A stretch of 64,000 nucleotides of DNA from Hymenoscyphus infarciens (Eukaryota; Ascomycota; Leotiomycetes; Helotiales; Helotiaceae), in assembly GCA_001414345.1 (NCBI GenBank), contig LLCB01000238.1, forward strand, positions 1-64,000. Direction: 5' to 3'. The notes beneath the pieces are model-generated. The model had not been told where the DNA came from and did no database searches. It saw only the letters and a list, made by a program, of their open reading frames with translations. Numbering within the stretch: the first letter of the stretch is position 1; each line of letters opens with the position of its first letter. Positions 1 through 64,000 of this stretch are shown here, piece by piece. The translations under genes and the position numbers were made by a program.

Positions 1-193
1 TAGTAGATATATATATCTACTACTAGTAAGAATCTAGTAGATATATATATCTACTAATACTAAAAGTTTAGTAGATATATATATCTACTAATACTAAAAG
101 TTTAGTAGATATATATATCTACTACTACTAAAAGTTTAATAGATATATATATCTACTACTAGTAAAAGTTTAGTAGATATATATATCTACTAG
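1..193. repeat. Tandem array of a palindromic 34-bp unit
   Basis: Six copies start at 1, 35, 69, 103, 137 and 171, a constant 34-bp period. Each copy has a 22-bp self-complementary core (half-site TAGTAGATATA) followed by a 12-bp AT-rich spacer. The copy at 137 has one changed base near its edge, and the spacers vary slightly. The array starts at the window edge, so it may extend further. The cores could extrude as cruciforms. No protein similarity or coding potential is seen. Confidence 0.95.
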
Positions 194-268
194 AAGGCTG
201 CGCTCCTTTCTTTACAAGGGCTGTATCTAAGCGTAAGATGTGGGCCTCGTTAGGGCCTCGTCGCATGC

Positions 269-944
269 CTAAGATGGTTTCATAATCCTTTCCACTACAC
301 GCTCTTTAGTCCAACCAGAAGCCCAATCAGGGCGATAGCAAGCTTTGACATATTCCCAATACTCGGGGTAAAACCCAGATAGCTCCCAGTCTAAAATTGC
401 AACCACCTTATCTCCCCGCACAATGATATTTCGTGAAGTCAAGTCGGAATGAGTAAGTACTGTTTCGTGGGCCGGCAGAACTCTGATGAATTCCGCCACC
501 ATATCCACCCAGACATTATCTTGCGAGAGTCTCATAGCGTTAATCAACCCGTCATGAATCGCCTGGAGTGTCTTGGAAGAATTGATCCTCGCAATGGGTT
601 CCATCTACAGCTCCAATAGTTTCGCTCTTGATGGTCCGTAGCTCGTCCATAAAGGTTTTCAGTTGATTTATAATAGAAATTTTCCACTCCTCCGTCCCAT
701 CATCCCAGACGTCGCGTAGCACATCCCCTTCAACAAATTCCATCAAAATACAGTATTGGCCGGTTTCTTCCACAACATAAGTACTGAAGACCTCTGGTAC
801 CGGTATCAAAGTCTTTGACCGAACCAACTTCATGGTAGCAGCTTCAGCCGCCCGAGTTGCGGTACCGGTTTTGGCCACAGTATGAGAATCGACTTTCCAG
901 ACACCCGGGGTGGTGTCGGGGCAAGCGGTTTGGCCGAGGCCCAT
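269..944 (-). pseudogene. Aminoglycoside phosphotransferase-family (APH) relic, frameshifted
   Basis: Two overlapping minus-strand frames (944 down to 552, and 604 down to 269) together match a fungal APH/choline-kinase-like protein. The N-terminal part has the lobe with VAKTGTATRAAEAATMK; the C-terminal part has the catalytic loop HSDLTSRN and the metal-binding ILDWE. The frame changes near 560-585, within a stretch that would normally be one continuous linker, so a single indel is the simplest reading. An intron there is not supported by splice signals. The N-terminal frame runs open towards the inverted-repeat element at 1013 without a convincing start, so that insertion may have removed the 5' end. 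APH-family proteins are widespread in these fungi, and the substrate cannot be told. Confidence 0.8.
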
Positions 945-1012
945 TCCGCCGGGCTTAACTTGCGACCAGAACTTTCCATCGTAGGGTGAAACTCAAAGAG
1001 TTGGGTCGAGGT

Positions 1013-1107
1013 ACTATCCCCCCCCCCTAAATAAAATGTAGAGTGCACAGACATTTAGTATGGCACAGCGGCCGTGCGCTTACATTTTATTTAGGGGGGG
1101 GGATAGT
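1013..1107. mobile_element. Small C/G-capped inverted-repeat element (MITE-like)
   Basis: The arms at 1013-1040 and 1081-1107 are near-perfect reverse complements: ACTAT, then a run of 10 C, then TAAATAAAATGTA, mirrored by TACATTTTATTTA, a run of 9 G, then ATAGT. The 40-bp loop contains a sequence that recurs exactly at 10290-10324. There is no open reading frame of note. A TA target duplication is possible but cannot be proven from one copy. It lies at the 5' side of the APH relic. Confidence 0.75.
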
Positions 1108-1237
1108 AGTAGGGGATGGTGTTTGCGGAAAGAAAGTGTTGTTGTGGGAAAACAAGCTGCAGTTGGTTAGGTTGCCTTTCGCCGTTGGCGCCAACCCCTT
1201 TTGTACTAGTAGATTTTGGAGATCTTTTTTTTTCTAG

Positions 1238-1284
1238 ATGGGATGAGCAAAGTGAAGTTAAAGTAGATGCTTTGCTCATCCCAT
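1238..1284. repeat. Perfect 15-bp hairpin
   Basis: Arms ATGGGATGAGCAAAG at 1238-1252 and its exact reverse complement at 1270-1284 are separated by a 17-nt loop. A T-rich run sits just upstream. It could be a relic of another small inverted-repeat element; no function is evident. Confidence 0.85.
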
Positions 1285-1987
1285 GCTCTCGATATAGCTT
1301 CTGTAATCGCAACAGTTATGAGCCCGGTTTGCACATACAGTGTACTTTACACTTGTAGTATACTCTTACAACTTTATCTTCTGCTTACGCATTTAACGTT
1401 GCGACGTATTCAGAACGCTCTCCGCTGTCGGCCAGCGTAACCAACCCCTCGATGCTCACGTTCGACGAGCATTCGGAAGCTCTACTACGAGTACAGCTCT
1501 CCTTACTTCGAATACGAGACTTTCTCAACAAGCACGAACAAGGACTCTCCTAACAAGCGTGGACAGGACTCTCCCACGGGACTCTCTCAACTTCGAATAT
1601 GGCGAAAGCTCTACTACGAGTAGGCATTACAAACCGGAAGCCCAGTGGCGCGCTAGCTCACCCTAAGGGGTGCTCGAAAATACACTTCGAATTCGGAAGC
1701 CTAGTACTCTACGAAGCTGGCATACAACGCTAACTACAAGCTACTACATCTTACAAACGCTACCCGCTATCTTCACCAAAATAAGGGAGGAAGTTAGACA
1801 GGATCTAGGAGTAGGAACTTACTCTTAAGAATGTTATCTAGGATCGCTATTCAAGAGTTTAAAGTAATATACATAGCTCTATAGAACTCTCTAGAGTAGA
1901 AATAGAGAGCGATATAGTTAAGAGGTTCTTTTATAATCTGGTTTAAGTTTATAGGCCTAGGAAGCTGTCTTCTAGACCTAAGAGGTA
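1285..1987. other. No gene; degenerate repeat sequence
   Basis: The 16-bp string AGCTCTACTACGAGTA occurs at 1478-1493 and again at 1607-1622, with similar neighbouring words, suggesting a decayed internal duplication. After about 1780 the sequence becomes AT-rich and full of stops in all frames. No supported gene. Confidence 0.6.
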
Positions 1988-2098
1988 TATTATAGAAAAG
2001 AGAGTCTTATATAACCCCTTTTCCTTATATATATAGCAGAGTTTTCATCTTCTAAATTCAAGCTCCTTAGAGCGTTTTCAACCTAAAAATACGTTATA
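1988..2098. mobile_element. RIP-mutated copy of the 113-bp LTR-like element
   Basis: It aligns along its length to 59760-59872. Both share the core TATATATAGCAGAGTTTTCA and the later AGCTCCTYAGAGCGTTTTCA. Apart from a two-base shortening of a G run, the differences read as C-to-T or G-to-A in this copy (for example CACGTGACC becoming TATATAACC). Flanks AGGTA and TAGTA could be a decayed 5-bp target duplication. Confidence 0.75.
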
Positions 2099-2840
2099 TA
2101 GTATTAATCCAGTTGCTTTTAGTAGATTTAGAGAAGACGTAATACTATAATAAGTGAAATCCTAATACTAGCTAATTTGTTACTAACTTACTATTACGTT
2201 ATAAGGTTTAACCTAAGAGTAGTACTTAGTTCTATACTTCTATTTATACTACCTAGACCTCTTTTAATTACTCTATTACTATTACTAGAGATTCTTTACC
2301 TCTTCTAGTAATTCTCTTAACTTAAATATAGTATATACTAATAATATAGAATAACTATTATAAGTATTACCTCTAATCTTAGATTAGTATATAGCTCTTA
2401 CCTTCTTAGAGTTATATATAATTCCGCGGTATATCTAGAGTAGAAGTTCTCTAGTATTAGTAAATATATAGAATTAGCTTTAGAGGCTTTTTTAATTAGT
2501 TCGTTTTAGTAGTCTATAGATACTACTATTAAGTAAATAAGCTATATAGGTCTTTTTTACTAATATCTAGTATATTACTATATATAACGTAGCTTCTTCG
2601 TAGAAGGTTAAGAGGTCTAAAACTCTAATAGTCGTAAAAGAGGTATTACTACGTCGCTTTTTTAACTTAAACTTAGCTCTATAGACAGTCTTAGAGACGA
2701 AGTAGAACTACTAGAGGTTTATAGAATACACTATATATAGATATTAAGTCTTCGTATTCTAATTCTTAAAATCTACTAATGTATTTATATTATAATCTCT
2801 AAAAGAATTCTTTAAATCTAAATAGAGTTTTATAGATATT
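2099..2840. other. AT-rich RIP-degraded DNA, no gene
   Basis: Very AT-rich, with stops in every frame. Nothing recognisable beyond general degraded repeat character. Confidence 0.7.
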
Positions 2841-3118
2841 TATAATAATAAGACAGGAGTAGAGTAGAGAAGTAGTCTATTCGTAGTTATTAATACGAAA
2901 ACTAAAGGTAAAGAGCGAAGATAGCTCTAAATAATACTAATATATAAGAGGTTTAGATAGTATAAAAGAGTCCGAAACCGACTAACGTTATACGTCGGCT
3001 AATATAAAAGCCTGAACCTATGTAACCTTTCTAAAATAGACAATATAAGACAATAACTACTGAAACCTTATATATAGTAGATACTCCTAGCTATCTAAGA
3101 TAATAGTATACTATTATA
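2841..3118. repeat. Left LTR of the 2.3-kb element
   Basis: 278 bp, matching 4859-5136 in the same orientation with transition differences only. Contains the diagnostic string AACGTTATACGTCGGCTAAT. Confidence 0.85.
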
Positions 3119-4555
3119 TCTCTCTCTCTTAAAAAAGACTCGTCCTCGAGTCTATCTCTCTTATTGTTTAGAGTTAAATTAAAATACTATAGTATTTATT
3201 ATATTTATTAATTTTGTTATAAGTGAGAAGGTAGATTAGAGTCTAAATCGTAGCTGACTCGGTTTGAAGATTAATTATATTTTATTATAAGCGAGACGAG
3301 ATGTCGACTTTAGGTTCGAATCGTAACTGAACTAATTCGTAGATGCTTATAAAAGAGAGAATTCGTTTCTAATCCTTTAATATTAAAGTAAGCGTTTACT
3401 AAAAGAGAGTAGTCTGATCTATCTAAGAGGTTAGAAAAAGTTTAAAGTAAAAATCATAAAGTAGAGTCGAAGGCGAATATTGAGAAGTAAGTTATAAGTA
3501 ATAGTAATAACTTAGTTAAGAGCTTACTTCGAGAGTATACTAACTTATATCCGATTCGAGTTTGAATAAAAAAAGAACTTTTAGCCTAGCTAGAAGTAAA
3601 AAGAAAGTAAAGAATATAAGACTCTATACTAGAGTTGATAAGGTTTTAGATAGTTAAAGGCGAGGTTATTTCCGAAGTTATTAAGTTATTTTAGCTAGTT
3701 AAAAGAGTTTAATACTAAAGTTATCGTATTACCTTATTCTCTCTCTAAATTAGAGTACTTAAGGACTTATTTATCTTCTGATTTTAAAGAAGAGTCGCTA
3801 TTATATTATAAGAGATTTAGACGAGCTAAGGTATATCCTATATATAAAAAAACTATTTCTATTCTCTCCGAGTATAGCTATACTCGAAAAGCGAACGTTT
3901 CTTTAGTATAATCTTCTTCTTAATTCCACTTCTATCTCTTTTAACCTTTATACTAGTAGCTAGGACTTAGTCTATAACTGTAGTCTTTTAAATGTTTATT
4001 AATAGAGGTATTTTTAAAGAAAAAGTTTAAAGTTAGATAATGTTTAGTTAGAATTAATAGCGATAACTTAGCTAAGAGCTTGCTTCTAAGTTTCGCTCTA
4101 ACGGAAAGCGTATTTTAACTGATTTATATCCGAGTCGAGATTCGAGAGAAGTGGTGAGAAGGTATTAGAGGCAGCTATATCCCTTAAGCGAGAGAGGTCT
4201 GAATTCGAGCTTTGAAAAGCAAAGGAGGATTCGAACGAGGAGGGTTTGAAAGAGGGTCGGATCAGTGAGGGTTCGAAGGTGGGAAGGTTATTAACTTTGA
4301 AGTTCGCTTATAATTTTATCCTCTATCTCTCTAACCGATCGTTTTATCCTTTGTGTACCTTTTGCCTCTATCTCGTCTGCCTATTATTCGTATATCGTCT
4401 GAATTTGGGAAGGTTGTCTTTGAGGCTAAGCCCTTGTTGTTTCGGCGTGCGGTTGCGAGTCGGAGAGGGTTTAGAGAGTCTTTCGAAAAGAGAGGTAGCT
4501 CTAGAAGGTCGTTTAACGCCTCGTAGCGGAACTTAGGAAGGGGGGGTATGATTAG

Positions 4556-4720
4556 AAGAGGGTCCGTAGACGCTAGAAGGGGGGGATCCGAAGATACTAG
4601 AAGAGGGGTCCGAAGACGCTAGAGAGGGGGGATCCGAAGATGCTAGAGAGAGGGATCCGAAGATACTAGATAGGGGTTAGATACTAGAAGAAGGGGATCC
4701 GAAGCTAGAGGGGGGGTCTT
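4556..4720. repeat. Imperfect tandem repeat of a GGGATCCGAAG unit
   Basis: About six imperfect units of 25-32 bp centre on GGATCCGAAGATACTAGA with variable G runs between. They lie inside the LTR element, in its less AT-rich part. No coding sense. Confidence 0.75.
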
Positions 4721-4858
4721 AAGCTAGGTGTTGATTCGAGAGTCGCTAGCGAAGGGTTTAGGAAGCCGTTTTTAAAGAGGTTCGTAGAGTTAGTAGTAGA
4801 GAGGCCGGAATAGAAGTAAGGTTAAGAAGTCTAATAAGAAGAGTAACCTTTAGTTTAA

Positions 4859-5136
4859 TATAATAATAAGGCAGGAGTAGAGTAGAGAAGTAGTCTATTC
4901 GTAGTTATTAACACGAAAACTAAAGGTAAAGAGCGAAGATAGCTCTAAACAATGCTAATATATAAGAGGTTTAGATAGTATAAAAAGGTCTGAAACCGAC
5001 TAACGTTATACGTCGGCTAATACAAAAGCTCGAACCTACGTAACCTTCTTAAAATAGACAATATAAGATAATAACTACTAAAACCTTATATATAGCAGGT
5101 ACTCTCAGCTATCTAGGATAATAGTATACTATTATA
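4859..5136. repeat. Right LTR of the 2.3-kb element
   Basis: 278 bp direct repeat of 2841-3118, immediately followed by the target duplication ATATT. Confidence 0.85.
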
Positions 5137-6232
5137 ATATTTTAAGATAATTAGTATATAGCTTTTTTATAATTCTATTTTCTAATAGTTAGATTAAATA
5201 TCTACTACTTCTATATCTTTTAATAATTAGTAGAAAAAAAGAGTAAACTATATTATAAAATTTCTATTTACTAAATAAAGCGACTAGCTTAAAAAAGCTA
5301 ATATATATTAATAATCATCTATCTTTTTCTAACGATATATCGCGCTAATTATATTAGAGTAAAAAATTCTCGATTTATATTAAAAGCTAATTATTAATAA
5401 TTTATTTATATAAAAGTATTAGTATTTAAGTCTAACTATATATCTTTAATTAAAAGTATAAATAAGATAAAAGAAGATTTATTACTAAATAGATAATAAT
5501 TCTTAAAATTATCTTTTATAATATCTCTCTATCTCTCTAAAATTATAACTTAATTTAACTAAACTTACTTAAAAAATATATAAATATCAATTATAGTATA
5601 TAAATAAATTATCTTTTTCTATTATCTAAAGAAAATGCTATTAATATAAATATTTAAACTAATCAGTAAAAGAGTATTAGAAAGCCTGTTTCACTAGAAA
5701 TTTATTACTAAGAGAGATATTCTTTAATATATAAAGTAATCTTTAATAATTATAAGAAAATAAGTTATTCTAATAAAGTAGAGAAAGATAGAAAGATAAA
5801 ATCTATTCTAGAAGTAGAACAGAGATTACGTAGTAGATTTTTTAGTCTATAATAGATATATAACAAATTATATAGCTACTTAAATACGATTAAAAGCACT
5901 CTCTCGTTCTATTCTATCTTATTAGTTCTAATTCTTCTTATTAAATTCTATCTCGTCTTATTATATTCTTTACTATCTTATCAATAGTCTATATAACTAT
6001 AGAAAGGAACGAATAAGTGAAGAGTAGATTACTATTAAAATAGAGAAGAAGTATATACTCGTTATAACAAATAAAGAACTGAACTGGGTATCAAGACTAT
6101 CCTACCACCTATCAAACAAGCATACGTCTAACCACTAATCCAACCGAAAACCTCCTTTCCACATCCTATTCTATCCTAAATATAAGACACCATCGTAAAC
6201 TCTCTACTCTCATCCACTATCACCCACCACCC
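5137..6232. other. AT-rich degraded DNA, then gene-flanking sequence
   Basis: 5137-6060 is extremely AT-rich with no open frames, likely a RIPped transposon of unknown type. Composition returns to normal at about 6080, which is the 3' flank of the next gene. Confidence 0.6.
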
Positions 6233-9200
6233 TCACAACCAAAACAACCACCTACCACCCCCCACCACTCCCCTCCCAACCCCCAAAACAACCCTAGCAA
6301 TAACAACCAAAAACCAAACCCACCACATAACCCCCACGAGTCCCCACTCAACCAACACCCATCCCCCTCTCCTTAACCACCGAAATCGTCGTCTCCGTCT
6401 ACGCATCATAACATCAATCTTATCTCCAAGCCGTTTAACCATAAGAGTCTGCCCCATAACTAAATCCTTACTTACTTCATCCGCTTCATCGCCCGTTTTA
6501 CGCGTCATAGGCGTAAGGTTATTGGTGAGACGAGATTGGAGGGATTCGATGTTTACTAAAAGGTCGTTGATTGTTTTCTGTGAGAAGTCGTCTGCGGAGG
6601 ATTTGAAGACTCGGGAGGAGAGTTGGATATCAGTGCTTAGGAGCTGGGCTGCTAGGATATGTTGTCTACTCCTCGGCGCTACAAAGTTCGTAGTTTTGTT
6701 ATCCGGTGCGAGTTGAACGATGCCGGAGTAATGGGGACAATCAGCATCCCTTAGATCCTGGAGTTCCGCCGCCCTCCTCGAAATTTCTTTCGCTTTAATA
6801 CCCGAACCGAGAAGGAGGGCGCGAACACGAGCGATCTCGACTTTAGTCATTGAACCCCGTTGCACGGAGACTTCGCGGTCGGAGATGGACCAGTGCCGTC
6901 TACTTTCTGTTGATGCTCTGCTTTGTCTGCTGACTTCGAGATTTGCGAGACCAGTCATTGGAAGGGCGTTTCGTCGCTGGCCTGGCATCCCGAGGATTTC
7001 ATTGAGACGAGCGCCTGTTGCTAAACTCTGCCGGCGAGAATCAACATCGGAAGGAGATGAATCTCGTGATGGACGAATGGCAGGTCCATCAGGCGAAGAG
7101 GCTGGTGATGAGTTATGTACATCGATTCTGGGAGGTGGTTTGAGTGTCGAGGTGCTGCTTGGTATTGTTTCTTTAGACTGGGGTTCGGATTTGGATTTCA
7201 ATTCATCGGTTCGACTCTTTGTGGGACGTCCTCGACCTTCGAAGGGAGATGTGAAAGTTGGGAGGTCGTGAGAATAAGGCGCTTCCCCTCTTTTGGCGAG
7301 TAACTCTGACATTTCCTCGTCTGAGATTCCCACTGAACTTGCTCGCGAATGACTAACTTGAGTCTTTGATTGTGGGTCTTTGACATCTTCTGCCTCCGAC
7401 TCGTCGGTGGAAAATCCAGAGTTGAAACTTGGTAACTGTTCTTTGGCACTTTTCCAGATAAAATCACTAACTCTCGTGACTGGATTGCGACTACTCTTGA
7501 AAAGACCCTTGATACCGGAATCCTCTCCTTTTGCTTTTCGTAAACTTCCGTTCTTCTTGAGAGGAGGCTTTACAGTTTCATCCGTTTTACGGCCTGTTAA
7601 CAGTTTCACAGGACTCATCGACCGCCTACGTCTTTCAGCCGTACTTGGACTTTCTGGGGCAAGTTCTTTGAGATGAGCTGAGAGGGGCGAGTCTTCCTCA
7701 AATGGTAAACGTTGACGACTTCGATCCGTGCTTTGATCACGGAAAGGTGTGATTTTGTGCCTGGGCTTCGACAGAGATCTCCTCAATGGAGAAGTGGATC
7801 GACTAGCAGGAGGTGATAGATCCATAGCTATACTTGGAATGAAGGCAAGCGAAGCTCTTGAAGCTCTCGTCTCCGGAGAACTAGGAGCAGTATTATCAAG
7901 TTCCTCCATAGAACGCCGTGGGTTGACACCTGAGACTTCAAGACTTGCTCTACCGGATGAATAATATCGGGTTGGGCCTCCAACTGTTTCCTTGTTGATG
8001 ACAGACCCGGATCGACTGTTCACAGCTGACCCGTTCTTAGTGGATTCCGGCCTTGCTACGGCTACTGGTTTTTGGAAATCGCTCGAGTATCGTGTCCGCT
8101 GCTTATCGTCGTTGGAAAGATTCCAATCGCTCTCTTTCGACTCCCTCGCAAGCATTTCCATCATCTGTTTTTCTAGAATATCCGCCCCATGACGATCATG
8201 GCTATCTGTTGTACCACTTCGCCTCTTTCCAGATGATTTGTGTGGGCGGCGATCACTCTCAGAGGAAGAATCTGACCTGCTTCTGGAGCGAATCTTGTGG
8301 CCCCCATGTTCTGCTGGACTGTGATGTCCATGATGTCCGCGTGCAGCATCTCTCACATGTCGCAGTTTCTGTTTGGCTTTTGAAGTAGCGCTATCCGAGT
8401 GTTTTTCCGTTTCGGATTTTACAGATTTGAAATCAGGTAACTTCGTATCAATTCGTAAATCGGTCTCGGGGGACTCTAATTTCTGATGAGCGGGACTGGG
8501 TGTGTGTTGAGGAGTTGGGTCAACGCTCCTTCGTGACATTGGGCGCTTAAGTTCGGCCTTTTGTGGAAATATCCTTCTGCCATGATTATCCTCAATCAGT
8601 TTCTTGTGATCTTCCTGCTCTAACCAAAACACGTCTGCTAACATATCCGTCGGGTCGGTAATCCAATCATTTCGAGGGCGTTTCACTCTTTGATTTTTAC
8701 TGATACTAGATTTTGGGGACGCATGCGGAGAAGTTGCTTCTTCTGAGGGCTCGGACAAAATGGGCAAGAACAGGCAATCCGAAGTTTGGAACTCCTCGAG
8801 CGAAGATTGTTTTGATACATCATCGACCCATGATGTCACTTTATCAATATCTCCAAAGCCTTCGGCCTCTCCGTTAATAGTATTGCCAGTGCGGAGACGA
8901 ACCTTTCGATTCCTGATATACTGCAGAGGATTATAAGGTCTTCCCAGTGGCCTAGGTGTAGGGAAAGTTGTAGAGGTTGCTCTGGAGGCAGGAGCAGAGG
9001 TGGGGGACGTTGGGTCATTTCCGGATTCCTCAGTAGTGGTACATTCAACGTGAGGTTGCGGTTTCAAAGGGGGTAGATATTGCAGCAAGCGACGATACTG
9101 AGCCATAAGTTCAATCGCATTCTTGGCTTTTTCCGCACGGGCTAACGTTGATTGTGAGAACTGATACTGATAGCTCCCTTCAGTATGTGATTCGAAGGCA

Positions 9201-10072
9201 GGTTGCAAGGGGCTGCTGGATCTATGGCCGGAGGGAATCCTGGGTAGTGATGCTGTTCCTCTTTCCCCACGCTCTGGCTTCGGTGATATATTTCTAGATG
9301 ATCGCCTTTGTTGCTGTAGATGATGGCGAAGACTCCCCCCAGCAAACCCTTCAGCAAAATCTTGGGTAATGGGTGGCAGAGGGGTTGATATGTTCCGCCT
9401 GGCAGCAATTCTCCTGCTTTCATTCAAATTGAGAGCCAAATTCACAATTTGGGCAGAGTCCACATCAAGACTCGGAGCCGTAGGTTTATCTTCCCCATTA
9501 TTGTCCCCTTCGGCCCCATCGTATTTTGTAATATTTAAACTTTTCTCCTGCCCCGGTGATGCATTCGTCACGTTGCCAGCTAACGGGCTGCTACGAACTC
9601 GTGTACCAAGGCTGGAAAGCGTCTTCGGATGCCTTTTCTCGAGATTGGTACTTCGTATTGGAGCTTTGCCCTTTCGATCGTGGGCCGGGGCGCGTTGGCG
9701 CGGGATATGCTCTGGCTCAGGTAGATTTGACGACGGAGGCTCGAATGCCGATTTCGATAATAGAAATCCACCACTCGACCTGCTCCTATGGCTTCTATGA
9801 CTTCCCTTCCCACTCTTTACTGCCGCCACTTGTTGTGCTTCCAGCTTCCCATTCTCTTCTTCATCATCGTCTGCCACTCCCCCGGTGTGCTCAACAAACG
9901 AAGAGGCTTCTTGATGACTTGCGGTACTCGATTCGCCCGTGTCACTGCTCCCAAAACTGTATCGCACGTTCGAACTCGATGTACTGGTCATTGTTCGACG
10001 GTCGAGGGGGGATGTATGCGATGCATCTCGGCTCCGAATGACATCTGGGGGAGCCTTTGGTTGCGAGGCCAT
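6233..10072 (-). CDS. Large disordered, C-terminally membrane-anchored conserved fungal protein
   Basis: A single 1279-codon exon. Most of the protein is Ser/Arg/Pro-rich and probably disordered. A conserved central block around residues 310-500 contains RPYNPLQYIRNRKVR, a WVDDV segment and NDWITDPTDMLADVFWLEQE, a combination I associate with uncharacterised proteins of filamentous ascomycetes. A C-terminal part (about 1100-1230) is helical, and the last 60 residues hold a basic RRRRRR patch followed by a long Trp/Val/Leu hydrophobic stretch, so a tail anchor is likely. The start ATG at 10072 is the first in frame. Function is unknown; a cortical or organelle-membrane scaffold would fit but is only a guess. 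Many open frames on the other strand here are shadows. Confidence 0.8.
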   Translation of the reverse strand: MASQPKAPPDVIRSRDASHTSPLDRRTMTSTSSSNVRYSFGSSDTGESSTASHQEASSFVEHTGGVADDDEEENGKLEAQQVAAVKSGKGSHRSHRSRSSGGFLLSKSAFEPPSSNLPEPEHIPRQRAPAHDRKGKAPIRSTNLEKRHPKTLSSLGTRVRSSPLAGNVTNASPGQEKSLNITKYDGAEGDNNGEDKPTAPSLDVDSAQIVNLALNLNESRRIAARRNISTPLPPITQDFAEGFAGGSLRHHLQQQRRSSRNISPKPERGERGTASLPRIPSGHRSSSPLQPAFESHTEGSYQYQFSQSTLARAEKAKNAIELMAQYRRLLQYLPPLKPQPHVECTTTEESGNDPTSPTSAPASRATSTTFPTPRPLGRPYNPLQYIRNRKVRLRTGNTINGEAEGFGDIDKVTSWVDDVSKQSSLEEFQTSDCLFLPILSEPSEEATSPHASPKSSISKNQRVKRPRNDWITDPTDMLADVFWLEQEDHKKLIEDNHGRRIFPQKAELKRPMSRRSVDPTPQHTPSPAHQKLESPETDLRIDTKLPDFKSVKSETEKHSDSATSKAKQKLRHVRDAARGHHGHHSPAEHGGHKIRSRSRSDSSSESDRRPHKSSGKRRSGTTDSHDRHGADILEKQMMEMLARESKESDWNLSNDDKQRTRYSSDFQKPVAVARPESTKNGSAVNSRSGSVINKETVGGPTRYYSSGRASLEVSGVNPRRSMEELDNTAPSSPETRASRASLAFIPSIAMDLSPPASRSTSPLRRSLSKPRHKITPFRDQSTDRSRQRLPFEEDSPLSAHLKELAPESPSTAERRRRSMSPVKLLTGRKTDETVKPPLKKNGSLRKAKGEDSGIKGLFKSSRNPVTRVSDFIWKSAKEQLPSFNSGFSTDESEAEDVKDPQSKTQVSHSRASSVGISDEEMSELLAKRGEAPYSHDLPTFTSPFEGRGRPTKSRTDELKSKSEPQSKETIPSSTSTLKPPPRIDVHNSSPASSPDGPAIRPSRDSSPSDVDSRRQSLATGARLNEILGMPGQRRNALPMTGLANLEVSRQSRASTESRRHWSISDREVSVQRGSMTKVEIARVRALLLGSGIKAKEISRRAAELQDLRDADCPHYSGIVQLAPDNKTTNFVAPRSRQHILAAQLLSTDIQLSSRVFKSSADDFSQKTINDLLVNIESLQSRLTNNLTPMTRKTGDEADEVSKDLVMGQTLMVKRLGDKIDVMMRRRRRRFRWLRRGGWVLVEWGLVGVMWWVWFLVVIARVVLGVGRGVVGGGRWLFWL

Positions 10073-10289
10073 TTTGAGGTGGTTATCAGCGTTGAAAGGT
10101 CCTAGAGCGGACCGCGAGGCCTCGATGCGTCATGTCATTGCGGGACAAATATCCGGGGAATATGCGAAGGCGAAGCAAGGAAGGAGTGAAGCTGGTTGAT
10201 GGAGCGTGAGAGGTTGTTGTCGCGTTGGATCATTTTCACATGACTTTACAAGGAGGCCTCTTCCGGAACCTGGGCCTATCCTCCCCCCT

Positions 10290-10324
10290 CTGTGCCATAC
10301 TAAATGTCTGTGCACTCTACATTT
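10290..10324. repeat. Second copy of the loop module of the 1013-1107 element
   Basis: 35 bp identical, in reverse orientation, to the segment at about 1036-1070 (contains CATACTAAATGTCTGTGCAC). Flanked by CTCCCCCCT on one side and CCGGGGAG on the other, so remnants of C/G caps may remain. It lies about 220 bp upstream of the gene ending at 10072. A short AT dinucleotide run follows at 10342-10359. Confidence 0.85.
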
Positions 10325-10532
10325 AGTTCCGGGGAGTACAAGATATATATATATATATCAACGGGTGGACGGGTGGGAGCTAATAACTTTATTTACTTCA
10401 CAGTTGTACATAGAAGTGTGTCTTTTGGGTTTTTGAATTATCTATTCATGGCATCTGAGGCTATTGTAAAGTACAGCATCCCCCTCCCAAACGCCTCAAA
10501 ACTCCACACTTTTAAAGCCCATCACCCATCAC

Positions 10533-12578
10533 TCACTCCCGTGGAGCGGCTTTCCCCGATTTCTCAATCTTTCTCCTCTTGTGTCGCAGAGTCTCTGCCT
10601 CGGCATCTTTCTTCTTATTACTGTACACCATCTTCTCCAGAATCTTTCGCTTCTTTCGGCTCATCATCATCTTGGCTCGCTCAAGCTCCTCGTCTTCCTC
10701 CTTGGTCTTCTTTGCGGCTTTCTTCTTGGCATCCGCTTTGGCCTTTGCTCGAGGGTCAACAACCTTCTCTTCAAGTTGAACACCAGTTAATTCAGCCTCC
10801 AATTCGCGTTGTCGCTGTAATGCAGTTGAAGTAGCTTCGTCTTCCGACTCGTCTTCAGCGTCCGAGAAACCTCCAAATTCCTCTGGTGCATCACTTTCTT
10901 CATCGTCGTCTTCGGACCCTGCAACATCCATACCCGCAGCGGTGGCGTCAACCTCCAAGTCAACAAGGGATTTTGGTTTTTGAGCAGCCAATTCCTCGGC
11001 GTCTTCCTCATCCACCTCATGCTCCTCGTCGCTTTCAACTTCCAGTTCCTCGTCCTCGCGCTCTTGCTCGTTCAGTGGTGCGCTAGGATCGTATTGACCG
11101 CGGACCTTCTTGACGAAAGGACTGAGATGAGGTGGCAGCGAAGCACCAGGAGCATATAAATCGGGTCTCTTCAACTCCTCGTCATTGACACAATCCCAGA
11201 TCCATTGAGGTTGGATATAGATTCTACCGGGTACCCGAGCTCCTCTTTGTAACTTTTGTGCAGTTTGGTTGTCAGCAGCCTCCTCAATCTCAGGGTCGAG
11301 TTGTATAGGAGGACGGTCAACAACTTGATGAGTGATGGATGGATCCAACTCGTTGTGTGTGTATGCGCCTTCACCCAATACGGCATCCCACCCAATGCGC
11401 TTACACCCAAAGGCTCGTAGAATAAATTCTATTGGCTGTCTAGGCGTCTCTCGTGAAAGGAAAAATGTGAAGTTGGAGAAGAGTGTCGAAGGGTCGGTTG
11501 CTGAATACGAGGGTTGGAGTAAAATATCACCACCTGGTGCGGCGGGCTCAAATTTATCCATTGTCTCTGTGGCTTCCTCCTCTCCCTCTCCATCTTCCTC
11601 ACCCGTTGGAGCTTCCGTCATTTCCTTGTCTTCCTTCTCGCCGTTATTTAATTGTGACATGAGCTTATCGATTTCGGCCTGGAGCTTTGGGTTAGGTGTC
11701 GCATTTGTTCCATTCGCGATTTGCTTTGGCTGCTCGAGGGCACCAACACCATTTCCTTCCAAAGCGAATGCGCCAAGTTCTGCACCTTGGTCGTCCTTGG
11801 TGAGATCGAATTTGGGAGGGTAAACTAGTCCAACGGACGTGTAAAGACGGAAGTTGACAAATCCCAGCAGAGTCTGGTAGAACTCAACGAAAGTTCCCAT
11901 GATTCTGAAATCGACATCTCCTGTGACTCGCTGATTGAATCTGTATGGAACGAGCCATAGAATATCTTGGCCTTGAATGGTCGCCTGGTAGTAAATCCCC
12001 TTGATTGAAAGGAAGGATTTTCGTAGACTATTCGACACAATCAAGTAATGCTCAAACTCTAGGCATAGACGCTCGCACCGTGCGATCATCTTTGCAGGAA
12101 CTGTTGGTGTGGACGGCAGGTTGGCGAAGAGGAACAACATCGAAAGACAATCATCGAGGTCACGGAGCGCATCGACGAAAGTCGGGTATCGTTCTCGAAT
12201 GACATGATCGAGGGTATATTTCGTCTTTCCAGTCTTCTCAGGTCGTGACGCATTGCGCTCCAATCTCGAGGCATCGTGGGCATCTCCTCTCCCAAGAGCT
12301 TTGGAGATCTTTTTCTCGAGCGATTTCTGTTCGCGGAACTTCTGCAGTAACGGCTCGTGGAGGAGGTATTGGATATCTTTGGTGTAGTAGAAGGTCGTTG
12401 ATGCGGTGGACGATTTGGAAGCTTTCTTCTTGTTTCGAGGTTCGCGGGGGTAGATTCCTTTCCAGATGCAGAGTTTTCGGAAATCTGGCAGACTGATCTG
12501 CAGCTTTTTGACGGCCTGAGTCCTGGTGATGAAGTTCTTAGCCTGACCAGCAACACCCTTCTTCTTGATTCGTCCCAT
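10533..12578 (-). CDS. NOP7: Pescadillo homologue, PeBoW/Nop7 complex subunit
   Basis: 681 residues, intronless. The nucleolar PeBoW complex (Nop7-Erb1-Ytm1) is needed for 27S pre-rRNA processing and 60S subunit assembly. The N-terminus [16 protein letters not shown] is diagnostic, so I start at 12578; the frame stays open 39 codons further up (12695) but that extension looks like 5' UTR. The Pescadillo N-domain covers about residues 1-290, a BRCT domain about 370-480 (ending near [13 protein letters not shown]), followed by a long acidic stretch and a Lys-rich C-terminal coiled coil, a normal family layout. It is divergent from the PIG-U gene, with 272 bp between start codons. Identification is firm. 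Confidence 0.97.
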
Positions 12579-12850
12579 GGCTGCGGTGGTTGTAGAATTG
12601 AAGATGGTTTGGTGTTGTATGTGGGGTTGGGAACTTTCTCTTGAAAAAAAGTTTTGGAGCAGCGATAAGAAAATGCGCTCGGCTTGATTGAACAAGCTTC
12701 ACCGCTCTCGGAGACCGCATCGGCCCAAGTCCGACTCCGCAGCGCCAAGTCCCTAGTACTCCGTCACTGAAGCCGAGAACCCGATTATGGGCCAGACAAC
12801 ACCACAACTATCGCGCTTCACTCCTTTGCGCCAGCACGAACTCTACCACT
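12579..12850. promoter_or_regulatory. Shared NOP7 / PIG-U divergent promoter
   Basis: 272 bp separate the two start codons, so both genes must share or overlap promoter sequence. No TATA box is obvious, as usual for housekeeping genes. Confidence 0.6.
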
Positions 12851-14215
12851 ATGAACGTCGACAGAAGGAAAGTCGCCATATTTAGCGCCGCCGCTGCTGT
12901 GCGCTTTCTGCTGTTTACGTGTTTCCCAGGACTGCCAGATCTGCTGACTGCTCGAGTTGAGATATCGACTCCTGTAACGAGCTTCAAGAGATGTAAGACC
13001 CGCTGCCATTGTGTTATATACTCAAGCTAATGCCATTGCAGTACAAGAAGGCCTCTTTCTCTACAACCACAATGTCTCTCCCTACGATGGGGGAGTCTAC
13101 CACCAAGCGCCAATACTCCTCCCCCTCTTCGCGCTCCTCCCGAACTCCATGTCATGGCCGTCAATTACTTATTTGTTATATATTGTGGTGGACATATTGA
13201 GCGCAAATGCTCTCATGAAGATTTCCGAGTCAGGAGAGGCTGGTTCTTCCAGACTATACTCTTCCCCTAGAAGGGCCAAGAAATGGACTAGCTATGCTAT
13301 TGCTGCAGCGTCAGTATTATATTGGTTGCCTGCTAGGAACATTACTGACAGGACAATAGCTTCCTGTTCAACCCCTTTACGATCGCAACATGTATTGGTC
13401 GGCCAACAAGCGTATTTACCACTTGCGCTATTCTACACGCCATTTCCAAGGCGGTAATTGGTTCTTCATTTACCTCCATGTTTGCCCTTTCAGTCGCCTC
13501 ATACCTCTCCATGTACCCAATACTCCTTTTCCCTCCACTTCTGCTTTTATGCTATGATCACAGGCCAGCAAAACAACAAAACGACCCCATATATGGCTTC
13601 ATCGCAGGAAACGTCGCAGGAGTTGCCGGATTTCTATACTCCTTGTTTCAAATGTCCTACATCATCACAGGCTCATGGGAATTCATCGAATCTACCTATG
13701 GTGTACAATTACTACTCCCAGACTTGACTCCGAATGTTGGACTTTGGTGGTACTTTTTCATCGAAATGTTTGATTCCTTCCGGAATTTCTTCTTGGGCGT
13801 ATTCTGGTTACAGCTCTCATCCTACGTTGCTGGCTTGACGATTCGACTTCGACGACAACCATTATTCGTAATCATCACTCTGCTGGGGGTGTTTGCAATA
13901 TTCAAGCCATACCCATCCATTTCTGATACTTCCTTGTACCTAGCAGTACTGCCGTTATATCGACACGTCTTCCCGTTGATGAGATATACATTTCTTGCTC
14001 TCTCAACAATACTTTACGCCACGTTACTTGGGCCAGCATTTTACTACTTGTGGATCTATGCGGGAAGTGGAAACGCAAACTTCTTCTATGCCATTACTCT
14101 GGTATGGAGTTTGGGATTGAGCATACTTGTGGCCGATGCTCTGTTTGCTGTACTACGCGATGAATGGGAAGTCGAACGTCCGGAAATGAGAGGAAAGGAA
14201 ATCCGGCAGATATGA
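12851..14215 (+). CDS. GAB1: GPI transamidase subunit PIG-U (Gab1/Cdc91)
   Basis: Exons 12851-12992, 13042-13309 and 13360-14215 give 421 residues. It is a multi-pass ER membrane subunit of the complex that attaches GPI anchors to proteins. The family motif around SFKRLQEGLFLYNHNVSPYD spans intron 1 (the Leu codon is split), followed by GGVYHQAPILLPLF; the third exon carries the conserved WYFFIEMFDSFRNFF and IFKPYPSISD. About nine or more hydrophobic segments are visible. The introns are 49 and 50 nt with GTAAGA and GTCAGT donors, and the total length keeps frame throughout. Identification is firm. Confidence 0.95.
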
Positions 14216-14453
14216 TACTGCTGCCCCCTGGATTATTACGCGGAGTTCAAAGATAAAATAATAAATAAAAATTATTTTTCAAACCAGGCGGGTTTATGTC
14301 CTACTGCCTATGCAACGGTACACCAAGCTCTAAAACAAAACATTTCACTTGCGCCGAAACCGAAAGCCTCTCCCATGGCAGCGTGTCTCCAGGCCGTCAT
14401 CATATCATAACATCCTGTGCTAAAATATTGATCCTTGAAAATACCTCGAAAAC

Positions 14454-15176
14454 TCACTCACTATCTCTCCTATGGCCACCACTAAACACGCCTCTGGCCC
14501 ATCTCTTAAACCTCGTCATCCTCGTCCCCTGGTCTATGATTCTATTCTCTGTCACAGCCTTCCTCAACTTCTTCTCCGACACCTTCTTATGCTGTCTACA
14601 CACCCGCAACCATTCCTTGGCCCTCTTGTTCCGTGCTTTCTCTTTCTCGCGACGAGCTCTGATTTGGTCATCGATCACCTTATGTCGAGCTTGTGATTCT
14701 CGGTGGAATCTATCCAAAGGTTTCTCGCTTCCCGCTGCGAACCTGACTTTCTTTGGTTGCACGGCTGGCTTCTCGGGTGCTGTAGATGTTGAAGATACTG
14801 TTATGTTCGTGGTCGAACATACGGAGGATTTAGATATTATGGTACTCGATCTCAAGGACTTGGAGTGGTTGATTTTAAAGAGGGAGGAGATGCTGGAGAG
14901 GGAGACTCCTGAGTCTACTCTTGCCCTCTTTTTGGAGGTTGTGGCTTCTGGGTCCGGTTCAGGTTGGTCGTCGAAGACTTGTGAGTCTTTTGGTGTAATG
15001 ATTGTGGGACTGTGAATCCATGGTGCTGATGAGTTTCCAGAGTCTGGTTTTAGTTTTTGGGCTGCTGGGACGTGGATCCATGTGGCGGAGGAGGTACGAG
15101 ACTCGCCCATTGGTCTTTGGTGTCCTCGGTTCTTCGCAAAGGGGGTGTGAGTGTTCTCGTCTATTTCGGAGTTCAT
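14454..15176 (-). CDS. Hypothetical Ser-rich protein with basic C-terminal helix
   Basis: 240 residues from the ATG at 15176; the frame is open to 15308 but without an earlier ATG. The N-terminal two thirds are Ser/Thr/Pro-rich and probably disordered. From about residue 150 come KKVRFAAGSEKP and a long Arg/Lys/Glu-rich helix (DDQIRARREKEKARNKRAKE) ending in basic residues, which suggests nuclear or nucleic-acid binding. It is not a clear bZIP: no leucine zipper follows. Convergent with PIG-U, with 238 bp between stops. Function unknown. Confidence 0.6.
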   Translation of the reverse strand: MNSEIDENTHTPFAKNRGHQRPMGESRTSSATWIHVPAAQKLKPDSGNSSAPWIHSPTIITPKDSQVFDDQPEPDPEATTSKKRARVDSGVSLSSISSLFKINHSKSLRSSTIISKSSVCSTTNITVSSTSTAPEKPAVQPKKVRFAAGSEKPLDRFHRESQARHKVIDDQIRARREKEKARNKRAKEWLRVCRQHKKVSEKKLRKAVTENRIIDQGTRMTRFKRWARGVFSGGHRRDSE

Positions 15177-16237
15177 TTTGACTGTCCTCCGATACAGATC
15201 TACTGTAATTCGATAGGCCGACGTTTGCCTCGACAGCGAGCTGAAATACTCGCAGTTTTCAAATTCTCTCTGCGAAATCTGTTTCCTTGATCGTGGATGC
15301 TCCTCCAATATTCAAAAGTCCTCTCTCCAACCAGCTCACAACTACGCCTCCAATACTCTTCTCTTTTCGTATCGATAATAAGAGAACGACATTCGCAACA
15401 CCCGCCAAGATAGAAAACGAATGTGGTGTCAAGTCAACAGACTTGAAAAATAAAAGAACGAAGGACGGAATAGAGAGAATGAATGTTCTCGCCAACGCTC
15501 TCTCACTTGAATAACCTGCCCAGATGGGAATATGAGAGAGTATGGAGATGAGTGTGGCGTGGATATGAGTGTGGGGAAATAGTCCGAAACCCGAGTAGGT
15601 AAGGTAAACTTATTCTGAGTCCAGACTGCAGATGGATGACGATGGGATGTGGTCTTCCGTGGTCTTCACTCCTCTTGGTGGTGTTGGTCTTGTTTGATTA
15701 AGTTTGACAGCTACGGGAGCTTGTTGTAATGGACTTGATGGTTTAACAAGTTGTCTCTGAAAATGCGTAAACTAGTCCTCGGTCTCGGTGGATCGTGGAC
15801 CGGATCGCGTTCTGGTGTTTGTTTTGGTGTGAGTAGTTCGTGGCTGATCTGTAGGCGGTGGAGTGGCTTTTATGTTAGTCTTTGAGGCTGAGACGGAGGG
15901 GTTGTTAGTAGTCGTCATATAGTGATTCACTAAATGGTTGTTTATGGGCTGGTTGTGAGATCATTAATTCAGTGAATGGGTAGTCATTTATGATGGGAAA
16001 TATTTTGCATTTTATAATTCGGAGAGAGTAATTTGATTGTAAAAAGCTAATGGACTAAACTCAAAATTTGCCGTCATAAACATTAGTATAGAAACTAGTT
16101 CAAATTCTTAGAGTTGTCATTCCCAAACAAGGCTAGCCTATCCCGCTCAACACCCCTGTACCCCGCGGCAGAAAATCGTCTCCAAAGGATCTACGTCACG
16201 TCAACTCCCCAATGGTAACTCAAACCCCATAACGAAC
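15177..16237. other. Intergenic, no gene seen
   Basis: About 1 kb between divergent genes. It contains only short frames without family features; 15287-15514 is open on the plus strand but lacks any recognisable content. Probably the two promoters. Confidence 0.5.
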
Positions 16238-18106
16238 ATGTCCTCCTCCATGTACAATCCCTCCTCCCCCCCTCCTCCAGCGCACAATCCCGAAGACGCA
16301 GATTCCCTCGAGGGCCGTGACGAAGATCCTGATTTCTCCGAAGAAGACGAAGAAGACGAACCCGAAAGACCAAATCGTTGGACGGGACCTTCTTCGACAT
16401 GGCTTAGTCTCACGGAACAGGAGAGGGGACTTGAGGGATCGCTAGAGGAGTTGAGGAGGAGGGATTTGAGTGCGCATTTGTATAATGCTTTCGCTTTGAG
16501 GAGGAGGGAGAGGCAGCTGGTGGAGGGGAATAGGAGGGGAGAGCCTGTACGTAGGATTGGCATTGGGTGTTGAATAATGGGCTAATTGGGGCAGAGTGAG
16601 AATCCGGTTGATACCGATAGAGACGAACCCTTTTTACCACCGAAGAGTTGGACTGCATGGCCATTGCCTGCGGGGGAAGTTCCTAGGGAGGGAGAGGAGA
16701 GGAGGGAGAGAGAGGCGGTTGGGTATGAGGGACATACTTTTCGGAAGGAGGAGAGGGGGAGTGAGAAAGCTAGTAGGCTTCTAGAGGATGTCCTTACGGC
16801 TACGAGTTTAAGATTTTCGAAGGAGAAATTTGAGAGGAGGGAATGGGGAAAAGACGAGGCTATTGGAGACGAAAATCAGCCCGATGCTGGGGATGAGGAC
16901 GAGGAATCTGAGGATGGTGGATATCGCGAAGATAATGAATTGAGGTTCAAGGAAGGGAGTCAAGCGCCTGCGACTACATATCTAAAGCCGGTTGTTTCTG
17001 TGGATGATGAGAAATCAGCGGAGCTTTTACGACCCACTGTTCGGTACTCGATGGAGAAATTAGATGCAGTACTTACTGCTCTACACCATGCACGAGCAAC
17101 CTGTCGTCGATACACAGAAGCAGACAGCGATAGCGAGTCCAATTTTAACAGATCCCCCAGTAAATCACCAACCAAAAATGGTATAGGAAGACCACGCAAA
17201 TTCGAAATCCATAACCTAGTCCATCGCGAACGCCAAGAAGAACCCAGCATCGAACCAAAAAGCCCGGAGGATTTCATCCGTCGCAAAAACAGCACGACAC
17301 GTTCCCGTCGTGGTCGTCAACCAATCCAATATCCCGTCCTAGAAGGAGAAACCGAGCAAGACTATTTGATCCGTATCGCTCGAATGCAGAAGAAACCTCT
17401 CCCTGCTTTTGCGCTGAGGAAATCACCTACAAAATCCCCTTCGAAATCTCCTTCCAAGGGACCCGTTACCCCGAGGAAGAATAGAGCTGATCCGGTGCTT
17501 GCGGCTGAGAATCATCAGAAGAGGTTGGGGTTGAGAGATTGGAGTGAGGTTCTTGGGACTGCGGCTCTTGTGGGCTTTCCGGCGGATGTTATTAAGAGGG
17601 CGACGCAGAGGTGTGCGGATATTTTCGGGGAGGGGATGGTGGTTAGGACTTTGGTTGAGGCACCATTTTTTGATGAAAATACAACTTTGGAAAAAACATA
17701 TCAACCTGAGTTAATCCCCGACTTCGATGCTCAAGCAGCTATCTCTGATTCTGAAGGTTCTCAGACAGTGGGTGTTAAACCCTTCAGAGATGTGTTTTCT
17801 GGAAGTTATTTATGTCCAGTGAAGGATTGTAGGGAACAAAAGGGATTCAAAGATCAATTACATCTCACGGCTCATTTGAGGAGTTTTCATGAGATGAGTA
17901 GGGAGGAAGTCGCGAAGTTTGATGCTGCTAGTGATGAGGAGGTGGAGGGGGCGGTTCATGTTGATGGGTATCTTAGACCCGTGAAGAGAGGGTGGAGGGG
18001 TATGGACAAGAAACCTAGGAAGAAGAGGGCGGGGAAGAGTTTGGGGTCTGAGATGGGTTGGAGTAGTAGGGGTTCGGAGGAGAATGGGAGTGAAGAGGAA
18101 GGTTAG
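16238..18106 (+). CDS. RRN9: RRN9-like RNA polymerase I initiation factor with C2H2-type finger
   Basis: Exons 16238-16546 and 16595-18106 (intron 48 nt, donor GTACGT) give 606 residues. Residues about 50-95 hold the Rrn9-type block TWLSLTEQERGLEGSLEELR then DLSAHLYNAFALRRRER. Rrn9 is part of the upstream activation factor for rDNA transcription in yeast. The middle is acidic, then rich in SPSKSPTK-like basic repeats. Near residue 505 there is a possible zinc finger, YLCPVKDC followed by HLTAHLRSFH. The long C-terminal half is not in yeast Rrn9, so the protein may have further roles. Rrn9 assignment is likely but rests on the one domain. Confidence 0.75.
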
Positions 18107-18465
18107 CTGGAAATTCAGCAGTGCATTGCTTGTTTCAGCTAGGCCCATTTTTCGTTGCCAAAGCTAAATTCTGTCGTTGGACTCGAATATGCAACCTTAT
18201 CGAAGCAGACTGGGTACGGATATATGCTGGAGGTTCTACTAAAGACATCACAGTTGCCAATGCCTCTCAGGAGCTGGAAATACAAAAAACATCGATCAAT
18301 TCCTCCTCGTCTATCTATCTCATCCAACGACTCAAACTAACAACATCCCAGATGCCACATAACTCTCTGACATCTATACGCGCCATCCTTTACATATATC
18401 CCTTTCAATTCCCTCCCTCTCATCTATTCTTTCCTACGATTCTCTCGGTTTCCTTATACCGCCCT
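18107..18465. other. Convergent intergenic spacer
   Basis: Between two stop codons. Only short open frames; nothing supported. Confidence 0.5.
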
Positions 18466-19236
18466 TTAAGGTCTAACAACCAAAACAAGAGTCTCCTTCT
18501 CCCCTCTCCTCGCAATCTCACACCCGAGGTGGAGAGTAAGTAACAAAAGGAGACTAAAGAGCAAGATCTCAATATTTCGAACATCCAACAGAAAACCCCG
18601 TGTGGTGTTTTGTCGTGGAGCATCAGCTCGCGAATGCCGCACGGTAGTAGATTGCGAGGTGGTGGTGGTTTTAATTGGATCAGTCTCCTCGGCAATTTGT
18701 TCAGAAGAAGGCGGGTACTTAGAACCTGATGTCGGGATCTGTGTACGAACTTCTTGGGCAGTTGACGGCTTGGAAAGGCGAGGATGAGGGTTGTTGGTAG
18801 GGGTTTTTACGAGGATGGGAATTGTGGGCTCGGCTGGTGATGTCAGGGTAATAAATCTGACACGTCCATGGGTTTCCGTGGCTGGGGAGTTAGGGAGTTT
18901 GATGTTTGATGGGGATCCCGATCGTCGCGTGGGGGGCGGTGGTGGAGGGCCTTTGCTTTTAAAGGTTGGTGGTGGGGAATGGGCTTGTTGACGGGTGTGG
19001 TTTATGGAGTGGATTTTCGTCGGGATTGGGGATCCTGGAGGGGAAGAGGTTGGGCCTTCTGGACAGACATCTCGGTAGCTTGAAGTGCTGTTGGTAGTGT
19101 TTTCATTTAGAGGGCGTCCGCTTAAATCGTCGATATCGCGGTGGATCTCAAAGCCGTTTCTATGCGGCGGACCCATATTGTTCTCGTTTTCGTTCGATGA
19201 GGTGTCGCTTAAATATCCACCAAACAGACGAGGCAT
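18466..19236 (-). CDS. Hypothetical Pro-rich protein with a C-terminal membrane segment
   Basis: 256 residues, one exon, start ATG 19236. N-terminal and central parts are Pro/Ser/Thr-rich with a PPPPPP run near residue 100. A single hydrophobic stretch (about 215-235, IEILLFSLLLLLTLHLG) is followed by basic residues, suggesting a tail-anchored or single-pass protein. An in-frame intron near the C-terminus cannot be excluded. No known family is recognised. Confidence 0.5.
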   Translation of the reverse strand: MPRLFGGYLSDTSSNENENNMGPPHRNGFEIHRDIDDLSGRPLNENTTNSTSSYRDVCPEGPTSSPPGSPIPTKIHSINHTRQQAHSPPPTFKSKGPPPPPPTRRSGSPSNIKLPNSPATETHGRVRFITLTSPAEPTIPILVKTPTNNPHPRLSKPSTAQEVRTQIPTSGSKYPPSSEQIAEETDPIKTTTTSQSTTVRHSRADAPRQNTTRGFLLDVRNIEILLFSLLLLLTLHLGCEIARRGEKETLVLVVRP

Positions 19237-19820
19237 GATGGGAGTCTTGTTCTTGAGAATTATATCGACGTCTTGCAGGTTTATGGTGGTTTAGGGAGTT
19301 TAGGGAATGGTGCTGGTGGGTTGCTTTCTTGTATTTATACACCTTTCCTTGCAATACCGTGATTTTTTCTTTGGTGTGTTGGAGTCAGTGATTTAATGTA
19401 CTATGAGGTGCTCCCACTGGCATTTTGCAGTCACAGTGATATCTTCGAAATTCCTTCTCTTCAAACGAGAAATGGTGTTCTATGGTATGATGGACCTCTC
19501 ACTTGTGAAACATTCTATGTGGTCAACTTACACGAGTTTGTTCGCTTCTCAAGGTCAGTCAATAAAGCGTCGTGGAACCAGAAGGCATGGAATCGTGCGG
19601 TAGTATCTTTTCTCAAGTATGTTTTTTATTTTTGCTGATTCACTGTGCGAATGTAGCACTTTTCCTGTCGCTTCTTTGTCCAGGCTTAGGCGAAACTCCC
19701 ATCATGATCAATATAAAGTTCCCAGTCATCCTCTCGTCACTCAATAATTATTCATCACCCACCAAAGCGAAACGCAACCCGACTGTACAGCAAAATTTCG
19801 GTCCCCAAAAATACGCGATC
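19237..19820. other. Intergenic, divergent promoters
   Basis: Open frames at 19396-19638 and upstream of 19821 lack any conserved feature and probably represent leader sequence. No gene supported. Confidence 0.5.
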
Positions 19821-20288
19821 ATGAATAATCCGGCACCTTCAGACAACTCAAGCAAGAAAACATCGGACGTCTGGTTCCAGGAATTCAAGAGAAACAGACC
19901 AACCGAAAAGCAATACTCAACATGCTGTTCCTGCCAGTCGCCAAGTGAACCATTCGACGCCTTTATCCGTCCCGACAACGATGAATCATGTCCTGGATGT
20001 GGCCATATTTTTTGCGAAGAATGTCATTGGAAAAAAGTTATCCAACCACTCGGCACGAGACCTGTGGAGTATAGGTGGACTTGTTGTGAGTGTGCTACAG
20101 CTGGCGACCCGTATGTCCGAACTCATATTCCGAGTGACGCTTCTTGTGAGAAGTGTAGACATAAATATTGTTCCGGATGTACTCACCACTCGGTTTCTGA
20201 AGGAAAGCCTGATGAAGGGGGGCTTGGAGAAGAGGAGAAGTCTCTTGTGATTCGTGGAAAGGGAAAGCATGTGACCTTTGAGAAATGA
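19821..20288 (+). CDS. Small Cys-rich zinc-binding-type protein (copy 1)
   Basis: 155 residues from ATG 19821; the frame is open upstream to 19572 but that part is hydrophobic and unlike the rest. Cys/His groups occur as CCSC, then DESCPGCGHIFCEECHW, then WTCCEC and DASCEKCRHKYCSGC, i.e. two repeats of W-x-CCxC followed by SCxxCxHxxCxxC, which should bind zinc. The same pattern recurs in the neighbouring gene at 20654. Short proteins of this kind are common and uncharacterised in filamentous fungi. Confidence 0.7.
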   Translation: MNNPAPSDNSSKKTSDVWFQEFKRNRPTEKQYSTCCSCQSPSEPFDAFIRPDNDESCPGCGHIFCEECHWKKVIQPLGTRPVEYRWTCCECATAGDPYVRTHIPSDASCEKCRHKYCSGCTHHSVSEGKPDEGGLGEEEKSLVIRGKGKHVTFEK

Positions 20289-20653
20289 GGAGTGGATGGA
20301 CGAGACGAATTTGGGAATGCCTTGCGTATCAATAAGGAGTAGCGAATTTTATTTCCATGGTCCCCATTCTTTTGGCTGATGATCTTTCTTCTCTTGTTTA
20401 AATTTCGATCTTAGTACAAGACGGGTTTCTTAAATAGAAGTTGCAGTTCATTTGAGGTTATTCACATCACTTCATCCATTTTAGCGGATCTTGCATTCCC
20501 CGTCGTAATTCATGAGTGGCAAGTTAAAGAAGCTCAAAGACATCATATCGATTCGAATGTATCGCAATTATCTGTAGTCTCCACTTTTCTCACAACAAAA
20601 TAAATCCATCTCAAAAGTTTCAAATCATCCGATTCGCAAAAACGAAAAAAACA
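20289..20653. other. Spacer between the two Cys-rich genes
   Basis: 365 bp with no coding sense; presumably terminator of the first and promoter of the second gene. Confidence 0.5.
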
Positions 20654-21004
20654 ATGAGCAAAACACACAAGGAAGAAGCATCCTCCTCATCTTCTACAAA
20701 ACACGAACCCGAAGATGCCAGTCACAATGCCACCGAAAGCACGAAATCGACGTCACCAACATCTACCAATCGACCATGGTCGTATTGTTGGATTTGTTGC
20801 GAATGCCTTCCCACCACGTCTCTAAATGGTCGGCGTACAGAGGATGAATCCTGCACGGAGTGTGGACATGAACACTGTCGTCAATGCATTTATGAACCTT
20901 CTCATTGCGCTGCCGCGTTGGCTAGGGAATGGAAAGGGGGGAGACTGAGGTTGAATCCGAAGCAAAGGCGGGAATCTGGGTTGGACTGGGGTACACGGGA
21001 GTGA
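20654..21004 (+). CDS. Small Cys-rich zinc-binding-type protein (copy 2)
   Basis: 116 residues, one exon. A Ser/Thr-rich N-terminus of about 45 residues is followed by YCWICCECLPTTSL and DESCTECGHEHCRQC, matching the pattern of the upstream gene (CCEC then ESCxxCGHxxCxxC). It carries one such module where the neighbour has two, so the pair probably arose by tandem duplication. Function unknown. Confidence 0.7.
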   Translation: MSKTHKEEASSSSSTKHEPEDASHNATESTKSTSPTSTNRPWSYCWICCECLPTTSLNGRRTEDESCTECGHEHCRQCIYEPSHCAAALAREWKGGRLRLNPKQRRESGLDWGTRE

Positions 21005-21238
21005 GCGACCAATGGACGCGAGGAAAGAAGATTTTGGATTTGAATCGGCAGGTAGTTTTTGAAGGCTAAAATATTATAGACGGCTCAAAAATGGAATTAG
21101 ATGTAGGCATATCCTAACAGTCCGAATGTGTAAAGAACTAGCCCAAGCCCTGGATTCTCTATACATTATCCGACCAAACCCAGTGACGTCTAGTTCTTCT
21201 CGCCTCATTTATTGAGGCTGCAACAAATATATGTACCC

Positions 21239-21613
21239 TTAATATATCGTAATCTCATATCCTCCAGTGCTTGCCAAACACTCCTCCGGAATCGGCTCCA
21301 TAGCTCTCATTCTCAACGTGTGCATTCTTCGTTTCCATCCGATGCTATCTGCGCAAGTCTTGGCCACTGTCCTTTTCATTGATTCGTGGTACTTGTTTCG
21401 TAAAGCTCTTTGTCGGTCGTCCACATGCCGTGCAACTGCGGAATTTTGTAAGAACCGTCTCGTTGGTGCTGTTCTTCCATGATACTTCGGGGGCTCTGGA
21501 ATATTATCGAAAATGGCATGTATGGTCTTTTCTTCGATGTAGAATGTTGCCGAAGCCGAGTCCATGTTGGGGTCGCTTGATGGAATAGGTTTATGCAACT
21601 TGGCGGGTGACAT
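21239..21613 (-). CDS. Small hypothetical basic protein
   Basis: 124 residues, one exon, ATG 21613. Basic in the second half (RHVDDRQRALRNKYHESMKR). No signal peptide, membrane segment or known motif. It may have upstream exons. Kept because the frame is complete and not a shadow of another gene. Confidence 0.4.
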   Translation of the reverse strand: MSPAKLHKPIPSSDPNMDSASATFYIEEKTIHAIFDNIPEPPKYHGRTAPTRRFLQNSAVARHVDDRQRALRNKYHESMKRTVAKTCADSIGWKRRMHTLRMRAMEPIPEECLASTGGYEITIY

Positions 21614-21914
21614 GAGAGTGGGACGACGAAGTCAGATGAATCAAAATTGGTGGAGCGACCTGACACTTTAAATTGCAGGGTGTGAGTTGACGCAGAGTAC
21701 CCAATAGAAGTTTTCCACCGTTTGAGTACCATGAGCTTAATAGAGAGAGCAACATTCGATTCACATAGGATTTGTTTGCGTCACCCTTTGCAACCTTTCA
21801 TGACTAGAATTCCACCTTCCTACCTGAAACTGAATATATACCTCCTCTTATTACTCACATCTAGCTAAGTGATTCACCACCACAGAACAAAGGGGTTTGC
21901 CGCACGGGGTTTTC
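21614..21914. other. Short intergenic stretch
   Basis: Nothing recognised. Confidence 0.4.
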
Positions 21915-23425
21915 TCATACAGTACTGCCGATCTCACCAACTCTGATTCTCCCAAACTTCGCACTTGCAGACCTCGAACTTGCTACTAAGTCTTGGGGGT
22001 TCAGAGCAGGAGTGGGGCATGTTCCCCTTTCCGCCCCTTTACCTTCGCCTAATTTGCCATCTAGCCACAGCATACCATTCCTCCTATCATCCCAAACACC
22101 CATTGACATTACCAGTCCTCTCTTCAGTATCTCCGTGATCCTCTCCATGCCCCCAAACTTGTCAAAAGTATTCCTTTCCTCAAATGCTACCTTTTGTTTA
22201 GTACAAAAAGAAGAAGTGATTGAGTCACCTGGCAGCCCCTCAATTTTTGATGACGAGTTTGGGATTTTGATACCATTTTGTAAATAGAAACGTTTTATTT
22301 CCGCGATGGAGCCAGAATCAGTCCCATCAGTGGTGGTAAATTGTGTTACGATCGTGAAGGGTTTGCTCGTATCAACTCCTTTTCCTCCAACTCCATAATA
22401 CCCAGTGTCGCCAAGTCGATACGGGTGGAAAGCACAACCATCGTCATCGCAACTTGACCATTGAGCTGCTGACTCTGGTGAGTCAATACCGCCGCAAAAA
22501 TATCCCAGGCATTGCGTTTGGGATATCGAAGCGCAAGGGTGCAGTCCGAATGAGGAGGAGATCGAGTTTCCCGTGAAGGCTTCCACGTGTGGACAGCAAG
22601 AACCACGAAGTCCAATTCCAGACTCCGCATCATCTGTTGATCTGAAATCCGGGAAGGTAGTCCAGTTTCTTACATTTGCCTTTTTCAAGACCAATTAGTA
22701 ACCTCAGTATCTTTCAATTCCCAAGGGAGACCTACTAGCCCATTCACAAAACGTAAATTCTTTCCACAACTCGCATCACAATACCCAGTTCCATATCTTG
22801 CTCCCGCCTTATTCTCCGGGTATCGAGCCATCCCACCATCTGCGTCCATTGCTAGGAAGTTTAGGTTTGCACTGATTCCACAAGGTAATTTCGACACATC
22901 AACTTCGAAGCTAATTTCGCGGTTGAGAAGTTTGAATATTTGATATGAGGTATCATCGGAGGACATCATAAATAACCGAGAGCCCTTGAACATTGAATAG
23001 TCCATGAGATTCACATATTTGAGACTTCCCAAAAATCAGTCTTCGTCATGCATTTTCATCAGAGACAGATAGACTTACGTGATCGTGTCATTGACAGGCT
23101 TAACTCCCATCTCTTTATAGGTTGAGCCGTCAATGGCGCACAACTGGGTACAAGTTTCATCATTGGCACACAACGTCCCATTCGGATAGTCCTTCTCAAT
23201 CCATTTTCCATCGGTAAAGCAATTGGTGTATGAATTATTGGCGTATTTATGAACCCATCTCCAATTCGCGTCGAAAGTGAGTGAGCCCTTTTGCTTGACA
23301 CAACCTGTTTTTGTGCATGATTCCCAGCTCATGGGTGGGTGTATTTCCGGTTGGAAAGTTGCATATTTTTGGCACTTCGCGAGAGGTAAAAGTAAACATG
23401 AGAAGATTGCGGCCAATGAATACAT
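21915..23425 (-). CDS. Secreted GH7 cellulase homologue lacking the catalytic residues
   Basis: Exons 23425-23079, 23024-22736 and 22679-21915 (introns 54 and 56 nt) give 466 residues. A signal peptide ([18 protein letters not shown]) precedes Gln, the usual GH7 mature start. Family landmarks are present: [70 protein letters not shown], and near the end [16 protein letters not shown] and ERGTC. The length fits a bare catalytic domain, and no CBM1 follows. However, the active-site strand reads [14 protein letters not shown] where active enzymes have GSCCSEMDIWEANS: the nucleophile Glu is His, the Asp is Glu, and the acid/base Glu is Thr. Cys pairs flanking it are kept and no frame damage is seen, so this looks like a maintained non-hydrolytic GH7 protein rather than a decaying one. 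It could bind cellulose or act as a secreted decoy. Confidence 0.9.
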
Positions 23426-24400
23426 AATGAAGGGTTCTGAGACAAAATCGGTAAATGGTTGTAAGGAGAGAGAGCAGAGAAGCGTTCGAAATTTTACGAT
23501 ATATTGTCAAATTGAAGTGTTCTATCTCAAAGATATATCGAGACCGCCAGCCAGCCGGAAAAAAATCCAGACTTCGGTCAAATAACTCTTGATGTACCCC
23601 GCAATCCGTTCCCGAGCTGACGAATCGTAGAGTTAGTTTCATCCCAATACACAGACCCGGCTGTGAATTAATATATTAACATGCTCGTTTAGAAAAACAA
23701 TACTGCCTCGTGCCACCACATCCATGAATGCTCCAAATCTGCTTCCCTTTCATCACCAGAAATGTATAGCGTCAAGACTAAATACTACCTCTTTTGCAGG
23801 GTCATTTGCTCTATTTTTCATAAACTTTTCTGGAGGCATTCATAAATGGCACCAATCGGAAAGTGAGCCGAAGAGATATACAATCAGCCGTTTAGGCTAA
23901 CAATTATTGGCGGCTTCTGACGGTCCGCTTTTTTCGTTGAGATTCGATTGATTGAGGGCTGCCATTTCGGTGCTTGCGGGTGTTGGACTTCCACTTTGGC
24001 TCTTTAGAGGTAGATTTATGTTTTTAACCATGGTGAGTTTGTTGTTGTAACCTTGCAAGAACTAATTCTCAGGTAGTTTCGAACTTTTGTTCTTCATACG
24101 CAATCGAATTATACACCTATTTATATATAGCCCTTTGTAGGTCCTTTGCTTGCTCACCCATGTCAATGAGAACAAATAGGCCAAGGGTGTTCAGGAGGGA
24201 ATTGGGCAGTTATCATTCTATTTGCTGCTTTCTAGGTGCCAACAGCAATGCATGAGGCTTTCAAGTCATTTCAATTCTCTCCAGATGACACGTTCTAATG
24301 ATAAGCAATTGTTTAGACTCATGATGTTTGTTTCTCAATTACTCTGCAACATACACCTACAAATGACAAACGCATTAAAAGGACAACCTTCAGGAGCTAC
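23426..24400. other. Promoter of the GH7 gene and 3' flank of the next
   Basis: About 1 kb upstream of the GH7 start with only short frames. No gene supported. Confidence 0.5.
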
Positions 24401-25306
24401 TCACAGAGAGCAAGGTCTCCGCTTCTTCGCATCAATATCCTCGTTCCCTTCTGTAGTTGAGGTCTGATCCATGACCACTTCAGAACTACCGATTCCATCA
24501 TCAAAAAATGGACCACTTGATTCAACACCTTTCTCAACATTTAGTCCATCATCTTCAAAAATTGGTCCATCATGACTCTCATCTGAGTCTAGAGCTCCGG
24601 CATACAATGCGATATATTCACCGTGCAACCGATCAATTTGCCTCTCCAGAAACCTAATTTCTTCTTCCCTTTGTTCCACCGGTAAAGCCAATGCCCCCGC
24701 AAACGCAAGACCATTCACCTTTCCTATTTGACAAAAGCCTTTGGCGCTAAAGAGTCGTTCCGCCTCAATCAACGGTGCGAGTTTGGCATTCAGGGCACTG
24801 ATATCGAAATCCAAATCTTCCAGAGTATTCATAGCAATCTGCTTTGGGGTAGGACGTAGGATCCTTGGGTGCGATGATAGTAGAACTTCTTTGTTCCAGA
24901 TGCTGATGAGTTTATGATGCATCTTGTACGCTTTGCAAGGTACCCGACAGTTAAGCTTGAGGAGATTGAAGTAGGTGAGTGCTGGCGTATTCGTAGCTGA
25001 TTTTCGCAGGGGAGAAAACAGTGGAGATGAGAAGGGCAGAGCGTCTTGGGTTTTGTCATCGGCCGCCGTGATCTGTCGCATAGTGTTTCTTCTTGGGGTG
25101 GTTGGTGAGGAAAATGCTTCTTCCTTGTCGTCATCCACGTTAATTTGCGACATGGTCTTGCTTCGAAAATTTAGAGGTGAGAAAGACACGACCTCTTGGG
25201 TTTTCAAGTCCGGCTTGATTTGTGACATGACTCGGGCTCTGAAGCTTAGAGGGGAGAAGGACAACGCCTCCTTGGATTTGTCCTCCTGGAGGTTGATTTG
25301 CGACAT
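24401..25306 (-). CDS. Hypothetical protein with four N-terminal MSQI repeats
   Basis: 301 residues from ATG 25306. The frame continues upstream, but a splice acceptor (TTTTTAG) about 12 nt before the ATG points to a 5' UTR intron. The first 105 residues are four repeats of 24-29 residues, each starting M(S/R)QI, then an acidic/Lys stretch, then SFSPL.F or SSP.TP and Arg. SP/TP sites suggest phosphorylation. The rest has a likely coiled coil (EQREEEIRFLERQIDRLHGE) and an acidic tail ending KKRRPCSL. A GTGAGT signal spans the stop codon, so a further 3' exon is possible. No known family. Confidence 0.6.
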   Translation of the reverse strand: MSQINLQEDKSKEALSFSPLSFRARVMSQIKPDLKTQEVVSFSPLNFRSKTMSQINVDDDKEEAFSSPTTPRRNTMRQITAADDKTQDALPFSSPLFSPLRKSATNTPALTYFNLLKLNCRVPCKAYKMHHKLISIWNKEVLLSSHPRILRPTPKQIAMNTLEDLDFDISALNAKLAPLIEAERLFSAKGFCQIGKVNGLAFAGALALPVEQREEEIRFLERQIDRLHGEYIALYAGALDSDESHDGPIFEDDGLNVEKGVESSGPFFDDGIGSSEVVMDQTSTTEGNEDIDAKKRRPCSL

Positions 25307-25917
25307 GGTGTTTGTGGCCCTAAAAACGAACAAGAGGTCAACTTTTTTCCGTTGAGCAGGGCTGACTGTACCGAGATTTATGGATTACCTACCTTTCAAT
25401 CCCAAGTCTTATTCCCACGGGCAAAGCACAGGCGGGTAGTCAGTGAATAAAATGACTGTGGCAAGAGAGAGTTTTGGTGCAAAAGATGTCTTGGCTGATG
25501 AATCTGCATTCAAATCATAAGCGGGCCACTTCGGTTGAATACCTCTGAGAAGATAGTTAGGGAGCTTCAATCGGCTTTTACGGAAATATTAGGCGTGTTC
25601 TTCTTCAGCCCGTTTTCGCTTAAAGGGCGTGCTCAATTCTAAGTGAATAGTTTCATGTCAGTCCCATGGGCCCGGTGCTCGGCTAGGCCTATCTTTTCTG
25701 GTTGGTAAATGTATGATTTGAGGTGGTGTTATGTGATGTTAACAAAACTTCAAGTCCCTATTTCGCTTCTACCTTCTAATAAAACTTCATTTATCCTTCC
25801 TATTGTCCTTGACAGCCTCGTCATACTGGAGTTTAGTATATGCCGTGGCCATAATAGCAAGAATGGGGCTAACATTTTCAAGTCAGTTGAGGAGCAAAAA
25901 CAAACATGTAATTAAAC
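25307..25917. other. Intergenic, no gene
   Basis: Contains the 5' leader intron of the preceding gene and the 3' flank of the microexon gene. A small open frame at 25709-25915 on the plus strand has no supporting feature. Confidence 0.5.
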
Positions 25918-27817
25918 TTACCTGACCGCATTTCCTAAGGCCAATAAAAAAAGGAAAATCCTCCAAACCCTACGCAACAAGCCACTCGGGACTCTCCAAA
26001 ACACAAACACAACCAACCCCCAGAAAGACCAGGCAACATCCCCCCACGTCAAATCCCTCCACAACCGAACGCAATTCTCCCGAAAACGACCATACAATCC
26101 CAGATCTCTAATTCTTATTATTATTAGTAAACTGTAAAGTTAAACCTCTTATGCATAAATTAAATACCTCTTCGCTTCATCCTCCAACCTCTTCCTCTCC
26201 ATCTCCTCCTCCTTTCTCTCTCCTTCCACCATCGTTCTCTCCCCCTTTCGGATAAGAAATCTACAAAGGAGGTGTCAGTAATCTTCAATAGAACAATAAA
26301 AGAGTTCACTTGGACTTACTCCTCAAGTTCAAGCTTTTTTCTTCTCCCAAATTTGCGTTAGTTGTATCTTTAATACATTGGCGGTTGGTTTTGCTCACGC
26401 GAGAGCTCTGTTGAGTAGGCTTTGGTTGTGGCTTGTTAGCAGTGACTTGGGTGCAAAAGTTCAAGGAAAACACTAACTAATTTGCAAGAGCATCCTCACT
26501 GAGTCGGTTGATTTTCAATTAGTAATGATAATTCCCAGAGAATCTGACAACTAACCTCTCCTTCTTCTCCTCTTCACTAGTGGATCGTCAGCAAAATATC
26601 TCTCTTGGGTGTGCCTGTACTCACAAAATCTTGACCTTCTTCTCCCTAGATATGCGACAAATGATTAGTTCTGACAATCATAGAAAGTCTTTGAAAACTG
26701 ACATCGATGTAATCTGTTCATCCCTAAGAAAGGTTGTTAGTAATTGGCAACGTGGAAAAGGAGCAGTTATCTTACTTCTGTTCAATCTGTAGTTCTACAT
26801 GGCTGTTTTAGCATTGAGGTTGACATGTGTGAATGAGCGAGTTCATACGACTCTGAGTTGGCCTGTTGTCTGTTTATGAATAAGAACATCCGCGATATAA
26901 ATACACAGGCGACTAGGTGGACGAACAGCCGGTTCTTCTCAGTCATTCTGTTGCATTAGGTCAGTTAGAGACCAAACAATGGGCGAGTAAGTCACAAACA
27001 ATCGTTCTGTAGTCTCCTCTCTGAATAAAACAGCAGGTCAGTAAATCTGGTAAGGTAGAGTGACCAGAGAGTACCAACGCTGCAATTCGTAACCTCTTCC
27101 TAAAAAAAAGTTGTCAGTAATTGAGAAATGACCAAGAGAGTCAGCGTAGCAAGTAACTAACTCTTCATAAAGCTGTCTCTCACTTCAAGTATTTCAAGTA
27201 AGCAATAAGTTCTGACTGGATGGAGTACAGGTTCACAAACAGGCCGAACTCGGTCCCTGAGGAGAATTTCTTAGTGTATGGATGAATGATGGGGACTTGA
27301 TGAAACATAAATTTCCGCAAGGAGGAATGCTGATTGCGGGACTCTTATTAGAAAGAATCAGATAAAGTGAGTAACACAAGAACAGCACCCGTTGTCGCCT
27401 TACCCGTCTTCAAGTGCCGAAGGCCTGGTTTCCCTGCACAGCTAAGTTAGCCATGAAAGCAATATAAGAAACATGTTTGAATTGACATACGGATGGCGTT
27501 GCTGGCCGGGGGCCGCCATATAGTCCGTTGGTGCAGCTAAATCCAAAAGCTATTAGCACCGCTCTACATGGTTTGGGTACCAAAGTCTGAGAAGACTTAG
27601 GACTTATGGGAAAAGCATGGATAGCAGTGGTACATACACGCAGACATGTTGGTTTGCATAAGGTCGGGAGGGCGGGAAAGTCCAAAGTGTTATCCATTTC
27701 CTTCAACAGCTGGTTCGCACCTTCCTTTGCTGATGTGTCAGGCGAGAACACCAAGAAAATGCTCAGTCGAAACACCACACCCCAATGCATTTGCAGAAAG
27801 CATTTGTTGTATTTCAT
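25918..27817 (-). CDS. Microexon gene encoding a helical, C-terminally hydrophobic protein
   Basis: Proposed exons: 27790-27640 (ATG 27790; another in-frame ATG at 27817), 27536-27491, 27441-27404, 27343-27297, 27256-27237, 27182-27162, 27099-27079, 27020-27000, 26947-26927, 26869-26849, 26802-26776, 26723-26703, 26645-26625, 26576-26556, 26498-26478, 26419-26399, 26343-26320, 26260-26168, 26107-25918. All 18 junctions keep one frame and the sum is 846 nt, 281 residues. Ten exons are exactly 21 nt and phase 2; neighbours are 27 and 24 nt. Introns are 40-103 nt, many with ACTAAC/GCTAAC branch sites. The protein starts with a signal-like hydrophobic segment (MHWGVVFRLSIFLVFSPDTSA), then a Cys/Pro patch, then a charged helix built one heptad per microexon, continuing as EEEMERKRLEDEAKR, and ends with Trp/Phe/Leu-rich hydrophobic segments before a stop at 25918-25920. 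No family is recognised. The 3' half from E6 is the most secure; the start and the 27-nt exon are least certain. Confidence 0.65.
26260..27182 (-). repeat. Exon-intron units at a ~77-bp period
   Basis: Successive exon starts at 27182, 27099, 27020, 26947, 26869, 26802, 26723, 26645, 26576, 26498, 26419, 26343 and 26260 are 67-83 bp apart (mean about 77). The intron sequences have diverged, but length and phase are kept, as expected for old tandem duplication of one exon-plus-intron unit. Confidence 0.55.
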
Positions 27818-28360
27818 TTACAGCTTTCGATGCAAACTAATTCTATATTAAGGGAAGGCTAGAATGAAACAGACACTCGGCTAATGCGCGATGTTTACAG
27901 ACAGTCGTCGCTTTTCCACCAAACTGAAGCATACGGGTAGCATTGGTTGTGTAAATATTCCCTCCACATTTGCGTGCTACATGTTCTTCATATCTATGGT
28001 TTGAAAGAGTATAATTCATACTTATCCATGGATACAATGAGAGCCAAATTCCTGACTACTTACTTTTCGCCCGATGATTGCAGACTTTGGTACGTAGAAG
28101 CCCATCAAGCTTTCGAGACGATCTATCAAAAGACTTCATGCCTTTTTGTGTATAGATGGAAGTTTTGAGGGTGTAGTGTAGATTCCAAAGCTCTATGGAA
28201 TTCCATAAACGTGACTTTTCACGTGTTTCGGAGCGGAAAAACCATACCCTAATTACTACCTACCTAAGAATGACATCAACAGCTAACCGTAGCTTAACTT
28301 AGTCTTCCAACCTAGCTTCCACAATCAACTCATCACTTCCAAATTTCAACTTTCCGCAAA
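27818..28360. other. Divergent spacer upstream of the microexon gene
   Basis: May hold extra 5' exons of the microexon gene; none could be assigned. Short frames only. Confidence 0.4.
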
Positions 28361-28865
28361 ATGAATTTAAGCACAAGCCTCCAAGCAACAATATTCCACT
28401 GTACAATGACATGTAGTATATCCTTCGACTTTGACTTTGTCTTCGACATCGATAGCGTCAATAACACTACCCCTTCTGCTGTGAATACAGTATTCGCAAA
28501 TGGAACGTCATCATTATTACCGCCTAGCGCATTTCCAACAACAACTATATCTATATCCTCATTTATTTACAACCAAATCCTCCCCAACTTAATCAACACC
28601 TGTCACACTTTCATCTCTGGCTTGCTGAAGTCCTATAAAGAAATAGGCGTCTTCATTTTCTACGCCCTTATGATTGGTAAAAGTTCTTCTTAACAACTCT
28701 ACCATCCTTAATAAAGGAACCACTAACTGATTGTTCTACAACTTTCTAGGTGCTGTAGTTAAGTTCCTTGCCTTGCTCGTGGACATTATAAGCTATAGTT
28801 TATGGCCTGAATATGCGTTGAGAAGAAGAGGGAGGGAAGGTGGAGTTGTTAAAAGAAAGTTTTAA
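28361..28865 (+). CDS. Small hypothetical membrane protein
   Basis: Exons 28361-28676 and 28750-28865 (intron 73 nt, GTAAAA..TTTCTAG) give 143 residues. The N-terminus is Ser/Thr/Asn-rich with a short Asp/Phe run; two hydrophobic stretches follow (about 80-97 and 100-125), the second being joined across the splice site (FIFYALMIGAVVKFLALLVD), and the tail is basic (RRRGREGGVVKRKF). Without splicing the frame stops four codons after the donor, so the intron is well supported. It is divergent from the microexon gene. Function unknown. Confidence 0.6.
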
Positions 28866-30366
28866 ATTTTAGTGTAAAGCGTGTAGTTACAAGAGTTTCA
28901 TCACTGATGATGGTGTTCTTTGAATCCTGGGTTTATTGTGCACCACAAAGATTCCACATTCGCCTAGAGAGTAATGCTCGAATCTCATACAGAGCATCAA
29001 TCATAGAGTTCCTCTCAACCAATAGAGTGCTTTCAACAAAAGTGGCTCAATAACCACGACTAAGTGTGTCTTCCAAGCTTACGAAGATCCCTCAACTTCA
29101 CAAATTTGTCTAGATAAATTTACTAGAGTAAAAGTGATCACTGTTCGCTCTCTTATAAACTCTATTGCAGAATGTTCCCCAGATACTTGAGTCTCAACCT
29201 ACTACTAACCTCTTCTTCCAAACAATCATATCTTTCCCTCCTAACCTACCAAAAGCTAGCTTGAATCTTGGTGCTACTCACAGGTAAGCTGTAAATAGGC
29301 GAGGTTTTCCCAATACTATTCCAAGGTTACTATACAACCAGCTCGATCCTTTCCTCCAGCTAGTCATAGGTAACCCACGACCCGTACAAGTAGTCTACAG
29401 ACAGGAAAAGTTTATAACTTGAACTGTTTACTAAGTACTACAATCTACAAATATCGCAGTTTGTTTCCATTCTCTCGCTCTTCGCAGACAATCCATGAAC
29501 AGTCTACTTTCTATGTGTATGTGTTGGTAACCTACGAATAGCCTCACCTTTTCACATAGCTACTCTCAGGTAACCTATGAAGGTTTATTGGACTAGTTAT
29601 TTAAAAGCAAGCTGGGAATGTTGATACTTGTTAGGCAGTTTTCTAGGAAAATAACAAAATTTATTCTTTATACCTACTCCGGGGCTACCGAGGATGAGGT
29701 AGCTAGCCCACGAGTAACATCTTCTTCCTTCCCCAACCACCCGTAGGCACCAACTTAGAAGCTTACAACACCACCATAACACTACCACAACACTACCATA
29801 ACACCACCATATCAACATCACAAAATTCCATCGTAAACCCCCATCACGAGATCCCATTATCCTAATACCATCGCAATCATAAAATTCTTGGGTATCGCTC
29901 TATATCTAAAATTCCATCACGAAATGAAAATGCAATCCAACCCCTCCCCTCTCCCAGAATACCCCAATGCAGAAACCCAGAGAAAATTCCCCGCCGTCGC
30001 CAAAATGCACCTTAACCAGTCCCAATAAAACGCCTTTGATCCCCATCCTTCTATGCAAGCCTGACTAAACGCCACAAGCTGTCAAAAAGTCAATGTGCAC
30101 CCCGAAGTCTCGACAGTGACTGAATGCCCTCGCACCCCATTACAACACCGATCTACGAGAGTTTCCGCGAGGTCCGGTAGCTCATTCCTTCCCAAATTCG
30201 ATCGACCTCGACTGACGAAAGACCAAGGTCGGCCCCGTCCTTCCTTCTTACTTTGCTCTCGAGTCCCATTACAGGAGAGTGGCCAAAAATAAAATTAAAA
30301 AATAAACAAAAAGAAAAACAGAGAAAAAAGGGAAAAGTCCGACAACCCATCTCCACAATCCCCAAA
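28866..30366. other. Gene-free 1.5 kb with short repeated words
   Basis: GGTAACCYAYGA recurs near 29369, 29527 and 29569, and a CACCACCATAACACTAC-type micro-repeat lies at about 29765-29817. No gene or RNA could be identified. Confidence 0.5.
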
Positions 30367-33300
30367 TCACACAGTCCTCCCCCTCTCCACAACAGGTCTA
30401 TCCCCCTCCTCACTCACACCATTCCCACCCCCCGTACTCCCAAGCAACCCCTCCATCGCCCTCATCAACTCCGGAATCCTAAAAGGTTTAGTAACAACAC
30501 TATCCATGCCCTCCTCCCTGGCATTAGCAATCTGCTCACTGCGCGCATTAGCCGTAACAGCCATTACCGGAACATGTCCCCTAATCCTGCCTTCCCTCTG
30601 AAGTTCCCTAATCCTCTTAACACAAGTAAGACCATCCATGACAGGCATTTCAAGATCCATGAGTATGACGTCTAGTTTAACGCCTTTCCCACCCACGCCT
30701 TCCCTACCTACCCCCGAGGAGGAAGTCGATGGGAGAGAGGCGGTAGAGGAATTCGGACCCCGAGAGCTGGCGGACCAGAAGGTGGAGGTCTCGAGGAAGG
30801 CTAGAGCTTCGAGTCCGTGGTTGGCGACTGAGACGATGCAGCCCGCGCTCTTGAGTTGCTTACAGAGCACCTTCTGATTAACAAGGTTATCCTCCACAAT
30901 CAACACATGTCTCGGCCTCTTTTCCACGACCCCTTTCCCCTCCATCCCATCCTCGCTCCTCGGCAACCCAGGGTCGTTCGCAATCCGTTCCAGCGCAGAG
31001 GGAGGAATAAGTCTCGTCTGTGCGCTAAAATCCACAGGCGTACCCGTCCGACTCGGCTCAGGAGCCACGCATCTCCTAGCATGAACATAAAAAGCAAAAG
31101 TACTCCCCACTCCCCTTTCACTCTCTAATCCAATCTGGCCCCCCTGCAACTCCGTCAACCTCCTCGAAATAAACAATCCTAGCCCATTCCCCCCATATTG
31201 AACATGAGTTCTAACACTCGCCTGCGAGAATCTCTTAAAGAGTCTATTCTTCTCATCTTCACCCAGACCACGGCCGGTATCTTGCACTGCTACGGTGATG
31301 TAAACCCATTCGTCCTCCTTTTCATGGGAGTTGGAGATGACATCTTCTTTCTCGGGTTGGATGGAGTGGTGAGTGTCTTTTTCAGAGGAGTGACGTCGGG
31401 CGCTTCCTGCTCGCGGTCGGGATCCGAGGTATTGCAGGCCTCCTGTTTGGCTTTCTGGTCGATGGGTTGAGGCGCCGAGGAAGACTTGGATTTTCCTCTG
31501 CTCCTCGGTTTGCGTAAACTTGATAGCGTTCGTAAGAAGATTAATGAAAACCTGCAGCAATCGACTCGGATCGAGGGTAACCCAATCCACCCCCAGCTCC
31601 TTATAACTCTCCTCAACCCGAACCCGTAACTCAACATTGCATTTCTGCAGTTCACCATCGAACATACGGACGGCATTCTGGATTACATCCAGTGGCTGCA
31701 CTTCAACAGGCGTGATGAAGAGTAGATCCGAGTCTAGTTTCGAGAGGGTCAAAATATCGTCGATAATGCGTTTTTGATGTTGTGCGCAGAGGAGGATAGT
31801 CTGCGCAGCATCGGCGTAGGAGTCGATGATTTCGCGAGGGACGGTGACATCGTTTGTTCCAGCCTCAAACTCAGACAAATTGCATATCCAATCCGCGCAT
31901 TGAATAATAGCACTCAACGGATTCCTCATTTCACTATATCAATTAGCAAATATCCCTATTCCAAATCGAGGAACAAGTGAAAAGGGGGGGGGGGGGTGTT
32001 ACTGAGAAGTCATATCAATAAAATTCTCCTGCTGCTTCTTCAACTCAACCGCCTCCAGCATCCTCCGATTCTGGAAGCCCTCCGCCCACTTCTGTCTTGA
32101 AATATCAGTCATACAACCCAAAATGCCCACCACCTCCCCCCTCGTATTCTTCTCCGCATAAGAGGCGGCAATAATCCACGTATACCCTTGAACCTTTTCA
32201 CCTCCCACAATCTCTTCAACTTCAAAAGGGTGTTTTAAGCGAATTTCAAAGGATGTTGCTTCGCCGTTGAGAAGCTTGCCCCAGTGGAGATCCATGAGTT
32301 CGTGGTCGTCTTCGAGGAGGGTGTCGTACCATGACTGAGAGGGTTAGTGGGTGGAATGGATGGGGGAGGGGGAAAGGGGGTTTACCATCGGATGGGAGAC
32401 GCCGCGGGGATGGCTTGTTAATCTAATCGTAGGATCAGTAATGGCTACAAGTAGCGTGAGAAAGCACATACCTGTAATACTCGTTATTCGCATAAATTAG
32501 AACGCCTGAAGGACTGATATGGAATTGGCCAGCTGGAGATAAGTCCGCCATATCTGAAATATATTGTCAGCACCCCAAAAAAACTATGTGTTATGACATC
32601 ATGTAACGTTGCCAGAGTATAGTTTTTAAGTGTACGGCTCAGATCGTGGACAGATGCATGGAAAGAAACTTACTTCGGAATCTATTTTCCGTCTGAGAAG
32701 CAGCCTGCGTCTGAATAGCCAGCTTCGCAGAAAGATGATACCTATCACGATCCGCCTGTTCAGCCACCATTCTACCTCTTCGAATCTCGTCTTCAAACAA
32801 TAACGCAGCCTATTGACATAATCAATTAGCACTCGGAACCCAAGGAATAAACACAAAGGGAGTAGAAGCCCCAAGCTAGATTTCATAGTTTTATAGGAAA
32901 GTATACTCACAGCCATACCACTAGCCAACTGCCGACTCAACAACTCAACAAACCCCTGATAATCCTCATCATAATTTTTCCAAGGATTAACCCCAAAAAT
33001 CAAAAAGCCCGTCGTACTATCCCCCGTACTCTTAATAGGTAAAAACACAGCAGCTTTATAATGCACATCCCTATCCGGATGATTCAGATGTTTCGCCAAA
33101 GAAAGTGGGAAAGTGCCATCCGCAACGGAAAGAAGGGTCGGCGCATGAGCGTGCACCATCTCCGAGAAATTAGGTATGAATTCCTCCATACTCTCTTCCG
33201 TAGTAAAACGACGAGGAAGAGGCGTTGTGCTGTCCATTTTATTCGGTGTCCCTTGGAGAGAAGCTTCCGTGGGGTTGGTCTCCCGTTTTGCTGGTTGAGG

Positions 33301-34845
33301 CGCGGTATCGTTCTTCTTGGGGCTGGTTTCCGAATCGGTCATCTCATCGACCCTAACTAAGCCTTCCAGAACCCAATGCTTCATCGCATGGCTCTGTTCG
33401 GAGGCTTCGGAGAGAGTTTCGTTGACGTCCCAGCCTGCGGAATAGACGAGGGCGAATGGCAAATCCATGTGATCGATTTGTAGGCATCTGACTAATTGTT
33501 GCCAGAATTCCTTGGGTTCGCGTGATGAGGATATATATTGACTTAAAAGCAAGAGAAAAGCCATTCTTCGGTCTGTGATGACTTGTCTTGTTGTATCAAT
33601 GATGGGGTTATAACTTGTACCGAAATGTCAGTGAACTGCTTAACAAAAGAATGGTAGTGCCAACGAGAGAACTTACAATGCAATTTGGCCTTCTGTAATG
33701 AGAAGGGGAATAATAGAAACTGTATAATACGTCTCCTCTAGATAACCGTTTCGATTGATATAAAATCTCGCATCCTCAATAGCGAAAGAATCGCCACTTT
33801 CATATACTTTCGCAAATGGCTCCTCAAAATCGGCCGCTACTTCATCCCAAGCCTCTGCGAACGTCTTTCCCATGATACCAGGATGCTTTTGTCCCGTAAC
33901 ATGTACATAATGATCATTGTACATCATCGTCTTACTCGGACCCCAATATAAAGCAGCCGGACGAGGATCGCACATTACTAAATTGCACATACGCCGGAGT
34001 TCAAGGGACCAAGAACTCATCGGTCCCAATTCTGTTGATGCCCAATCGAAGTGTTGGAAAAACGCTACGTGACTTGAGACCTTCATACCCGGATGAGGTC
34101 GCGTGACATCAAAAGCACTAAGGGTTTCTGAATTCTTGATCGCGGGTGGGATCTGGAAATCTATCTCTTTCCCATGTGTCGTATCTCGTTGCGAGGGAAA
34201 AGTCAGAGTATCCTCCCGAACCATTCTGAATGCTGCCAATTGTTTTTCCAGGGTATTGTGAACTGCCGAAGGGCTAGGCCTCGAATGTCTTCTAGGTCGT
34301 TCTGCAGGTTTTAATTTCTGTCCCGAGCGGCCACGTTCCGTCGCAGCGAAAGAACGAGGAGGTTGAGTTGTCTCTTCTGGAAGACTTTCCACTTCTCCAA
34401 GTACTATTCTCCATCTATTTCGAACCGTCCTTGCCGTCCATCGCATCCCCCAGTGTATCGATGGAGGTAAATTTACCAGTTCTGGCTTCGACAACGCCCA
34501 ATCCAGCAATAAACGTGTTTGTGTCGAATCCGCGACCGAACTTTTATTTGCCTCCGCCCCAGTGCCCTGCGATACAGCCACCCCAACCACATCGAGCGTC
34601 TGCAAACTCGCATTCTGATATACCGGTATCGTTCTCGTGGTTGGGTGGCTTTTCAAATCGAGGACGAAAATGGGGCGTTCATCGCCATCGAGGCATTCGA
34701 CCAGCCCTATGGCGTCGAGTCCCACATTTCCGGAGGTGGAATGGCGGAGAGGATCGATGGCTTTGGTGGTGACTTGAGGCTCGGATTTGGATGTCTCGCC
34801 TGCTATGGTTTCGTAGACCTTTCCTTCCCTCCCTGTGCGACTCAT
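30367..34845 (-). CDS. Hybrid sensor histidine kinase (PAS/GAF-HisKA-HATPase-REC)
   Basis: Exons 34845-33677, 33613-32911, 32809-32674, 32553-32472, 32422-32386, 32334-32003 and 31933-30367 give 1341 residues, with every junction in phase. Order: disordered N-terminus; a PAS-like domain from about residue 260 (HFDWASTELGPMSSW, then YNDHYVHVTGQKHP); a GAF-like domain (about 400-625); a coiled linker; a second PAS domain (about 690-790); dimerisation helix with phospho-acceptor His-820 in MTSHEMRNPLSAI; ATPase with N box NLLTNAIKF, G1 DTGRGL and G2 GGNGLGL; and a receiver with VEDN, phospho-acceptor Asp in VILMDLEMPVMDG, TAN and KPF. All key residues are present, so it should be an active His-to-Asp phosphorelay kinase feeding an HPt protein. 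No membrane segment is seen, so it is probably cytosolic. Its stimulus is unknown. Confidence 0.93.
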
Positions 34846-36607
34846 CTTCGCAGATAAAAGTGTTGGGCTTGTAAAGCCCGCTGCCAGCTGAAAGTCGCCG
34901 GTATTTCGAGGATGTGGTGACGTCGTACTCGCAAAACGGACAAGAAACCCGCAGAAAGGGAGGAAAACTAAATAGGAACAGTAGAGTTCTATCGTGTACC
35001 ATACACCTCAAAGCGCCCTCTTTCCTTGCAAGACCCGTGAGAAATTGTCGTTGAGGGGAAAGGAAGGAAAGGGAAAAGAAGTGAAGGGTGAACGCGAGCC
35101 AAAGGCTGAAATCATCTAGTGACCCGAAGACTTTCCAAGCTGGAGGCGAAGGATAGTTAGATAACTAGACCAGACCGGCGACGGCAGCGTCTTCGGCACA
35201 AAAATGGGGGGAAACAGGAAACACTGGCTACACAAACCATTTGAGCAATTGTCCATGGCATGGCATGGCATGGAATGGCATGCAGCATGGCATAACATAA
35301 CATGACATGACATGGCATAACAGAACTGGCATTTGCGCCAAATCCCATCATGGGAAAGACGGGATTCAATTCTGTTTTACCATCTCTGCTGCTGGCTGGG
35401 AATCCCCCGAAGCGGCCAACTAACGACTCGACTAGCTTGGGGCCATTCTCGGGGAATTTGGAGAGATGAGATGGGATGGCATCGCATTGCATTGCATCTA
35501 GGAGCAAAAGACGAGTCGCGGACGGCATTCAGATCGCAATGTGTTCTGCGGGAAGAGCCTCTCCACCTCACGAGCAATTGAATCCCCGGCCACCTTGTCT
35601 ATGTGGGAGTGGAACCCCGTTAACGTTGGGTACAATAGTGTACCTAGGCCAAGGAGTCAATTCTCCTGATCCATTAACAGCATATAAAGAAGAAAGGGAG
35701 AAAAAGACGCCGGAATGTTGATATAGGATGCAAAAGAAGACATGAAGTTAGAAGAAGAGGTTGGAGATTTGCATTTGGTGGCGGGTTTCTGGAAGGGGCT
35801 CGCCAGAACTTTCTTCGCCCCGTGACAAGTCTACCCCTGCCATATATTACCTATCCCATACCCCGCTTACTTTTGGTATAAAGTCAGTTGATAGATGAAA
35901 CTATCTAATAAATAAAAGTGACGATGACGATGAAGGAAAGGGAGGAGATCCAAAGTCCACCAACTGCAAAGTCGGAAAGTCTAGGTCGCCACGTGACAAA
36001 TACCCCTGAACGATGGAGAGTAAAAGCGGCAGGAAAGATTGCCTCATCCCAACCTTCAAGTCCAATTTGCTATGCTATATCCGCAATCCTTTATTTCAAG
36101 CTTTTAGAGTCATTCCTTATTATTCCTCAGAAAGCAGTCTCACAAACCAGAAGTGTTCTAACGGGAGAGAGGGGAGGGAGGGAGTTGAGGGATGGTGGTT
36201 AATGATTTGATAGGGTATGGAAGCGAAGAATTACGATTGACAAGGTCGGTTCAGAGTATGGCTATTAAGATGGCATTTAAAGAGGTAGATTGTACGGATG
36301 ATAATCTTCGACGCGCGGAAGAGGAATTGGATTTGAATGCTCTGGGGTTTGAAGACATACGGGGCTGAATGTGGTAGAAGGGGAAGTTGAGGGAGCTGAG
36401 GAAGGGTAGCTTGAGCAACTCGACCAACTCGACCACGATGTTGACTTACAGCTGATCCGACCGCGTTTGTGAATTCTCGAGTCTTTCAAGGCGCGGTCTC
36501 TTTCTCGACATACTTCAGGTTTCCTCTAATTTTTATTTCTTTGGCGCTTTTAACACCTCGGTGTGCTATAATACAATTCGCTCTCTCTTCTAAACTCAAC
36601 TGCTCAG
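34846..36607. other. 1.8-kb intergenic region with microsatellites
   Basis: Holds the histidine kinase promoter and the 3' flank of BNA4. Open frames at 35157-35528 and 35918-36202 have low-complexity or shadow character. Apart from the pentanucleotide repeat listed separately, nothing is supported. Confidence 0.5.
35253..35322. repeat. Pentanucleotide (CATGG) microsatellite
   Basis: Runs of CATGGCATGGCATGG degrade into CATAA and CATGA units over about 70 bp. A related run of TTGCA/ATCGC units lies at about 35478-35499. A length polymorphism is expected. Confidence 0.85.
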
Positions 36608-38516
36608 CTACCTAGGCAGCCGGAATAATCCCCTCGTCCGATACAATGCCAATCCAGCGCCCAAAACGAAAGGACTAGAAACCAATCCAACCAATCCAAT
36701 CGCAATCAACTTCCCCTGTCGTTCACTCTTCCGAATAACCTCACTATATCTCTCATTTCCGAAACTGACTCGCGAATACTTTGTTTGCCATCCCAAACTT
36801 GGAACATGAACACTCAATGTTTCCTCCAACCATTTCCGCGCCGCATAAAGGGGAGAAACGACGGAAGCTCGCATCTCAACATAATTTTCGAGAGCAAGGT
36901 CGTTGATGACATGTGCATCTGCTTTTCGATATTCCGAGTATTCATCAAGAGCCTGGCGACGTGAGGAGTGTTTATCGAAGAAAGAGAAGAGAATTCGGAT
37001 ATCTTCGAGGCCAGCATTCATTCCTTGTCCGTAGAAGGGGACCATAGCGTGAGCAGCATCACCGACAATTACCACGGAATCGGTGAAGTGATGAGGTTGG
37101 CATTTGATGTTTATCAGTGGTAGATGTGGGTTCTCATTGAATGATGATATCAGGTTTGCTGGTTTGATGAGTGTTGTTACTCCTGGGAAGTTGTCGTCGA
37201 AGAATTTTGGGACTTGAGTGGGATTTGCTTCTAGTCTGTCAAAATTCGAAGAGGGCATGAAAAGTGTGCAGGTAAATGACCCGTCCTGTAAATTTGTTAG
37301 AAAATAAGCTTAAATTTAACGGCTTACTTACAAAGCTTGGGATAGCAATGAACATGAAATCCTTCCCCGGCCAAATATGTAAATGATTTGCCGAAATCGC
37401 GAATCTCGAATCATCCTTCTCCCCGGCTGCCACTTCTTGAGCAGGAACTTGGAACTCACACCATAAAGTATCGATATACTCTTGCTGATAATCCATCCTA
37501 GAATATTTCATCATGTGATATCTCGCTGCAGAATGCGCTCCATCCGCTCCAATCATCAGGTCGAAATCAATTTCGATTTCGCGGTTACGACCGGTATTAG
37601 GCATTGTCGTGCTGCCAATAACTTCAAACCAGGCTTTGTGCTTTTTGAAATCGGCACCTGTCAGTTTGTGATCAAACATCAGTTTTACATTTGGCAGGGC
37701 GTCGAGTTCGTCGAGGAGAGCGGCATTTAGTCCACCTCGATCGACTGCGTAGATAGCCTGTAGAAGTTTTAGTAAAAGACATGAAGGAAAACGAAGATAA
37801 TCACCCTTCCGTGGACATCATACGCCTGTGATTGTTGGTATAGTTCCCCCGAATCCTTTTTGCCATGGATCATGCGGCCATACATAGGAATGGTCTCGCT
37901 GAAAATCTTGGTGAGAATTTCAGGTCTTCCAGATTGTCGCATGGCATTGATACCTCGCTCTGAAAGAGCCAGATTGATTGATTTGGTAAAGTTGAGTGGA
38001 ACGGTACTTGGATCCCGGAGATCTATTTGCGTGTCAGATCATGATTCATAAGCTTTTTTGTACAAGGAAGGCTATTTGGGAAATTTGTCAAGAAAACATA
38101 GGTGTTGCCTGAAGGGCAACTTTTGTTGGAGAGAAGAAACATGATAAAAACTGCCAGAATGTTCCGAGTGACCCGAGAAATGATGTCTCTTGAAAACATC
38201 ATCAGAGCGATTTCTCATTGCCTCTGTTTGCTCTCATCCGTAGATGTACCGTAGTCACTTTACGTAACTTCTCAATGACCTTGAAACTTGAGGAAAGATT
38301 TTTAAAGTAGAGAAAAGGTGAAGCAGAAAGGATCGAGGAACACAAAGTAGAAGGCAACACAATACATGAAGCAAAGGTTGTGTAATGCGACGTACCACTT
38401 CTCAACTCGTAAATCTCAACATCGTGACCTCGTTGTGCTGCATACAGAGCGGCTAAAGCTCCGACTGGACCGGCACCAATGACAACAGTCTTTTGTTTCT
38501 TGTTGTCTTGAGCCAT
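36608..38516 (-). CDS. BNA4: Kynurenine 3-monooxygenase
   Basis: Exons 38516-38396, 38022-37805, 37757-37332 and 37285-36608 give 480 residues. It is an FAD/NADPH enzyme hydroxylating L-kynurenine to 3-hydroxykynurenine in de novo NAD synthesis from tryptophan, normally at the outer mitochondrial membrane. Motifs: [20 protein letters not shown] (FAD fold), [19 protein letters not shown], the second FAD site [20 protein letters not shown], and a C-terminal hydrophobic anchor ([20 protein letters not shown]). Introns 2 and 3 are 47 and 46 nt, but intron 1 is 373 nt, unusual here. The start is divergent from MAP1, 353 bp away. Confidence 0.96.
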
Positions 38517-38869
38517 CTTAGAGGGGGGAAAAGTTTGAAAATGTGAGGTTTCAAAAAAAGTTTGTCAGGTCAAGAGAGAGAAGAACTTTGAATGAGTCTT
38601 CCCGTCTCTACTGTATGAGACTCGGACCCTCGGCCCGGTCGGCTTGCTTCACACTACTCGACACACACCGCTATGATTACTAGACTCACGCAAGCTCCGA
38701 AATCAATCCGCGCCCTTTACGTTGACCCCACCAAGGCCAAAAATTATCAGGCTACGCGGCTGTCTTTTTCAACACCACCAAATCTCCTCCGAGGACATCT
38801 TCAACAGTTCTCTCAGACCCAGGCTACTATTCAGATAGACGCCTATATCTACTCATATCTACCCTCATC
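38517..38869. promoter_or_regulatory. Shared BNA4 / MAP1 divergent promoter
   Basis: 353 bp between the two start codons. The MAP1-side half is occupied by an upstream open frame. No clear TATA box. Confidence 0.5.
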
Positions 38870-38873
38870 ATGA
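38673..38873 (+). promoter_or_regulatory. Upstream ORF overlapping the MAP1 start codon
   Basis: A 66-codon ATG frame whose TGA stop (38871-38873) overlaps the MAP1 ATG (38870-38872) as ATGA. It is in a different frame from MAP1. It could limit MAP1 translation and permit reinitiation, if the transcript starts upstream of 38673, which the sequence does not show. Confidence 0.45.
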
Positions 38874-40274
38874 CCTCTACCGAAACCCCTGCCGCAAAAA
38901 GGAAATGTTCTGGCAACGATTGCGACAAAGATGCGGGCACCTTACAATGTCCAACCTGTCTGAAGCTTGGAATGAAAGAGAGCTACTTTTGTTCCCAGGA
39001 TTGCTTCAAGAGAAACTGGGTATGTCTCCCTCTCCCTCGCCCCCATACCAATCCGCGCGCCAATCCCTTACTAACCTCCTCCAGTCCACACACAAGGCCG
39101 CCCATAAATCCCAAAGTAGCTTCCTCAGCAATATTTTTACTCCCAAAGTTGTTTCTGAACCTGATCCAGATACCGGCCTCTACAACCCCTTCCCCACCTT
39201 CCCATACACTGGCGCATTACGTCCCGTCTATCCTCTTTCCGAAAGACGTAAAGTGCCAAAGTCAATACCGCACCCCGAGTACTGGGATGATGGTTACCCT
39301 ACCAGCGAAAATACATTTGTTGGACGAACCAAGATTGAGATCCTAGACAAGACGAAGCAGGAAGGTATGCGAAAGGTCTGCCGGTTAGCAAGAGAAGTTT
39401 TGGATATTGCAGCGAGAGCTGCCGTACCAGGTGTCACAACCGATTACATCGACGAGATCGTTCACAAGGCTTGTTTGGAGAGAGAAGTAAAGTTACATGT
39501 CAATTCCTGGAATTTCCCTGCTGATAAACACAGTCCTACCCATCTCCCCTCAACTACGGCCATTTCCCAAAATCTGTCTGCACATCAGTGAACGAAGTCA
39601 TCTGCCACGGTATTCCCGATCAACGAGTTTTAGTAGATGGAGATATTCTCAACATCGATGTGACATTATACCACGGTGGATTCCATGGAGATCTAAACGA
39701 AACATACTACATCGGAGACAAAGCAAAGGCAGATCCAGATGCAGTCCGAGTCGTAGAGGCCGCTCGAGAATCATTAGATTTGGCGATTAAGCTCGTGAAA
39801 CCTGGTGGATTATTCCGAGAGTATGGAAATGTCATTGAAAAGCATGCGAAATCGAAAAAGTGTAGTGTCATCCGAACATACTGTGGTCACGGCATCAATA
39901 GCATGTTCCATTGCTCACCAAGTATTCCACATTATGCGAAGAACAAAGCCGTGGGAGCAGCAAAGGAGGGAATGTGCTTTACTATCGAGCCTATGATTGC
40001 TTTAGGGACTTATAGGGACAAGACGTGGCCGGACGACTGGACCAGTGTTACTCAAGATGGAAAGATGACTGCGCAATTTGGTGAGTGCCCTGATTCGGTC
40101 AGTAGAGGTTGGAAGGAAACGTACTAACGATTTACAGAGCATACTCTGTTAGTTACTGCGGATGGAGTTGAGGTCTTGACAGCCCGATTCCCGGATTCGC
40201 CTGGTGGGCCTATTCCAATGCCTTCATTGGTAGAGAAGAAAGCTGAAGGGAAAATTGAAGAAGCTTCGTCATGA
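38870..40274 (+). CDS. MAP1: Methionine aminopeptidase type 1
   Basis: Exons 38870-39019, 39085-39486, 39534-40080 and 40138-40274 give 411 residues. It removes initiator Met from nascent proteins in the cytosol. The N-terminal zinc-finger region has paired cysteines (CSGNDC, LQCPTC, YFCSQDC), which binds ribosomes in this family. The catalytic domain shows [20 protein letters not shown] (two Asp ligands), TYCGHGI (His), FTIEPM (Glu) and FEHTLL (Glu, whose codon is split by the last intron). CHGIPD and [20 protein letters not shown] are also typical. All junctions are in phase. Confidence 0.97.
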
Positions 40275-40928
40275 TACATATGATCGCAGAAAAATAGATG
40301 AGATATGGGTGGGGAAATTAAAAAAAGATGCTGGTGTAATGCGGAAGATCCACCACCCGTTTTGATGTCTATATGGGGGAGGAGAAGCGATGTGTGACCT
40401 CTTCCTTTTTTCCCTTTCAGATGAGTATGAACTAGTTTGGGGCTTGAAGGAAACGTGGTCACCGCCATGGTATCCATACTGTTCAGCCTGTATGGGTTCG
40501 TTTCATTTGCATGCCAATGGTGGATATATGGATAAGTATATGACGAATTACTAATTCGGAATTCGTTCATCCTAACTCGAACTCCGGTTTGATATCCCGT
40601 ACGGAGTTTTCATCCTACCAAACCACATGAGTCGTTGAAATAACCTCAATTAACTTTTCTCAATATCTGTGGATTTTCCATCTCCCATCCCACTAATCCG
40701 GGGTTGTATTTCCTAATGTGGTTTTTTGCTGGGGGGATGAATGGCTAATGCAGATGCATGAACTAGCTTGAGTCTGGTTCGAGTCCGTTTATCGGGATGG
40801 GGAGCGGTGCAGGTTCATGAGTCAGAGATATTTTTGTTTCTTTTGGGTTTTTTATATTCAGAGAGGAACTTCTGGGTTATTGTTATTGTTCCATCATTCT
40901 TATCACTTGAGGCACAGGACGAAGAGGA
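40275..40928. other. Intergenic, MFS gene promoter
   Basis: No gene supported. A long frame overlapping 40768-41388 in another phase is a shadow of the MFS first exon and intron. Confidence 0.5.
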
Positions 40929-42909
40929 ATGGCGAACTCAATTGAACTTGAACCTTCGCCAGCCCCCACTCTTCAGCCTGTTGGTTCGCATCCACGTCAT
41001 TCTCACCTCCGTCCTTTACACGAGTCTGTATCTCGTAAATCTGCTTCTGCTTCAGCTTCAGCTTCTGCGGCCAAGGTACAAGGACAGCCTGGGCCGGATG
41101 TTGAAGCGGATGGGGGTTTACATGTCACTGAGACTGCGTCGAGGGCTGATTACACGTTTCCTGAGGTTCGTCTTCTTTCTTGTCTCTTCCCTAGTTAACC
41201 TTTCACATTTATTTTGTATCCTGATCTTATTCCCAATCCTCAACACATCTGATTCCTCGTCGTTCTTCTCATGCGAATCGAAACGCGTAAAACTGGAAAG
41301 AGAAAAACTGACAAAATGTAGGGAGGAACAAGAGCATGGTCGGTTATCTTTGGGAGTTTCTTCATTATCTCGGGCACTTTTGGGTTGATTAGTAGTGTGG
41401 GACTGTTTCAGAGTTATTGGCAGGAGAATCAACTTAAGGCGTATACTGGACGGGATGTTGGATGGATTGCTGCTGTTAATGGTATGTTCTCTTTTCTCTC
41501 TTTCTCTCTTTTCGCGTGTGATTTTTAGCCTTTTTGGGGTTAGATGTTGGTGGGCATTTTTGAGATTAAACGGCATCCTCTTCCCATTTCAACATGAAGG
41601 AGAGGTTTAATTTTCAAAATCGATATTGATAATGAAATAGTCTTCCTCAATCTCTTCCTAGGGGTCCAAATAGGACCTCTTTTCGATAGCTATGGACCGA
41701 GATATCTTCTCCTTTTTGGGAGTATAGCATATGTTATCTCTCTCTTTCTCCTCGCCGAATGCACGAAATACTGGCATTTCATGCTCGTCTATGGGGTCCT
41801 GGGCGGGGTCTCTGGGGCTTGTCTTACTACCACCGCTCTTGCAGTTGTGGCTCACTGGTTTGAACGTCGTCGTGGAGTGGCATCGGGAATCGCATTTGTG
41901 GGCTCGAGTATTGGTGGTATTTTGTTTCCGTTGGTGCTTAAGGCGACACTGGGGAGGTATGGATGGAAGGTTGCTACTAGGGTTGTTGCTGGGATTGTGG
42001 CGGGCGAGATGGTTGTTGGGAATTTGTGTATTAGGGGACGCTTGCCGAGGAAGAGGGGTGGAGGGGCGGTGGATTTGAAGTGTTTTTTGGATGCTAGGTT
42101 TGGGTGGGCGACCGTTGGGATTGCTTGTTAGTTTCTCTTTCCCCATTCCTTTCTTCGTCTATTTCTTCTTCTTGAGTTTGTTGATTTTGACATGAAGCAT
42201 TAACCCCATCACAGGTTTCGAATTCGTCCTCTTCGGTGCCCTAGGTCTTCTTCCCACCTACAGTCTCTCCCGCGGATTCTCCCCCCAGACAGCATTCAAC
42301 ATCATTGCCATCCTCAACGCCGGATCCGCATTTGGACGTTCCTTTTCCGGGTGGATATCTGATAAAATGGGGCGTTACAATACCATGATTGTTACCCTCA
42401 TCCTCTCCCTCTTAACGATACTGGTATTGTGGTTACCGGTCGAGAGAGATAGCATTGTGCAGTTTTATATCTTTGCACCGCTTTTTGGATTCGGGAGTGG
42501 GAGTATTATATCTATGGCACCGGTTTGTCTTGGGCAGCTTTGTGGGGCGGATAAGTATGGGGCTTATTATGGGACTAGCTATTCTGTTGTTGCTTTTGCG
42601 TGAGTTTTTACTTTTCATTGGTCTCCCCTTATCCCCTAACCCAGGACTCTTTCTGGTTTTCGCCGTCTTTTCATTTATGGTAGACTTGTGCCATTGCCAC
42701 CGGAATAGAAATAGGAAAAAGAAGACGAAAGCTGACTCGACGGTAGAACGATGATCTGTATCCCAGTAGGCGGTGAACTTCTTCCTAAAATTGGACCTAC
42801 CGCTTTCGTGGCTTTCTTCGCGGGGGTTATGGTTATGGGTCTCGGCAGCTTTTTGATGGCTAGGTGGGCTTGTTTGGAGTATAAGTGGAAGTGGAATGTT
42901 AAGATATGA
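40929..42909 (+). CDS. MFS transporter, monocarboxylate-porter type
   Basis: Exons 40929-41165, 41322-41481, 41641-42126, 42215-42599 and 42747-42909 give 476 residues. After an 80-residue cytosolic N-terminus with a Ser-Ala run come 12 predicted membrane helices. Family features: AWSVIFGSFFIISGTFGLIS in helix 1, GPLFDSYGPRYLL, AHWFERRRGVASGIAFVGSS (loop before helix 5) and GRSFSGWISDKMGRYNTM in the second half. This fits fungal monocarboxylate transporter-like proteins of the major facilitator superfamily; the substrate is unknown and riboflavin or carboxylates are both possible. Intron 1 has a weak GTTCGT donor and is 156 nt, but phase and helix continuity support it. Confidence 0.88.
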
Positions 42910-42988
42910 AGTAAGAGGATAATTTGGAAAGATTTGACGATGATAGATGAGCAAAATGCTCGGAATATTAAAGGCGACACGAATCTAA

Positions 42989-43264
42989 TTATTCGAGCCT
43001 TATGGGATAATCCAATTCATTTTCCCAGTCTCGGTTGAATAGTTGAGGAAGTAGAGCAGGGGTACTTTGCTCTTGACCAGTTACGAATTCCGGCCTGCCC
43101 TCACCCCTTGGTGGGGGGCTAGATGCTTCGATATTGGGGAAGGAAGCGGTGGTGAGAGAATTGTGATGTTGGGTTGTTTCTGGTGTTGCTGACTCTGGTG
43201 AGGATATCGGAACATGTTGATTTCTTTTCAAAGATTTTCGAAACCCACTACTTTCTATTTGCAT
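42989..43264 (-). CDS. Possible small hypothetical protein
   Basis: 91 residues from ATG 43264. Polar and Pro/Ser-rich, without motifs. Weak: it could be chance or a terminal exon. Confidence 0.25.
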   Translation of the reverse strand: MQIESSGFRKSLKRNQHVPISSPESATPETTQHHNSLTTASFPNIEASSPPPRGEGRPEFVTGQEQSTPALLPQLFNRDWENELDYPIRLE

Positions 43265-43805
43265 TCTCACTCATAGATTCTCTATTAAGCCACTATCATT
43301 CCCCCAGAGTCTTAAATTACTAAACCTCCTGCAGTAAATAGGCTTTTGTGAACTAGGATAGTTGTCAACAACAGGGCGTTGGGTGTTTGAAAGAAGTGAG
43401 AAAATACTAGCTAATAGATGTTACTGCGAGATTCTTTTTCCAGAAAGCAATCCTGGTATTTCATACTCATATACAGTATAGGTAAAGACTTAGACACGGC
43501 GCGTAACAAAACTTCGAGCTTCTCTGAGCACGTGGCTGTGTAACCTTGCTGTATCACGTGCCTACGCGTCTGCCTGGCGTGCCTGGTATACTTTACTCCG
43601 ATTGGAACTTCATCTTCGCCAGCAAACAAGCCTTCAACTTTCCAGCGTCAACACCAAAACAACTCCATCGAGGCACTTCCCTGTTCGTCCCTGGACATCT
43701 CAGGGGAACGATTCTTCGACTTCAGCCCACAACCCCATCTACAAGCTCGTCAACTCTCCGCCAATCATCCTCACTTTCGGAAGGCAAAGAGTTCAAGTCC
43801 CCAGC
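43265..43805. other. Intergenic
   Basis: No gene seen. Open frames near 43546-43805 on the plus strand are the leader of the next gene. Confidence 0.45.
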
Positions 43806-45672
43806 ATGGCGTCCAGCAACGCGACACTGCGTCTCTTCGACTTCCCTTTGGAGATCGTGGAAAAGATCTTTGACTTCTCAATCCGCGCACGAACGTTGAA
43901 GCGTGCTATGAGATTGAGACTCGTGAGCAGTGAGTGATGTTGGTCTTCACCTTTCATCCTAGCAACACTGACGTTATATTCCATCAGAGGAATTTTGTCA
44001 TCAAGCCAACGAAGCCATTTTCCGCTCTCGAATTCTTGAAAAGCTCGACAGATTCGCTACCGATTTTGACTGGACTGCATTCTGGTTTTTAGGGAAAAAC
44101 AGGAAGCATGGTCGGGATACCGCAATGTGCTCTTTTTTGCAAACGTTGTATGGAAATCCTCGAAACTTCCCGGAGGATGACCCCGCCTCGACTGGTTTTC
44201 AGATTCGCCGTGTCGCGCAGCGCATCTGCGAGCTCACCGGGGAATCAGACAGAGTTGTATTGGAATCCTACATGAGACGGCTTTGCTACGGTTGTCTCTA
44301 TTTCTACTTGATTTTCGGCCCTAAAGAAATCATCAGTGGAGTCCCTGATAGGGAGAAAGGGAAGAAGAGAATGGATGAACAATTCGATGGAATTGTTCTG
44401 GATGCAGCAGCTTATCTGAATCTTTTCCTTGTCGTCAAACAATTACTCGCTAATAATCAACTGCGCAATAGCGGTAGGGGAGTGGAAAGCCGTTTAAGAA
44501 TCGCTGCCTACTTTGGACATTACGATATTTTTCATTACCTTTTTTCAACTTGGGACACCGCAGATGACTACACGCTCCTGAAAGGGGATCTCATCGCAAC
44601 TTATCTTCGAATGGCAGCCCTTGGGGGTAGCTCTCGAGTGTTCAATTATCTATTGGGTCTGTTCACAACCACATCAGTCAAGAATGGAGCTCGTCTCATG
44701 GTGTGGGATCGGGTTCGAGCGAAATTCCAGACTGCGATGTGGAATGCCGTTAACCCGGAAGATTACCAGGGTGGGATAGAAAAGTTGACCTCTACTTTTA
44801 ACCTGGACCCTTTAGAGTTTCAAGGAGACTTTCATGTTCGCATCATCTGTGCCATTCGAAATCGCCGCCCGGAAATGCTCCGTTGCTCCCTCGATCAATT
44901 ATCTTCAGTCAGCAGCGTCGCTTTGATGACAGACCTTTCTAAGGCTCCTCGATTTGGTTTTGAAGAAGTCAGCAGTAAGAAGGCTCCGAACTTGCTGAAA
45001 CATGCCTTGCATCATTCACTTCTAAAGGCCTCAAGTAAAAGCGAAGCGGCCGTCAAACTTTTACTGGATCATGGTGCGGATCCAAACTGGTTTTCTGCAG
45101 CAGATACACCTTTGATGAGAGCCGTCAATGCAGGCTCCTATGGCATTGTACGTACGCTTGTTGGACACGGTGCTCACTTGGATTTTGGAACTCCTCCACC
45201 AATCGCTCTGGCAGTCAAGCAGGAGGAGATGGCAATTTTCCGATATTTACGCCTGAAGGGGGCAACGCTTGACACACCAGAAACCGGAGGATGGGCAATG
45301 GCCTTTGCCAGATCTTACGGATTGGATTCTATGATGGACGTGCTCGTGAGTGAAGGGTTGGAATCTTCAGCAGTACTTCATCGAGCTAGGCTGCCCAGAG
45401 AATGTACGGTGGATAAAAAAACCAGGTCTTCTGCTACCGGAGGCTACTTGTATGGCTTTAGTCGGTATGGTTTTGGCCTCTTCGATTACAACCCCAGAAG
45501 CAAACATCTAGGTCCTCCCTATCCTTCACCCCTTGAATGCTGGAGCGAGGCGAGGAATCCGATTCCGGCAGCTGAAGCTTCTAACGATTCTGCTGATTCC
45601 GATTCTGACGATTCTGGAGATTCTCAAGATTCCGAAGATTCGAACAGTTCTGGAGATTCAGAAGAAGAGTAA
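43806..45672 (+). CDS. F-box-like / ankyrin repeat protein
   Basis: Exons 43806-43929 and 43988-45672 (58-nt intron, donor GTGAGT) give 602 residues. The first 50 residues (LFDFPLEIVEKIFDFSIRA, RLRLVSKEFCHQAN) read as an F-box-like helix-loop motif, which would dock Skp1. Several ankyrin-like repeats follow at about residues 410-510 (AAVKLLLDHGADPNW, TPLMRAVNAGSYGIVRTLVG), with weaker ones earlier. The C-terminus is an acidic Ser/Asp tail of about 35 residues. F-box plus ankyrin proteins are common in filamentous fungi as putative ubiquitin-ligase adaptors. The substrate is unknown. Confidence 0.75.
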
Positions 45673-48288
45673 ACAGGAATCGGCGGGGGATTTATTCGTG
45701 GTCGCTTCGTTTTTCTTTCCGTCTTTCATTTGATATTACATAGAACGATTTACACCACAGTAGATTGTTCCTTCACGGACACCATCGCTCTGGAGTTTCG
45801 GGGAAACTAGGTAGTGAATAGCTCTCATTCATTCAACAGGGTTCAGATCGAGAGTAGAATCATCACACTTCTCTCAGTTGTCAAAGTGTTGGAAGTAACT
45901 CCGAAAATGAAAGTGTGTTCTTTCGGCCCACTGAAATTATGCTTTAGTCGTGAAACCATAACTAAAAAGTCTGGCAACCTTGAGCATGCGTTTTCGCCAC
46001 TTTTCATCATTGTCGGCCTCTAAATATGAAGTAGTTCACATCTAGTTGATGATGTGGTATCGAGAAATAGTCGAATGTCGTTGGCTTGGTATAAACAAGC
46101 CTAAGCGCCCGTCAACTCCGTTTTCGTAAGGGTTGGAAAGAGATCTTGTGATGTGTTGATGTGTATTGCTGCAATTTGTTTTTGCTTCATAAGATGTATT
46201 CTAACGCACCGTCGCTATGTCACAACATGGGGTCTGTAGATTGCGTGTCGCGGACTATCATTTGGTTTTATGAAACTGTTCTTGTGAACAAGTAGCTTGC
46301 TGGGTGGACTATCTGTTTGTCATCAAACACACTGTAGAAGGTTCACAAAAACCACATTTTTCCCACTAGAAGAGAAATATTAATTTTCTCCCTCATACAT
46401 CAACATACCACTCCAGTCTTTTTCAGAAGTAATCCTCCCCAAAGAACCCAAAAAGAAGAAAAAAAGGAACAAGTAGAAACAGCCCACCTCTAGCCATGGC
46501 TCAAGATCCAAACTTCCCTACAAAGAGCCCGGTAACTCCAAAGACAACATCACCTCTTGACCAATCTCAAAAACCATCAAGCCAATCAACCTCCAACTCC
46601 AAGGCGGACCCGACCCGGCACCAACTTGAAGAAAAGAAAATTCACATCCACCGGTGACTCGGGGCTGGGAACACTTGGAACCAGTTCAGTCACACTGCCG
46701 TGAGAGAGGACATGCTGCTACTACTTTGGGGAGTGGGACCGAGTCAGCACGATGAGCCTCTGAGTATGCTGTCACAGCGGAAGCGACAGCATTTCATAGT
46801 ATTACAGAATGATGGGGTACGAGTGATGCCGTGGTGGTTGAAGGACACGGTGGGGTTGTGCAGTGTCTTGGGAAGAACAATTGCTATGGTAGATTCTGAT
46901 CGAGTTCAAGAAATATTATTACCCTTCCCAAACAGCTTCCAGAATCCATAAACTCGCTCCCTCAGGTTGCTTCCCACCCAAAGACTTGAATCGGGGATCC
47001 GCATCTTCAAACAGCTTTGCCCAATCTTCCATTCCCTCTCCCGTGCGTTCTGAAGTTCCAACATTGTCAAGTCCATAGAACGAATTTTCTCCTCACGCCA
47101 TATGGGATGAGTGTCGTAATTGATGCATCAATATGGAAAGAAAGTTGAGGCAAGCCATTGTTTGTTAGGTATTCATTGCTCTTTGCAGTGTTGATGGAAA
47201 TAATCCGTGCCAATTCTGTAACTGAGGGGGAAGGCATTTCCTGATCACCTGAGTTGGTCCAGTTCCAAGTTGGTGTTCGAATATAGAGATAGTTCCCCAC
47301 TCAAACTTTTATTTAAGGGTTTATCATTCGTCTAGAACACCACCCTTCAGACTTCGTCACTTTTTAGAATGGGAAAGTGACCTGCTGTTGGTAGGATGTT
47401 GGAGGGGTGGGGTACTTCACGTAGTGATTTAGGTAGTCCAACAACCCAACACAAACTAACCTATTGCCCAACCGACCGCATGCGCAGTCCAGAACTGCGT
47501 CCCCATGTAGCTTTAGACCTGCTTGTTATAGCTACTTTGTCGAGTGGTAGTCGGCGAAGGATTACCCGAGTAACCCACAGTGCTGTTAGTTACTGACGCA
47601 AGATTTGGAATCCACACCCTGAACCTAGCTTGCTGTATGACTAGTCATGAGTACAAAGAAAGCATTCTTGAGTTTACACGTCGCTCGATGTTCGCTGAAA
47701 AATATTCTATCTAGCGCTAAGCGAGAATGAAAGAAAGCACGAAGAGGGGGGGGATTCCCTATATCTCATCATTGAAGAAGTAAAGCTAAGAATGTCAAAC
47801 CCTTCTTCTCTCATCTACACAGAGCAAACAATCGATACTTGGATATCCCGTCCCGTAGTAGTTATTAGAAGCGACATCAAATAAACAATCCATTATTCCA
47901 ACACTCTAGAAGAATACACCCAGATATTATCGAGCCAAATGTCTATGTTATTTATAAGTTTTCTCAGATACTTAGGATTATTTGCTTGAGATGCCCCAGA
48001 AATTTGCATTAGCAAGGGCCAGGTAGGTAGGTGCGAACCTGTCGTGTTACTCCCCCCCCCCCCTCACAATTTCAATGTTCATTGCGAGCACGTCTACAGT
48101 TGTAGCAAAGCTTTTAGTTATTAGAAAACTCCAAGAATACAATTAGCACAGTACGGTTATGGGGGAAAGGAGGCGAAAGCATTGGCAATTCAAAAATTAA
48201 ATGTAAAACTAGTCAGAGCTAAAGCTTGCAAGATGTACCAAATAGCAATGACCCCGAATTTACAAAAATACTGGCTGCTACACGGTCT
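45673..48288. other. 2.6-kb gene-poor region
   Basis: A short ATG frame at 46496-46657 (53 codons, Ser/Thr/Lys-rich) and frames at 46700-46951 and 47067-47300 may be fragments of a decayed gene but show no family features. An 11-base C run lies at 48053-48063. Nothing is supported. Confidence 0.4.
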
Positions 48289-49390
48289 TTATGCATTGAG
48301 GTATGGTTGAAAGAACTCCGGGTAACGATTTCCCGCAACTTCCACACTCTCCAAATGCTTCTGAAGCTCCGCCATTTCCTCCTCATTAAGCGTAATCTCT
48401 TTCGTATTCTCCTCTACTCTTTCTACCTTGGTCGCACCAGGAAGCGGCAAAGCACCTTGCTGCTTCACCCACGCAAGCGCAATCTGAGGACTCGTAACAC
48501 CCTTCTTCTTCGCAAGTTCGGCGACTCCCTCAGCGAGCTTAGCATTCTTCTCGAAAGCCCCAGGTTGGAAACGAGGATATCCCATCTTGAGCCTGAAATC
48601 GTCTGCGGCAAGATCACTTGGCTTCTTCAATTGTCCAGTCAACCAACCCCGATCAAGTGGACTGTAAGCGACGAGAGGAATTCCAAGCTCGCGACATGTA
48701 TCCGCCACGCCCCCTTTCTCAAGCACATCGCGTGAAAAGAGACTGAGTTCAACCTCCACGGCAGCGGGAGTAAGAATGGCATTTGCACGACGGATTGTTG
48801 CTGCGTTCACTTCGCTGAGTCCGTAGGAACTGATTTTTCCTTCTTTGATGAGCGCCGCGAGTGTGGAAACGGTTTCCTCAATAGAGACATTGGGGTCAAC
48901 TCGACCGCACTCAAAGAGGTCGATCGTTTTGGCTCCAGCGAGGATGCTGAGACATTCATCCACTGAGGCACGAATGTCTGCAGGCGTACAATGAGGTGTT
49001 CCAGTTGAGCCATCGTAGGCTCCTTTAATGCTGAGAACAACGCGGGAGGCATCTTCGGGATAGATGGAGAAATAGTATTTGAGGAGTTGGAGTGAGTTTG
49101 CATTAGGTGGGCCGTAGAAAGTTCCCTGATATTAAGTCAGTATATGAGACGGATGATTGGGGGATATTGGGGCGCATACCGCATTCCAGAAATTGGCACC
49201 ATTTTCAAGGGCGGCTTTCAAGGGTTTGATGGCATCCTCATGGGAGATTGTGCCAAAAATTGTCAAACCTAATGTTTTTAAGCAACAGGGCTTCACAAAT
49301 ATCAAGCATGAACTTACCCATCATGCCATAGCCAATTGATCCAATTGGTTTGCCGGCAATAGAAGTCGGAGGGGTGAGTGGAGGAGACAT
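48289..49390 (-). CDS. Aldo-keto reductase, pyridoxal reductase type
   Basis: Exons 49390-49318, 49268-49180 and 49125-48289 (introns 49 and 54 nt) give 332 residues. It is an NADPH-dependent TIM-barrel oxidoreductase resembling fission-yeast pyridoxal reductase (AKR8), which interconverts pyridoxal and pyridoxine. Landmarks: GSIGYGMMGLTIF at the start, NFWNAGTFYGPPN with the catalytic Tyr, SIKGA with the catalytic Lys, and IDLFECGRVDPN, SSYGLSEVNAATIRRA and LVAYSPLDRGWLTGQ. The Asp usual in other aldo-keto reductases before the Tyr is Asn/Ala, as in the AKR8 group. Assignment to pyridoxal is likely but not certain. Confidence 0.88.
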
Positions 49391-51393
49391 TGTGTGATTT
49401 AGTTGTAGAATTGAAAATGTCGAAGAATGTTGGAATGATGTTGCAAGTCGAAAAGCAAATGCCAGTGACTGTGTATCTTATAAACACTTCTACGTGTCGG
49501 TGTTACGTAGAATTAACCGAACCCGATGGGGTTAACATGGACTTGATCGAGCCCAATGGGGCTATGTTTATGACCGAACTTGGCAACTTGACGTGAGTAA
49601 GGAGTCTCCGACTTTACATGAAGCGTTATCTCCGACGAGGTGCCTTGCCCAATTAATTGTGTTGCAACATTGAGTAGTACTGCATACTTCTTGCGACATA
49701 TCACCCGTTGGTTCCATCCATTCCCGCCATGCATAAAGGGCGCCACCCACTCTAGCAACTTCCTATATTGTACAAATGTGATTTGTAAGTATAAATTTCA
49801 AAACGGTCCATCGCTCTTGCTTTTAGGGGCCTTAATTATCTTCTAACTTACCGCTCTCCTTAACTCCACGTTACCCTTCAGCAGTATCGAAATTTGGACA
49901 GCGACAAGTTGAGGATAGGCATAAGCTGGAAACAGCTTGTGTCAACTCATAACTCCAACTCCACTTTTACGACTACCACCCAGTACGTAGCTCGCCTAGA
50001 TGAGAAGGCCACATATTACCTTGTCAAAAATACCACAATCACGGATTCGCCAGGGTTCCTGATCCTGCTATAGTCATGCATACTCGCCTCTCGGATTGGA
50101 TGATTCGTACACACTGACGACTTAGTCATCCTTTGCCCTCGAAAGTTTGCGAGACCCAAATAAAAAGTAACGAAGTCTTACCCCGCAGCAAATAACACCA
50201 CAACTGCCATCGGCATGCACGACGGTGTTAACGACTATTGAGCATGAAGTTCTAGTGTTCTCCAACCCCTGGTCTCCAACAACTGGTCACGAAGAGATGG
50301 GATAAACACCAACGAACAACTGAACGAATCACGATCGACGGGCAAATCCTTCAACCAAGCCAGAGCTTGCTGTCGCACTCGGTCTCTCTAGAATGCTTAT
50401 GCCCAAGCAGCCTTCTTTGCAAGTTGGTGTAAACTTCACGGCCAATTCGGCAGAGAAAACAGTGAGAAAAACCTGCCAAGTTGTTACAGGGACTAGAAGA
50501 TTCGTATCTAGATTTTGAATTTGCGTAAGACAATGGTATGTTTCATGTAAGTCAGTTTGTGCCTGTAAGAACACTCAGCAAGATCCTCCGCGAGGAGCAG
50601 AAGGCCGAAAGGACGAATTTGCTGCCGAGTAAGGCGAGACCGTTTCGGTTGGGTACCGATGATGTGGGTCAGCTAGATTTGATATTTGTCCATAGAGAAG
50701 CGTCTGTTGAGATAGCTCTCATGGATAGTCGAGTTGAGGTTTCAGTGGAGGTAGTTGGACTGAATTTGGAAGGGCGTCGTTAGTAAGGACCTGTCAAAAG
50801 TTGCAAATGAAAAGTTTGTGGTGAGTCGTGACATAGCACTGCTCTTCACTCTTGAAATAACCATCATAAGGGATCATGGCTAAACATTCTCTCAGGCCAC
50901 GTCGACTCTTCCACTTTAGTTCAACGCTGCCCTCTACGCAGTGGGTGATCGTGCTCGCCGCCAGCCAAGCGAGTCGGTACTCATCTGCTGTGGGAGCGAT
51001 GGTTCCATCACGTTGCCCTGCCCATTGGGGCCGATGTCTTCATTAACACTACAACAGAGGATATTGAGAAGTGACTGCTCCGTACTTGATTTCAAAATGC
51101 AACAAGATCATATATTCGTCCATCGAGACCACGATATTTCCACGTGGATCTTGAAAAGCATTGGAAAACTAGGTGCGTAAGTTGTTTTGAACTTCGGATT
51201 TCCCCGCGTTGGGGCCGTTTTGTATAGTTGGGCAAGGGACGATTCCGTGGCAGTGCAAACCACGGTTTTGCGTGAAAATGTCATAATCACGACGATCGAT
51301 ATAGCAATCTGATTGGTCTCCAAGCACTAGCACGGCGTGGAGCGTCGTTAAAAATACGGATTCTTTAGCCAGCTTATCCAAGAAGAACAAACT
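49391..51393. other. 2-kb gene-poor region
   Basis: Many short frames on both strands (for example 50538-50783 and 50941-51180) without family features or convincing splice structure. Possibly decayed genes. Nothing supported. Confidence 0.4.
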
Positions 51394-51491
51394 CAGTGTT
51401 GTTAATAGTATTATCATTATTATTGTTTAGTATCGTAACATTTAAACGTTATAAATGGTATGTAATAAAGTGGGTTCTAATAATAACACTG
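51394..51491. mobile_element. 98-bp hAT-like MITE
   Basis: Terminal inverted repeats CAGTGTTGTTAATAG and the reverse complement of CAGTGTTATTATTAG. The interior of its reverse complement matches 61429-61495 of the larger element, and its other end matches that element's right end, so it looks like an internal-deletion derivative. The flanking 8-mers AACAAACT and CAGATACT agree at five of eight positions, weak as a target duplication. Confidence 0.65.
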
Positions 51492-53275
51492 CAGATACTC
51501 AAAGAAAGCATCCCCTTGTATCGCCAAGATCGTCGGGTCTCTGAAACTTCATCCATGTTCGACGATTCAAAGGTTGGAGAGACCCCCCAGGCCATTAAAA
51601 CTGCGTGAACCAATCGTAGTATCACTCAAGGGCGAGGAATCCTTGCTTCCATTCCTGCCACTCAAATATGACATGCGGTACGTCGACGTGGATGTTGGCG
51701 AGAGGAGCACGAAAGCTCGTCTTCGTAGCTGTAGCGGAATCGATAGTGCACCAGCTCGCCGTCTAGTTAAAGACTTTAAGCTATCTTTGCACAACTGTTG
51801 TGCGAGGGGATGTTGCTAGTTACCGAAAACGCCGTTGCCAGTATAGACAGTAGTAGTACAGTACACAGTGATTCTTCTTCCAGGAAGGGCCCTTAAAAAG
51901 TGGGTCTAGCACAGAAAGCGAAGGGGGTATTATAGTACTGGTCTACAATACATCACTTTCCAAACAATATTTCTCCACAAGGCTTTAAAGCTTTAAAGCT
52001 CGCGACCAAACCCTCGGTTTCTTCCTTATGACATGATCGGTACCTGGCACCTGGCAGCGCGACAGAATGAAGTACGTCGGTCGGGCTTAGGAATAATCTC
52101 TGAAGTCGGAAAATCGAAGCGAAGCGCTTCTGCCGAGGAGAAATCTCAACGAGGACGAGATGTTGTAGATAATCGATACCGCGCTTTCCGATATGCCAAA
52201 CAGCTATGACAAACTTGTCCAGGGCCACGTGACCAGCACTGTGCTGGGAGACCCTCGCGCGTCGTCGCTCTCGAACGAATTGGACGAGACGAAGGCATCG
52301 AGCGAGCTTCCTGCTCAGAAGCGATCGAGTTTGAGGGTCTGTTGCTGCGAAGAAGTTCTCGAGCCTGGTGTTGATACGACGCCGCTTAGTAATGTGGGAG
52401 TGGAGTTGACCCGGCAGTCCCTTTACTCCTTTCTCATGAGAAGCAACTTCAAATAACGCAGAGATCCACAACTCTGGCATATAAAAGCAGTGGAAACACA
52501 GCCCTGGACCTGAAAAGTTCCTCGCAACAAAATAAGATTCACGAGTCAAGTGCGTTTGGAGTTGGAAGTCTTTCCCCACTACTGTAACTCGGAGTTTCCT
52601 CGGCTAGAGTTCGCGCGCTATTAATTGGTTCTAAAGGGAATTGGCCAACCAGCGTAAAGGAAAGCTATACAACACACATCCATTCTACTCAAAGAATCTG
52701 CTCGGTTGATAAATTTGTCAATATTGCTAAAGTTCTGAACAACCTCTTCAACAACAGGTGAAACATCTCAGCTCGTTCCTTTTAATTGTCGGAGAATATG
52801 AAACGCCGTTAGGGGTAAACAGATTTCCTTTTGCTTTCGTAGAAATCACCAAAGCTTATAGCTGCCAGATAATCTCACAAAAAAAACATCTCGGCGCCAT
52901 CCTATATGTTTTTTTAAAGTGAGTTCTGCTCCTCGGGCTGAGATCTGTACCCGGTATTTCTCCGCACCATGTGGGAACCTTGTTAACCTCGAAGATCTTT
53001 ATTCTCTTCTCTCCTCTTCTATCTGAAGTTTTGTAAAGATGATTTTGTGTAAAACAGCCTTTAAGTTTGTTTCCAACTCCATTCGGTGATGTTATTTTGG
53101 TTTACTACATTTAGAACCAATCTTGAAGCCTACCGGCTCTGATGTTTCATTCAAGGTTGACTCGGGCAAAACCCAGCACATCCTTCTCGCATTTAAACTT
53201 TTTCCAGAAGAGCTTGTGCTTGGTTATAGTCATATTTGGCAATTTACTGGAAACGTTATTTCAACAACTTGCTTA
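51492..53275. other. 1.8-kb gene-poor region
   Basis: A 208-codon minus-strand frame (52579-51953) and an 87-codon plus-strand frame inside it (52193-52456) have no recognisable features; I do not call either. Nothing else seen. Confidence 0.4.
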
Positions 53276-55366
53276 CGGAGGACGCGGTCAAAAGTATGGA
53301 GAATACAGGGCTGTGCACTGTAGGGGTGCCCTAAAGGTGGTAGGTGCCCTAAAGCCACTTTTTAGCCCCTCTTTTTAGCGAGTCTATAGGAGAGTCCTTC
53401 TTATAAATTATCCTATAACTCTATTATTTAATATATTCTTTTTAAATTTAAATACTAGTTTCTTCTTTACTTACTCTATCTTTAAAGCTCTTTTACTAGC
53501 CTTTTTACTAGTGAAATGTCTAAATTTTTAAGTAGTAAAGAGAGTCTTCTTTTAGAAGATAATAATAACTATTTATAAGATTATAACTTTAAATATAATT
53601 TAAATTATAATCTTTTTAACAATAACGACGAAGAAGAAGAGGACTCTTATAGTAGGCTTAAATTAGAGAACTTAGATACTTATTTATAGAACGTCTTTTA
53701 TACTCTAGACCCTATTCTCTCTCTCTTTATACTTTCTATCTTACTTTATCTAGCTACTATTCTCTCGCTAACTATTATTATATAATAAGTAGTTAATATC
53801 GCTTCTATAATAACGTCTATTTCTTATCCTAGCTAGTCTAAAGAGAAGAAGTAAAATTTAGTAGAAGTAAGAGTTACTACTCTCTCTCTTTTTAATTATA
53901 AGTTTAAGATAGAAGAGATTACTATCTAAACTAGTATCTCTTAGTCTAGTATTTATAAGCTATAAGTTAAGACTAAAGAGAGAGAGTAGATTCTAGGAAC
54001 AAATATAGAGACCTAGTATATAGATAATAAACCTTACTCTAAAAGGCTACTAATAATAGAGAAGATTTAGCTTTATATTTTTAAAGTTATAACTAAGAAT
54101 AGTATAATAAGAGAGTAGTTATATTAATAAATTACATAAGAAGTTTAAGAGACTTCTAGCTATATAAAAGAAGAAAGCCTATCTCTAAGTACTATTTATT
54201 AGTTAATAAGAAGTAAGAGATACTAAGTATATAAAAGAATAATAAAACTAGGTCTAAATAAGTAGTAAAAGAAGGCTTATTTAGACTAGTATTTACTTTA
54301 TAAGAAGTAGACTTTAGAGAATCAAAAGAACGTTATCTTTACTAATAAGACGTTAGTCTAGAAGAGGAGGATAAGAGAGCAAAGAAGAGTATAAAGAACG
54401 AAGGAGGAGATATATTACTAATATATTATTATACGTTAGTAGAAAGGGTTTAGTAAGTTTATATAATAGAGCTCTTTCTTTTATAATATAAAAAGGCCTT
54501 ATTATATCTAAGAAAAGGAGATAAAGAAAGAGAAGGAGGAATATAAGAGAGATATTATAATATAGAATACTACTTAGTTCTTTTAAGATAAGGAGAAATA
54601 GAAGGCTCTTTAGAATATAAAATAATAAGCGAAGATAGACTAAAAATAATAAGATATTAAGATAGTAAAGACTTAGTACTAAAAGAAGTATTATAAAGAA
54701 ACTCTCTAACCTCTTATTAATATACTTTGCCCTCTATTTAAGTATAAAGAGTCTACTAGTCTTATTATTTTAAAAAAGAGGTAAGAGGAGATAAACTAGT
54801 ACTAATATTAAAGAGAAGATTCTATGTCTTTTACTTCTTCCTTTTATATAAAAATATAAGAAGGATTAGCTAAGGACTTTAGTATAAGAAGATAATACCC
54901 CTACTTATACTTACTAAGAATAATAGAAAGTCTTTAGTATATATACTATATATAAGCTTCTTTAGCTAGGAAACTCTCCTAATCTTAACACTATAGAGCT
55001 AACTTAGTACTAGATAAAGAGAGAAATAATAAAAAGGAGGCTAATTAATACTAAGAAAGCATTAAAAGAGGTATAGATTAAGTACTAGGAAGATATACTA
55101 TAAAAGAAGATATAAGTATAGATTAAGCGTATTCTAAGGCATATTAAAGAGATTATTAAGCTTAAAGAGGGTAATAAGTATAGAGAAGGTAGATTATTAG
55201 GTAAAGAGAAGCTAAGAGTATATAATTAGTATAAATAGCTTTAAAAAAGCTCTAATAAAATAACCCCTAAACTAACTAAAAAGTAGCTTTAGAGCACCTA
55301 CCACCTTTTAGGGCACTCCTATAGTGCACAGGCCTGTATTCTCCATACTTTTGACCGCGTCCTCCG
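53276..55366. mobile_element. RIP-degraded Tc1/mariner-like element with ~95-bp TIRs
   Basis: The left end (53276-53371) and right end (about 55271-55366) are inverted copies of roughly 95 bp, starting CGGAGGACGCGGTCAAAAGT, and flanked by TA on both sides (53274-53275, 55367-55368). Most arm differences are G-to-A or C-to-T, mainly in the right arm. The 1.9-kb interior is very AT-rich, with stops in all frames, and no transposase can be read. TA duplication and end type suggest the Tc1/mariner/pogo group. Confidence 0.8.
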
Positions 55367-55979
55367 TATAGTTTAGATCGTTCTTTACCGCTTCGGTACA
55401 GGCCGAGGATAGAATAAGGTTTGCTACTGAAACCTTGGAAAGATCTTGGGACTTATGCATCGGAAATATCTCCGCCTGATTTAGGGTTTTTTATAGCTTA
55501 TGACATGTTTAAATACAGCCCCCTGATACTTGGCTCTGGAATACGGTAGGGCTAAGCTCGCAGTTCATCAACTGCTGTCCTTGGCTTTCTATTTTCCATG
55601 ACTAGAGTAGTTTGTTTTTGACTCTTCAGTGGTGTTTTTCAAGAATGGAATGCACAGTCAGCTGCTTAACTTAGTTTCAGAAGGTATTTGGGGTTTGAAT
55701 CGTTCCCGGCGTTTGGAGAGTCTCCCATCAAGATGCTCACGATCTATTCTGGTGCCATGTAGCTTCATGGATCATCTCATAGCTATGATCATGAGCAGGC
55801 CAACTATAAAGCCACCCGGAAGGACGCACAAATTTTAACTCTTCATCTCACCATCAAACATTCTTTCTAGGTCTTTTCTTATCTTTCTGTCTTTTCTAAC
55901 CTTTCCACTCAACGTTTTTGCTACCCCTCAAATTCAAACTTCGGATTTCCAATTTCCAATTTCCAACAAATCTTTCAAG
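55367..55979. other. Promoter region of the secreted-protein gene
   Basis: Normal composition resumes after the transposon. A CT-rich tract (55840-55910) precedes the ATG, as is common in fungal promoters. No gene. Confidence 0.5.
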
Positions 55980-56626
55980 ATGCTCGCCCAAAACATTCTC
56001 TTCACCTGCACAGCAGTCTTTGCTGCTTTTGCTTCCGCATCTCCCATCGAAAAGCGGGCTGTAACTGTTGCCACAGACGGTGCCACCAAGAGCATAACCA
56101 GTGTTCTCACGGTTCCTGCTCAACTTGACAGCTTTGAATCTGGTACTTCGAAAGTAGATGCGGCCAGCACTGTTTTGGGAGTTGTCAACCAAGCAGTCCA
56201 ACTTGTTCAAGGTCTCGTTGACAAAGACATTGCTGTAAGTTTCCAAATTCCAGATTTCTCTCTCCAAAAACTAAAATCAGTTTCCAGAATCGCCAAAGAT
56301 TCACACAAGAGACTGTCTCAGCTCTTGCTGCTGCGTTTCCCACCGGAACAATTGTCATGTCCAACGTCGGCTACGACCTCGTCGGCACCCCAATCGTCAA
56401 GCAAGGCACCAGCTACAAAGCCAAGGTTGGCTCCAACGTCAGCTATGACGTTCTCGTCATCGGAGCTGGACAAAGCTTCACTCTCAAAGGCGATGGAGGA
56501 TTTGAGAACGTAAGAGCTTTCAACCCCCACTGTATCCCTAAAAACACTTCAAACTAACCTTAAAAATAGTGGGCATACATTGCACGAGCCCCATGCAAGG
56601 GATCCGGAGCAAAGATCACTTGCTAG
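55980..56626 (+). CDS. Small secreted protein, unknown family
   Basis: Exons 55980-56234, 56288-56509 and 56570-56626 (introns 53 and 60 nt, both phase 0) give 177 residues. A signal peptide (LFTCTAVFAAFASASP) is followed by a possible KR propeptide site (EKRA). The first exon is helix-like and Ala/Val-rich; the later part (SNVGYDLVGTPIVKQGTSYK to DVLVIGAGQSFTLKGDGGFE) is beta-like, and two cysteines lie at the C-terminus (APCKGSGAKITC). Size and secretion make it effector-like, but no motif proves it. It was likely missed as two frames without splicing. Confidence 0.75.
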
Positions 56627-57364
56627 ATACGCAGTTCTCTCAGGGAGGAAAGAATGTCTTCTTCTAGGTACAGGGTTTACATCCGATGATTGATTCACAT
56701 GCACTGGTTTTTGCTATCGGCGGGGAGATACCTCATAGATGTTTACAAATTTGTATTGCGTTCACACATTCATTACTTTATCACAGTACTCAAGCTGCTC
56801 AATTCACTCAAGTTTCATTGCAAAGAGATTTCTTTGGAAATCTTCCGAAGGAATAATATTACCACGTGATTCAGTACGTTTTATAGATTCGAACAGAGTT
56901 CATATTTTCCTCTTTGATTTTGGGTTTCCAAAATGGGGCTTGTAATAGTGACCGATTTTGCAGTCATCCTTCAGTCTTTCTGTCCCTCTTTTCCTTCCTT
57001 TCGTGATTGCAAAACTTGCCAAATATTTCATGAATAGATTGCTGGCATCTAGTCATGATGAAATATCAACAATTTCTAGTTTCACGAAACACAAACATAA
57101 CCCCCATAGAGCAAAGTTCGGCCTCCGATTTAAGCGAGGTACCACTCAAGTGTATGGAGGGGCAATAAGCAGAATCATAACCTTAGCTGGCAAGAAATGC
57201 GACGGGAACATCAACACGTAATTAAAGTGTTCATCATGAATAGTATAGTACGTGTTACCAAAACCACTGAGGGGTCTTGAACCAGACCTCACAATTTCAT
57301 AAAAGCTCACAAATTCCTAAATCCGAGGAAAAGTCATCAACGAAGAAACCTTTTCGACCACAAC
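56627..57364. other. Intergenic
   Basis: No gene seen; a plus-strand frame at 56958-57221 has no supporting feature. Confidence 0.45.
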
Positions 57365-57631
57365 ATGTCAGGATATCTCTCACACGGCTCCCAAAGAATC
57401 CTTCTGCTCAATTTGCAAGAGAAACCTGCCACCATCATAACATTCCCGCCAAAAGATAGCCCTACACCATCGTCACCAACCAAGATTCGCTCAGTTCAGA
57501 CCCCCGTTGAAGTCAAATTTCTCAACATGGCCAGTTCTGAGGATGCTTTGCGCCACCGAAATCCAATGGTTAGCCGAGAACCACCACGTCCGAAACCACA
57601 GCCGCAACCTGCGCCACCTCCAAAGAAGTGA
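57365..57631 (+). CDS. Possible small Pro-rich protein
   Basis: 88 codons, ATG at 57365. The C-terminal end is Pro/Lys-rich (REPPRPKPQPQPAPPPKK). The overlapping minus-strand frames look like shadows. No homology recognised; may be part of a spliced gene. Confidence 0.3.
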   Translation: MSGYLSHGSQRILLLNLQEKPATIITFPPKDSPTPSSPTKIRSVQTPVEVKFLNMASSEDALRHRNPMVSREPPRPKPQPQPAPPPKK

Positions 57632-58023
57632 GAGGATACGAGTTTTCCCCCAAAAGGAAAGCAGCTTTTGGCATTTGGTCCGAGGGAAGCGGGAGATTTA
57701 CCGAAATGGAAGTTCGAGAAAATCTTGAACAGTGTGGGAGGCTGGGAAGTTTGTTTTGCGCCGTCACATTTTGAGGGAGGGCAATGTTCTGGTTTGTGTA
57801 CCAAGTTTCAGGGTGATTCAACAATATGCGGTTGTAGATATGGATGAAATGTCAATCAATTCTTATCAAAAGCTTTGATATCTATTCTGGAAGCTGGTGG
57901 GGTGTTGGCCTCATGCTTAAAAACCAATGGGAGTCAGCCCTACTCACCTCTTTGCAAGCTCCACAATAGTGAATACTTGATGTTTGTAGTTCAAATCACA
58001 CCGTGTATATATCTGAATCATTC
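57632..58023. other. Intergenic
   Basis: Nothing recognised. Confidence 0.4.
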
Positions 58024-58989
58024 ATGATTAAGTCTCGGGGTTTCACTATAAATTCAATAACGTTCCAGAAAAGTTTGATTATGGGGGTTTTAGGTCAAGA
58101 TTTGGCTTCACTTGCCTCCCAAGAGATTCTAATACCTCTAGAGTATTACCTAGATGACATCATGTCACTATCATATCCATTTATCCAGTATAACGGTCAA
58201 AGTCTTTCCTCGACTGAAACAGGACAGTCCATTCGAAACAAAGGGGCGAAAATGAAAACCCTTCTCTCAAAAAATAAACTCGTTGCAAAGCAAAAGACTT
58301 CAAAGTCGAGAGCATGGAACGTTGACTGGACAGCTGTCGCTCCATGGGTAGCCAATAGCCTAACGCTTCAAAGATATCTGGCAAGCGATCGAGTCTTACA
58401 CCATTATTTTCCCGACCTTGAAGATAACCCTTTTGCCGATTGCCATGGCGATGAACCGTTTTCCCCGTTTTTCGAAATTCTACTAGAGGGACTCGATAAT
58501 CACAAAACCTACGACCACGGATCTTTAAGTGTTGAGCATACGGAAGTTCTGAGGCGGCTCTCGAGTGAGGTTTTCGTGCCAATAATTTTACAAAGAGAAG
58601 GTCGGTGGAATCGACTCGCCGACCCTGTGCTAAGCGGTAGGATGCAGGCAGTGGACACGACTACATGTGAGAAAGATTCCACAAATTCCACTGTTTCGGA
58701 AAGCCCACCGAGAAATAAGTTCACGCCTTCCTCGATCATGGACTTTATAACTCTCAGGAGAGAGAAAATGGGGTACGCAAAATCCAGGAAATCGAGTAAT
58801 GAGCATCGTGTCCTCACAGAGGAGGAGGAATTAGAGAGGATCCGAAATGAAGAGCTTGCAACAGCGGGGATGAGGATTGATAATAGTTGGAGAAGGGAAG
58901 GAAACGTTGTGATGGGACGGGATGATATTCAAGTTTCGAATCGACGAAGATTTCTTTGGGCGGAGAACAGACCAGTTTGGTCTAAGTAG
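58024..58989 (+). CDS. Hypothetical protein
   Basis: 321 residues from ATG 58024 (an alternative ATG at 58081, MGVLGQDLASLASQ). One exon. It has a folded-looking centre (WNVDWTAVAPWVANSLTLQR, HHYFPDLEDNPF, FFEILLEGLD) and a polar C-terminus with acidic and basic runs, ending FLWAENRPVWSK. No known family, signal peptide or membrane segment. The frame is intact and codon use looks normal, so it is probably real. Confidence 0.55.
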   Translation: MIKSRGFTINSITFQKSLIMGVLGQDLASLASQEILIPLEYYLDDIMSLSYPFIQYNGQSLSSTETGQSIRNKGAKMKTLLSKNKLVAKQKTSKSRAWNVDWTAVAPWVANSLTLQRYLASDRVLHHYFPDLEDNPFADCHGDEPFSPFFEILLEGLDNHKTYDHGSLSVEHTEVLRRLSSEVFVPIILQREGRWNRLADPVLSGRMQAVDTTTCEKDSTNSTVSESPPRNKFTPSSIMDFITLRREKMGYAKSRKSSNEHRVLTEEEELERIRNEELATAGMRIDNSWRREGNVVMGRDDIQVSNRRRFLWAENRPVWSK

Positions 58990-60451
58990 ATGTAGGAAAA
59001 TCACCGCTTGTACTTATATAATTATTAAAACTTACTTATTATAACAAAAGAAAACAAAATTCCGCTACTGTTATTATTATAGTTGTTAGATTATTTCCTC
59101 ACGCACTCGAGTTACTAGAAGCCCTCTTCGTGTTTATAATGTGTTTTACTAAGGAGATTATAGAACAGAATCCGCAGCTTTTTACACATTTGAAACATAG
59201 GCACTTATAAAATAGAAGAAAATATCTTTAAAGCGAGATCTAGAATAAGAGCAGTATATAAGAATTATAATATACCTATCCTATCATAGATACGCGGGAG
59301 CATTGCGTAAAGATCTCGGATTTTGTCTTTCCAAAGCCAAGAAAATTAGTACTTGAGTTTAGTCAAGAGTACTACTTAGTTAGAATAACGAGTTTATAAT
59401 AGATAAGATAGTAGATTATATATATCATATATTCGATTTTAAGTTCTTAAAGTTATAGATATTATAGATATATAAAAAGATAGAGATATTAAACAAAAGG
59501 TTATACTATAGTTTAAGTTAGTAATATAGTAGCTAGCCGTTCTAAATAGCCGAGGTTACGTACTGTTCATGCTTTAGACTTTTGTATTAGCTGATAAATA
59601 TGTTTTATCTTAGTTTCAGTTATAGACTTTAGTATAGTCTAAACTCCTATATATATACTCTATCTCTCTTTGTTTATAGAAGGCTAATTTGTTCTTTACG
59701 TTCGTATTAAGCCTAGGAATCGTATATATTATTCTACTAAACGCACTTCTATATACCTCTGTTATGGAAAGAGGGGGGTCTCACGTGACCCCTTTTCCCT
59801 GTATATATAGCAGAGTTTTCACCTCCTAAATTCAAGCTCCTCAGAGCGTTTTCAACCCAAAAATACGTCACAACCTCTTTGCTAGTAGTATACGGTTTAA
59901 GTGAATTAATCTAAGTATAAAGAGATAAATTAATACTTTATAATCCTAAGCGCCTAGTAGTCTTTAATAACTCTATCTCTAATAAAGCTATAGACGTACG
60001 TTGATATAAGTAGGTGCTAATTAGTATAAAAGCGGAATCGAAGCGTTAGCTTAAGAAATTAAAAACATAGAGCCTTTTACTAGTATATATACGTAATAGA
60101 TAGCTTAAGTCTATAATTATAAAAGGAGTAATTATAATAGCTATATTTAAGAATCAGCTAGAGTATATAATTCTACTACTTTATAATATATATCTGAAGG
60201 AAAGGTATTTTTAAAGTACGACTCGTATAAGAGTAGTAACCGGCTTCTCGTAGATTGCTATTCTAAGCCAATTCGAACATAAACTTGAAGGGATTTCTGA
60301 TTGAGTCTTGCTCTCTTTAGGGCTTGAAAACCTTGAAAGTCATAAGCATAGCTTAGATATAAATTCATATAAACCCCTCGCATTGATTTACTATCTAAAA
60401 GGACAGCTTGTAATCTTTTCTTCTTCTTTCGTTTCAGGCCTCTCAACGCTT
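58990..60451. other. AT-rich degraded DNA around a solo-LTR-like element
   Basis: From about 59020 the sequence is AT-rich, with stops in every frame, apart from the element at 59760-59872. No gene. Confidence 0.6.
59760..59872. mobile_element. 113-bp solo LTR-like element with 5-bp target duplication
   Basis: Begins TGTTATGG and ends CGTCACA, bounded by a perfect duplication ACCTC (59755-59759 and 59873-59877). It contains CACGTG and a TATATATAG box. It is the less mutated relative of 1988-2098. Size fits the short LTRs of TRIM-type elements or a solo LTR; no internal region or second LTR is present. Confidence 0.8.
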
Positions 60452-61285
60452 TTACAATCCATTCAAACAGAATATCAAGAGAGAAAAAAACAATATAGCA
60501 ATACCGTAAATATCCGGATCGGACATCCGTAGCTCAATGCTAGCTGCTACGAGAAGGGCATTGCCCATGCTTGTCGTAAAATCGGGCCGATCTTTTACTT
60601 GTTGTTTCTCCCGGGCTATTACGGGTTCCATTTCCGCAAGCTTTTCACTGAAGGGAATTCTTGTTTGTGGTGTCGGACTTCGTGCCACCAGAGCTGCCCC
60701 TCTTCATCCTTTCTCTCAAAGTTTAGCTTTCCGCCGGAATCGCTAGCACCAATCTCTTCGCACTCAGTGTACGTTTTCCATAAGTACCAACTGCCTTGGA
60801 GGGTAATTTTATCGTACTCGTTGAAGCGATGTTACAGTGTTACCATCGCCACAGCTCGATCCCAAGCTATTCTTGTTGCGCCTCCTGCGGCGTCATCCTT
60901 TTCGGCCCCAAGTACAGCGTTGATCCTTACCAGCGAATCAGCCCTCGCATCGATGAAATCCTGGCAGCAACTCTTGTTGTAACTTCTCTCAGCGTGTGGA
61001 TGCAGCTCATGGTGATGTCGATAGTAGTGTAGAAAGAGTGTAAGCTCAGCTGCCGGGTGAGCACGGGTATGATTAGGATGGTATTGATTTCTGTCGTGTG
61101 ATTGCAAAAAGGTCTCGACGATAATGAGCAAAGTCCGTTATTTGTACATGATACCGCGCACCTTTGTCTGGTGAGGTGTGCAGACATCCTACTTCCAACC
61201 CTACCTCATCTTCAATGGCCTTTTCAACTGCGGGGAACAACGTGGTATCATACGATACAAAACACCATAACACATTATCTCCCAT
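60452..61285 (-). pseudogene. Broken gene of unknown family
   Basis: A protein-like sequence begins at ATG 61285 (MGDNVLWCFVSYDTTLFPAV) and continues in other frames: ADSLVRINAVLGAEKDDAAG, then RFNEYDKITLQGSWYLWKTY, GGKLNFERKDEEGQLWWHEV and finally REKQQVKDRPDFTTSMGNAL. It is interrupted by a frame change between 61130 and 61075, an in-frame TAA at 60832-60834, and a TAA TAG pair at 60615-60620 followed by another frame change. No splice pattern repairs these. The coherent amino-acid character across frames shows a once-real gene. Family not recognised. Confidence 0.6.
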
Positions 61286-61398
61286 GGTGATCGCACGTTA
61301 TAGGGCATATTAAAGGATTAACTCTGAGCAGAGGGGGTGTAGTCGGCTTTTCGATTGAGAGGGGGTGTAGTTTTCGATCTGGACGCTTTAGCTCTCAG

Positions 61399-61914
61399 CA
61401 GTGTGGTCGATAGTGTTTGAAATATTATACCACCACGATATATTATTAGAAACCCACTTTAATACATACAATTTATACCATTTAAATGCCACGATACCTA
61501 ACAATATTATCCTTTATATTATTAGTATTTTAATCGATATTATAATAATATCGTAATACTACTAAGCACGCTAAGGACTTTAAATTCTTAATTAATTTAA
61601 GTAATTCTTTTTTATAAAAATAGAGCACCTTTTCCCCTAAATACAATAGTAGTCTTTTAATAGTCCGAGTGTTATTAAATATTAAATGTTAAGAAGTTAT
61701 TAAGAAGAAATACTTAAGTAGAAACTGCTTTATATACTATGCTTGATTAGTATACTTTAAGTGGGGTTTTAGGTACACGAGTCATTAAATAGTATACTTT
61801 ATAATATCCTATAGTATTACGACGAAAACTAATACGTACTACTAAAATATTATGATAATATATAATTCAAAAATACTATAGTATTTTATCACGATAATAC
61901 TATCGACCACACTG
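61399..61914. mobile_element. 516-bp hAT-type non-autonomous element
   Basis: Perfect 16-bp terminal inverted repeats CAGTGTGGTCGATAGT (61399-61414 and reverse at 61899-61914). Flanking 8-mers GCTCTCAG and GCCCTCAG match at seven of eight, the 8-bp duplication expected for hAT. The interior is AT-rich and non-coding. Related to the 98-bp element at 51394. Confidence 0.85.
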
Positions 61915-62683
61915 GCCCTCAGATTGCAGGTAGAGAACAGGCCTAGGCTGTAGGCGTATCTTGTGTTTTGGTTTTCAGGGAAGAGCGTGGTTGCGTGTAT
62001 GTTTGTATATGCGTGAGAGAGTAAAGTAGAGTGGTTAAGGGCAGTGTCTTTGTATTGAGAATTGTATAGAGGAGGTTCAGTAGGTTTCGATACTGAAATA
62101 TTGGTGTTGAAGTTGTAGGTTTGTGTATGGATAGAGGGTGTGGTTTGTAGTGTTGTGTTGTAAAGAAGAAAGAACTGAAAGCTCGAGAAACTCGAGCTAT
62201 TTATACTTTTTCTGAGGGGGTTTTGTGAAGCATGGAAGAGAGCAGGATATAGGCTGTGAATAATCAAACCTGGAATTGTGAATAATTAGAATAAAAGTTT
62301 ATAGTGGTATAAAGGAAGATGGCCATTTGAAGCTTACAAAAAGGACAAGATAACAATTGAAAACAAAGAAGTTGTAGGTTCTCTGCAAAGTAACTATTGA
62401 TACAAAGGCAGTTACGCCTGCCGCTTCTTCTTTCATAACTGCAATTCTTTTATTGAAGAATATAAACTAACTGCACAAGGTTCTTGAAACAAGACTGTTT
62501 GAAGTCACGATCATGTCTTTGACGCGAAATTATATAAACTCATCGCATTAACCTTTCTATCTAAAAATACAAATTCTAATGCAAAGACTGTCCTAATACC
62601 AAGAAAATAAAATCCATGCAAACCCTGAAAACCATGCTAAATACATAACGAGCGTACAGCCCAATTGCTTAGAACCACGCTCC
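61915..62683. other. Spacer between the hAT element and the last gene
   Basis: Contains the orphan promoter-like block. A minus-strand frame at 62267-61842 runs through that block into the hAT element and is not a credible gene. Confidence 0.5.
62146..62228 (-). promoter_or_regulatory. Orphan copy of a TATA-box promoter block
   Basis: Matches 63876-63968. On the minus strand it has TATAAATA (62198-62205) next to a perfect palindrome with arms AGCTCGAG around AAA (62180-62198). No gene follows it; the hAT element begins about 230 bp downstream. Confidence 0.65.
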
Positions 62684-63550
62684 CTAAGATGAAGTGAAGC
62701 GGTAGCCATAGGTGGTATCGTATTCCGAATCATAGACATTCAAATGGTCTAAATTTGCCGGAAAATCGTAATTTTCCCACTGAGATTCTGCGTCGACGGC
62801 GAATTTGTACTCGTGCTTGTTGCTGCTTTCACGGTAGAAATCGACCATGGCCTTTGCTTTTCTGTTAGCCGTTCGTGTATCTTTAAGCCGTCGCAGTTTA
62901 TTCCTCAAGAAATCTTGATGTTGAAGTAGAGTATTCCCCTCTGCCGCTTTCAACTTCAACGCTTTTGGAAAAGATGGGTGTCCTTCGAAGAAATTTGACG
63001 CTTTTGCAATCTCGTTTCCTGGCGCTCTGAGATTTCGCGGATCCACTCCCATTGGTCCGGCAGGTATCCTTTGGGCAAATTGTTCTATGGCTTCAATTAG
63101 GAAAGCGCAGTGCTCAGGTGTAATTCTTCTCGTGTCAAATACGCCCTTTGAATCCGGGTAAAGCTCATAATCCCAGAGAATATTTTGGATTTCTGCAACT
63201 TTTCCTGCAAAATACCTCATTGCGAATTGTGCTGTTGGTAATGCTTCGTTCAAGAAATAGGGGCTGCTAAAGTACTTGGGGTCTTCCTTCTTTCTGCAAT
63301 TCATATAGTCTTTCACTCTGTTCGTGTTCTCCTCTGTATACCACTCGGCTGGTTGGGTGAGACAATCAACCGTACCAGAAGAAGAAAAGACATTACCCGC
63401 TACGCCAGCCCTGACAATTTGCGCCATAAATTCATTGGTGTCTGTCCAGCGAGTAAAATTAAAAAGGCGGTATTCTGGAAGCCTTACTCGTCCCCAAATG
63501 AGTATATCATAAATGTGCACTTCGAGGTCGGAGCAATTAGTGACGCTCAT
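62684..63550 (-). CDS. Hypothetical protein with a TATA-box promoter
   Basis: 288 residues, one exon, ATG 63550. Globular composition (LPEYRLFNFTRWTDTNEFM, NEALPTAQFAMRYFAGKVAE, PEHCAFLIEAIEQFAQRI), ending in a Tyr/Asp-rich tail (DSEYDTTYGYRFTSS). No signal peptide or membrane segment, and no family recognised. The leader is about 350 nt if transcription starts just after the TATA box at 63934-63941. Confidence 0.65.
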   Translation of the reverse strand: MSVTNCSDLEVHIYDILIWGRVRLPEYRLFNFTRWTDTNEFMAQIVRAGVAGNVFSSSGTVDCLTQPAEWYTEENTNRVKDYMNCRKKEDPKYFSSPYFLNEALPTAQFAMRYFAGKVAEIQNILWDYELYPDSKGVFDTRRITPEHCAFLIEAIEQFAQRIPAGPMGVDPRNLRAPGNEIAKASNFFEGHPSFPKALKLKAAEGNTLLQHQDFLRNKLRRLKDTRTANRKAKAMVDFYRESSNKHEYKFAVDAESQWENYDFPANLDHLNVYDSEYDTTYGYRFTSS

Positions 63551-64000
63551 TGTGGATATCGGTCAGAAGGGGACGCCTTGTTGATAAAGTCTTGCTCCGG
63601 GAAAGGTTGTGCTTGATTCTTGTCTTGCTCGCGGCTAGAGGCACAAGTTTTTGTGTTCTGAATTGTATGTATGTGAAGGGGAATATTGTGGCGGTAATCG
63701 AGTTCGAGGTTCTAAGGGAAAGAAGGCGCGCGTGTGTATTTGAGAGAGAAGGAACAGTATCGGGAAAAAGAGGATTTATCGTTCTCGGTGTTTAGAGATC
63801 AATAGACTGGGCTGGATATTGTGTATGAAGGTATTTGTATTTGGTTGAAGGGTGTTTTGATGCGACTTGTTGGAATGTAGTGTTGATGTTGTGTTGTAAA
63901 GAAGAAAAAACTAAAAGCTCGAGAAACGCGAGCTATTTATACTTCTCTAATGAGGGATTTGTGAATCATTACAACAGATGAGAAAGCAAGTAATGAGTAG
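63551..64000. other. 5' leader and promoter of the last gene
   Basis: CT-rich leader on the minus strand, then the TATA block. The plus-strand frames here are shadows. Confidence 0.5.
63876..63968 (-). promoter_or_regulatory. TATA-box promoter with XhoI-like palindrome
   Basis: On the minus strand TATAAATA at 63934-63941 abuts an imperfect palindrome (63916-63934; arms AGCTCGAG and CGCGAGCT around AAA). Roughly 80 bp of it matches the block at 62146-62228, except for a short insertion. Confidence 0.7.

Follow-up and report, generated by a model that had tools for sequence, protein, structure and literature searches.

A predicted gene with a row of 21-nt microexons in the ascomycete Hymenoscyphus infarciens

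The stretch of DNA analyzed here (the window) comprises 64,000 nt, positions 1 to 64,000 of contig LLCB01000238.1 in assembly GCA_001414345.1 of the helotialean fungus Hymenoscyphus infarciens, whose genome is registered as 65.6 Mb in 742 contigs. On its minus strand, from 27182 to 26320, lie 12 microexons, 11 of exactly 21 nt and one of 27 nt, which are chained by fungal-type splice sites. The gene model built around them has 19 exons and 18 introns, with a coding length of 978 nt and a product of 325 aa. The first three introns are in phases 0, 1, and 1, and the next 15 are all in phase 2, in agreement with an earlier sequence-only reading of this DNA, which had placed every microexon in phase 2.

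Several other features of the window were recorded. A glycosyl hydrolase family 7 gene (the cellobiohydrolase family) extends over at least two open frames at 21915-23506 on the minus strand (Pfam), and a hybrid histidine kinase occupies 30367-31938 on the same strand, with its HATPase and receiver domains above the Pfam cut-off and HisKA just below it. A 327-aa open frame (24401-25384, minus strand) lies directly downstream of the microexon gene; it belongs to no Pfam family, and by eye its first part repeats a short motif. In two AT-rich blocks, 2001-6000 and 54001-56000, the GC content in 2-kb steps is 0.28-0.31, versus about 0.44-0.50 in most of the window; blocks of this kind are left by repeat-induced mutation in other ascomycetes.

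Microexons and their splice signals

The features of the model are listed in the direction of transcription; the strict chain and the free run are two computations described below.

27638..27817, minus strand: possible exon 1 with a hand-chosen start (ATG 27817); first 60 aa, with hydrophobic, signal-like residues 6-24; no codon bias; uncertain
27536-27491, 27433-27404, and 27343-27241, minus strand: possible exons 2-4, common to 14 of the 14 paths listed in the start search; no codon bias
27162..27182, minus strand: 21-nt microexon 1, from AG/GT bounds, phase, and splice scores; a stronger acceptor exists (exon start 27172)
27079..27099, minus strand: 21-nt microexon 2, from AG/GT bounds, phase, and splice scores
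27000..27020, minus strand: 21-nt microexon 3, from AG/GT bounds, phase, and splice scores
26927..26947, minus strand: 21-nt microexon 4, from AG/GT bounds, phase, and splice scores
26849..26869, minus strand: 21-nt microexon 5, from AG/GT bounds, phase, and splice scores
26776..26802, minus strand: 27-nt microexon; the intron before it is the sole one of 13 without CTNAY (TTCAC instead)
26703..26723, minus strand: 21-nt microexon 6, also in the strict chain; the free run favors an acceptor at 26713
26625..26645, minus strand: 21-nt microexon 7, also in the strict chain
26556..26576, minus strand: 21-nt microexon 8, also in the strict chain
26478..26498, minus strand: 21-nt microexon 9, also in the strict chain
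26399..26419, minus strand: 21-nt microexon 10, also in the strict chain; the free run favors an acceptor at 26407
26320..26340, minus strand: 21-nt microexon 11, also in the strict chain; 24 nt with the GAG acceptor three bases upstream
26168..26260, minus strand: exon 17, 93 nt, in which the predicted charged helix continues; the intron at its donor is the weakest of the 18 (net score 2.0)
25922..26107, minus strand: exon 18, 186 nt, first part of the C-terminal hydrophobic region, from splice scores and the codon bias of the C-terminal exons
25787..25868, minus strand: last exon, 82 nt, with the rest of the predicted membrane segment (hydropathy 2.28 at residues 287-305), the tail, and the stop

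Donor position +5 is a G in all 12 microexons, and nine of them have the donor GTNNGT. The introns touching the array measure 46-62 nt, and 12 of these 13 contain a CTNAY branch site. The net scores of all 18 model introns are positive, ranging from 2.0 to 9.8. The sequence-only reading had proposed ten 21-nt exons, one of 27 nt, and one of 24 nt, with frequent branch sites. The ten are all present at their proposed 5' ends between AG and GT, the 27-nt exon (26802-26776) is retained by the splice-chain computation, and the branch sites are those counted above. For the 24-nt exon, the sequence fits two forms: a tandem acceptor, GAG/AAG (26345-26341, minus strand), precedes the last microexon, and its first site gives the 24-nt exon, while its second gives an eleventh 21-nt exon (26340-26320). 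The transcript would gain or lose one codon with the choice between these sites.

Since the words GT and AG are frequent and short exons can readily be placed between them, a row of this kind might arise from their chance alignment in noncoding DNA. In a strict test, the exons were fixed at 21 nt, the frame was kept open, introns of 40-75 nt had to carry a branch site, and 60 first-order shuffles were run per strand. The minus strand yielded a longest chain of six exons, the plus strand a single exon, and the shuffles reached a maximum of two, as did the same test with other exon lengths (12 to 60 nt in steps of three). The strict chain comprises six exons rather than 11 because the 27-nt exon splits the array into a run of five and a run of six.

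In a free test, exons of 9-60 nt were allowed without any preference for 21 nt, and splice sites were scored with hand-written, general fungal weights that had not been trained on this genome. The sample covered 314 kb on both strands and consisted of 26 sequences: besides the window itself, there were 25 pieces of 10 kb, including the 10 kb that follow it on the contig. The array scored 83.5, versus 20.7 for the next best chain, and no second array occurred in these 314 kb out of the 65.6-Mb genome. In the free run, eight of 13 exons were exactly 21 nt long, because stronger acceptors inside three exons win; the acceptors of these three are therefore not unambiguous. With exons limited to 12-45 nt, the count rose to 11 of 13, at a score of 79.1. 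The 5' part of the model is at the level expected by chance (20.4 versus 20.7). The array itself is an outlier both in the 314 kb and against the shuffles, and it has a codon bias that splice words leave unexplained; we therefore give chance alignment almost no credence.

Coding bias and the 5' end

Codon usage was derived from 3356 codons of the window, which make up five long open frames. A first test weighs stops heavily, on a frame that had been chosen open; here the predicted frame of the microexons (86 codons) earns +32.3 bits, and the two alternative frames come to -15.8 and -45.2. Taken singly, all 12 microexons are positive. A second test omits stop codons and uses 2000 base shuffles of the per-codon score. 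Under these conditions, the predicted frame of the microexons has +25.1 bits (0 of 2000 shuffles), and the remaining frames give -1.7 (1004 of 2000) and +10.3 (29 of 2000); the codon bias in the last of these frames is some evidence against the gene model. The C-terminal exons score +16.1 bits in frame (0 of 2000), versus -10.3 and +0.3, and the codon score of the intron cores is -12 to -25. That the microexons and the C-terminus are coding is well supported. With stops again omitted, there is no bias in exon 1 (-2.6 bits, reached by 316 of 2000 shuffles) or in exons 2-4 (-0.3 bits, 525 of 2000), and thus the N-terminal part, unlike the microexons and the C-terminus, is not supported as coding.

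Given the margin of the array score, the 15 phase-2 introns, and the codon bias, this is very probably a real protein-coding gene, and the phase-symmetric fungal microexon gene that had been proposed is borne out by the splice chain, the phase, and the bias of the microexons and C-terminal exons. We put at about 0.8 the probability that the locus is a single-copy protein-coding gene whose mid-section, an array of phase-2 microexons, encodes a charged helix ending at a C-terminal membrane segment. A decaying or unexpressed relic of a former gene, with splice sites still readable, would also account for the lack of a homologue in the protein database and of coding bias in exons 1-4. It is an improbable explanation of 18 positive-scoring introns, a frame that is open to the stop, and a strong codon bias in the microexons and C-terminus.

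The 5' end is a separate matter. The best path in a start search begins at ATG 28276 and scores 33.1; ATG 27817 is listed with a path that scores 26.0 and in which the hydrophobic segment is removed by splicing. Of the 14 paths listed, 12 begin elsewhere and score at least as high as this one. The unspliced 27817 form in the model was picked for its signal-like segment (hydropathy 1.62 over residues 6-24). Its intron chain into the array scores 20.4, and a chain score near 20 is no proof, because the best other chains in the genome sample reach about the same value (20.7). A further in-frame ATG (27311), located in possible exon 4, needs a single intron, and its score of 3.5 is not comparable with the others because scores add up with intron number.

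The gene may therefore be shorter or have another 5' part. Translation from ATG 27311, for example, would yield a protein that lacks a signal peptide and is tail-anchored, its charged helix lying in the cytosol and its C-terminus in the membrane, an arrangement compatible with a real array. This ATG is in frame, exons 1-4 lack codon bias, and paths from other starts, up to ATG 28276, outscore 27817 in both its spliced and its unspliced form; on the contrary, the hydrophobic segment at 27817 and the recurrence of exons 2-4 in every listed path favor the longer form. We consider another 5' part to be a serious contender, at somewhat less than even odds. Of the signal-like N-terminus described in the sequence-only reading, the hydrophobic residues 6-24 are present in the 27817 frame; their place in the protein is doubtful, with exons 1-4 unbiased, other starts scoring higher, and the segment omitted from the ATG 27311 protein.

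Copies, relatives, and known microexon systems

No second copy of the gene was found in the genome, where the region matches only itself. The terminal parts of the protein likewise match only themselves, two other hits having E values of 8.8 and 0.8. A repeated or transposable element was considered and rejected on the same self-match, from a search that skips some repeats. No Pfam family exceeded its cut-off for the microexon gene (the best was Dsc3_C, E 0.031, 14.9 bits versus a cut-off of 25). An RNA gene was considered and rejected, as no Rfam family reached the gathering score in 25500-28500. A search of a viral collection with the C-terminal exon gave 38 pattern matches, none of them a relative.

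In the protein database, no relative turned up at E 0.1 when the query was the microexon and C-terminal part (437 candidates of about 113-359 aa), or at E 10 when it was the whole model (2074 candidates of about 179-569 aa). This database includes at least one protein of a congener: among the matches listed (best 120 of 4667), the Pescadillo of the window is 92% identical over 94% to a Hymenoscyphus albidus protein, and the next 19 listed matches (of the same best 120 of 4667) are 82-85% identical, many of them named Helotiales. On the H. albidus match, a basidiomycete source of the DNA was rejected. That no homologue was found despite the H. albidus protein is a weak point against the gene model. 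Both searches depend on five-residue words in common, and exons of this kind may be overlooked by gene finders; the result is therefore weak evidence of absence from relatives. The annotation of H. fraxineus and H. albidus was made with MAKER, SNAP, and Augustus (PMC8254937).

We also considered the Kar5/Tht1 nuclear fusion protein, which has the same order of signal segment, helix, and membrane segment, and rejected it, since its conserved N-terminal cysteine domain was not matched at the microexon gene. A hand-written Kar5 consensus matches another locus (C41:9442-9840, L028:1309-1881) with an E value of 2.1e-24; a Kar5 stretch used before it had matched nothing. From this consensus, we take the C41 locus to be a probable Kar5-like nuclear fusion gene. 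Pfam Tht1 matches neither the microexon gene nor the C41 locus, and at E 1 no Pfam family at all came up for the C41 frame. It may be that the Tht1 model does not respond well to the C41 form, or that the Kar5-like name is wrong.

The sequence-only reading had compared the gene with two animal systems. Schistosome microexon genes (MEGs) carry about 80% of their coding sequence in symmetric exons of 6-36 bp, and their products are nearly always secreted or membrane-anchored (PMC5825161). The gene described here resembles them in having short symmetric exons and a frame that is kept under skipping. It differs in that its microexons make up 258 of the 978 nt of the model (26%), a share that would be higher if the start is 27311, in that nearly all of them are of one size, and in that its host is a fungus. 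As for secretion or anchoring, it has a predicted C-terminal membrane segment, and its N-terminal hydrophobic segment lies in an exon without coding bias.

The bicycle genes of aphids have many small internal exons, almost all in phase 2, with about 17 exons on average (PMC9168663). They form large families (476 genes in one aphid), many members having cysteine-tyrosine-cysteine motifs and signal sequences and some lacking the motif, and they were traced by gene structure rather than by sequence (PMC9168663). With 12 small internal exons, 15 consecutive phase-2 introns, and 19 exons in the model, our gene is similar in layout. Unlike them, it is present in single copy, contains a predicted membrane segment, and has no cysteine-tyrosine-cysteine motif: the model has four cysteines and no C-x(0-3)-Y-x(0-3)-C.

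Exact exon length is paralleled in the leucine-rich-repeat (LRR) genes of Tetrahymena, which contain tandem arrays of exactly 90-bp exons with phase-2 introns and one residue shared per junction, and in which intragenic repeat units are detectable in the DNA (PMC6564038). The present array shares with them a single exact length (11 of 12 exons at 21 nt, with acceptors ambiguous in places), phase 2, and the shared residue at junctions; in contrast, its exons are of 21 nt, it has no leucine-rich repeats or Pfam family, and its units are dissimilar.

Microexons have also been described in fungi. The NACHT-ANK (nank) genes of the truffle Tuber melanosporum, an expanded family of the NLR type, are reported to contain several alternatively spliced 3-bp microexons (PMC4986451, PMC10197012). 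They share with our gene an ascomycete host and the presence of several microexons, and differ from it in the size of these exons and in the expansion of the family. The original account of the T. melanosporum nank genes is reportedly that of Iotti in 2012. In Trichoderma, the transcription factor Xlr2 has one 20-nt microexon whose inclusion depends on glucose (PMC11121469); this is again a filamentous ascomycete, with only one such exon. The P450 genes of Phanerochaete chrysosporium have microexons (2-10 aa) among small introns of 45-55 bp (PMC1184071); unlike ours, these occur here and there in an established enzyme family, the host is a basidiomycete, and no equal-length array is described in the available part of that paper.

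The claim that there is no fungal equivalent thus needs to be narrowed. Fungal microexons have precedents in the truffle NACHT-ANK genes and Trichoderma Xlr2; neither is an equal-length array as far as these sources go, and none was found in the microexon literature searched (e.g., the best 25 of 1,554 matches). The microexon gene shares design features with each of the known systems and has the full set of defining features of none of those tested.

The predicted helix and its possible variation in length

From residue 120, the model protein has a proline-free stretch of 118 residues that contains two glycines and consists to 49% of D, E, K, and R. Residues of opposite charge are spaced i,i+4 in 22 cases, versus a shuffle mean of 13.8; 0.42% of shuffles give as many, and six spacings were tried in all. 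On its composition, this segment looks like a charged helix of the ER/K type. Each microexon had been supposed to add one heptad to a coiled coil. The length of seven residues is correct; the heptad in the coiled-coil sense is not convincingly supported. In the eleven seven-residue rows, nine hydrophobic residues fall in the chosen a/d register, as in 4.0% of shuffles for that fixed register and 23.8% for any register; over the whole helix region there is no heptad preference, 98-99% of shuffles reaching the best register. Toward the C-terminus, hydropathy is about 1.3 at residues 256-281 and is strongest, at 2.28, at residues 287-305. When joined, the 12 microexons would form a long, charged alpha helix, continued by exon 17 and ending at the C-terminal membrane segment. 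We infer from this arrangement that the product may be anchored in a membrane and function as a helical rod.

Fungal genes usually have few introns, and fungal splicing is based on intron definition: introns of about 50-60 nt are recognized as units. A row of 21-nt exons can therefore be spliced without exon definition. If the gene is spliced as drawn, its short introns (46-62 nt) would be removed in this way, which tolerates exons that are too short for exon definition.

Their equal size and phase suggest that the units arose long ago by multiplication of a single exon with its intron. The spacing is regular, with eight of 12 units at 78-80 nt. We considered tandem duplication of a roughly 78-nt unit in the recent past and rejected it, as no sequence similarity is left (mean z of 0.33 for the intron cores; 130 of 200 codon shuffles attain the identity seen between exons). 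With the similarity gone, repeated intron gain at a fixed spacing is also possible.

Because every unit is a multiple of three and in the same phase, any of them could be lost, whether through splicing or through deletion, with the frame intact. It is therefore conceivable that subsets of the microexons are skipped, so that one gene gives helices of several lengths. In favor of this, frame and phase are preserved in each of the 12 units, the microexon genes of schistosomes are portrayed in such terms (PMC5825161), and the 3-bp microexons of truffle NACHT-ANK are said to be alternatively spliced (PMC10197012). The main objections are that short introns and good donors suit constitutive removal, and that fungi favor intron retention over exon skipping. 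On balance, a protein of variable length seems unlikely. Seven residues correspond to about two turns of a helix, and this invites the still more speculative idea of a molecular ruler set by splicing: each 21-nt exon would lengthen a rigid, charged rod ending at the membrane by seven residues (about 1 nm), and the length of the rod would be set by exon choice or by the gain and loss of units between species. We consider such a ruler to be less likely again than variable length.

If the ruler is true, rod length would be set in steps of 1 nm with the helix face nearly unchanged, and this would be the first fungal equal-length microexon array, as far as the literature searched shows. So far, genes built of microexon rows have been described in a small number of animal lineages. 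Exact 21-nt units in a fungus would show that this layout also arises where genes usually have few introns and where splicing relies on intron definition. Such genes may escape gene finders, as suggested by the protein database, in which no annotated relative was found. The array also offers a defined test of how 12 exons that are too short for exon definition all come to be included.
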